Of a stretch of DNA of 40,287 nucleotides, positions 1 through 40,287 are shown piece after piece. Position 1 is the first letter of the stretch; each line of letters opens with the position of its first letter. Source of the DNA: Alteromonadaceae bacterium (GTDB taxonomy: Bacteria > Pseudomonadota > Gammaproteobacteria > Enterobacterales > Alteromonadaceae). The notes beneath the pieces are model-generated. The model saw only the letters and a list, made by a program, of their open reading frames with translations, ran no database searches and was not told where the DNA came from. The stretch is taken from contig WGGB01000052.1 in the NCBI GenBank assembly GCA_015491935.1, positions 1 through 40,287 on the forward strand, written 5' to 3'. The position numbers and the translations under genes are program-made.

Positions 1-1527
1 ATGTTTTTCTTTCATAATGAAACCACCTTAGCTGATAGTCTTGTGAAGAAAAATTTAGAAAGCACAGCGTTGCATTATTTTGATTCAGTAAACACAATGA
101 TGTTAACAGGCACCGTAGCCCAACGAAAGTTAGTACAAGATAAAGTCTTAACGCAAAAAGCTATTATTGAAGCAAGAATTTTGCGCGGACCACAAGTGGT
201 TAAAGTATTTGGTGATGGTTTTGCTGATGAAAAAGCACAAAGTGATTTTGATCATCAAGGTTTAGCCGGTAAAAAGGCGTTTAAGTTAAGCACAAAAAAT
301 GGCAAACGGATCATGGAGTTTATTTTGCCTATTCGAGCCAGTAAAAATTATCGGGGTACTGATTGTTTAGGCTGTCATCAAGCGCAAGAAGGCGATATTT
401 TGGGCGCGGTTAAAATGTCATATGATTTATCTATCGTTGACAATCAAATAAATCGTTCGGTTATAGAAGCGGGCGTTATACAGTTAATTATTACGATTGT
501 TGGTTTTGGCTTACTCAGTTTTACTATTGCTAAATTAGTCTTTTTTAGATTAAATCGTTTACGTAGCACTATTAATGATGTGGAAAAAAATCTTGATTTA
601 AACCAAACTATCACAGTACATCATCAAGATGAATTAGGCGCAGTAAGTACGGCATTAAATAGCATGATGTTAAAGTTTAAAGAAGCTTTTTTAATGGTCA
701 CTGGTGCGACTGAACAATTAATCAATTCAGCGAAAGATGTAGATCAAATTTCAGAGTTAACCAAAGATGCGGTACTTACTCAAAAAAGTGCTACTGAGTC
801 GGTAGCTGCGGCAATTAATCAATTAGATGCTTCGGCTAACGAAGTACAAAATAATACTCAAAATGCTGCGGATAAATCGGTTAGTGCTAATGAAAAAGCA
901 AGCCAAGGTTTAGCTTTAGTGGAGCAAGCAAAAGTAGGTATTAATCAATTACGTGATGAGGTTATTGAAAATACCACAATGATCACACAACTTAATGAAA
1001 AAACGAATGAAGTTGGTACTGTATTAGAAGTGATCACCTCTATTGCTGAACAAACTAATTTATTAGCCCTTAACGCGGCTATTGAGGCAGCTAGAGCGGG
1101 TGAACAAGGTCGAGGTTTTGCGGTTGTTGCTGATGAAGTACGTTCTTTGGCTACACGTACTCGTGAATCAATTGATCAAATTCAATCAACCATTTCGGGT
1201 TTGCAACTAGATGCCACCAGCGCTGTAAACTCAATGAGTTCAGTACGTCAGCAAGCAGAAGAAAAAGCCACTGACGTTGAAAATGTGGCAAATTTACTTG
1301 TTGATATAACAAGAGAAATAAAAGAATTAGATGATTTAAACTGTCAAATTGCCAGTGCCGCTGAGCAACAAAATTTAGCCGCTGATGAAATTAATATAAA
1401 CGTGACAAATATTAGTGACGTTGCTGAAAAGTCAAGTGAAGATGCGGTTAGAGGAAAGCAGGTTAGCGAATATTTACTTGCTTTGTCGTACAAGCTAAAA
1501 GAGCAAATGGAAAAATTTAAGTTATAA
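1..1527 (+). CDS. Heme-binding methyl-accepting chemotaxis protein (5' end probably cut)
   Basis: Chemoreceptor that passes an extracytoplasmic signal to the CheA/CheW array. Residues 1 to about 150 form a periplasmic sensor resembling the DUF3365/Tll0287-like fold, with a c-type heme attachment motif CLGCH at residues 122-126. A membrane segment follows at about 157-180, a HAMP linker at about 180-232, then a long coiled-coil MCP signalling domain with the conserved hairpin tip (EQTNLLALNAAIEAARAGEQ, near 349-368). The ATG at base 1 is unlikely to be the real start, because this family normally begins with an N-terminal transmembrane helix and none is present, so the gene probably begins outside the window. 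A covalently bound heme suggests sensing of redox state or a gas such as O2 or NO; this is inference. MCP assignment is certain, the ligand is not. Confidence 0.93.
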   Translation: MFFFHNETTLADSLVKKNLESTALHYFDSVNTMMLTGTVAQRKLVQDKVLTQKAIIEARILRGPQVVKVFGDGFADEKAQSDFDHQGLAGKKAFKLSTKNGKRIMEFILPIRASKNYRGTDCLGCHQAQEGDILGAVKMSYDLSIVDNQINRSVIEAGVIQLIITIVGFGLLSFTIAKLVFFRLNRLRSTINDVEKNLDLNQTITVHHQDELGAVSTALNSMMLKFKEAFLMVTGATEQLINSAKDVDQISELTKDAVLTQKSATESVAAAINQLDASANEVQNNTQNAADKSVSANEKASQGLALVEQAKVGINQLRDEVIENTTMITQLNEKTNEVGTVLEVITSIAEQTNLLALNAAIEAARAGEQGRGFAVVADEVRSLATRTRESIDQIQSTISGLQLDATSAVNSMSSVRQQAEEKATDVENVANLLVDITREIKELDDLNCQIASAAEQQNLAADEININVTNISDVAEKSSEDAVRGKQVSEYLLALSYKLKEQMEKFKL

Positions 1528-1560
1528 TAAGCTATAATTTATTGCTTTGCTTACCATCAT

Positions 1561-1589
1561 AAAAAACCTCGCCTAAGAGAGGTTTTTTT
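1561..1589 (+). terminator. Bidirectional rho-independent terminator
   Basis: A perfect 10-bp stem (AAAAAACCTC / GAGGTTTTTT) with an 8-base loop lies between the convergent chemoreceptor gene and the small gene at 1625-1816. Because the stem begins with A's and ends with T's, it can terminate transcription from either side. Confidence 0.88.
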
Positions 1590-1604
1590 AATGACTTAAA
1601 GTAA

Positions 1605-1628
1605 AAACTAATACCATTTTGGTATTAA
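1605..1628. repeat. Short perfect palindrome resembling repeat ends
   Basis: Bases 1611-1625 read ATACCA-TTT-TGGTAT, a perfect 6-bp inverted repeat, flanked by TA-rich sequence (ACTA before, TAATA after). It overlaps the stop codon of the small minus-strand gene. The ATACCA end matches the ends of the larger palindromic elements at 1976-2034 and 20249-20409, so it may be a minimal remnant of the same repeat family. Relationship is inferred from end similarity only. Confidence 0.4.
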
Positions 1629-1816
1629 TAATAAGTATCCATTTGGTTGTGAATTTGTGGATCTTCAATTAAATCTTCAAACTCAACTTCAAAACTATTG
1701 TTATTTACAATATCTGCTAAGTACACCGTTTTAGTCGAACCATCTACCCAAGTAACTGTACCACAACCTTTTTTGCTGCCGCACATCATGCCAATATGTA
1801 TATCTTGAAAATCCAT
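1625..1816 (-). CDS. Small conserved-looking hypothetical protein (63 aa)
   Basis: Acidic 63-residue cytoplasmic protein with no signal peptide or membrane segment. It has two cysteines (MMCGSKKGC, residues 10-18) separated by five residues, followed by a predicted beta-rich stretch (GTVTWVDGSTKTVYLADIV) reminiscent of small beta-barrel folds, and an acidic tail. The gene is supported by a textbook ribosome binding site, AGGAGG, 4 bases before the ATG, and by a terminator downstream. I do not recognise the family and assign no function. It stands alone between the chemoreceptor (convergent) and anmK (same strand, about 250 bp upstream, with a palindromic repeat between them). Confidence 0.75.
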   Translation of the reverse strand: MDFQDIHIGMMCGSKKGCGTVTWVDGSTKTVYLADIVNNNSFEVEFEDLIEDPQIHNQMDTYY

Positions 1817-1975
1817 TGCGCCTCCTCATAAAGTATTTATTAATAACTATAAAGGTGCAGTAAGTTAGATTATCGATTGTTATTTTAGTTCAATAAATAG
1901 ACAGCTCATCCTGTTTTTTATCGTTAAATTGTCTATAAGCTAATCTCTAAATACTGCATATTATAATTGGTGCTT

Positions 1976-2034
1976 TATACCAAGTTGATTAAGCTCTGAG
2001 TTGAGAAAAATTTAATCAAACTGGAATTAGTATA
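1976..2034. repeat. Palindromic intergenic element (MITE-like, 59 bp)
   Basis: The ends are imperfect inverted repeats: TATACCAAGTTGATTAA (1976-1992) against TTAATCAAACTGG...TAGTATA (2012-2034), with a perfect inner stem TTGATTAA/TTAATCAA and a 19-base loop. It sits in the gene-free stretch 1817-2063 after anmK. The TATACCA / TAGTATA ends recur at 20249-20409. The pattern looks like a short non-autonomous repeat of Alteromonadales chromosomes rather than a terminator, since no T-tract follows on either strand. Confidence 0.6.
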
Positions 2035-2063
2035 GATGATAATTTATACAAACAAAGTTTAAG

Positions 2064-3215
2064 TTAAGGATAAAAAGCACAACCTAAGGTTGTTTTTTGA
2101 CTAGCCCCTGTTACAGCTGGGCTGTTACTAAAGATTTTTTTGTTATAAGCATATGCTAACCAAGCAAAGGCCATTGCCTCTAAACTGTCAGCATCTACCC
2201 CTTTATGATCAGTCATAAGTATTTCGTAGTCTGTTAATAGTTGATTAAGCTTGTGTTTTAACCTTGTATTGTGAATTCCACCACCACAAAAATAAACTTT
2301 AGCCTGTAAACTTATACTTTTTATTTCGTTGCTAATAGTGATAGCGGTAAATTGCAGTAATGAAGCTTGAATATCTGCAGCTGATAAATTTAATGCTTTT
2401 ATTGTTGGATGTGCGAGCTTTTTATGAAGCCAAGTTAGGTTAAAATATTCTCTGCCCGTACTTTTAGGGGCAGGGAGCTTAAAATAGTTATCATTGAGTA
2501 ATTGTTGTAATAACACGGAGTTGGCCGTGCCAGTTGCCGCCCAATGACCATTGTCGTCGTAATGCTTATTACTGTTATGGTTTGCTTTATTAAACACAAA
2601 CCAATCATCCATTAAAGCGTTGCCTGTGCCACTATCATAACCAATTAAGGTTTTACCCTGTTTTATGGCATTTAAACTCGGTAAGTAGCTAATATTTGCT
2701 ATGCCGCCAATATTAACGATAAAGACATCATGATTTTCATTATTAAAGATAACTTGATGAAACGCGGGTACTAATGGCGCACCTTGACCACCTAAGGCGA
2801 TATCTTTTTGTCTAAATTGGCCAATGACTTTGATTTGAGTTAAACAGGCTAATGTTTGACAACAACCTATTTGTAAAGTAAACGAATGTGTTTGATTAGG
2901 GCGGTGACGAATTGTTTGTCCATGATTACCAATAGCGACGATATCATCCGAATGTAATTTTTGTTGTTGTAAAAAGGTATTAATGGCTTGAGCAAAGACA
3001 TGAGCCAATTCGTTATTTAAAGAAAAGGCGCGATCAATTTCGTTATCTGCAGGGGTGTATAGTGAGGTTATTTTACGATGAATATTTTGGTTATAAGCTT
3101 GGTAATAACTCGCGACTAACTTGGGGGTTTTCTCATTAAAGTCAACTAACGCTAAATCAATACCATCGGCGCTGGTGCCAGACATTAAGCCAATATATAG
3201 CTGCGCCTTATTCAT
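2064..3215 (-). CDS. anmK: Anhydro-N-acetylmuramic acid kinase
   Basis: Cytoplasmic kinase that cleaves the 1,6-anhydro bond of anhMurNAc and phosphorylates it to MurNAc-6-phosphate, a step in recycling murein fragments. The 383-residue length is normal for the family. The N-terminal phosphate-binding signature GLMSGTSADGIDLALVDF (residues 9-26), the central VNIGGIANISYLP and GYDSGTGNALMD segments, and the C-terminal CGGGIHN and DADSLEAMAFAWLA segments mark the ASKHA-type fold of AnmK. It starts only 8 bases after the stop of the upstream M23 peptidase gene, and I see no good ribosome binding site of its own, so translation is probably coupled to that gene. The pairing makes sense functionally: one enzyme cuts murein, the other recycles the sugar. 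Confidence 0.96.
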   Translation of the reverse strand: MNKAQLYIGLMSGTSADGIDLALVDFNEKTPKLVASYYQAYNQNIHRKITSLYTPADNEIDRAFSLNNELAHVFAQAINTFLQQQKLHSDDIVAIGNHGQTIRHRPNQTHSFTLQIGCCQTLACLTQIKVIGQFRQKDIALGGQGAPLVPAFHQVIFNNENHDVFIVNIGGIANISYLPSLNAIKQGKTLIGYDSGTGNALMDDWFVFNKANHNSNKHYDDNGHWAATGTANSVLLQQLLNDNYFKLPAPKSTGREYFNLTWLHKKLAHPTIKALNLSAADIQASLLQFTAITISNEIKSISLQAKVYFCGGGIHNTRLKHKLNQLLTDYEILMTDHKGVDADSLEAMAFAWLAYAYNKKIFSNSPAVTGASQKTTLGCAFYP

Positions 3216-3223
3216 TGTTATAA

Positions 3224-4645
3224 TTAATTTTGCATGGCAAGCAAGGTACGTTTAGACCCTTCAAGCTCTTGTATGCGCTGTTGAGCTAATAACTTAAATT
3301 GCTGGCGATATTTTTTAGCAATGGGTTTAGCATCGGGTAATTTTACGGTGCGTGGATTTCTATAAACCCCATTAACTTCAAAAGCATAGTGTAAATGCGG
3401 CCCTGTGGCTAAACCTGTCATACCCACATAGCCAATTAATTGCCCTTGTTTTACTCGCTGACCTTTTTTTACTTTTCGTTTAGAAAAATGAAGGTATTTA
3501 GTCACAATGCCATCACCATGCTGTATAAAAACATAATTACCATTGTATTTATTATAAGTAGATTTAGTGACTCTACCATTACCTGCGGCAACAACAGGTG
3601 TACCTGTTTTGGCAGCATAATCAATTCCTTGATGAGACTTCCAGCGCTTCTGTACAGGATGAAAACGTTTATTTTTAAAATTCGAACTAATATATTTAAA
3701 GTTTACTGGCGCACGTAAAAAAGCTTTGCGCATACTTTTTCCTTGCGGTGTATAATAATTACCATCAGAAAAACGGATCGCTTGAAACACTTCATTTTGA
3801 TTAACAAATTCAGCAGCCAATATTTTACCATGACCAATAAATTCACCATCAGCGTAACGATCTTCATACACGACATTAAAGGTATCACCTTTACGTAAAT
3901 CAAGCGCAAAATCAATGTCCCAACCAAAAACATTGGCGAGGTTAATAATTTGATTATCATCCATACCTGCGGCAACACCAGCGTTCCAAAAATTTGAAGT
4001 GATTTTTCCTTGTGCGTAGGCGGTACGTGTTTCAACCTCTTTTGTGCTAATGCTACTTTGGTAAGCATTATTTATGTAATTAACAGAAAGCGTTTTTACG
4101 GCTGAAAGTGGATAAATTAAGCTAATTAATTTACCTTGTTTATTTGTGCCTATGCGTAAGGTATCGCCGACCATTATTTTTTTTAATAAAGCCGTTTGTT
4201 TGCCTTTGGCTGAGCTTACTTCATAAGTGGTTCGAGCATTAAACCCTAAACGATATAATATTTTAGCTAACGAATCACCTTTGCGTACTTTTGCTTTTTG
4301 CCAATGTAAATCAATATTTTCATCTATGTCATGAGTGTTTAAAGCACTATTGGCTGTGTTTGATAAAATATTAGATTTATTTTTTGCCACGTTTAAAGCG
4401 CGATGATTTATAGCAAGGTCTTCAGTGTTACTCTTATCAAAAGGGAGGCTTAATGGGTAGCGTTTACCTATCTCTAGTTGTTGTAAGGTATTTGGTTGGT
4501 TGTGCTGACGACTCGCACTGGCATTTTCAGCCGGAAATAGTATAAGCAGCAATAAAAAAAGGCTCACCGAACTGATGATCATTTTATGCTGTTTTGGTAG
4601 ATCTAAATACAATTTTTTAATCGTTTTCAACTGATTAGGGTTCAA
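3224..4645 (-). CDS. M23-family murein DD-endopeptidase with OapA/LysM-like domain
   Basis: Periplasmic zinc metallopeptidase predicted to cut peptide cross-links in peptidoglycan, like MepM/YebA. One transmembrane signal anchor lies at about residues 22-40. An OapA/LysM-like binding segment (RKGDSLAKILYRLGF) follows at about 121-135, then a C-terminal lysostaphin-like domain. The zinc-site motifs HQGIDYA and GPHLHYAFEV are present, so it should be catalytically active. The start chosen is TTG at 4645, because AAGG lies 7 bases upstream; the first ATG is at residue 22, inside the start of the anchor. It is divergent from tyrS and forms a two-gene unit with anmK. Confidence 0.92.
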   Translation of the reverse strand: MNPNQLKTIKKLYLDLPKQHKMIISSVSLFLLLLILFPAENASASRQHNQPNTLQQLEIGKRYPLSLPFDKSNTEDLAINHRALNVAKNKSNILSNTANSALNTHDIDENIDLHWQKAKVRKGDSLAKILYRLGFNARTTYEVSSAKGKQTALLKKIMVGDTLRIGTNKQGKLISLIYPLSAVKTLSVNYINNAYQSSISTKEVETRTAYAQGKITSNFWNAGVAAGMDDNQIINLANVFGWDIDFALDLRKGDTFNVVYEDRYADGEFIGHGKILAAEFVNQNEVFQAIRFSDGNYYTPQGKSMRKAFLRAPVNFKYISSNFKNKRFHPVQKRWKSHQGIDYAAKTGTPVVAAGNGRVTKSTYNKYNGNYVFIQHGDGIVTKYLHFSKRKVKKGQRVKQGQLIGYVGMTGLATGPHLHYAFEVNGVYRNPRTVKLPDAKPIAKKYRQQFKLLAQQRIQELEGSKRTLLAMQN

Positions 4646-4809
4646 ACTACGACCTTAATTACGATACGTTTCGTTACTCTATTTATTAACTATAACAAAA
4701 AAATTGCATTTGAACACTTTTATGATTTTATCCAAAGCATAAATTAAAGTAGAATTCGATACTTAAAATACAAATTAGTTAAAAATCACTAACCGTGGAG
4801 CGAGACCCA

Positions 4810-6012
4810 ATGACCGATGCTAGCCAAGCGTTTGCCGAAATAAAACGTGGAGCAGAAGAAATATTGCTAGAAGATGAACTATTAGCAAAGCTTAAAACAG
4901 GTAAACCATTAAAAATTAAAGCGGGGTTTGATCCCACCGCGCCTGATTTACATTTAGGTCATACGGTACTCATTAATAAACTTCGTCAATTTCAGCAATT
5001 AGGTCATGAAGTGATTTTTTTGATTGGTGATTTCACCGGTATGATTGGTGACCCAACAGGTAAAAATGTCACTCGTAAACCCTTGACTAAAGAAGACGTA
5101 TTAGCGAATGCTGAAACTTATAAAGAGCAAGTATTTAAAATTTTAGATCCTGCGAAAACAACGGTGGCTTTTAATTCAACATGGATGGAAAAACTAGGCT
5201 CAGCAGGTATGCTTAAATTAGCGTCTCGCCAAACAGTTGCCCGTATGATGGAGCGTGACGATTTTAAAAAACGTTATGCGAATGGACAAGCCATTGCCAT
5301 TCATGAATTTATGTACCCATTAGTGCAAGGCTGGGATTCTGTTGCCTTAGAAGCTGATGTAGAGCTAGGCGGTACTGACCAAAAATTTAATTTGTTAATG
5401 GGGCGCGAGTTACAAAAAGCTGAAGGCCAACGTCCACAAACTGTGTTAATGATGCCTTTACTTGAAGGTTTAGATGGCGTACAAAAAATGTCTAAATCTT
5501 TAGGGAATTATATCGGCATTACCGATAGCCCAACAGAAATGTTTGGTAAAATTATGTCTATTTCTGATGAGTTAATGTGGCGTTATTATGAACTATTAAG
5601 TTTTAAACCGATCACTGAAATTAATGCTTATAAAGAAGCAATTGCCGCAGGTAAAAACCCACGCGATATTAAAATTGATTTGGCCAAAGAGTTAATTGCT
5701 CGTTTTCATAATGACGATGCAGCGCAAGCGGCACATCAAGAATTTATTAATCGTTTTCAAAAAGGCGCAATGCCAGATGATATTGAAGAGAAAAATGTCA
5801 CGGCAGTTGACGGTGAGATAGCCATAGCCAATTTGTTAAAAGATGCAGGATTAGTGGCAAGTACCTCAGAAGCCATGCGCATGATCAAACAAGGTGCGGT
5901 TAAAATTGATGGTGAAAAAGTTCCTGATGCTAAAGTAAAAGCAGCCGTTGAAAGTGTTGCTATTTACCAAGTAGGCAAACGTAAATTTGCAAAAGTTACT
6001 GTGATTGCCTAA
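4810..6012 (+). CDS. tyrS: Tyrosyl-tRNA synthetase
   Basis: Class I aminoacyl-tRNA synthetase charging tRNA-Tyr with tyrosine. The catalytic HIGH-type motif appears as HLGH (in [10 protein letters not shown]) and the second motif as KMSKS (in [14 protein letters not shown]). The [15 protein letters not shown] segment and a C-terminal S4 RNA-binding domain (about residues 335-400) place it with the 400-residue TyrZ-like bacterial type rather than the E. coli TyrS type. ATG at 4810 is preferred over an in-frame GTG at 4795, because GGAG lies 9 bases before the ATG. The gene is monocistronic, with a strong terminator directly downstream. Confidence 0.97.
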
Positions 6013-6033
6013 TTTTTAATTATGGCTGTATTG

Positions 6034-6057
6034 GGTGGGTATTTGCCCACCTTTTTT
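6034..6057 (+). terminator. Rho-independent terminator of tyrS
   Basis: GC-rich 6-bp stem GGTGGG/CCCACC with a 6-base loop, followed directly by six T's, 21 bases after the tyrS stop codon. Confidence 0.92.
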
Positions 6058-6134
6058 GTTTGCAGTTATAAATAGTTGTAATTTCAACTGATCACGGTAG
6101 TCTAACGATACAATTTTATATTACATTGGTTGTT

Positions 6135-6782
6135 ATGTTAGTTTTTCGCCTTATTTTGTCTGTGTTTATCTTTTTTATTATCAGCGCTTGTGCTGATGCT
6201 CCTCGAGTAGCCAATGCTCATTATTTTCGCCACTTTAATTTTTCAGACGTTAAAAGCTATGCTTTTTATGGGCGTAACGATGACAATTTTGATTATCAGA
6301 ACCTAAGTGATGTTACGCGTAATAGTATTGAATTAGCGATAGAAAATCAGTTAGACAAACAAGGGTTAGTCTATAAAGACTTAACACAAGCCGATATTAT
6401 TGTGAGCTACTTTTGGGTTAAAGATCCCGATAGTGTTGCTTTGCGTTCTCACAATAAAAAAGCTAATGCAATGAACCGGCACTATCAAATACAACAACAA
6501 CAGCAACGGGTATTAAGTGCTCGTATGCAATTAAAAAAATATAATCAAGGAGTCAGGTATTGTGCTGCCTGTTTAAAAATATCTTCTGAGGGAGAAAAGG
6601 CCAGTAAAATTAATACTAAGGCTGGCGCACTTATTATGGACTTTATTTCGCCAAAAACACACCGAACAGTATGGCGTAGTAGCTATCCCGTGATAATTAA
6701 AGAAAAAGAGAATAGTCGAGAAATACAGCAACGTATTCAGCGTGCTGTTCAACAAATGTTAGTACAATTTCCGAAAAGTTAA
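6135..6782 (+). CDS. DUF4136-type lipoprotein
   Basis: Predicted lipoprotein of 215 residues. The hydrophobic signal ends in a lipobox, ISAC, with the modified cysteine near residue 19. The body (YFRHFNFSDVKSYAFYG, then a stretch around ADIIVSYFW) and the C-terminal part (GALIMDFISPKTHRTVWRSS) follow the pattern of DUF4136 proteins, a family of envelope lipoproteins of unknown role. A glutamine-rich run occurs at about residues 120-126. ATG at 6135 is preferred to TTG at 6126 because it places the signal peptide normally; no clear ribosome binding site supports either. It lies between the tyrS terminator and rraB. Exported lipoprotein is confident; function unknown. Confidence 0.8.
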   Translation: MLVFRLILSVFIFFIISACADAPRVANAHYFRHFNFSDVKSYAFYGRNDDNFDYQNLSDVTRNSIELAIENQLDKQGLVYKDLTQADIIVSYFWVKDPDSVALRSHNKKANAMNRHYQIQQQQQRVLSARMQLKKYNQGVRYCAACLKISSEGEKASKINTKAGALIMDFISPKTHRTVWRSSYPVIIKEKENSREIQQRIQRAVQQMLVQFPKS

Positions 6783-6840
6783 CACGAATAAGCATTAGTC
6801 GTTTATAATCGCTATAAGTTAACTTTAATACTATTATTTT

Positions 6841-7170
6841 ATGAATTTTCCCAATGATGATACTGGCAATGTATTGAAAGATATGAAAAATGCTGGTATT
6901 GATTTAAATAAAGAGCACAAAATTGTTTTTTTTCAGTTGTTTGAACAAGAACAGCAAGCCAGAGAAATGGCTAAGCACCTTGAAGAAAAGCACCCTCAAA
7001 TAAATTTTAGCGTTCATGCTGATCCTGAAACACCTAATGTATGGGATCTTGATTGTACGGTTACTATGCTGCCAAGCTATGATGGTATTGTGGCACAAGA
7101 AGCTGAATTTGAATTATTGGCCGCTAAATTTAATGGTTATAATGATGGTTGGGGAATTGCTGTCGATTGA
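6841..7170 (+). CDS. rraB: RraB-family regulator of RNase E activity
   Basis: Small acidic cytoplasmic protein of 109 residues. It matches the RraB family, whose E. coli member binds RNase E and changes the set of RNAs it degrades. The N-terminal NDDTGNVLKDMKNAGIDL and the C-terminal FNGYNDGWGIAVD, with the invariant DGWG, are typical. Many members carry a histidine-rich FYF stretch in the middle; here it reads KIVFFQLFEQ, so the protein is a somewhat divergent member. No ribosome binding site is obvious. It ends just before a hairpin shared with the convergent rhodanese gene. Confidence 0.85.
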   Translation: MNFPNDDTGNVLKDMKNAGIDLNKEHKIVFFQLFEQEQQAREMAKHLEEKHPQINFSVHADPETPNVWDLDCTVTMLPSYDGIVAQEAEFELLAAKFNGYNDGWGIAVD

Positions 7171-7225
7171 TAAATAGTGATTGATAGCGATTTATTAAGA
7201 TTGATGAATAGTCGTTATTTTGACA

Positions 7226-7264
7226 CCCTCATGTGGTTTAAAGCACATGAGGGAATGTATTTTT
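7226..7264 (+). terminator. Terminator hairpin between convergent genes
   Basis: A perfect 10-bp inverted repeat CCCTCATGTG / CACATGAGGG (7226-7235 and 7244-7253) with an 8-base loop lies between rraB and the convergent rhodanese gene. The T-tract on the plus side is interrupted (AATGTATTTTT), and there is no clean tract on the minus side. It most likely ends rraB. Confidence 0.7.
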
Positions 7265-7266
7265 AA

Positions 7267-7659
7267 TTATTTTTCTACAGGTAATTTCGCTTCATACCAA
7301 CCATTCATATCACCTGATAAATGACGTAATTTAGTAAAGCCATTTTTAGCTAAAATCTTTTTAGCAATACCAGCTCTATATCCTGAGCGACAATAAACAA
7401 TTACGGTATCATCTTTGTATGGCAATAATTTAGCTAAGTTATTTTTAATTTGGCGATAATCAATGTTAATCGCACCAGGTACATGGCCTTCTGCATACTC
7501 TTCAGGTGTTCTAACATCTAATAATACCACTGTATTTTTAGGAGCCGAGGTCATTATTTTTTGTAAATTTTGTTGTGAAATATCATTACTAGTATTTGCC
7601 ATAGCAAAACCAGTAAATAAACTAAAAATAATGGCGATAAATGTAATTTTTTTAAACAT
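7267..7659 (-). CDS. Periplasmic single-domain rhodanese (sulfurtransferase-like)
   Basis: Exported single rhodanese domain. Residues 1-21 form a signal peptide ending in FAMA. The domain carries LLDVRTPEEYAEGHVPGAIN and an active-site loop CRSGYR, with the catalytic cysteine near residue 90. The intact loop suggests the protein can carry persulfide sulfur or handle thiols in the periplasm; substrate unknown. ATG at 7659 is chosen over ATG at 7665 because the AGGA site is 6 bases from the former and touches the latter. It lies downstream of the cobD-like gene on the same strand with a 39-bp gap. Confidence 0.9.
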   Translation of the reverse strand: MFKKITFIAIIFSLFTGFAMANTSNDISQQNLQKIMTSAPKNTVVLLDVRTPEEYAEGHVPGAINIDYRQIKNNLAKLLPYKDDTVIVYCRSGYRAGIAKKILAKNGFTKLRHLSGDMNGWYEAKLPVEK

Positions 7660-7698
7660 AATCATTCCTGCTGATTTATATTAGTATATAAGTATAAG

Positions 7699-8658
7699 TT
7701 AATGTACTAGTGTGGGTATTACTGCAATTATTGTCAAGGCGAATGAAAAATAAAGTAGTTGGCGTATTAATTTATTTGCGCGGTTAATATCATTGGCTTG
7801 TGGTTGTTGGCTATGATCATTAAAGCTAAGACGCCTTATTTTGTTACCTTGATACATGGCAACACCTGCTAAGCGAATATTGAGTATATCGGCAAGTAAT
7901 GCGAGCACAATATCGTTATTAAGGCTAAAAAAATATTTTCTATAATGTTTTAATGCTGACTTAAAATGACGACCAATACTCGTTAATAACATTAATAATG
8001 CAAATAACCTTATAGGAAACCATTGTATTAACGCTGCTATTTTACCAATAAACAAACCAAAATATTGAAAGTTAGCTTGTTTTTTGTTCCAACAATAGTG
8101 AATTTCAAAGATTAAGCGACAACTAAGGGCTGCGAGGGCACCAAAGGCTAAAAAATAACAAGCAATAATAAAATAATGTTGTAAATAGCGTAGTAATAAC
8201 ATTTCAACCGTTGCTTTGGCGATACCCATACTTGAAAGCGACTCTACATCGCGTAAAACTAAAGGTGCAAGTTGTTGCTTTGCCAATAAAGTTTGTCGAG
8301 CTATTAATGCCTGACTAATAGCTTTTGTTGTTGTATTGAGTTGAAAGTCGCCTAAGGCTAAATAAAGTAACAGTGCCTGCCATAACCAAGGAACTGCAAT
8401 AAAATCGACAAACAGCCATAAAATTATAATAAGCGGTATTAAAGTAATAACAACAGCAATAATGCCTGCAATTTTTTGCTGTTGTGTTGTATTTTGTGGT
8501 TTGTTTACTTTGCTCGCTAAACGTTGACAATACCAAGAAAATAGCCTGAGCGGATTATTATGACTAAAGTGTGCAACGACACTCTTAATCAATATTACGA
8601 TTAATAGCAGTAAAGTATTTAAAGTAAAGCCATGGTACTGCGACAACCAATCGATCAT
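7699..8658 (-). CDS. CobD/CbiB-like membrane protein (divergent)
   Basis: Polytopic inner-membrane protein of 319 residues with about five hydrophobic segments. The N-terminal layout (NPLRLFSWYCQRLASKV, residues 35-51) and the loops around ALGDFQLNTTTKAISQAL and RDVESLSSMGIAKATVEML resemble CbiB/CobD, which joins aminopropanol (or its phosphate) to cobyric acid in cobalamin synthesis. Several positions usually strict in CbiB look changed: the DP(R)xxPHPV(R) signature is replaced by NPLRLFSWY, so activity is doubtful. No other cobalamin gene is near. Its start codon overlaps the last base of mtnN (TAATG), so the two are translationally coupled. I infer a non-cobalamin or altered role. Confidence 0.7.
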   Translation of the reverse strand: MIDWLSQYHGFTLNTLLLLIVILIKSVVAHFSHNNPLRLFSWYCQRLASKVNKPQNTTQQQKIAGIIAVVITLIPLIIILWLFVDFIAVPWLWQALLLYLALGDFQLNTTTKAISQALIARQTLLAKQQLAPLVLRDVESLSSMGIAKATVEMLLLRYLQHYFIIACYFLAFGALAALSCRLIFEIHYCWNKKQANFQYFGLFIGKIAALIQWFPIRLFALLMLLTSIGRHFKSALKHYRKYFFSLNNDIVLALLADILNIRLAGVAMYQGNKIRRLSFNDHSQQPQANDINRANKLIRQLLYFSFALTIIAVIPTLVH

Positions 8659-9383
8659 TAGCTTAACGATTTTTCTTGTAAGTTATTTAACATATTTTCA
8701 ACTAGTTGTGATGAATTAACCGACGCAGTTTCTAAATAAGCTTCAAAAGATGAAGGTGATTCTTTACCTGCAATATCTGACATTGAGCGAATAACCACAA
8801 AAGGAATATTAAATTGATGGCAAGTATGAGCAATAGCGGCACCTTCCATTTCAACAGCAGCCATGGTTGGAAAATTAGCACGAGCTTTCGCAATATCTGC
8901 ATCTGCGGTCATAAAGGTATCGCCAGTGGTGATTAAACCGACTAAGGTTTTAATTGAGTGATTAGTGTTTGCTGCCAATTGTTCAACACCTAATTTTGCG
9001 GCTTCAACCAAGGTCGGATGAGGAATATAAGCTGGCGGGTTAGCGGGTAATTGACCTATTTCATAGCCAAAAGCCGTTACATCAACATCGTGATAACGTA
9101 CTTCGCTGCTGATCACCACATCACCGACTTTTAGGCTTTGTTCAAAACCACCTGCCGATCCTGTATTCACGATATAATCAGGGTTAAACTTATCAATTAA
9201 TAATAAGGTTGCCAAAGCGGCTGCGACTTTACCTATACCTGATTGCACAATAACAACATCATTACCGTTAAGTTGACCTTGATAAAATTCAAATCCACCA
9301 TAATTGGATGTTTTAGCATTAGTTAATTTTGCTTTTAAAATGGCGACTTCTGGTTCCATAGCACCAATAATACCTGCTTTCAT
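8658..9383 (-). CDS. mtnN: 5'-methylthioadenosine/S-adenosylhomocysteine nucleosidase
   Basis: Cytoplasmic nucleosidase that removes adenine from methylthioadenosine, S-adenosylhomocysteine and 5'-deoxyadenosine, relieving product inhibition of SAM-dependent enzymes and feeding the activated methyl cycle. The 241-residue length is close to that of E. coli MtnN. Catalytic residues are visible: E12 in GIIGAMEPE, the [12 protein letters not shown] substrate-binding segment, and the aspartate of RSMSDIAG. A good ribosome binding site (AGAGAG) precedes the ATG. It is the first gene of a pair with the cobD-like gene, which overlaps it by one base. Confidence 0.97.
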
Positions 9384-9451
9384 ACTACTCTCTGCTTTGC
9401 TGTTATTTTTTTAGGATCAATATAGCTGCAATTATAGCGTATTTTTGACAT

Positions 9452-9490
9452 AAAAAAATGGCTTGACTATCAATAGATAACCAAGCCATT
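9452..9490 (-). terminator. Rho-independent terminator after the DUF2726 gene
   Basis: Stem AATGGCTTG/CAAGCCATT (9457-9465 and 9482-9490) with a loop that can pair further. On the minus strand it is followed by a run of seven T's. It ends transcription from the gene at 9519-10175 before mtnN. Confidence 0.88.
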
Positions 9491-9518
9491 CGTGTCGCTG
9501 CAATCAATAGCTTTTTAA

Positions 9519-10175
9519 TTAATGATGTAGTGCGGTTAATTGTTGTGCTTGTAATTTAGCCGCTAATGGATTTTGTTTTTGTGCACCCTGTCTAGTATTT
9601 GTTGCGGGTACAACACCCGTATTTTTTGAACGTGCCTTAACCAAAGGTGCAGGTAAAACTCGTCCTTTAAATTTAGGTGCTGGTGCAGGAGCGCCTAATA
9701 TACGATTATTGATGCAGTTTCTTATTTCCGTCAGCGTATAGCTACCTTTTACTTTTATACGTAAATGTGGAATATTAGCCGCTTCTAAAGCCCCACTAAC
9801 AAACCAATCTTTTTTCACTTTATAACCATTACCGTTTGTATCTACTAGATCAATGACACCCGCTAACTGCATAGTGTCACGATGACAAAGTACAAAATCG
9901 ACATATTTATTATTGGCATTATTTAAAGCCGTTTGGCAAGATTTTTCAGAAACACCTTGGCGAATAGTCATTAAATCGCCTAATTTGACGCGGTTAATAA
10001 CTCTAAATTGAGATCCAACCGCTTGCTCTAATAAACTTTGAAAGTTTTTTTCAGCAGCAGTAAATAATGTTGTTTTGCAATCAAAAGGAAAAGGGTAACG
10101 ATTCGTTGTTAAACGGTTTGCCATAACGGCGACAATAACAACTAAGGTTATTAAGCTAACAAGGATAAGTGACAT
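9519..10175 (-). CDS. DUF2726 domain protein with N-terminal membrane anchor
   Basis: Membrane-anchored protein of 218 residues. A hydrophobic helix spans about residues 2-19. A DUF2726 domain follows, visible as LFTAAEKNFQSLLEQAV, RVINRVKLGDLM, then NNKYVDFVLCHRDTMQLAGVIDLVD and a C-terminal IPHLRIKVKG. This layout recalls the restriction-endonuclease-like core, with the D-x-V...(I/V)D pattern, but the role of the family is unknown. The last 50 residues are Ala/Pro/Gln-rich and probably disordered. ATG at 10175 is preferred to ATG at 10190 because GGAG lies 6-7 bases upstream of the former and nothing supports the latter. It is transcribed alone and has its own terminator. Confidence 0.82.
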   Translation of the reverse strand: MSLILVSLITLVVIVAVMANRLTTNRYPFPFDCKTTLFTAAEKNFQSLLEQAVGSQFRVINRVKLGDLMTIRQGVSEKSCQTALNNANNKYVDFVLCHRDTMQLAGVIDLVDTNGNGYKVKKDWFVSGALEAANIPHLRIKVKGSYTLTEIRNCINNRILGAPAPAPKFKGRVLPAPLVKARSKNTGVVPATNTRQGAQKQNPLAAKLQAQQLTALHH

Positions 10176-10295
10176 AAAAATCTCCGGCATTTCAAATTCT
10201 TGACGCTTATTGCTAGTTTACGCAAAAACGTCTGATTATTGCTTGGTATTAACCAATTAAGCAGAATTTGTGCCAGAGAGTTTATTTTTCTTATT

Positions 10296-10329
10296 AGTGA
10301 TAATTATAAGTGAGTGATAGTTATAAGTA
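10296..10329. repeat. Two tandem 17-bp repeats
   Basis: AGTGATAATTATAAGTG (10296-10312) is followed immediately by AGTGATAGTTATAAGTA (10313-10329), with two mismatches. The pair sits just past the stop codon of the dUTPase gene. It may be simple slippage; no function is evident. Confidence 0.6.
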
Positions 10330-10333
10330 ATGG

Positions 10334-10969
10334 TTATTTGGGATAATTATTTTCCAAGGCTTGATATAAGTCTTGCTGAAAATTATCAGCGTTAGCGTCT
10401 AAAGTATTTACAACTTCAGCTAATACTTCATTATCTTCTTTTCCATGCCAAATTTTTATATAACTTCCTGATTTATAGCCATGATCTTGACGGAAAAAGT
10501 TTAAGGTGTTTTTGCCAACATATTGACGAAATAATTCATTTAAGTCCATATTGATTAAGCGCATACAATCACAAAAAGCATTAGCATTAAAGCTTTTATG
10601 AGTTACCGCAGATGAAGCTAATGCTTCTAAGGCTATTTTAAAGTCAGTTTCATCACTCCCTTGTGCTAATTGCTGTGTTAATTCTGTACTTATTTCATCA
10701 ACACTTGCCCCTGTCATTAAACGTAAACTTAAGCCAAAATGAAAAATATCGACTAATTCTAGTTGTACTTGAGGCACATCAATTTCTTGATGTTTCCACC
10801 ATTTCCAACCGTGATGATCAAGCATTTCGGCACACTCAACCCAAATGGCTCTATACCATTCATAATTATTTTCACGCCAAGTTTCGCTTACTTTAGAGTT
10901 CATCGCATCTTGCATAGCAAGCATTTGTTTTATTTGATGTTGTTGAATATTAATTGCAGTGTCACTCAT
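10334..10969 (-). CDS. Dimeric all-alpha dUTP diphosphatase
   Basis: Hydrolyses dUTP (and probably dUDP) to dUMP and so keeps uracil out of DNA. It belongs to the all-alpha NTP pyrophosphatase superfamily with MazG, not to the trimeric Dut family. The metal-binding motifs are visible: ECAE (E45, E48) in the first helix pair, and ELVD (E71, D74) in the second. The tryptophan-rich GWKWWKHQEID segment lies between them, as in dUTPase_2 proteins. Length is 211 residues. The gene is transcribed on its own, divergent from the AIM24-family gene across a 250-bp intergenic region in which I see no recognisable element. Confidence 0.9.
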   Translation of the reverse strand: MSDTAINIQQHQIKQMLAMQDAMNSKVSETWRENNYEWYRAIWVECAEMLDHHGWKWWKHQEIDVPQVQLELVDIFHFGLSLRLMTGASVDEISTELTQQLAQGSDETDFKIALEALASSAVTHKSFNANAFCDCMRLINMDLNELFRQYVGKNTLNFFRQDHGYKSGSYIKIWHGKEDNEVLAEVVNTLDANADNFQQDLYQALENNYPK

Positions 10970-11217
10970 AAAATTCTCTATTTTTAATTAACCAAAATTT
11001 ATTCTTTGCATAGTTTGCCTAAGGGGCTAAAGATAAACAAGTGAAAGATATTAAAACCTTTATAAATAAGGAAAAGTAATAAAACGAAATGTTAAACTAA
11101 TTTGATTAAATTTCTTTAAATTAACGATTTTAGTACTAGTATTTTAACTGTCTTTATATGATTATTGTTTTATGTATTCCCTTTTATTTAACTAACATTT
11201 GAGCAAAGGAAGAAAAA

Positions 11218-11979
11218 ATGCGTTGTCATGAAATAGACTATAAAATTATCGGTGAATCTATGCAAATGGTTGAAATTGAATTAGATCCAGGTGAAGCGGT
11301 GATTGCCGAAGCGGGGGCGATGAATTACATGGAAGAGGATATTAGTTTTGAAGCCAAAATGGGTGATGGTTCTAATGCTGAACAGGGGTTTATGGGAAAA
11401 TTATTTTCTGCTGGTAAGCGTATGTTAACTGGGACTTCATTATTTATGACTCACTTTACCCATGAAAATAGGCATGGATCTTATGGCAAAAAACATGTTG
11501 CTTTTGCTGCCCCTTTTCCGGGTACTGTTGTGCCAATTAACCTTGCAGAGCTTGGTGGAAGTATAACTTGTCAAAAGGATTCTTTTTTATGTGCAGCACT
11601 AGGAACAAAAATTGATATTGCCTTTAATAAACGTTTAGGTAGCGGTTTCTTTGGTGGTGAAGGCTTTATATTACAACATCTTGAAGGTGATGGTATGGCA
11701 TTTGTTCATGCGGGAGGTACGGTAATTGAAAAACAACTTAATGGCGAAACGCTACGTTTAGACACTGGCTGTTTAGTGGCTTTTAGCGAGGGGATCGATT
11801 ATTCAATTGAAATGACTAAAGGTTTAAAAAGTATGTTTTTTGGTGGTGAAGGTTTGTTTTTAGCAACATTAAGTGGTCATGGTAAAGTGTGGATACAATC
11901 ACTGCCGTTTTCTCGTTTAGCTGATCGTGTACTTGAACACGCGCCTAAGGCTGGCGGTAATTTTCAAGGCGAGCAATAG
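11218..11979 (+). CDS. AIM24/TIGR00266-family protein
   Basis: Cytoplasmic beta-rich protein of 253 residues matching the AIM24 (TIGR00266) family, named after a yeast mitochondrial protein. Typical segments are [20 protein letters not shown] near the start, [40 protein letters not shown], and glycine-rich [19 protein letters not shown] and [20 protein letters not shown]. The bacterial function is not known. An AAGGAAG ribosome binding site lies just upstream of the ATG. It forms a single-gene unit with a terminator shared with the convergent DUF2750 gene. Confidence 0.88.
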
Positions 11980-11991
11980 AGTTAGCCTTAT

Positions 11992-12037
11992 AAAAAAGAT
12001 TGATACTCATTGCTTAGTGCTTAGTTCAATCTTTTTT
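11992..12037. terminator. Bidirectional terminator overlapping a stop codon
   Basis: A perfect 12-bp inverted repeat AAAAAAGATTGA / TCAATCTTTTTT (11992-12003 and 12026-12037) lies between the AIM24-family gene and the convergent DUF2750 gene. Its right arm contains the last codons and stop of the DUF2750 gene. The A/T-run ends let it act in both directions. Confidence 0.85.
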
Positions 12038-12430
12038 ATTGTTGCGCTGTTGTTTTTGTTTCGTTTTCAGTTCAAATTCAAATTCATCGGCAAACAACAC
12101 TAATCCTTCTTGCTGTTGACTTGGAAAAGCAACGATTGATAATTCATCATCGAGCAATCCCGTTGTCCATCGACTAAACCATGTTTTTAAATCAATCGCT
12201 TGTGCTTGGCAGTTTTGCCAATCTCCATTAATCCATGTTTGTGCAAATTCTTTATTCGGCCATACTGGTACACAGTCTTCATCATCAGTATTAAGCATCA
12301 TACAACCATGTTCATCGGTTAAAACCCATATTTCATTATGTTTGATAACTTGTTCTAAAAGATATTTTAAGCGTTTGTTTTCATCGTATTTTTCTATTTT
12401 TAGTAATTCAGCGGAAGGTGTTGTTGGCAT
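12026..12430 (-). CDS. DUF2750 protein
   Basis: Cytoplasmic acidic protein of 134 residues of the DUF2750 family, of unknown function. Recognisable parts are NKRLKYLLEQVIKHNEIWVL (about 19-38), the VPVWPNKEFAQTWINGDW segment and the C-terminal GLVLFADEFEFEL. The C-terminus is a lysine/glutamine-rich tail encoded within the terminator stem. It begins only 8 bases after the upstream solute-binding-like gene, so the two are co-transcribed. Confidence 0.82.
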   Translation of the reverse strand: MPTTPSAELLKIEKYDENKRLKYLLEQVIKHNEIWVLTDEHGCMMLNTDDEDCVPVWPNKEFAQTWINGDWQNCQAQAIDLKTWFSRWTTGLLDDELSIVAFPSQQQEGLVLFADEFEFELKTKQKQQRNNKKD

Positions 12431-12438
12431 ACTTAAAC

Positions 12439-13131
12439 CTAATTATGTTTGTTCATGCTTTTATTAATTATAGCCATTAATTGTTTAGCTTGAGGGTGCT
12501 GTTTAGATATTATCAAATATACAGGATTTTTTAATAAAATATCAAAAGTTAACGTTGAAGCTATTCGTTTTTTGGGTTGATCATAAATCAAAAAATAAGG
12601 GAGTTTATGAGCTTTAATAAGGCGCTCACCTTGAGTAAAATCTTTAACATCATAACGATTTTTTTGTTGTAAGTCTTTAGTTAAGTTATTAAATAAAAAG
12701 GTAGTTTCTTTTAAGGTGGCAAAAGGTTGTTTGTTCAGTTGTGTAATTTGACTGATAGGTGGTGTGTTTTCTAGCCGTAATACGCCTAATGTAATGGTAT
12801 AGATAGGGCGTTGACTCACAATAAATTTTTTATAAATCTTAGCATCAGGTGATATAACACTGGCGAAATCGACGCTACCTTGATGAAGTAAATTAACCCC
12901 TCTTTTTATTGAATAATACTGAAAATTAACGAATAAATTAGCATGAGAAAAAATCTTTTTTAGGTGTTCTATACCAAGGCCTGCAGCTTGGTTGTTAGTA
13001 TCAATATATTCATAAGGTGGTAGGTGTGAATAAAAATAACTAATTTGATTATTTTGAGCTTGAGTAGAAAAAATAATCAAATAAAAGCTAAACACAAAAG
13101 TGATTATTATTTTTGGAAAAATTACATTCAT
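12439..13131 (-). CDS. Periplasmic solute-binding-like protein (SBP_bac_3 type)
   Basis: Exported protein of 230 residues. A signal peptide (about residues 1-25, ending FSTQA) is followed by a fold like family 3 periplasmic binding proteins: YFYSHLPPYEYID and AAGLGIEHLKKIF near the start, GSVDFASVISPD in the middle, and VYLIISKQHPQAKQLMAIIN near the end. Stand-alone proteins of this kind are common in Alteromonadales and lack transporter partners. No permease or ATPase gene lies nearby, so a transport role cannot be assumed; ligand unknown. It is followed by the DUF2750 gene with an 8-base gap. Confidence 0.72.
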   Translation of the reverse strand: MNVIFPKIIITFVFSFYLIIFSTQAQNNQISYFYSHLPPYEYIDTNNQAAGLGIEHLKKIFSHANLFVNFQYYSIKRGVNLLHQGSVDFASVISPDAKIYKKFIVSQRPIYTITLGVLRLENTPPISQITQLNKQPFATLKETTFLFNNLTKDLQQKNRYDVKDFTQGERLIKAHKLPYFLIYDQPKKRIASTLTFDILLKNPVYLIISKQHPQAKQLMAIINKSMNKHN

Positions 13132-13168
13132 ATAAAGCCTTAACTCGTTAATCTATTAGAAGTTTATA

Positions 13169-13645
13169 TCATTCGACAAAAATTTCCATTTCTTCACCTA
13201 TTTTTTTACGCATTTCCATTAAGTTAATTGCCGTTTGATGTTGTTGTTTATCTTTGTCTGTTTTTGGTGTCCAAGTTGGTATTTCGACTTTTTGGCCATT
13301 TTCGTCCATGGCAACCATGATCACAATGCAGTGGGTTGTTAAACGGCGATTAAGAGATTTAGGGTCGCAGGCAACAACTTCAAGGGCAATATGCATGGAT
13401 GATTTTCCCGTATAGATCACTTTTGCTTCAACTTCGACTAAACTACCCACATGAATAGGGGCAACAAAACGAATGCCACCTGCATAAGCGGTTACACAAT
13501 ATTTACCACTCCAACCAGCAGCGCAAGCATAAGCGGCTAAATCGATCCATTTCATTACCGCGCCACCGTGGACTTTACCGCCAAAGTTAACGTCTTGTGG
13601 TTCAGCTAAAAAGCGTAAGGTGATATCGCGTTGTGGTTTGTTCAT
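13169..13645 (-). CDS. Acyl-CoA thioesterase (hotdog fold)
   Basis: Hydrolyses acyl-CoA to free fatty acid and CoA. The 158 residues form a single hotdog domain. The active-site helix is VHGGAVMKWIDLAAYACA (residues 26-43) with the catalytic aspartate in WID, and a CVTAYAGGIRFVAPIHVGS strand segment follows, as in YciA/ACOT7-type thioesterases. The C-terminal 40 residues are a charged helix. Chain-length preference cannot be read from sequence. The gene stands just upstream of the solute-binding-like gene on the same strand (37-bp gap) and may be part of that unit. Confidence 0.88.
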   Translation of the reverse strand: MNKPQRDITLRFLAEPQDVNFGGKVHGGAVMKWIDLAAYACAAGWSGKYCVTAYAGGIRFVAPIHVGSLVEVEAKVIYTGKSSMHIALEVVACDPKSLNRRLTTHCIVIMVAMDENGQKVEIPTWTPKTDKDKQQHQTAINLMEMRKKIGEEMEIFVE

Positions 13646-13702
13646 GAAAGTACCTGTGTTTAGTGACGATTTAGTTTATTGTTTAAGATTATTATTCTAG
13701 AC

Positions 13703-13718
13703 CCTGAGCTTCGTCAGG
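13703..13718. repeat. Small CCTGA...TCAGG hairpin
   Basis: CCTGA-GCTTCG-TCAGG forms a 5-bp stem with a 6-base loop upstream of the thioesterase gene. It resembles the common bacterial TCCTGA..TCAGGA intergenic repeats and opens a repeat-rich gap (13646-13934). Confidence 0.4.
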
Positions 13719-13742
13719 ATGAGATATATTTAACAATACAAT

Positions 13743-13765
13743 AAAAAAGCAGCTAAAGCTGCTTT
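13743..13765 (-). terminator. Rho-independent terminator, probably of gltBD
   Basis: AAAGCAGCT-AA-AGCTGCTTT gives a 9-bp stem (13746-13765), followed on the minus strand by T's. It lies 170 bp beyond the gltD stop codon, after the repeat cluster, and would end the gltB-gltD transcript. Confidence 0.82.
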
Positions 13766-13783
13766 AAAAATAAATTATTGCTT

Positions 13784-13927
13784 TGTAGAGCGCCCCAAGA
13801 TCCCGAGGCGCGACATAAGCAATTTCAAATTGTCGCAGAAACGAAATTTACCATTGTCGCAGCAAGCTACGACCTACAATGAATTAATATTTTTGTAGGT
13901 CGCCCCGAGCGCAGCGAGGCTCGACAT
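13784..13927. repeat. Cluster of TGTAGGTCG...CGACA palindromic repeats
   Basis: Two direct copies of a 33-34-base unit are visible: copy A at 13784-13816 (TGTAGAGCGCCCC ... GGCGCGACAT) and copy B at 13894-13927 (TGTAGGTCGCCCC ... GGCTCGACAT). Between them lies a shorter inverted copy at about 13855-13878 that reads, on the minus strand, TGTAGGTCG...TGCGAC. A partial ATTGTCGCAG unit occurs at about 13829-13838 and again at 13853. The inverted copy and copy B can pair through CGACCTACAA/TTGTAGGTCG. GC content is far higher than in the surroundings. This looks like a REP/BIME-type cluster between gltD and its terminator. Confidence 0.65.
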
Positions 13928-13934
13928 GAACGGT

Positions 13935-15392
<1,458 letters not shown>

Positions 15393-15409
15393 CTATCTAC
15401 TTGTATTGA

Positions 15410-18400
15410 CTATTGCGCTTGCACACGCAGTTCGGCTGACGAACGGCTATGATGACCCAATAAGGTTTTAACATCGGTAGCAGTTGGTTTTATTAACTTA
15501 AATAGCGGCGCAAAATCGTCAAAATTAGCTAAAATTTCGCTCGCGCGTGGGCTGTCGGTTTCTGCTAAATGCTTACTAATAATGCCGCGCAAATGCTCTT
15601 GATGAATCGTTAAATTTTCAATATCGAGCATTTCGATCGACTCGGTATTTAAGCGTGTGTCTAAATCGCCTGCTTCATCAAGTACGTAAGCAAAACCACC
15701 TGTCATACCTGCACCAAAGTTAACACCAATTTCACCTAAAATAGTGACAATACCACCTGTCATGTATTCACAAGCGTGATCGCCAGTGCCTTCAATAACT
15801 GCATTACAACCAGAGTTACGCACGGCAAAACGCTCACCCGCACGACCACAAGCATAGAGTTTTCCGCCTGTAGCGCCATATAAACAAGTGTTACCCATGA
15901 TCATGGTTTTATGACAAACATACTCAACACCTTTCGGCGGCTTAATGGTAATTTTACCGCCTGCCATGCCTTTACCTACGTAATCGTTGGCATCGCCCGT
16001 TAGGATCATATTTAAACCACCCGCATTCCAAACCCCAAAACTTTGTCCAGCAGTGCCTGATAAATGCAGGGTAATAGGATCGCCTGCCATACCATTGTTG
16101 CCATGATGCAGCGCAATTTCACCTGAAAGCGAGGCGCCGATTGAACGATTTGTATTTTGAATACTAAAACGATACTCACCGCCAGTGCTGTGTGCTACCG
16201 CATCACGCGTTGCGGCAACAATTTCTTGATTGAGCTTACCTTCATCAAACGGCACGTTGTTTTCGGTTTTATATAGTGCAGTATTATCGCCAGCAACCAC
16301 AGGAGCAATAATTGGTGATAAGTCTAATTTTTGTTGCTTGGCACTGATGCCTTTTAATGGCACTAATAAATCAGTACGACCAATTAACTCAGTTAAGCTA
16401 GCCACGCCAAGTTTCGCCATGATCTCACGGACATCATTGGCAATAAATTTAAAGTAATTCATTACTTGATCAGGTAAGCCTTTAAAGAATTTTTCACGCA
16501 ATACGTCATCTTGTGTTGCGACACCCGTCGCACAGTTATTTAAATGACAAATACGTAAAAATTTACAACCTAAAGCCACCATAGGAGCAGTACCAAAACC
16601 GAAGCTTTCAGCCCCTAAAATAGCTGCTTTAACAATATCAACACCTGTTTTTAAACCGCCATCAACCTGTAAACGTACTTTATGGCGTAAGCCATTAGTG
16701 ACCAATGATTGATGGGCCTCGGCTAGGCCTAATTCCCACGGACACCCCGCGTGTTTTACCGAAGTTAATGGACTGGCTGCCGTGCCGCCATCGTAACCCG
16801 AAATGGTAATAAAATCGGCATAGGCTTTAGCCACGCCCGAGGCGATAGTGCCTACACCTGGCCCTGAGACTAATTTAACTGAAATGACGGCTTTGGGATT
16901 GACTTGTTTTAAATCGAAAATGAGCTGTGCTAAATCTTCAATCGAATAAATGTCGTGATGTGGCGGCGGTGAAATAAGCGTAACACCAGGTACCGAAAAG
17001 CGTAATTTAGCGATAAGGGGGGAAACTTTATCACCCGGTAATTGCCCGCCTTCTCCGGGTTTTGCTCCTTGCGCTACTTTAATTTGTAGCACGTCAGCAT
17101 TGACTAAATAGTGTGGCGTTACGCCAAAACGACCTGAGGCAATTTGCTTAATACGTGAATTTTTAACGGTACCAAAACGGCGCTCGTCTTCACCACCTTC
17201 ACCTGAATTTGAATAGCCGCCTAAGCGGTTCATCGCAATAGCCAGAGCTTCGTGAGCTTCTGGGCTAAGCGCGCCAATTGACATTGCAGCAGAGTCAAAG
17301 CGTTTAAATAGTTCGCTATCGGCTTCTACTTGCTCAAGTGCAATAGCTTTTACCTCTTCTTTAAAGCTCAACATATCGCGTAAAGTGGCGATAGGGCGTT
17401 CGTTCACTTCTTTGGCAAATTGTTTATAGTCAGCATAATTTCCTGTTTGTACCGCACGCTGTAAATAGTTGACGACGTTGGGATTAAAGGCATGATATTC
17501 ACCGCCATGAACATATTTAAGTAAACCACCATGATTTATTTTTTGATGGCTTAAAAATGCACGACGAGCAAGGTTGATATTGTCTTGTTCAATATCACTA
17601 AAATCAGCGCCTTTAATACGACTGGGTAAATCAGGAAAACAAGTTTCCATGATCTCTTCACCTAAACCGATGATCTCAAATAGCCCTGCGCAGCGATAAC
17701 TGGCAATGGTAGAAATACCCATTTTTGAAAGTATTTTTAATAAGCCTTTGTTAATACCATTACGATAGTTTTCTACCGCTTGGCGCGGTGTTAAAGATAT
17801 TTGCCCTTGCTCAACGAGTTGCTCAATAGTTTCATAAGCCATGTAAGGATAAATAGCAGTGGCTCCTAATCCTAATAACACCGCATATTGATGTGAATCG
17901 CGTGCGGCAGCGGTTTCAACAATAATATTAGAGTCACAACGAAGCTGTTGATCAACCAAACGTTTTTGTACTGCGCCTACTGCCATTGCGGCAGGAATAG
18001 GCAGTAAATCTTGACGAATTTGGCGATCAGACAACACTAAAATAACCGTGTGCTTATTGCGTACTAATGCTTCGGCTTCGTCACATAAGCGTAAAACAGC
18101 CGCTTTTAAACCTTCTTTAGGCTCATAATTAAGCGATAACGTATCACTGCGATAGTGCTGAGGATCGAGTTCGCGTAATTGTTTTAAGTCTGTGTACATT
18201 AAAATTGGCGTAGTAAAGGTGATACGATCGGCATGGCCTGTGGTTTCATTAAATACGTTTTGTTCACGACCTATACTAGTGGCGAGTGACATCACATAAC
18301 GCTCGCGCAGTGGATCTATTGGCGGATTGGTAACTTGCGCAAATTGCTGGCGAAAATAATCAAACAAGATGCGTGGTTGACTGGAAAGTACCGCCATTGG

Positions 18401-19882
18401 CGTGTCATCCCCCATAGAACCTGTCGCTTCTTGCCCATTTTCGGCAAGGATTTTAATGATTTGGTTAATTTCTTCATAGGAGTAATTAAAGAGCTTATGG
18501 TATTGTGCCATTTGCTGATCAGAAAAAACACGTTCGCCTATTTTGTTCGCTTCACAGTCAGCAAAAGGTATTAATTTACGGATGTTTTTAGTGAGCCATT
18601 CACGATAAGGGTGGCGGGTTTTTAAATCTTTATCAATATCAGCCGAATTAAATATCTTCCCTGTGTAAGTGTCTATGGCGAGCATTTCACCAGGGCCAAC
18701 GCGACCTTTTTCAACTACTTCATCTTCACCGTAATCCCAAATCCCAACTTCGGAGGCGAGGGTGATAAAACCATTGCGAGTGATCACATACCGAGCAGGG
18801 CGCAAACCATTGCGATCGAGGTTACAAGCCACATGACGACCATTGGTCATGACTACACCTGCTGGACCATCCCAAGGTTCCATGTGAATTGAGTTAAATT
18901 CATAAAAGGCTTTAATATCGTCGTCCATACGTGTGCTATTTTGCCAAGCAGGTGGCATTAATAAACGCATTGCACGATATAAGTCCATGCCGCCCGCTAA
19001 AAATAGTTCGAGCATATTATCTAAAGATGAAGAATCTGAACCACTCTCATTAACAAAGGGAGCGGCATCTTGTAAATCGGGTAATAGTGGCGATCTAAAC
19101 TTATAGGTTCTCGCACGTGACCATTGACGGTTACCGCGAATGGTATTGATTTCACCATTATGAGCTAGGTACCTAAACGGCTGGGCTAAATGCCATTGTG
19201 GTGAAGTATTGGTGGAAAAGCGTTGGTGAAATACACAGATAGAGCTTTGCATACGAATATCTGCCAAATCTAAATAAAAATTAGGCAGGTCTATTGGCAT
19301 CATTAAGCCTTTATAAATGGTAACAAGACAAGATAAACTGGCAATATAAAATTTATCATCTTGTGTTTCGGCTAAAATACGTTTTTCAGCACGGCGACGC
19401 GCCATGTATAGACGACGTTCTAAATCACGATTACGCCAACCTGGAGGCGCATCAACAAACACTTGTTCTATTTTGGGTAAATTACTTTGCGCAATTTCAC
19501 CTAATATTTCGGTGTTAATAGGGACTTCACGCCAACCAACGACGGTTAAGGTTTCATTACTTAATTCTTGTTCAAGAATTTTTTTTGTTAAACTTGCCTG
19601 TACTGGGTCGGTATTAAGAAAAATCATCCCCACGGCATATTTTTTTCCTAATGACCAATGATTCTCTTCGGCAATACTACGGAAAAAACTATCAGGCTTT
19701 TGTAATAATAAACCACAACCATCACCCGTTTTACCATCGGCAGCAATACCACCACGATGTTGCATACGATCGAGGGCTGAAATTGCAGTTTTGATCAGCT
19801 TATGACTTGCTTCGCCATGTTGGTGGGCAATTAAACCAAAGCCACAATTATCTTTTTGTTGGTTATGATCATAAAGCTGCAT
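15410..19882 (-). CDS. gltB: Glutamate synthase (NADPH) large subunit
   Basis: Alpha subunit of GOGAT, making two glutamates from glutamine and 2-oxoglutarate. Length is 1490 residues. A 12-residue propeptide precedes the nucleophile cysteine (C13 in NCGFGLIAHQ) of the Ntn glutamine amidotransferase domain (to about 420). A central domain follows, then the FMN-binding synthase domain (about 800-1180) with the 3Fe-4S motif CKFLRICHLNNC and GSTA-type GAGMTGGFAYV in the C-terminal beta-helix domain. No frameshift or truncation is visible. The ribosome binding site AGGAG lies 6 bases before the ATG. Two identical 13-bp palindromes lie 206-310 bp upstream and may be operators. The only other nitrogen-related gene here is gltD. 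Confidence 0.98.
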   Translation of the reverse strand: MQLYDHNQQKDNCGFGLIAHQHGEASHKLIKTAISALDRMQHRGGIAADGKTGDGCGLLLQKPDSFFRSIAEENHWSLGKKYAVGMIFLNTDPVQASLTKKILEQELSNETLTVVGWREVPINTEILGEIAQSNLPKIEQVFVDAPPGWRNRDLERRLYMARRRAEKRILAETQDDKFYIASLSCLVTIYKGLMMPIDLPNFYLDLADIRMQSSICVFHQRFSTNTSPQWHLAQPFRYLAHNGEINTIRGNRQWSRARTYKFRSPLLPDLQDAAPFVNESGSDSSSLDNMLELFLAGGMDLYRAMRLLMPPAWQNSTRMDDDIKAFYEFNSIHMEPWDGPAGVVMTNGRHVACNLDRNGLRPARYVITRNGFITLASEVGIWDYGEDEVVEKGRVGPGEMLAIDTYTGKIFNSADIDKDLKTRHPYREWLTKNIRKLIPFADCEANKIGERVFSDQQMAQYHKLFNYSYEEINQIIKILAENGQEATGSMGDDTPMAVLSSQPRILFDYFRQQFAQVTNPPIDPLRERYVMSLATSIGREQNVFNETTGHADRITFTTPILMYTDLKQLRELDPQHYRSDTLSLNYEPKEGLKAAVLRLCDEAEALVRNKHTVILVLSDRQIRQDLLPIPAAMAVGAVQKRLVDQQLRCDSNIIVETAAARDSHQYAVLLGLGATAIYPYMAYETIEQLVEQGQISLTPRQAVENYRNGINKGLLKILSKMGISTIASYRCAGLFEIIGLGEEIMETCFPDLPSRIKGADFSDIEQDNINLARRAFLSHQKINHGGLLKYVHGGEYHAFNPNVVNYLQRAVQTGNYADYKQFAKEVNERPIATLRDMLSFKEEVKAIALEQVEADSELFKRFDSAAMSIGALSPEAHEALAIAMNRLGGYSNSGEGGEDERRFGTVKNSRIKQIASGRFGVTPHYLVNADVLQIKVAQGAKPGEGGQLPGDKVSPLIAKLRFSVPGVTLISPPPHHDIYSIEDLAQLIFDLKQVNPKAVISVKLVSGPGVGTIASGVAKAYADFITISGYDGGTAASPLTSVKHAGCPWELGLAEAHQSLVTNGLRHKVRLQVDGGLKTGVDIVKAAILGAESFGFGTAPMVALGCKFLRICHLNNCATGVATQDDVLREKFFKGLPDQVMNYFKFIANDVREIMAKLGVASLTELIGRTDLLVPLKGISAKQQKLDLSPIIAPVVAGDNTALYKTENNVPFDEGKLNQEIVAATRDAVAHSTGGEYRFSIQNTNRSIGASLSGEIALHHGNNGMAGDPITLHLSGTAGQSFGVWNAGGLNMILTGDANDYVGKGMAGGKITIKPPKGVEYVCHKTMIMGNTCLYGATGGKLYACGRAGERFAVRNSGCNAVIEGTGDHACEYMTGGIVTILGEIGVNFGAGMTGGFAYVLDEAGDLDTRLNTESIEMLDIENLTIHQEHLRGIISKHLAETDSPRASEILANFDDFAPLFKLIKPTATDVKTLLGHHSRSSAELRVQAQ

Positions 19883-20087
19883 AGTGCTCTCCTAAATAAA
19901 ATTTAAATATTGCCTTTAAACAGTTTAGCTTGATCCTGAAGCTGGCGGCATAGTCATTTTGACTAAAGAGGTATTGGATGAGTTATTATGCAATTTAATA
20001 CGCATAAATATCCAAAACTCGTCAAAAGTGAACCATAAACATTACTGCTTAACTTGGTAAAGGTCAAATAAAATAGAGTGATTGCTC

Positions 20088-20100
20088 GTAATTAAATTAC
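20088..20100. promoter_or_regulatory. Candidate operator, copy 1 (upstream of gltB)
   Basis: GTAATT-A-AATTAC, a perfect 6+1+6 palindrome, about 206 bp upstream of the gltB start codon. An identical site with matching flanking bases (CGTAATTAAATTACAA) occurs 92 bp further upstream. Repeated palindromes in front of an operon are typical of regulator binding; the protein is not identifiable from sequence. Confidence 0.5.
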
Positions 20101-20179
20101 AATTATTGCAGTTTGATTGATGTTGCGTCTGTTTTTTTGTTTGATTTATGATTGCTGTATTGAGGGTAAAGATTATCAC

Positions 20180-20192
20180 GTAATTAAATTAC
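20180..20192. promoter_or_regulatory. Candidate operator, copy 2 (upstream of gltB)
   Basis: Second identical copy of GTAATT-A-AATTAC, in the same orientation and with the same flanking C and AA as copy 1. The 92-bp start-to-start spacing is close to nine helical turns, which would put both sites on nearly the same face of the DNA and allow looping. Inference from sequence only. Confidence 0.5.
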
Positions 20193-20248
20193 AAAAAGGG
20201 GTGTTTTGAATTAATATTCATTATTGATGTTTTTTATATTGCTATAGT

Positions 20249-20409
20249 TATACCATTGCGTATAAGCAAGTGATCAATGATTGTGCAGAAAAAATTAGCA
20301 AGAGCAAGGCGCTTTATTGAGTAATAGCTGGCTATTGCGATTGAAAGCAACGCAGCTATTGTTAGTTTTAACCAGCAAGGGTGAGCAAATATTTATGCGG
20401 ATTAGTATT
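20249..20409. mobile_element. MITE-like palindromic element (161 bp)
   Basis: The ends are imperfect inverted repeats: TATACCATTGCGTATAA at the left and GCGGATTAGTATT at the right. The centre contains a large imperfect hairpin, GCTTTATTGAGTAATAGC-TG-GCTATTGCGATTGAAAGC (about 20311-20348). It has no coding capacity and is therefore non-autonomous. The end motifs (TATACCA / TAGTAT) match those of the element at 1976-2034. No obvious target-site duplication can be read with certainty. Confidence 0.6.
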
Positions 20410-20421
20410 AATTATGCATAC

Positions 20422-20452
20422 AAAAAAGCTAAGTATATAAGTGCTTAGCTTT
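20422..20452 (-). terminator. Rho-independent terminator of folE2
   Basis: Stem AAAGCTAAG/CTTAGCTTT (20425-20433 and 20444-20452), followed on the minus strand by T's, 33 bp after the folE2 stop codon. Confidence 0.88.
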
Positions 20453-20484
20453 GAGAAAATATAACCGTATATTTCTACTTTTTA

Positions 20485-21414
20485 TTAGGGCTGATATCCA
20501 CCCAAAACGCCCTTGGTGGTAATACTGACAGCATCGTGAGCGTGCAGTGATTCTAAATGATTTATTTTCAACCAAAAATCATCATATTGCTCATTAGTAG
20601 TATTCATGGCGTGTTGTAGACGACGGGCAGCATCTTCACAAAACATTAAGTTTTGACCATTTAAGCGAGCAAATTCTTGTTCGTCTGCACGTTTTACCGC
20701 CGCTTGTACGGGGGTTTTTAAAGCACCTTCAATAAGATCAACTAAGTGGGTTATAGGAAAGTTATTAATACTTTTATTTAACTTAACTTTTATCTCAGCG
20801 ATAGAACGTTGGCTATGAGGTGTTGCGACAATGCCTTCTGTGGTGCCTAACCAATCATGAATACTTTGATGATCAAGTGTATCGTTTGCATTAAAGGTTT
20901 CGTTAAAGGCTTTTTGCACCAATTGTCGTGCTAAAGCAGCAGAGCAAGGACAAGTAGATGAATAAGTGACATCAAGATTTAATTCAACTTCTAATTCCCC
21001 TTTATTCACTCGTCCTACAATTTTTATAGGATAAGCTTTCCAGCCTAATTTTCCCGTGATTAAAGACTTGCGACGTAAGTGGTAATCAAATTTAAATTGT
21101 ACTTTTGCATTATCGCTTAAGTCATGATGGCTACTAATAAAACTATCAAGTAAGACCACTAAATTATCGTAATTTAAGACGCTATTACTTGATAATTCAT
21201 CAATTAATAAATACAAACGAGACATATGAATGCCTTTTGCTTGTGGGTCTTTCAAATTTACAAAAGCATCTATATGGGCGGAAACCATACGCTCTACTTC
21301 GCCTTGAGTGGCAACCATTAGAGGCATTTCAATGTTGCTCATACCTACCCAGTCTAGTGTGCCCTCAGTTTGGGCTGTAGTATGATTGGCAATATCAGGC
21401 ATTGATGACGACAT
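20485..21414 (-). CDS. folE2: GTP cyclohydrolase IB (FolE2 type)
   Basis: Converts GTP to 7,8-dihydroneopterin triphosphate, the first step of folate (and queuosine precursor) synthesis. It is the type IB enzyme, which can use metals other than zinc. Length is 309 residues. The family signature [18 protein letters not shown] (residues 153-170, with the metal/active-site cysteine), the preceding [18 protein letters not shown] segment and [11 protein letters not shown] are present. The ribosome binding site GGAG lies 5 bases before the ATG. It is a single-gene unit. Where a genome has both FolE and FolE2, FolE2 is usually zinc-regulated; no convincing Zur box is seen here, so it may be the sole enzyme. 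Confidence 0.96.
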
Positions 21415-21692
21415 TATTACTCCGCTTTTTTAAACAAAACTTATAAAGGATCTAAGATCTTTGAATTCAAGGGCGCACATTCTACCTTAATTTAATGCGT
21501 GATCGGCAATTTTATTTTTAATTGTTTATAATATTTGTAAAGATTTCTGTATAAATTTTACTAACACTTGTTGTATTAAACTTGTTCTAGTGAATAAATA
21601 ACTTAATAGCCTTAGTTAAACTTATGTTATGCTTTAAGAAATTACTAACTTTATAATTACTAACTTTATAAGAGTCGGTTTAGGTGTTTATA

Positions 21693-22040
21693 ATGAATGA
21701 TACTCAATTAGATTTAGATTTGCTTGAAAATTACCTTAATAATTTAGGTAAAGAAGTGCTACTGAAAATGTTGGTATTATATAAACAACAGGCGGCTATT
21801 TATTTAGCGGATATAGGGCAAGCATTACATAATAATGATCAGCAACAATGGCAAGAGCATTGCCATAAGATGAAAGGCGCATCAGGTAGTGTTGGTTTAT
21901 TAGAAGTTTATAAAAGTTTAGTTAATATGGAAAAATCAACGGCAGCTCAGGAAGAAAAAAATCAACAGTTACAAAAATTACAGCAATTAAATAAAAAAGC
22001 CATTGCTATATTTGAGCAATGGCTTGCGTATAATAGTTAA
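21693..22040 (+). CDS. Stand-alone HPt phosphotransfer protein (HptA-like)
   Basis: Small histidine phosphotransfer protein of 115 residues, a single four-helix HPt domain without other modules. The phosphoacceptor motif is HKMKGASGSVGL, with H58 the likely phosphorylated residue. It relays phosphate between a receiver domain of a hybrid kinase and a response regulator. It is convergent with arcA, 25 bases apart. In Shewanella the HPt protein HptA supplies the ArcB-type HPt missing from an atypical Arc system, so this gene is probably the ArcA partner; that is inference. ATG at 21693 is preferred over GTG at 21684. The C-terminal half is a coiled-coil-like helix rich in K and Q. Confidence 0.88.
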   Translation: MNDTQLDLDLLENYLNNLGKEVLLKMLVLYKQQAAIYLADIGQALHNNDQQQWQEHCHKMKGASGSVGLLEVYKSLVNMEKSTAAQEEKNQQLQKLQQLNKKAIAIFEQWLAYNS

Positions 22041-22065
22041 TATTATCGTATTTATTTAATGGTAA

Positions 22066-22767
22066 TTATTGTACCGAACCAACAAAACGATAACCTTCAC
22101 CATGAATGGTATTGATTAGTTCGGCACCATTTTCTACTACTTCAAAATGTTTACGTAAGCGTCGAATAGTAACATCAACAGTGCGGTCATTGGTGCGCAA
22201 ATCTCGTCCTGTCATTTCTTTGATCAATTGCTGACGAGTAACAATTTGCCCTGAATTTTTTATCAATAAACGCAACGCTCTGTATTCACCACGTGGTATT
22301 GCAACGACTTCACCGGTAGGTGAAGTTAACTTGCGAGCATGACAATCTAAAGTCCATTGATTAAATTTAATAATAGACTCATCAACTTCAGTGACCGTTT
22401 GGCTAATACGAGTAAGGATGTTTCTGGCTCTAATGGTGAGCTCTTGCGGGTTGAAAGGTTTAGTTAAGTAATCATCTGCGCCAATTTCTAATCCTAAAAC
22501 CTTGTCTATATCGCTGTCTCTACCGGTAAGAAAAATCAAGCCTAAATTTTGATTCTTTTTCAGTTCTTTAGCTAAGATCAAACCATTTTTACCGGGTAAA
22601 TTGATATCCATTATCACTAAATTTATACTATTTTGCTGTAGTTGTTCATCCATGGTTTCACCATCAGTAGCTTCTGATACTTGATAACCTTCTGCTTCAA
22701 ATAAGCTACGAAGACTAAGTCGGGTGACATCTTCATCTTCAACTAAAAGGATATGAGGTTTTTGCAT
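22066..22767 (-). CDS. arcA: Aerobic respiration response regulator ArcA
   Basis: OmpR/PhoB-class response regulator that controls respiratory and fermentative genes with oxygen/redox state. It has a receiver domain at residues 1-120 with acidic pocket residues in the N-terminal VEDED, phosphoacceptor D54 in [10 protein letters not shown], and K103 in LTKPFNP. A winged-helix DNA-binding domain follows, containing [17 protein letters not shown]. It closely follows E. coli ArcA over its whole length, for example [16 protein letters not shown] and [13 protein letters not shown] at 22767 (MQKPHILL) is chosen over TTG at 22788 because AGGA lies 7-8 bases upstream and it matches the E. coli start. 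Length is 233 residues. Confidence 0.96.
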
Positions 22768-22970
22768 GTTTTTTCCTACGACTAGCAATAATTTAAGTTA
22801 AGGTTTTGTTCTATTATAAAGGCAAAAAATAATAGTGCTATTTAAATTGTTGTTTTTTGCACGAATAAATTAATATAGGTTGATTTTTAGCGTTATGAAA
22901 GGTAAATTTTTTCGAGGGTTTATTTTTTTAATAGATGCTATTTTTTTATTTATGTTATTAAAGCCATATC

Positions 22971-24611
22971 TCAACTGTTTTCATTTTCTATGGGGAAGTT
23001 AATATCAAAAATAACCCCTTTATCTATTTCACTTTCAAATGAAATAGTACCATTTAAGGCTTGTGTGATTAAATTATAAACCAAGTGCATACCTAAACCA
23101 CTACCACCTGAACCTCGTTTTGTGGTGATAAAGGGATCGAAAATTTTATTTTTAATCTCGTCATTAATTCCTCTACCATTATCTTGATAGTGAATATGTA
23201 ATTGGCTACTCAAGTCCATAATAGCTATTTTTATATTGCCAAAACCTTGGTTTTCAAAACCATGAATAATAGAGTTCATGATTAAATTAACTAATATTTG
23301 ATTAATAGGCCCTGGTTTACTGGTTATAATTAAATTTTCAGGACAATCAATTTCGATATTATAACGGGTGTTTTTTAATTGTGGTTGCAATGTTAATACA
23401 ACCTCATTAATTAATCCCTTCAAGTTGAAGCGACGCTCTTCTGAGCTTGATTGATCTACCGCGACTTGTTTAAAGCTAGTAATTAAATCAGCGGCTCGCG
23501 ATAAATTACGCATTATTATATTTAAGTTTTCTTCACCATCAGCAAGAAACTTTTTCAATTGACTGGATTTTAAGGTTTTATTTTCAAAAGCTTGTTTTAT
23601 TTCTATTAAACGATCATAAAGTAAGCTAGAAGATGTTACGCCTAAGCCAATAGGTGTATTTACTTCATGAGCAACGCCTGCAACCATATCGCCTAAGGAT
23701 GCCATTTTTTCACTTTCAACCAATTGCCCTTGATATTGGTGTAAGGTTTCAAGTGTTGACAGTAATTCTTGATTTGATTCTTTTAAAGCCTCGGTACGTT
23801 GGTTAACCTTATCTTCAAGTGATTTGTTCAGTTGAATAAATTGCTGTTCATCTTCTTCGCGTTTCGCAATATATTTTTCTGCACGTTGTAGCATTAAATT
23901 AATATGTTGCGCTAACACGTCAATTTCTCTGTAAGGCATTTTTTCACAGCGCATCGAAAAGTCTTTACGTTTAGATATTTGCAAAACATTACTGCCTAAT
24001 AAGGCTATAGCCTCAACAACGGTTTGCAATAAACTATTAACAATAGCGTAGGCTATTAATAATACGGCTAATGCAATCATGAGGATAATTATTGATACAT
24101 TAAATACATTTTGATTACTTTTGTGACAGTCAAATTGTAAATATACGTAGCCAATAATATTCTGATCGTTTTTTATTGGGTAAACTAATTCGATATAATT
24201 ATCAGAATATTTAACACTTTTTAAGGCGTTAAGCTGTGCTAAATTGTTAGGCGGAGTAAAAGCGTTAGAGCCTTTTTTGTACGAACTAAAAATTTTTAGT
24301 GGTGAGTTTGCAGATGCTTGCTTGTTGGATTCAAGACGATAAATATAAATATAATTTAAGTTGTTTACTGCCGTTAGTACTTGTAAATTATCATTTAGGT
24401 GTTGCTTATCATTTTCTAGTAAATCTTTAACACTTTGATGACTAAGAACTTTTGCCCACTGATGGGCATTATTGGTAATTTGCTCTTTGCTATAATTTGC
24501 AAATAACAATATAACAGCAGCACAACCTAATATAAAAGCAACAGAGCTAAATAGTAAAAATAATTTATTTAGCCTGTGTTTTATTGAAAAAACATTGCGG
24601 TTTATTACCAT
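22971..24611 (-). CDS. Membrane-bound sensor histidine kinase
   Basis: Inner-membrane histidine kinase of 546 residues (ATG at 24611; a TTG at 24626 would add five). Transmembrane helices lie at about 14-38 and 171-195, with a periplasmic sensor region of about 130 residues between them, probably CACHE/PAS-like. A HAMP-like segment and a long coiled coil (about 240-300) follow. The dimerisation helix carries the phospho-histidine in VAGVAHEVNTPIG (H315), and a HATPase domain has an N box, DNGRG and GSGGSGLGMHLV. There is no receiver or HPt domain, so it cannot feed the HPt protein directly. It lies 203 bp upstream of arcA on the same strand, separated by AT-rich DNA that may hold the arcA promoter. 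Partner regulator unknown. Confidence 0.9.
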   Translation of the reverse strand: MVINRNVFSIKHRLNKLFLLFSSVAFILGCAAVILLFANYSKEQITNNAHQWAKVLSHQSVKDLLENDKQHLNDNLQVLTAVNNLNYIYIYRLESNKQASANSPLKIFSSYKKGSNAFTPPNNLAQLNALKSVKYSDNYIELVYPIKNDQNIIGYVYLQFDCHKSNQNVFNVSIIILMIALAVLLIAYAIVNSLLQTVVEAIALLGSNVLQISKRKDFSMRCEKMPYREIDVLAQHINLMLQRAEKYIAKREEDEQQFIQLNKSLEDKVNQRTEALKESNQELLSTLETLHQYQGQLVESEKMASLGDMVAGVAHEVNTPIGLGVTSSSLLYDRLIEIKQAFENKTLKSSQLKKFLADGEENLNIIMRNLSRAADLITSFKQVAVDQSSSEERRFNLKGLINEVVLTLQPQLKNTRYNIEIDCPENLIITSKPGPINQILVNLIMNSIIHGFENQGFGNIKIAIMDLSSQLHIHYQDNGRGINDEIKNKIFDPFITTKRGSGGSGLGMHLVYNLITQALNGTISFESEIDKGVIFDINFPIENENS

Positions 24612-24664
24612 AGAATAAAAGCTCAAAGCCCATGATTGTTAAATTAATAAAGTTAGTATGGTCT

Positions 24665-24711
24665 AAAAAAGAAAGAATATAAAGAAATGATCAAATTCAC
24701 TTTATATTCTT
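24665..24711 (-). terminator. Rho-independent terminator of the dioxygenase gene
   Basis: A 12-bp stem AAGAATATAAAG/CTTTATATTCTT (24673-24684 and 24700-24711), followed on the minus strand by a run of T's. It separates the dioxygenase gene from the histidine kinase gene. Confidence 0.82.
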
Positions 24712-24742
24712 ATTTTAGTTTGGCTATTTAGGGCTGATTTTT

Positions 24743-25585
24743 TTAAGATTTCACGCCTAATTCGCGTAATCGTTCTAATAAATAACTTGCTTGGGTATGA
24801 CGTTCAGACAATTTTACTTCACTGCGAGGATGTAAAAACAAAGGTAATGAAATACGTGATTTTCCACTATTTTCACCATCAGGATTAATCACTCGGTGAC
24901 TGGTTGAGGGAAAGTAGCCTTGTGAAGCTTCTTGTAACATATCACCAATGTTAATAATTAAATTGCCAAAATCTGCGGGTATATCAAGCCAGTCACCATT
25001 TTTAGCTTGTACTTGTAATCCCGCTTCATTGGCGGCAGGTAAAATGGTTAACAAATTAATATCTTCGTGTGCTGCCGCGCGAATTGCACCCGGTTTTTCA
25101 TCTCCGGTAAGTGGTGGGTAATGTAGTACACGCAATAAAGTATTTGGTGTATCTTTGATCATTTGTGACAAAGATTCTGAATAATTCTGAGCAACCTCGC
25201 TTGGGCTGTATTGTTCAACCCAGTCAAGTAATTGACCTGCTAATTCAGATGTTAATTGATAATAATTTAAAATGTCTGCTTTAAGTTTTTCTGGAATTCG
25301 TCCCCATGGATAAACATGAAAATATTCTTTAATATCTTTTTCTTTGTGCCCTTTAGCCGTTTCGGATATTTCAGTAGAAAAATAACCGTCTTGCTTAATA
25401 AGATCAAAAGCAAATTGATGCTTTTCTTCAGAATTAAAAAATTCAAACCATTGTTTATAAATAGATTCAACTAATTCTTGCTTTATTGGGTGGTTAATTA
25501 AAACACCAAATCCTGTGTTGTGTAAGCTCTCAACAAAACGTTTAGGAGCATCAGCTAAAGTATAATCAATAACATCTATAGGCAT
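24743..25585 (-). CDS. 2-oxoglutarate/Fe(II) dioxygenase, isopenicillin N synthase-like
   Basis: Soluble non-heme iron oxygenase of 280 residues in the IPNS-like superfamily. An N-terminal DIOX_N-like region (about 1-95) has FVESLHNTGFGVLINH. The catalytic 2OG-FeII domain (about 145-265) has the iron triad: HED (H-x-D) in AAHEDINLLTILPA and the distal histidine in STSHRVINP. The 2-oxoglutarate-binding RxS motif is RIS in KSRISLPLFLHP. All required residues are present, so it should be active. Substrate is unknown; relatives act on small metabolites, including amino-acid-derived ones. The gene is divergent from the small lipoprotein gene across 147 bp and terminates before the kinase. Confidence 0.88.
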   Translation of the reverse strand: MPIDVIDYTLADAPKRFVESLHNTGFGVLINHPIKQELVESIYKQWFEFFNSEEKHQFAFDLIKQDGYFSTEISETAKGHKEKDIKEYFHVYPWGRIPEKLKADILNYYQLTSELAGQLLDWVEQYSPSEVAQNYSESLSQMIKDTPNTLLRVLHYPPLTGDEKPGAIRAAAHEDINLLTILPAANEAGLQVQAKNGDWLDIPADFGNLIINIGDMLQEASQGYFPSTSHRVINPDGENSGKSRISLPLFLHPRSEVKLSERHTQASYLLERLRELGVKS

Positions 25586-25732
25586 AAAATTCTCAATATT
25601 AAATGGCGCAAGTAAAATAAACGGGGATTTTACCTATATTTTAATTCTCAGCAAGTAATAAAGCTATGGGGATGGATAATTGATGGCTATACTCTCTTTA
25701 ATTATGATTAAACTTAAATACTAAGGAATGTA

Positions 25733-25993
25733 ATGAATTATCTTTCTATTATTATGCTTTCTACTTTCACAACCCTTTTAGCCGGTTGTGCTGCTTCTAA
25801 AAATGCTTGTGAAGATATCACCTTAGCAACCGAAGAAGCTCGACAATGTCAAGCATTACAACGTCAAATTGATGAAGCTAAAGGTAAACCACTTATTCGT
25901 ACTGAGTTAGAGCGTCGCTATCAAAAAGATTGTGTTGATGTACGTTTTTATCGTGATGATAAACAACCTAAAATTTGCGAGAGTAAAAAGTAA
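25733..25993 (+). CDS. Small lipoprotein (86 aa)
   Basis: Predicted lipoprotein of 86 residues. A signal sequence ends in the lipobox LAGC with the modified cysteine at residue 19. The mature part is short and charged, with four cysteines (NACEDI, RQCQAL, KDCVDV, KICESKK) that could form disulfides. AAGGAA lies 6 bases before the ATG. I do not recognise the family. It is monocistronic, with no strong terminator visible before the next gene. Confidence 0.82.
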   Translation: MNYLSIIMLSTFTTLLAGCAASKNACEDITLATEEARQCQALQRQIDEAKGKPLIRTELERRYQKDCVDVRFYRDDKQPKICESKK

Positions 25994-26158
25994 TATAGCA
26001 ATGTGTAAATTACAGTGAGTAAATAAAAAGTAATACTATTATTTTTTTGTTTAGTCATGCTTGCTAATTAACGCGCTGCTATTTTAATACTGGAATTGTA
26101 AAGCTAAACAAGCCATTATTATGATAATACATTCAATTTATTCATTTATATCGTGGGT

Positions 26159-28744
26159 ATGAAGAAAAACAAAACTATTTTACAAGGTGGCGATAGTGAA
26201 ATAAGTCACCTTTCAAAACAAGCTTTATTGCAAAAAATAACTCAAATGAAATTTGAGTATCAAAACTTGCAGGCTCGTCACACTGCGCTTTTTAAATTAA
26301 ATCAGTTAGCTCATGACTGTGATAACTTGCCTGATTTTTATCAACAAGTTCATTTGGTTATTTCTTCATTAATGACGGCAAAAAACTTTTATATCGTCAT
26401 GTATGACCAAACATTTGAAACGCTTGAGTTTGTCTATCAAGTTGATGAACATGATGATTGGGCCAGTGGTGCGTTTCCTTATGCTAATTTTAAAGGTTCA
26501 TTAACTAGCTATATTATTGAAACGGCAAAACCTTTGTTAGCTAACGAACAAGTAATAGAGCAAATGGAAGCTGACGGTGTTATTAAAGCTATTGGAGCTA
26601 AAGGAACCGACTGGTTGGGAGTGCCTTTAATAAATGACGGTTTTGTTATTGGTGTCATGGCAGTGCAAAGCTATAATGAAAAAACACGCTACCAGCAACA
26701 AGATTTAGATTTACTCAGTTTTGCTGCGCAACACGTGGTTAGTGCGATGACTCGCTTACAAGATCATGAACGATTGCAATCGGCAGTAAATGCACGTACA
26801 CGAGAATTAATGCAACAAATTCGAGAACGAGAAAAGTCAGAGTTATTACAAGAATCATTATTTCGAATATCCGAACTTACCACGAACACCTCTATAGATA
26901 TTAATACCTTTTATCAACAAGTACATAATATTGTTGGTCAATTACTCAATGCTGAAAACTTTTTTATTGCCAAGTATGATCTTGATAGTCAGATGATCAC
27001 CTTTGTGTATTTTTCAGATCAAAGCATTAGCCTAGATGAAAGTCATGATTATTCACCCAAAAAATTTACTAAAGGTTACACTGAATTAGTGCTTAAAAAA
27101 GGTGATACGGTCTTGTTAGATCATGACGATTTACAATTGTTGTACCAGCGCGGCGATATTACACATCCTGATCATGAAGTGGAATCTTGGCTTGGTGTGC
27201 CTTTAAAAAGTGATGATGTCACTATTGGTGCTATGGTGGTACAAAGTTATCAAAAAACACACGTTTATACAGAACAAGATGCTGAATTACTTAAATTTGT
27301 GGCTCAACACGTCTCAACAGCAATTAAACGTAGAGAAACCTTAGATTATGAACGTCGCGCGCATGAATTATTAGAACAACAAGTCAAATTAAGAACCTCA
27401 GCATTAGTTGATGAAATAAAGCAGCGTAAACAAGCCGAAGAAAAATTAAAGTACACAGCATCTCATGATGGTTTAACTGGATTACCTAATAGAGCGGTAT
27501 TTCTTGATTTGCTCAGTCATGCTATTGCCTATAAAAAACGTCACAAAAAGTATAAATTTGCTGTTTTATTTTTAGATTTAGATCGTTTTAAAATGGTAAA
27601 TGATAGTTTAGGGCACCATGCTGGTGATTTATTATTACAATGCGTAGCCAAAGAATTATGCACAGCGGTTAGAGATATGGATACCGTGGCTCGTTTAGGT
27701 GGTGATGAATTTGTAATTTTAATTGAAGATTTAGAAAAAGACGATGAAGTTTTAGTGATAGCCGAGCGGATCATTAAATTATTAAACACGCCTTTTGATA
27801 TAGAAAGCCAAGAGGTTTTTATTGGCACCAGTATTGGTGTGCTCTTTAGCGATGAACGCTATAGCAGTGCTAATACCATGCTACGCGATGCTGATACCGC
27901 CATGTATCATGCTAAATACAATGGTAAAGGTCATTACGAAATATTTGATGCGAGTATGCATGAAAAAGTTCAAAACTCTATATCGCTTGAATCTGATATA
28001 AGAGAGGGACTTGAATTAAACGAATTTATACCCTTTTTTCAGCCTATTTTAGATTTATCTTCAGAGAAAATTATCGGTTTTGAGGCGTTAGCTCGTTGGC
28101 AAAGTCATAAACGCGGCATGGTTTACCCCAATGATTTTATTTCCCTTGCCGAAGAAACTAAGCAGGTAATGGCGATAGATTTTCAGATACTCGAACAGTC
28201 GTGTCAGCAGTTAAAAATTTGGCAAGAAAAGCTCAATAGAGATGACTTATATATAAGCTGTAATTTATTTTGTAACCATTTCTTTAGCGCTTCTTTACCC
28301 GAAGATATTCATAAAATAATTAAGCGTGTAGGTATTAACACTGAGCAAATTCGTATTGAATTAACTGAGCGCGCCTTGCTTGAGCATACCGAAATTGTAT
28401 TAACGAATATGCAAGGTTTAAAAGAGCTAGGTATAAAAATACTCTTAGATGATTTTGGTACGGGTTATTCAAGCCTGAGTTATTTACACCGTTTTCCTAT
28501 TGATGTTTTAAAAATAGACCGTTCTTTTATTGCGAATGCAGATGAATCGTTAAGCCATAAAGCGATTATTAAAACGATTATTGATTTAGCCAAAAACTTG
28601 AATATGTCCACCATAGGTGAGGGCATTGAGAATACTACTGACGCACAATTACTCCTTAAAATGGGGTGTGATTATGCTCAAGGTTATTTCTTTGCTAAAC
28701 CTATGGATGCTGAAAAAGCGACATTATTTTTAAACAACAATTAA
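26159..28744 (+). CDS. Bifunctional c-di-GMP cyclase/phosphodiesterase (GAF-GAF-GGDEF-EAL)
   Basis: Cytoplasmic signalling enzyme of 861 residues. Two GAF sensor domains lie at about 40-205 and 235-400, each with a W-x-GVPL core. A coiled-coil linker follows, then a GGDEF domain (GGDEF at 514-518, preceded by the inhibitory I-site RDMD at 505-508) and an EAL domain. The EAL domain keeps EAL at 642-644 plus ELTE, DDFGTGYSSL, KIDRSFI, the GEGIEN equivalent of AEG, and QGYFF. Both catalytic domains therefore look intact, so the net direction is probably set by the GAF ligands or by partners. ATG at 26159 is chosen over GTG at 26153, with weak support for either. The next genes are an Lrp-type regulator and an HDOD protein. 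Confidence 0.94.
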   Translation: MKKNKTILQGGDSEISHLSKQALLQKITQMKFEYQNLQARHTALFKLNQLAHDCDNLPDFYQQVHLVISSLMTAKNFYIVMYDQTFETLEFVYQVDEHDDWASGAFPYANFKGSLTSYIIETAKPLLANEQVIEQMEADGVIKAIGAKGTDWLGVPLINDGFVIGVMAVQSYNEKTRYQQQDLDLLSFAAQHVVSAMTRLQDHERLQSAVNARTRELMQQIREREKSELLQESLFRISELTTNTSIDINTFYQQVHNIVGQLLNAENFFIAKYDLDSQMITFVYFSDQSISLDESHDYSPKKFTKGYTELVLKKGDTVLLDHDDLQLLYQRGDITHPDHEVESWLGVPLKSDDVTIGAMVVQSYQKTHVYTEQDAELLKFVAQHVSTAIKRRETLDYERRAHELLEQQVKLRTSALVDEIKQRKQAEEKLKYTASHDGLTGLPNRAVFLDLLSHAIAYKKRHKKYKFAVLFLDLDRFKMVNDSLGHHAGDLLLQCVAKELCTAVRDMDTVARLGGDEFVILIEDLEKDDEVLVIAERIIKLLNTPFDIESQEVFIGTSIGVLFSDERYSSANTMLRDADTAMYHAKYNGKGHYEIFDASMHEKVQNSISLESDIREGLELNEFIPFFQPILDLSSEKIIGFEALARWQSHKRGMVYPNDFISLAEETKQVMAIDFQILEQSCQQLKIWQEKLNRDDLYISCNLFCNHFFSASLPEDIHKIIKRVGINTEQIRIELTERALLEHTEIVLTNMQGLKELGIKILLDDFGTGYSSLSYLHRFPIDVLKIDRSFIANADESLSHKAIIKTIIDLAKNLNMSTIGEGIENTTDAQLLLKMGCDYAQGYFFAKPMDAEKATLFLNNN

Positions 28745-28800
28745 TAAATATAGGTGTTTTAACGTATGTTTTTTAATAATAGCCAGAGAATTTTATCGCC

Positions 28801-29277
28801 TTGAGTAAAATAAAACCTAAAGTATTAGATCGTATAGATTTAGCTATTTTAAATACCTTACAACAAAATGCTCGTATATCTAATGTTGAGTTAGCACAGC
28901 AGGTTAATTTAAGTGCAAGTCCCTGTTTAGAACGTGTAAAGCGATTAGAAGAAGATGGGTATATTAAAGGTTATGGCGCTTTTTTAAATGCGAGTATGCT
29001 TAATTATGCTATGTCAGCTTTTATTCAAGTTACACTCGATCGTACCACTGCCGATGTTTTTGAAAATTTTAAACAAGGTATAGTAAAGATCAAAGAAGTT
29101 TCAGAATGTCATTTAGTTGCGGGCGGTTATGATTATTTGCTAAAAATTCGCTTTAGAGATATTTCTTGTTATCGTGACGTATTAGAAAAAGTGGTTTCAT
29201 TACCCGCTGTAGCTCAAACGCATACCTACATGGTAACAGAGCAGATAAAACAAGATTCTGGTGTGCCTATCTACTAA
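28801..29277 (+). CDS. Lrp/AsnC-family transcriptional regulator
   Basis: Feast/famine regulator of 158 residues. An N-terminal HTH (about 8-55) has LDRIDLAILNTLQQNARISN and SASPCLERVKRLEEDGYI. A C-terminal RAM (AsnC ligand-binding) domain follows, with ECHLVAGGYDYLLKIRFRD. It resembles BkdR/PutR-type local regulators rather than global Lrp, but its target cannot be named. The start is TTG at 28801: an in-frame stop lies 21 bases upstream and no ATG occurs near the start. It lies 56 bp after the c-di-GMP enzyme gene and is followed by the HDOD gene within 41 bp. Confidence 0.9.
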   Translation: MSKIKPKVLDRIDLAILNTLQQNARISNVELAQQVNLSASPCLERVKRLEEDGYIKGYGAFLNASMLNYAMSAFIQVTLDRTTADVFENFKQGIVKIKEVSECHLVAGGYDYLLKIRFRDISCYRDVLEKVVSLPAVAQTHTYMVTEQIKQDSGVPIY

Positions 29278-29317
29278 ATTTTCTGAGCGGTTAAAAATAA
29301 AAGGGAACAATTTATTT

Positions 29318-30154
29318 ATGAATGCTTATGATTATGCCGTGCAAGCTAATGGTTCTTTTGCCTTGCCTGATGCTTGTTTTAAAGTGAAAGAATTAATGGC
29401 AAACGAATCGTCTACAGTAGAAGATTTTGCTAACGTTATTAGTCTTGATCCATCAATGACCTCACGATTATTACAAATAGCGAATAGTGCTATTTATAAC
29501 TTTACTGGCGAAATAAGTACCATTTCTCGTGCCATTACTATTATTGGTACGGCGGCTATATACAATATGATGTTAATTGATGTCGCGGCAACTGCATTTA
29601 AGCATTTTTCTAATGATATTGTCGACTTAAAACGCTTTTGGTATTTAAGTGTTTACAGTGCGTTAGCGGCGAAAAATTTAGCCATTAAAGCGAATATTCC
29701 TGATATAGAACGATTATTTGTTGCCGGTTTGCTAGAAAATTTTGGTGAGTTGTTAGTGGCAAAAATAAATCCTGAAATAGCAAAAAAAGTTGATAAATAT
29801 CATGGTGAATATTTACCTTGGCAAGTACAAAAACACTTACTCGGTTTTACCTATACCGACATTTCTGCCGAATTATTAAAAATTTGGCAACTTCCAGAAC
29901 GGGTTATTCTACCTATTCGTCATTTTAATGAAGCTAAATCGATTCAAATTAATAAAGATGTTCACATCTTATATTTAGCATCTCGCTTAGCATTAATTGA
30001 TCGCTTTCCTGAGCGTTTTAGTTATGACGCTTTAATTGATGAAGCTTTTTTTAAAAGGCTTGTTATCACTGAGCAAGATCTTCAACAGGCACAAAAGTTT
30101 GCACAAGATGAAACGCATAATATCCTTACCATCATAAATGCCGGTATGTTTTAA
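29318..30154 (+). CDS. HDOD-domain signalling protein (paralogue A)
   Basis: Cytoplasmic protein of 278 residues made of one HDOD domain, a relative of HD phosphohydrolases often found as regulatory output modules. The N-terminal ISLDPSMTSRLLQIANSAIY and the GLLENFGELLVAK segment define it. In this segment the HD metal dyad is lost (EN in place of HD), so it is almost certainly non-enzymatic. It is about 280 residues long and co-linear with the gene at 36486-37328, with matching segments throughout (for example both begin MNA-x-x-YA and contain LPWQ and GFT). ATG at 29318 is used because the paralogue aligns there, although an open frame extends upstream into the Lrp gene. Confidence 0.88.
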   Translation: MNAYDYAVQANGSFALPDACFKVKELMANESSTVEDFANVISLDPSMTSRLLQIANSAIYNFTGEISTISRAITIIGTAAIYNMMLIDVAATAFKHFSNDIVDLKRFWYLSVYSALAAKNLAIKANIPDIERLFVAGLLENFGELLVAKINPEIAKKVDKYHGEYLPWQVQKHLLGFTYTDISAELLKIWQLPERVILPIRHFNEAKSIQINKDVHILYLASRLALIDRFPERFSYDALIDEAFFKRLVITEQDLQQAQKFAQDETHNILTIINAGMF

Positions 30155-30239
30155 CTTTTATCCTTATCCTAATTTAATTAACTTGGTTATCGTGGTATAG
30201 AAACGTGTACAGCTACTGTCGTAGTTTAGTTAAAATAAT

Positions 30240-30286
30240 GCTTGATAAGTTGCAGACATTAGTAGCAATCCTTGCTAGCATCAAGC
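30240..30286 (+). promoter_or_regulatory. Two-tier hairpin upstream of the NSS transporter
   Basis: An outer stem GCTTGAT/ATCAAGC (30240-30246 and 30280-30286) encloses an inner hairpin TAGCAA-TCC-TTGCTA (30263-30277). It ends 36 bases before the transporter start codon. There is no T-tract after it, so it is not a simple terminator. It may be a 5'-UTR regulatory structure or a protein-binding site. Confidence 0.35.
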
Positions 30287-30322
30287 GCATTAAAATTATA
30301 ATAAAGTAATAGAAGGATAAAT

Positions 30323-31744
30323 ATGAGCGCCCCAAGAGAGCATTTTGGTTCTAAGTTAGGTTTTATTTTAGCCGCAGCTGGGTCTGCGGTTGGTATTGGC
30401 AATATTGTTGGTTTTCCTGTGAATGCAGCAAAAAATGGCGGTGGTGCCTTTTTGTTGATGTATGCCATCTTTGTGGTGTTAATTTGCTTGCCTGTAATGA
30501 TGGCTGAAATGGCGGTGGGTCGTAAAGCCGCTAAAAACCCTGTTGGTGCCTATGGTGCTTTAAGTCATAATGATAGCAAATGGCGTTTTGCTGGCTTATT
30601 AAGCGTGATAACTCCCTTTATGATTGCCGTTTTTTATACCGTATTAACCGTATGGATATTAATTTACTTTGGTGCTGCATTAACGGGTGAATTGTCTTAT
30701 TTAGCCGACCCTAAAGCTTTTGGCGAAATTATTAATAGCCCTTATTTATTTCTCGCTATGATCGCTGTTGGTGCGGTTGTGTATTTTATTTTGGTTGCTG
30801 GCGTAAAAGATGGTATTGAAAAAGGCGCTAAAATAATGATGCCGGCTTTATTTGTCATGTTGATCTTGTTGGTTATTTTTGTACTCACGTTAGATAATGC
30901 GATGGCAGGCGTTAAGTTTTTTCTTGTTCCTGAAGTTGAAAAAATAACACCTAAAGTTATTAGTGGCGCACTTGCCCAAGCTTTTTTCTCTTTATCATTA
31001 GGCATGGGGATATTAGTGACTTATGGCTCTTATATTTCTAAAGACACCAATATTGAAAGCTCAGCTATTTTGGTGGCGATAACCGATACTGCCGTTGCTT
31101 TTATTGCTGGTTTATTAGTATTACCTGCTATTTTCTCTTTTAACCCTGAAATAAATCCTAATGATTTAAGTGATAGTTCGGTATCAATGATATTTATCTT
31201 TTTACCGAAAATATTCTTAGCATTGCAATTATCCGTTGGCTATTTTGCTGCCAGCGCTATTGCGGCAATCTTCTTTTTATTAGTATTTTTTGCCGCGTTA
31301 ACGTCATTGGTGTCAATTATTGAGGTGCCTGTTGCGTATTTAATGGATGAAAAAGCAAAGACCCGTAAAAAAGCCTTAAATAGCGTTTTTATTTGGGGGG
31401 GGATATTAGCTGCGTTATCAGCATTGTCTTTTGGTATGGTTGATTTTTTAACGTCTTTAACTAGCTATGGTGGTGCCAGCAAATCATTATTCGATATTAT
31501 TATCGATATGTTTTATGACACTATTTTACCGTTAAATGGTTTATTAATTTGCTTATTTGTAAGTTATCGTTGGAAAAAAGAAAACTTAAATAAAGAGCTT
31601 AGCGAAGGCAATCCTAGTTTTGGCAAGTCAATTTTAGCTAAATATGTCGACTTTTCATTAGGTACTATTATTCCTGCCGTGGTGTTGGTTATATTTGTGA
31701 CTACAGTGGCGCGTATTTATTTTGGTATTAATATCTTTGGCTAA
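30323..31744 (+). CDS. Sodium-dependent transporter of the NSS/SNF family
   Basis: Inner-membrane Na+-coupled symporter of 473 residues with about 11-12 transmembrane helices. The family signature at the start, REHFGSKLGFILAAAGSAVG followed by IGNIVGFPVNAAKNGGGAF, contains the unwound TM1 region of LeuT-like transporters. The substrate is probably an amino acid or related compound, but it cannot be assigned from sequence. AGAAGGA lies just upstream of the ATG. It is monocistronic with a terminator, and a structured leader lies upstream. Confidence 0.93.
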   Translation: MSAPREHFGSKLGFILAAAGSAVGIGNIVGFPVNAAKNGGGAFLLMYAIFVVLICLPVMMAEMAVGRKAAKNPVGAYGALSHNDSKWRFAGLLSVITPFMIAVFYTVLTVWILIYFGAALTGELSYLADPKAFGEIINSPYLFLAMIAVGAVVYFILVAGVKDGIEKGAKIMMPALFVMLILLVIFVLTLDNAMAGVKFFLVPEVEKITPKVISGALAQAFFSLSLGMGILVTYGSYISKDTNIESSAILVAITDTAVAFIAGLLVLPAIFSFNPEINPNDLSDSSVSMIFIFLPKIFLALQLSVGYFAASAIAAIFFLLVFFAALTSLVSIIEVPVAYLMDEKAKTRKKALNSVFIWGGILAALSALSFGMVDFLTSLTSYGGASKSLFDIIIDMFYDTILPLNGLLICLFVSYRWKKENLNKELSEGNPSFGKSILAKYVDFSLGTIIPAVVLVIFVTTVARIYFGINIFG

Positions 31745-31778
31745 AGTTTTTGAAATAACGTTATAATTAGTACTTTAT

Positions 31779-31804
31779 AAAGAGGTCTTTAAGGCCTCTT
31801 TTTT
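31779..31804 (+). terminator. Rho-independent terminator of the NSS transporter gene
   Basis: Stem AAAGAGG/CCTCTTT with a 9-base loop and a following T-run, 35 bp after the stop codon. Confidence 0.88.
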
Positions 31805-31833
31805 ATTTTTATTTTATTGGTTAAACAAGTTTA

Positions 31834-32721
31834 ATGATTGAACATATTATTTTAAGTGATTTATTACAGTGTCAGCGTTTATTTCATGGGCGTGGCCATG
31901 CCTATGATAATTTAGCTCACGTTAATGTTGATTGGTTAGCGCCAGTAGTATTAATTACGTTATATCAAGAGGTTGAACAGCTTTGGTTACAAACTCAAGC
32001 GCAGTGGCTGTACGATAATATTGGTGATTGCAAATCAGTACAAGTACAGTATCGTTGTCGTGCTAAAGCACCAACTGAAATATTATTTGGTGATAATATT
32101 GAGCAAACTATAGTCACTGAATTAGGGTTAAAATATCAGCTCGAATTTGGTAAAGCGCAAAATACGGGCTTATTTTTAGATATGCGTAATGGCCGCCAAT
32201 GGGTACTTGAACATAGCCAAAATAAAACAGTATTGAATTTATTTGCTTATACTTGTGGCTTTTCAGTTGCGGCTGTTGCGGGTGGTGCCAATAAAACGGT
32301 TAATTTTGATATGAGTAAAGCCTCTCTTGCTAAAGGGCGAGTTAATCATAGATTAAATAATCACGATCTTAAAAAAGTAGTTTTTGAAGGGGTCGATATT
32401 TTTAAATCCAATGGTCGTATTAAAAAACATGGCTTGTATGATGTTATTATTTGCGATCCTCCTTCTTTTCAAAAAGGCTCTGTTAATATTCAACGCGACT
32501 ATAGCAAATTAATTCGCCGCATTCCGCAATGGGCGAATGATAATGCTGTTATTATGCTGTGTTTAAATTCACCTGATTTAGATCGTGAATTTTTGCTCAA
32601 CAATGTTGCCGAACATTGTCCTGAGTGCATCTATCAAGGCGATATAGCGCCACCAGCAGTTTATAAAGAAGCTCATCAAGGTAAAGGCTTAAAAGTGTTG
32701 TTGTTTAAGTATTTGCCGTAA
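31834..32721 (+). CDS. Class I SAM-dependent methyltransferase (RlmI/RlmK-like)
   Basis: Predicted RNA or protein methyltransferase of 295 residues in the Methyltrans_SAM (PF10672-type) family, related to the C-terminal catalytic part of RlmI/RlmK. An N-terminal beta-rich region leads into GLFLDMRNGRQWV, the SAM-binding NLFAYTCGFSVAAVAGGA, the acidic strand-2 motif VNFDMSKASLAKG, and the catalytic DPPSF in VIICDPPSFQKG. It lacks the PUA domain of RlmI, and the target is unknown. It ends 13 bases from the convergent ligE gene. Confidence 0.87.
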   Translation: MIEHIILSDLLQCQRLFHGRGHAYDNLAHVNVDWLAPVVLITLYQEVEQLWLQTQAQWLYDNIGDCKSVQVQYRCRAKAPTEILFGDNIEQTIVTELGLKYQLEFGKAQNTGLFLDMRNGRQWVLEHSQNKTVLNLFAYTCGFSVAAVAGGANKTVNFDMSKASLAKGRVNHRLNNHDLKKVVFEGVDIFKSNGRIKKHGLYDVIICDPPSFQKGSVNIQRDYSKLIRRIPQWANDNAVIMLCLNSPDLDREFLLNNVAEHCPECIYQGDIAPPAVYKEAHQGKGLKVLLFKYLP

Positions 32722-32734
32722 TTATAGTATTAAC

Positions 32735-33598
32735 TTATAAATCATCTCTAATACGCATAAAGCTAGCAAAACGTGGTACACCATTTTTGGTTTTGCCAAA
32801 ATATTTATACGTTATTTGGCTGCCTATCGCGGGGGGATTTTTGCGTTGTTCATTAGTAAATCCACTGCCAATTTTAAAAATAGTGCCATCGCTGGTTTTT
32901 ACTCTGAGTGCACCAAGCATATGACGAAATTTCCCTTTGCCTTGCAGATGCGCTAGCACAATAGCTTCAGCATCTTGATATTTTTTCAGTTTCATTAAGT
33001 GCTTAACTCGACCTACTTTATAATGAGCATTTTGGTTATGTAGCATTAGCCCTTCACCATTTTGTTGAATAACCTCGTCTAAATGAGCAAATAATGCTTT
33101 GCTCGAGGTGAACTTTTCTTGTTTTATCATGCGTAAATAAGGTGAATTTACTTGTGCTACTAAAGTATGCATTTGTTTAATACGTGTTGAAAAGTCGTCT
33201 TTAGAATTAGGTAAATCAAACATCATAAAATGTACTTTTCGCCAGTTAGTATCAAGGGCATTTTGTTGCCTGACGATACCCGAAACTTGTTCAAATTTAC
33301 CTCGGGCTATCCATAATTCACCATCAATGGCTTGTTTGGGCCAATTTTTTGTAAACCAAGTGGGTGTATTTATCAGTAAACCTTGGCGAGTTAATAATTG
33401 TTGTCCATTCCAATAACCGCGGACACCATCTAACTTTTCGCTTACCCAGTATTGTGAAATATCATCAACAGGGCGATAGACAATACCTTTTTGAATGGCA
33501 GGCTTGTGAGCCTTTTTTATTAATGATTGCGCGACTAATTGTTCAGTGCTTAGAATATAACTGGCTATAAAAAATAGAATAATAGAAATCTTTTTCAT
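32735..33598 (-). CDS. ligE: Periplasmic ATP-dependent DNA ligase (LigE type)
   Basis: Minimal ATP-dependent DNA ligase of 287 residues with an N-terminal signal peptide (residues 1 to about 23), so it acts outside the cytoplasm. Motif I EKLDGVRGYW holds the adenylated lysine K55. Further nucleotidyltransferase motifs are visible as DGELW (motif III), the EGLMLHN segment (motif IV) and MKLKKYQDAEAIV (motif V), followed by an OB-fold domain. No extra DNA-binding domain is present, as expected for LigE. LigE proteins have been linked to DNA uptake and extracellular-DNA structure in other bacteria. AAGGACG lies upstream of the ATG. It is divergent (93 bp) from the basic exported protein gene. 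Confidence 0.92.
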   Translation of the reverse strand: MKKISIILFFIASYILSTEQLVAQSLIKKAHKPAIQKGIVYRPVDDISQYWVSEKLDGVRGYWNGQQLLTRQGLLINTPTWFTKNWPKQAIDGELWIARGKFEQVSGIVRQQNALDTNWRKVHFMMFDLPNSKDDFSTRIKQMHTLVAQVNSPYLRMIKQEKFTSSKALFAHLDEVIQQNGEGLMLHNQNAHYKVGRVKHLMKLKKYQDAEAIVLAHLQGKGKFRHMLGALRVKTSDGTIFKIGSGFTNEQRKNPPAIGSQITYKYFGKTKNGVPRFASFMRIRDDL

Positions 33599-33691
33599 AG
33601 TAACGTCCTTGTTTTAAATGGGGTATGTTGTTGTGATATTAATTGTAGACTATTATTAGTATTAGTTTTTAATTAAGAGGATTTATCAAGG

Positions 33692-34222
33692 ATGAAAGTA
33701 AAATTAAGCATTGTTATCTATATTGTTATTTGTATTGCTATATTTTTTTCTAACACGGCCATCGCGGGGAAAAAACGTTGTAAACCACTGTTAGATAAAT
33801 TGCATAATATTCAAGCCCAACAACGACAAGGTTATTCAGCTAAAAAAGGAATGAGTTTACAAACGAGAGCAGATAAGGTGCGTGATAAATGGTGGCAATG
33901 TGAAAATACGTCTATTTACTCACAAAGTAAAAAGCATAAAAAAAAGTTGAAGAAAAAGCAAAAGGCAAAGCATACATCAAGTATTTCAATTAAGGCTTCG
34001 AATGCTGTTAGCGGTAATAGTCGTAAGGTTATTAAACCTTTTGCAACGTCACAAGCCATTGTGATAAAAAGTCGCTTTAAAGGTAAAAAGCAACAAGCTT
34101 GGTTGAATTATTATCAACAACCCAAAAAATGCCAGCGTGCGAAAACAACAAAAATATTTGCTTTTTGTGTTGAAGATAAGTCAAAGCAGCAAGAAGCATT
34201 TATTCGTCAATATCAAAAGTAG
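33692..34222 (+). CDS. Lysine-rich exported hypothetical protein
   Basis: Predicted exported protein of 176 residues with a signal peptide at about 1-25 (ending TAIAG). The mature protein is strongly basic, with lysine clusters such as KKHKKKLKKKQKAK and many K/R throughout, and four cysteines (KRCKPLL, WQCEN, KKCQRA, FAFCVED). The N-terminal part (CKPLLDKLHNIQAQQRQGYS, then a DKWWQCE segment) looks like a compact helical module. No family is recognised with confidence. Its charge and divergent placement with ligE suggest binding of nucleic acid or another anionic polymer in the envelope; this is inference. Confidence 0.75.
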   Translation: MKVKLSIVIYIVICIAIFFSNTAIAGKKRCKPLLDKLHNIQAQQRQGYSAKKGMSLQTRADKVRDKWWQCENTSIYSQSKKHKKKLKKKQKAKHTSSISIKASNAVSGNSRKVIKPFATSQAIVIKSRFKGKKQQAWLNYYQQPKKCQRAKTTKIFAFCVEDKSKQQEAFIRQYQK

Positions 34223-34237
34223 CGCTTATAATAATGC

Positions 34238-34954
34238 TTAAACTTGCTCTGTAAAGGCTACTTTGCTGTGATTATATTGTTCTATGACTTGGCGAATAGT
34301 TTCTTGGCAATAAGGACGTAAGCCACTTAGTAGCATATGCTTTTTACCTTGCCCTATTATTTTATTATCAGATAATAAGTCAAACTCTAACCAAGCATCA
34401 CCCCGTTTACCTTCAAGAGTTAAACTCGTTTTAGCAAGGCGTAAACTAATATTATTGGCGGTTAGCGTAAACATATCTATCGATATATCTTGATACATGA
34501 TCATCGGACGAGTCGGGTTGATCATTACATTATGTTCAGCCATTAATTTAACTAAAATATGTGGAAAAGTTTGCCCTGAAAATTCCACGTAAGCCTTAAT
34601 TAATGAGGTAATTAAGGCTTGATTGGTTGTGCACTCGCCTGACGCTACTATGTTTAAATATTCTTTATTGTTCTCGTCAATAATACTGGCATTGTTATGG
34701 ATTTTTTGAGGAAATTTTAATATTGTCGAGTCTGTAACCATGCCTGAAAAGTTAAAGCTCATTTGTTGATATAAGCCTGCTTTAGCAAGGATCACGGCAA
34801 ACAATAAATCACCGGGAACACAAAACCTTTTAGCATCAATGTTATGTAGGGGATTAAAATCATCGGCGACTTTTTTTGCAAAATCACTGGCTTGCTGGCG
34901 AGTGAAATTAATTTTTTCATCAGATAATTGGTTGTAATATTGTTCAATAAACAT
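34238..34954 (-). CDS. DUF3581 family protein
   Basis: Cytoplasmic protein of 238 residues matching the DUF3581 family, which is widespread in marine gammaproteobacteria and of unknown function. The N-terminal FTRQQASDFAKKVADDFNPL HNID pattern (residues 18-40) and the central LKFPQKIH segment resemble MaoC/hotdog-type dehydratases, so a fatty-acyl or polyketide-like ligand is possible. Catalytic residues cannot be fixed. It is convergent with the basic exported protein gene (15-bp gap). A 148-bp intergenic gap precedes it without a recognisable element. Confidence 0.8.
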   Translation of the reverse strand: MFIEQYYNQLSDEKINFTRQQASDFAKKVADDFNPLHNIDAKRFCVPGDLLFAVILAKAGLYQQMSFNFSGMVTDSTILKFPQKIHNNASIIDENNKEYLNIVASGECTTNQALITSLIKAYVEFSGQTFPHILVKLMAEHNVMINPTRPMIMYQDISIDMFTLTANNISLRLAKTSLTLEGKRGDAWLEFDLLSDNKIIGQGKKHMLLSGLRPYCQETIRQVIEQYNHSKVAFTEQV

Positions 34955-35102
34955 AGAGATAGCTACTTGTCTTTTAATGTAAAATTTTTGTAATGATAAA
35001 TGCTAAAAAGCGCAGCATTCTAACAGTAGTTTCAGTAAATATCGAAAGGTATTAGACTAAGCAGACCAGTAAAAATACTATTTACAGCGTACAAGTGTAT
35101 TT

Positions 35103-35387
35103 TTATTTGATAACGTTATTTAATTGAAATTCTTGCGTGAGTTGTTCTTTTTTGCTTTTACTTAATTTACGTACCACGTATTCACGGCGGCAGGCGCTTT
35201 GTCTATCACTGTTTTTTTCTGCATAAGCGAGCTTAACTGGGCGGCGTACACGTGTATATTTTGCGCCTAATTTATTTGAATGGTTATGTTCGTCAATTCG
35301 TCTATTTAAGTCGGTCGTGACACCAGCATAAAGACTATTATCGGCACAACGTAATAAATAAGTAAACCAAGTTTTAGTATTCGACAA
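35103..35387 (-). CDS. GIY-YIG nuclease-family protein (UPF0213/YhbQ-like)
   Basis: Single GIY-YIG domain protein of 94 residues. The motifs appear as TYLLRCADNSLYAGVTTDLN (the GIY-YIG core being TYL and YAG), the conserved arginine in NRRIDEHN, and a C-terminal REYVVRKLSKSKKEQL with the metal-binding glutamate. YhbQ-type proteins are predicted nucleases; their role is poorly defined. The start is TTG at 35387, as no ATG is available near it and the frame matches the family start. It is divergent from the DUF2797 gene. Confidence 0.87.
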   Translation of the reverse strand: MSNTKTWFTYLLRCADNSLYAGVTTDLNRRIDEHNHSNKLGAKYTRVRRPVKLAYAEKNSDRQSACRREYVVRKLSKSKKEQLTQEFQLNNVIK

Positions 35388-35550
35388 AATTTTAGTCTTT
35401 AGATTAAGAGCATTTTTATTATTGTATAAACTTAATGAGTGAATTCAAGCATTAAATAACCGCAATAATAAGGTTAAGCCTTAAACGCTATTGTGTATCA
35501 TATTTTATATCGCTAATATAGCCGATTTACTCAATAACCTGTGGGATGCT

Positions 35551-36384
35551 ATGGTCGCTACCGAATTTGGTGCATTACGAAAAATGCACAGCCAATTAAA
35601 TACTCAAGGAGTGGTGGAGTATCACTTGCCTATTGGCGAGCAATTATTGCCGATGAATGAACTGGTGGGTAAAAACATCAGTTTGCATTTTAATGGTGTT
35701 ATTAATTGTCAGCACTGTGGTAAACGCACTAAAAAAAGTTATTCGCAGGGTTTTTGTTTTGTCTGTATGCGTAAACTTGCGCAATGCGATATGTGTATTT
35801 TAAAGCCTGAAACTTGTCATTATGAGCAAGGCACTTGTCGTGAACCACAATGGGGAGAGCAGCATTGCTTTACCGACCATTATGTTTATTTAGCCAATAC
35901 TTCAGGGTTAAAAGTGGGTATTACTCGTCATACGCAATTACCAACACGTTGGATAGATCAAGGGGCAACTCAAGCATTACCAATATTTAAAGTGAGTACT
36001 CGCTTACAATCTGGTGTTGTTGAAATAGCATTAGCGGAGTTTGTAAATGACAAAACCAATTGGCGCGCTATGCTTAAAGGCAGTAATGATGATATTGATT
36101 TAGCGGCAAGTGCCCAGCAACTACTACCCAAAATAGCGGATAAATTAGCCGATTTTAAGTTGAATTATGGTGAAGATGCCATTCAAGTATTATCGAATGA
36201 TATTGTGAATATTAGCTACCCAGTGACTGAATATTTAACAAAAATTAGCTCTTTTAATTTTGATAAAACCCCCACAGTTTCGGGAAAATTACTAGGCATT
36301 AAAGGCCAATATTTAATTTTTGATACTGGTGTTATAAATATTAGAAAATTTACTTCATATAATATTAATGTTGACTATAATTAA
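35551..36384 (+). CDS. DUF2797 zinc-finger-like protein
   Basis: Cytoplasmic protein of 277 residues of the DUF2797 family, of unknown function. A cysteine/histidine-rich segment (NCQHCGKRTKK, FCFVCM, QCDMCILKPETCHY, GTCREP, QHC; about residues 53-106) should bind zinc. Then comes a highly conserved VYLANTSGLKVGITRHTQLP TRWIDQGA region, and a C-terminal beta-rich domain. The VYLA...KVGIT...RW pattern is similar in layout to a GIY-YIG core. ATG at 35551 is used because the family starts there (MVATEFGALRKM) and GGGA lies 5-6 bases upstream; the open frame extends 60 bases further to a TTG. Confidence 0.86.
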   Translation: MVATEFGALRKMHSQLNTQGVVEYHLPIGEQLLPMNELVGKNISLHFNGVINCQHCGKRTKKSYSQGFCFVCMRKLAQCDMCILKPETCHYEQGTCREPQWGEQHCFTDHYVYLANTSGLKVGITRHTQLPTRWIDQGATQALPIFKVSTRLQSGVVEIALAEFVNDKTNWRAMLKGSNDDIDLAASAQQLLPKIADKLADFKLNYGEDAIQVLSNDIVNISYPVTEYLTKISSFNFDKTPTVSGKLLGIKGQYLIFDTGVINIRKFTSYNINVDYN

Positions 36385-36485
36385 TCTATTGTTGATTAAT
36401 CTTTGTTCTAACACTGTTTTTTTACTTTAAAATAACTCGATATGAGTAAGTTAGCGCTATTAAATTTATATAAGGTTTTTATTTT

Positions 36486-37328
36486 ATGAATGCTAGAGAA
36501 TATGCAGAAGAAGCAAGTGATATATTTGTACTGTCAGATTCTTTTATTCGTATTAAAGAACTACTAGAAGATGATAGCGCCACTATTGACGATATTAGTC
36601 AGGTTATTTTATTAGATCCCGCGTTAACGGCTGCTATTTTAAAACTCTCTAATAGTTCTTTTTTTAATTATTCGGGGAAAATTGATACCATATCAAAGGC
36701 GATGTTAGTACTAGGGATCACGGAAGTTTATAATTTAGTTATCGCTTACTTTACGGGAAAAGCCTTTACTAGGTTAGAAGCGGATAGCGATTTTTTAGAT
36801 ACTTTTTGGGCTCGTACTATTGATTGTGCTTTGCTTGTTAAATATTTAGCGGGTTTTACTCGGATAAAAAAAGCAGAACGCTTATTTGTATTGGGTTTAT
36901 TGCATAATTTGGGGGAATTGGTTGTACAACAATTAACACCTGAAAAAATAGTACAGTGTCAAAGTAACGGTATAGATGAATTACCATGGCAAAAACAACA
37001 GCAAGTATTAGGCTTTACTTTTGGTGAGTGTTCTGCCGAATTATTACGTTTTTGGCGGTTACCTTATTGTTTAATTGAACCAGTTGGCTCGCAAGATCAA
37101 GATGATTTTGAATATTTAAGTGATGAAAGTAAATTACTTTATATTGCTAAACGAGCGATGTTGGCAAATAGCCTTTTTCAAGAAAACCATATTGAACAAA
37201 ATATTGAACAACTAGTTTCACAAGCACAGCTTGATGAGTTGGGTTTATCTTATCAGCAAATTATAGACGCCTATGATTTTTTAAACACAGAGCGTGATTC
37301 AATAAGTCGTTTATTAAAACATAAATAA
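36486..37328 (+). CDS. HDOD-domain signalling protein (paralogue B)
   Basis: Cytoplasmic protein of 280 residues with one HDOD domain, paralogous to the protein at 29318-30154. It shows ILLDPALTAAILKLSNSSFF near the start and GLLHNLGELVVQQL in the domain core. The histidine of the HD dyad is kept but the aspartate is replaced (HN), so metal-dependent hydrolysis is unlikely. The C-terminal 80 residues are helical and differ from paralogue A. It lies between the DUF2797 gene and the convergent korB gene (about 36 bp) without a clear terminator. Confidence 0.87.
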   Translation: MNAREYAEEASDIFVLSDSFIRIKELLEDDSATIDDISQVILLDPALTAAILKLSNSSFFNYSGKIDTISKAMLVLGITEVYNLVIAYFTGKAFTRLEADSDFLDTFWARTIDCALLVKYLAGFTRIKKAERLFVLGLLHNLGELVVQQLTPEKIVQCQSNGIDELPWQKQQQVLGFTFGECSAELLRFWRLPYCLIEPVGSQDQDDFEYLSDESKLLYIAKRAMLANSLFQENHIEQNIEQLVSQAQLDELGLSYQQIIDAYDFLNTERDSISRLLKHK

Positions 37329-37364
37329 ACGACTTACTGCGCAATAATTTTTTTACTTATACTT

Positions 37365-38417
37365 TTATCTAAAGCTATCATTAATGCCTGATAATATCCG
37401 CGCTCCTGGGCATAATGCTTCTTGTGTTAACTGGTTCAACGGTGTATCACAGGTATTATTAATTTCATGAAAATGACTTGCGGTTGGCTTTAAATAGAGT
37501 AACCCGGTTAATATTTCACCTTTTTGTTTATGCGCTTCAACATCCATAATCGCTTTTTGAGCATTACGAGTATCATAATCACTATCAAGTTTTTTAATGC
37601 GCATAATTGACCCATCGTGCAGACAAATATCTTCACAATCTCCCGCATTACATTCGGTGGTGATTTCGGTTTTTATGGGGATAAAATCAGTAACCGCCGC
37701 AGTAGTAATATGATCATGTACATAATCGTAAGATCGTGTTGAAGTGGGGTGGTTATTAAAGGTGACACACGGTGAAATAATATCAATAAAAGCAAAACCT
37801 CGGTGGCTGATGGCCGCTTTTAATAATGGTACCAGCTGTTTTCTATCACCAGAAAAACTACGCGCAACAAAACTCGCGCCAAGTTGTAATGCCATGGTAC
37901 ATAAGTCAATATCGTTAAACAAACTGATTTCACCCGCTTTATTTTTAACGCCTTTATCTGCGGTAGCGGCAAGTTGCCCTTTGGTTAATCCATAAACGCC
38001 ATTGTTGGCAACCATATAAACCATATTTAATTGTCGGCGCACTACATGAGCGAACTGTCCAAAACCAATAGACGCACTATCGCCATCTCCCGACATAGCT
38101 AAATACAATAATTCTTGATTCGCCATATTAGCGCCCGTGGTTACTGATGGCATACGGCCATGTACCGAATTAAAACCGTGGGCTTTATTCATAAAGTAAT
38201 TTGGGGCTTTTGATGAGCAGCCAATACCTGACATTTTAGCGACTTTATGAGGTTCAATAGATAACTCATAACACGCCTGAATAATTGCTGAGGTAATAGC
38301 ATCATGACCACAACCTGCACATAAGGTTGATAGCGCACCTTCATAGTCACGATAAGTTAGCCCTAAGTCATTCACTTTTAAGCGCGGATGATGAAAAGTT
38401 GATTTTTGAAAACTCAT
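37365..38417 (-). CDS. korB: 2-oxoacid:ferredoxin oxidoreductase, beta subunit
   Basis: Thiamine-diphosphate-binding subunit of a 2-oxoacid (probably 2-oxoglutarate) oxidoreductase, which makes acyl-CoA and reduces ferredoxin. The 350 residues include STLCAGCGHDAITSAIIQAC near the start, SGIGCSSKAPNYF, the TPP motif SGDGDSASIGFGQ...NNGVYGLTKGQ, and DIISPCVTFNN. These contain the usual four cysteines of the 4Fe-4S site. An unusual extra group, ECNAGDCEDIC, lies near residue 250, just before LHDGS. It starts 17 bases after korA ends, so the two form an operon. Confidence 0.93.
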   Translation of the reverse strand: MSFQKSTFHHPRLKVNDLGLTYRDYEGALSTLCAGCGHDAITSAIIQACYELSIEPHKVAKMSGIGCSSKAPNYFMNKAHGFNSVHGRMPSVTTGANMANQELLYLAMSGDGDSASIGFGQFAHVVRRQLNMVYMVANNGVYGLTKGQLAATADKGVKNKAGEISLFNDIDLCTMALQLGASFVARSFSGDRKQLVPLLKAAISHRGFAFIDIISPCVTFNNHPTSTRSYDYVHDHITTAAVTDFIPIKTEITTECNAGDCEDICLHDGSIMRIKKLDSDYDTRNAQKAIMDVEAHKQKGEILTGLLYLKPTASHFHEINNTCDTPLNQLTQEALCPGARILSGINDSFR

Positions 38418-38434
38418 AATAGGTTCCTTTTTGC

Positions 38435-40287
38435 TTAACTAGCTTGCTTGGCTGAATTTTGCAAAGCAAAATACTCAACAATAGCTTGTTCGATAAAGCG
38501 ACTAGTGATCGGTAAGCCATCGTAATGTAATATGCTGTTAAGTTTATTGGGATCTATCTGGCATTCGTTAACGATAAGACTTTTCATTTGCGCGTCACGA
38601 TTTTGTTCAATCACAAAAATGTTTTGATGGCTGCTAATAAATTGTTCAAGCTGTTCATTAAATGGAAAGGCTTTAATACGCAGCGTATCTGCTGATAAGC
38701 CATGTTCTTTTAAATGATCTATGGTTTCAAGTATCGCATGGCTACTGGTGCCATAATAAATAAGCCCAATTTTAGCGATATGTTTACCCTGTTTTATTTC
38801 AGGTTGTGGTACCAACTGACTTGCGGTAACAAATTTTTTCGTTAAACGTGTCATATTTTCAATATAATCAGCTGGTTTTTCAGTGTACGCCGCATATTGA
38901 TTACGAGAGGTGCCACGATTAAAGTAAGCCCCTTTTTCTGGGTGTGTGCCAGGTAATGTGCGATAACATATACCATCGCCATCGGTATCTAAATAACGAC
39001 CGTAATCTGCTAAATTGTCGAGCTGCTGCGCATTAAGTACCTTACCGAGTTGATATTTTCTATTATCATCCCAGGTAAACTCTGCACTTAAATGATCATT
39101 CATACCTAAGTCTAAATCACTCATTATAATCACGGGAGTTTGTAATTGATCAGCTAAATCAAAAGCTTGAGCCGTTAATTCAAAACATTCACTAGGATCT
39201 TGTGGAAAGAGTAATATTTGTTTGGTATCACCATGTGAAGCATACGCACAACAAAGTACATCCGATTGCTGGGTGCGCGTTGGCATACCCGTTGATGGGC
39301 CAGCACGTTGTACATTAACGAGTACCACAGGAATTTCGGTAAAATAGGCGAGCCCTAAAAATTCAGCCATTAATGACACGCCAGGACCACTAGTGGCGGT
39401 AAAGGCTCGTGCGCCATTCCAACCACCGCCAATCGCCATACCAATAGCAGCAAGTTCATCTTCGGCTTGAACTATGGCGTAGTTCTTTTTGCCTGTAGCA
39501 GGGTCAATACGTAATCGGTCGCAATAACTAGCAAATTTTTCTACTACCGAGGTTGATGGCGTTATCGGATACCAACCCACCACAGTGGCACCACCATAAA
39601 CGGCGCCCAAACCTGTGCCTGTATTGCCATCAACCATAATGCGATTGTTTAATAGATCGCGGGTTTCAACTTTTATTGGCAATGGGCAAATAAATTGTTG
39701 TTTAGCATATTGATAACCTAGCTCTAATGCGTAAATATTAGGAGTGATCAGTTTTTCTTTACCCTTAAATTGATCTTTAACTAAGTCTTTTAGCACCGCA
39801 AAATCCATCGCTAATAATGCCGCTAATGCACCGACATAAATAACATTTTTAAATAATTGTCGCTGGCGAGGGTTTGAATATTCTTTTAAACAGATAGCTG
39901 AAATAGGTATGCCTAAATAATGAATATCATCCCTAATTTGCTCGTCACTTAATGCTTTAGTTGCATCATAAAGTAGGTATCCACCCGTTTTTACGCTATT
40001 AATATCGTCATTGATGCTTTGTGAGTTCATCGCGACGACTAATTCTGAGTTGCCACCACGGCGGCCTAAATAGTTTTTTTCAGAAATTCTCACTTCATAC
40101 CAAGTGGGCATACCTTGAATATTTGAAGGGAAAATATTTTTTGCACTAACGGGAATGCCCATACGTAAAATAGCTTTAGCAAACATATTATTGGCACTGG
40201 CTGAACCTGTGCCATTGGTATTTGCAAAACGAACAACAAACTCATTAATGGCTTGGCAGGCTTGGGGTAATGCAGTTTTATGCAAGG
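38435..40287 (-). CDS. korA: 2-oxoacid:ferredoxin oxidoreductase, fused gamma-alpha subunit (start outside or at window edge)
   Basis: Large subunit carrying an N-terminal gamma (Rossmann-like) domain fused to the alpha subunit, as in KorA of Mycobacterium and many aerobic bacteria. At least 616 residues are visible. The gamma domain begins with FVVRFANTNGTGSASANN and includes the RRGGNSELVVAMN segment; the alpha part has GNTGTGLGAVYGGATVVGWY, VQAEDELAAIGMAIGGGWNG and ARAFTATSGPGVSLMAEF. The frame is open to the window edge, and the only initiation-like codon there is TTG at 40285, so the true start may lie outside. It is the promoter-proximal gene of korAB. No ferredoxin gene is in view. Confidence 0.92.
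   Translation of the reverse strand, partial: LHKTALPQACQAINEFVVRFANTNGTGSASANNMFAKAILRMGIPVSAKNIFPSNIQGMPTWYEVRISEKNYLGRRGGNSELVVAMNSQSINDDINSVKTGGYLLYDATKALSDEQIRDDIHYLGIPISAICLKEYSNPRQRQLFKNVIYVGALAALLAMDFAVLKDLVKDQFKGKEKLITPNIYALELGYQYAKQQFICPLPIKVETRDLLNNRIMVDGNTGTGLGAVYGGATVVGWYPITPSTSVVEKFASYCDRLRIDPATGKKNYAIVQAEDELAAIGMAIGGGWNGARAFTATSGPGVSLMAEFLGLAYFTEIPVVLVNVQRAGPSTGMPTRTQQSDVLCCAYASHGDTKQILLFPQDPSECFELTAQAFDLADQLQTPVIIMSDLDLGMNDHLSAEFTWDDNRKYQLGKVLNAQQLDNLADYGRYLDTDGDGICYRTLPGTHPEKGAYFNRGTSRNQYAAYTEKPADYIENMTRLTKKFVTASQLVPQPEIKQGKHIAKIGLIYYGTSSHAILETIDHLKEHGLSADTLRIKAFPFNEQLEQFISSHQNIFVIEQNRDAQMKSLIVNECQIDPNKLNSILHYDGLPITSRFIEQAIVEYFALQNSAKQAS

Follow-up and report, generated by a model that had tools for sequence, protein, structure and literature searches.

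In an Alteromonadaceae bacterium, the gene of Lig E, a predicted exported DNA ligase, is divergent from one that encodes a lysine-rich, putatively exported protein, and this arrangement is more than a chance one, since the pair recurs in 60 of the 120 LigE genomes sampled from the same family. Hairpins that present a GGA were often found at the two mRNA leaders of the pair, which is new here; their stems differ between genera, and the pairing has been kept by compensating changes. The pair lies in a stretch of 40,287 nt (GenBank assembly GCA_015491935.1, contig WGGB01000052.1, positions 1 to 40,287), which is called the window below. We propose that the LigE-linked pair is under CsrA/Rsm-type control and that the partner protein would hold extracytoplasmic DNA for LigE, a reading to which we give an even chance of being correct.

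The ligase and its lysine-rich partner

The ligE gene (positions 32735-33598, minus strand) encodes a predicted exported minimal ATP-dependent DNA ligase of 287 amino acids. The product scored 380.5 bits against NCBIfam NF006592 (cut-off 200), and its Pfam domains DNA_ligase_A_M (PF01068) and DNA_ligase_OB_2 (PF14743) scored 34.4 and 104.5 bits, all above cut-off. In the PDB it matched 4d05, the Psychromonas enzyme (E=1.3e-92), with 6gdr and 8u6x as further relatives. The motifs KLDG, EGLM and KLKK are present at residues 55, 182 and 203. The catalytic lysine motif KxDG is intact, and the protein consists of the two core domains, with no appended domains and with zero cysteines. Its N-terminus, MKKISIILFFIASYILSTEQLVAQ, reads by eye as a signal peptide with a putative cleavage at MKKISIILFFIASYILSTEQLVA/Q. 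Judged by its families, motif and PDB relatives, LigE of the window is an ordinary Lig E; it resembles the known enzymes in sequence and, like them, has the catalytic motifs, an OB domain and a presumed leader at the N-terminus.

The partner gene (33692-34222, plus strand) is separated from ligE by a divergent intergenic region of exactly 93 bp (33599-33691) and encodes a putatively exported lysine-rich protein of 176 amino acids. This protein has 34 lysines, a pI of 10.4 and a net charge of about +33 once the first 25 residues are removed. Its hydrophobic N-terminus reads as a signal peptide, and one of its cysteines (residue 14) is within this presumed peptide, so that four (residues 30, 70, 147 and 159) are in the mature part. 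The layout is that of an N-domain with C30 and C70, a Lys-rich linker and a C-domain with C147 and C159; the Lys-rich stretch reads KKHKKKLKKKQKAKH. An earlier note on this DNA had described a ligE with a signal peptide, divergent at 93 bp from a basic exported protein with a lysine run and four cysteines, and all of this was borne out, the signal peptide of LigE by the by-eye reading given above.

No Pfam or NCBIfam family matched the partner protein. Eight relatives were recovered from the genome collection, seven of them in Colwellia records and the eighth in an Alteromonadaceae bin. When these were aligned, the N-domain cysteines stood 40 residues apart (KKRC...IQAQQR.GYS...DKWWQC), the Lys-rich linker varied in length and two further cysteines were found in the C-domain. 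In a larger partner alignment (A2), C30 and C70 were invariant across 25 rows; a PDB search with it gave no match at E<=1, and a named family for its members was rejected, as the Pfam and NCBIfam searches returned scattered weak lines that were judged to be noise. An AlphaFold model built on a 9-row alignment was poor (mean pLDDT 55); in it, residues 31-45 and 56-96 form helices that surround the pair of N-domain cysteines. There is also a short form of the partner that consists of the N-domain alone and is still basic; it was seen in 7/7 genomes of genus g30 and, in the first sample, in 5/5 linked cases of genus g52.

Matches to the partner profile elsewhere in the genomes were more distant and mostly less basic than the linked ones. 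The median charge per residue was 0.18 for 60 linked proteins versus 0.065 for 10 unlinked relatives, a comparison that used a crude removal of 22 residues and 10 relatives picked by hand from the 20 distinct unlinked ones, and in which the ranges overlap (0.07 to 0.34 and -0.01 to 0.13, respectively). Such scattered, mostly less basic relatives (L138, L139, L140, L143, L144, L166 and L235) stand in some genomes, most of which also hold the ligE-partner pair. In genus g45, partner-profile matches were located on the ligE contig about 8 kb off (L147, i.e., G136:C17, and G175:C26), where the match is made of two stretches in one ORF, and G175 has a further match about 94 kb from ligE.

Two further relatives, each a single example and each with no ligE linkage as far as seen, match different halves of the partner profile. 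L146 (1662-3015, plus strand, genus g18) matches the C-domain and carries, further on, a NERD nuclease-related domain (PF08378), which is a hint toward nucleic acids. L161 (924-1650, minus strand, from a distant family) matches the N-domain, which there follows a DUF4124 domain (PF13511); given this protein, the N-domain with its two cysteines may be a module of wider occurrence.

Distribution and inheritance of the pair

The sample from the GTDB family of the window comprised 196 genomes. LigE was above cut-off in 120 of them, and 76 had a match to the partner profile, four of these 76 (G020, G022, G045 and G083) being genomes without ligE. A partner match within 2 kb of ligE was sought regardless of strand and was present in 57 genomes; it was divergent in all 57. 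After a closer look at the divergent side, the pair amounted to the 60 genomes given above, from 16 genera. In a sample of 247 genomes from the order, LigE was found in 114, of which 100 are outside the family. There, the partner profile matched in five genomes outside the family, with none of the matches near LigE, in a search that can miss diverged forms. A wide distribution of the pair was thus rejected: it was not found in the sampled LigE genomes outside the family.

When the pair was placed on the LigE tree, five changes were needed, at least four of them forced by well-supported branches, as compared to 40 for shuffled labels. The LigE tree is in keeping with descent in one clade, together with some losses or misplaced rows. 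On a tree of 60 linked partners and 21 unlinked relatives, the linked proteins clustered, with 3 changes versus 18.9 in shuffles; the deep forks of this tree are poorly supported, and the linked members are not proved to be one clade.

The pair is embedded in a larger conserved block, with a presumed transporter gene and a methyltransferase gene on one side and a DUF3581 gene, a GIY-YIG-like ORF and a DUF2797 gene on the other. In the window, the outer neighbors are a SAM methyltransferase gene (PF10672, 31834-32721, plus strand) and the DUF3581 gene (PF12119, 34238-34954, minus strand), which we assign to the syntenic block and not to a module with ligE. Within the fetched stretches, many of which are short, the methyltransferase was found at 50 of 60 pair loci and DUF3581 at 56 of 60, and at least one block gene was present at every one of the 60. 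The pair stands in G040 and G057 even though the stretches fetched on the DUF3581 side, of 3.5 and 2.1 kb, showed no DUF3581, and in G041 and G138 the block and ligE are present and the partner is absent. Because the outer neighbors have been kept together with the pair, adjacency says little by itself, and it was rejected as the only argument for a functional link; for the most part, the arrangement is a gene order that was inherited.

It is conceivable, then, that ligE and its partner, here an unrelated basic envelope protein, are inherited neighbors, kept in an ancestral order and both members of a broad CsrA regulon, and that they do no joint work. We rate this as possible but on the doubtful side. 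It agrees with the conservation of five other block genes around the pair, with the finding of the pair in one family only, with the existence of unlinked partner relatives, also in ligE-less genomes, and with the reported activity of Lig E alone (PMC8455567). What argues against it is the fate of the partner where ligE has been lost. DUF3581 was found in 12 of the 76 ligE-less family genomes, and two of these, G115 and G012, keep the block, both of them without the partner; G032, which is ligE-less and has DUF3581, was excluded from the count because a contig end cuts its block. In genus g52 (15 genomes), ligE is present in 12, and a linked partner was found in 10 of these 12 versus 0 of the 3 ligE-less genomes. 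Over the clade, a linked partner was seen in 65 of 68 ligE-positive genomes (the exceptions being G041, G138 and G424) versus 0 of 4 ligE-negative ones, two of which (G429 and G431, the latter 78% complete) were counted as ligE-less and without the linked gene with their block not inspected. Fisher's test gave p 3.4e-5 for this contrast, with kinship ignored and with the ligE losses confined to two genera. The ligE-less G429 does hold an unlinked partner relative, which groups with those of G087 and G193 and not with the linked ones; as in the four ligE-less family genomes named above, this relative is a diverged one. The linked type of partner was thus seen only together with ligE in the clade sample. 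The co-occurrence of the two genes across genomes, proposed in the earlier note as a check, therefore holds within one clade; it did not extend to the sampled LigE genomes outside the family, and it is tempered by a neighborhood that is largely inherited as a block.

GGA hairpins at both ribosome sites and their candidate regulator

In the window, the ligE leader can form the hairpin AAC-AAGGAC-GTT (33602-33613, minus strand), whose 3-bp stem lies immediately before the start codon and whose loop contains the GGA of the Shine-Dalgarno sequence; this hairpin holds ACAAGGACGT. The partner leader can form TAAG-AGGA-TTTA (33674-33685, plus strand), with four pairs, one of them G-U, on the Shine-Dalgarno GAGGA, and a second GGA hairpin, TCA-AGGA-TGA (33686-33695, plus strand; 3 bp), that overlaps the start codon. 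By eye, the latter resembles the main hairpin of the relatives. In the intergenic regions of the relatives, the start regions of both genes often show a short stem whose loop has AAGGA, or CAAGG that continues into the ATG. The hairpins are established for the clade and weak in this particular genome. With -0.4 kcal/mol, the ligE hairpin of the window folds no better than shuffles, and of eight leaders that were folded, five either did not beat the shuffle mean or stayed within one standard deviation of it. At the Colwellia loci L003-L008, the ligE stem has 2 bp and the partner stem 4-5, and at L002 both have 3 bp, while the ligE stems of many relatives have 4-9 bp. Among the 32 ORF starts scanned in the window, a stem of at least 3 bp was present at four, two of which are those of ligE and the partner. 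A 5-pair GGA hairpin was also noticed at the start of a rhodanese-like ORF at 7665 (minus strand) with a signal-like beginning, which is a further candidate CsrA target.

To be scored, a hairpin had to have a stem of at least four pairs around a GGA located 17 to 2 nt before the nearest start codon, and leaders with no GGA were counted as lacking it. By this rule, a hairpin was present in 41 of 56 ligE leaders with a partner, in 29 of 59 partner leaders and in 19 of 342 controls; the latter were taken at the same loci and are the first ATGs of ORFs of at least 150 aa, some of which will be wrong starts. For ligE leaders without a partner, the counts were 17/59 in the family and 8/38 outside it; 4/60, 1/60, 1/60 and 2/40 leaders could not be scored for ligE with a partner, the partner, partnerless ligE and the set outside the family, respectively. 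Both leaders of a pair had a hairpin at 19 of 55 pairs, and at least one had it at 49 of 55. In five pair genomes of g52 fetched later, a genus that had already been seen, the hairpin was found at ligE in 5/5 and at the partner in 4/5; the sixth of the later-fetched g52 genomes, G424, lacks both the partner and a GGA at ligE. As ligE leaders without a partner also carry hairpins, the feature extends beyond the pair, and this control may have arisen before the pair did. Such GGA hairpins were observed at the partnerless ligE leaders of g28, g36 and g50 (in g28, ggca-AGGA-tgcc running into the ATG). At the other block genes, a hairpin was found in 5 of 31 starts with a GGA, and 87 further starts had no GGA; that ligE and its partner share an uncommon hairpin that most block genes lack is a second point against their being mere inherited neighbors.

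The compensating changes were documented in two ways. The third pair of the stem in the partner leaders occurs as T-A, A-T, C-G and G-C. In addition, the 3' arms of the stems were swapped between genera in 2000 trials for each of the two genes, using a second scoring that prefers starts with a GGA (ligE without a partner, 14/46; controls, 20/155). The partner hairpin was observed in 33 of 54 leaders versus a mean of 7.6 and a highest value of 17 after swapping, and the ligE hairpin in 39 of 54 versus a mean of 18.8 and a highest value of 29, so that none of the 2000 trials reached the observed counts.

The motif in these leaders resembles the published CsrA consensus. The SELEX consensus is RUACARGGAUGU with the GGA in a hairpin loop, and the selected ligands mostly had six-nt loops closed by AC/GU and mostly up to four contiguous pairs (PMC7652899). 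The core ACARGGANGT was found in 23/52 ligE leaders with a partner, 3/50 partner leaders, 1/44 ligE leaders without a partner and 0/116 controls; the ligE leader of the window reads ACAAGGACGT. In glgC and pgaA, the CsrA sites overlap the Shine-Dalgarno sequence or the start codon, and in CsrA/RsmA-repressed mRNAs such as these and psl, which include biofilm-related targets, the GGA is in a short loop at that place, as it is here (PMC7652899). Unlike in glgC, pgaA and psl, two divergent genes carry similar sites here, which are candidate CsrA sites from a scan of the start region only. From these likenesses we infer that CsrA may bind both leaders. The shared regulation that had earlier been offered as possible thereby gains support, from the similar GGA-in-loop hairpins at both ribosome sites.

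The hairpins could also be real and serve something other than CsrA, i.e., the display of the Shine-Dalgarno sequence in a loop for translation efficiency, temperature sensing, or another RNA-binding protein, which we regard as unlikely, slightly more so than mere inheritance of the gene order. Several leader stems, with 5-9 bp, exceed the four pairs or fewer of most SELEX ligands (PMC7652899), the exact core is present in just those three partner leaders, and no CsrB-type RNA was detected with RF00018 in the window's own genome, which is 91.6% complete. On the other side, the pattern typical of CsrA is a GGA kept in a short loop, with a C-G as the inner pair, and CARGGA was found in 37/52 ligE leaders with a partner and 29/50 partner leaders versus 16/116 controls, yet also in 21/44 partnerless ligE leaders. 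Furthermore, csrA is present in the genome, with one match (G000:C6:1239-1394, 88.2 bits).

Between the two leaders, ATTGTAGACTAT (33642-33653) was read by eye as possible overlapping -10 elements of two divergent promoters. Among 57 intergenic regions, 31 have a CTAYACT-like -10 element on the strand of ligE and 16 have one on the strand of the partner (shuffle means 1.3 and 0.8, respectively). These resemble stationary-phase sigma-S promoters, which would fit control by CsrA; sigma-70 promoters are the alternative. Control by competence was rejected, as CRP-S and CRP-N sites were each found in 1 of 57 intergenic regions, which is not above chance. This bears on another explanation, namely that the pair is a DNA-uptake module whose two proteins work in the periplasm on transforming DNA as it enters the cell. 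A polycation located there could hold such DNA. The single CRP-S site, for a shuffle mean of 0.9, leaves the uptake reading without support, and CsrA control would instead suggest a role in the sessile or stationary state; we consider an uptake module quite improbable.

A possible role outside the cytoplasm

Lig E of Neisseria gonorrhoeae has been linked to biofilm formation, and a joining of extracellular DNA has been proposed for it (PMC10799422). The Psychromonas enzyme lacks the Lys-rich latch of the Chlorella virus ligase, and its salt sensitivity was called surprising for a marine periplasm (PMC4220977). From the biofilm link, the absent latch, the salt sensitivity, the NERD-bearing relative and the charge of the partner, we infer that the partner probably holds DNA for LigE outside the cytoplasm. 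The preferred reading of CsrA/Rsm-type control would then run as follows. CsrA (RsmA) would bind both hairpins and block translation during active growth, and relief through the Csr/Rsm system, in stationary phase or in a biofilm, would allow LigE and the partner to be produced at the same time and exported. As a polycation, presumably with one or two small domains closed by cysteine bridges, the partner would bind extracytoplasmic DNA and hold or bridge it, so that LigE, which has no DNA-binding appendages, could seal it at the salt of sea water, the clade being marine. As a module for binding and sealing DNA, the pair is hypothetical.

A more specific view makes the partner a latch supplied in trans, the two proteins forming an extracellular system that seals matrix DNA. 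Lig E, possibly of viral origin, would lack the Lys-rich DNA-binding loop of its viral cousins, and an exported polycation, co-controlled through the paired CsrA hairpins, would restore the holding of DNA at sea-water salt. The Chlorella virus latch is likewise a Lys-rich element that goes with a minimal ATP-dependent ligase, and it is the element that Lig E is without (PMC4220977); unlike that latch, the Lys-rich element is a separate protein here, and a functional equivalence is speculative. Against a DNA-holding partner in general, not just against the latch, Lig E was active alone on several DNA substrates and its missing loops were explained as an avoidance of proteases (PMC4220977), and Lig E was described elsewhere as active without a binding partner (PMC8455567). 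We hold the latch in trans to be a long shot.

A published survey of the gene context of Lig E covered Vibrio, Neisseria, Haemophilus and Campylobacter; it reported no common synteny, with directly adjacent genes kept only within Vibrio and within Neisseria, and left partners to await experiments in cells (PMC8455567). That survey gave no hit for 'colwellia' or 'alteromonad'. In contrast to the Lig E genes described there, ligE is accompanied here by a divergent partner gene across 16 genera of one clade, and its leader has a hairpin. The regulation of Lig E has been listed as an open question (PMC12221376), and in the open-licence literature no paper on the ligE-partner pair or its control was found among the matches listed. 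Lig E thus gains a clade-wide candidate partner and a specific candidate regulator. If both the binding of CsrA and the effect of the partner were true, the mending of DNA outside the cytoplasm would be programmed and coupled to the change from a free to an attached way of living and back.

Finally, genes for HDOD-domain proteins (PF08668) were observed on either side of the conserved block of the window, at 29261-30154 and 36486-37328, both on the plus strand; the two proteins look like paralogs.
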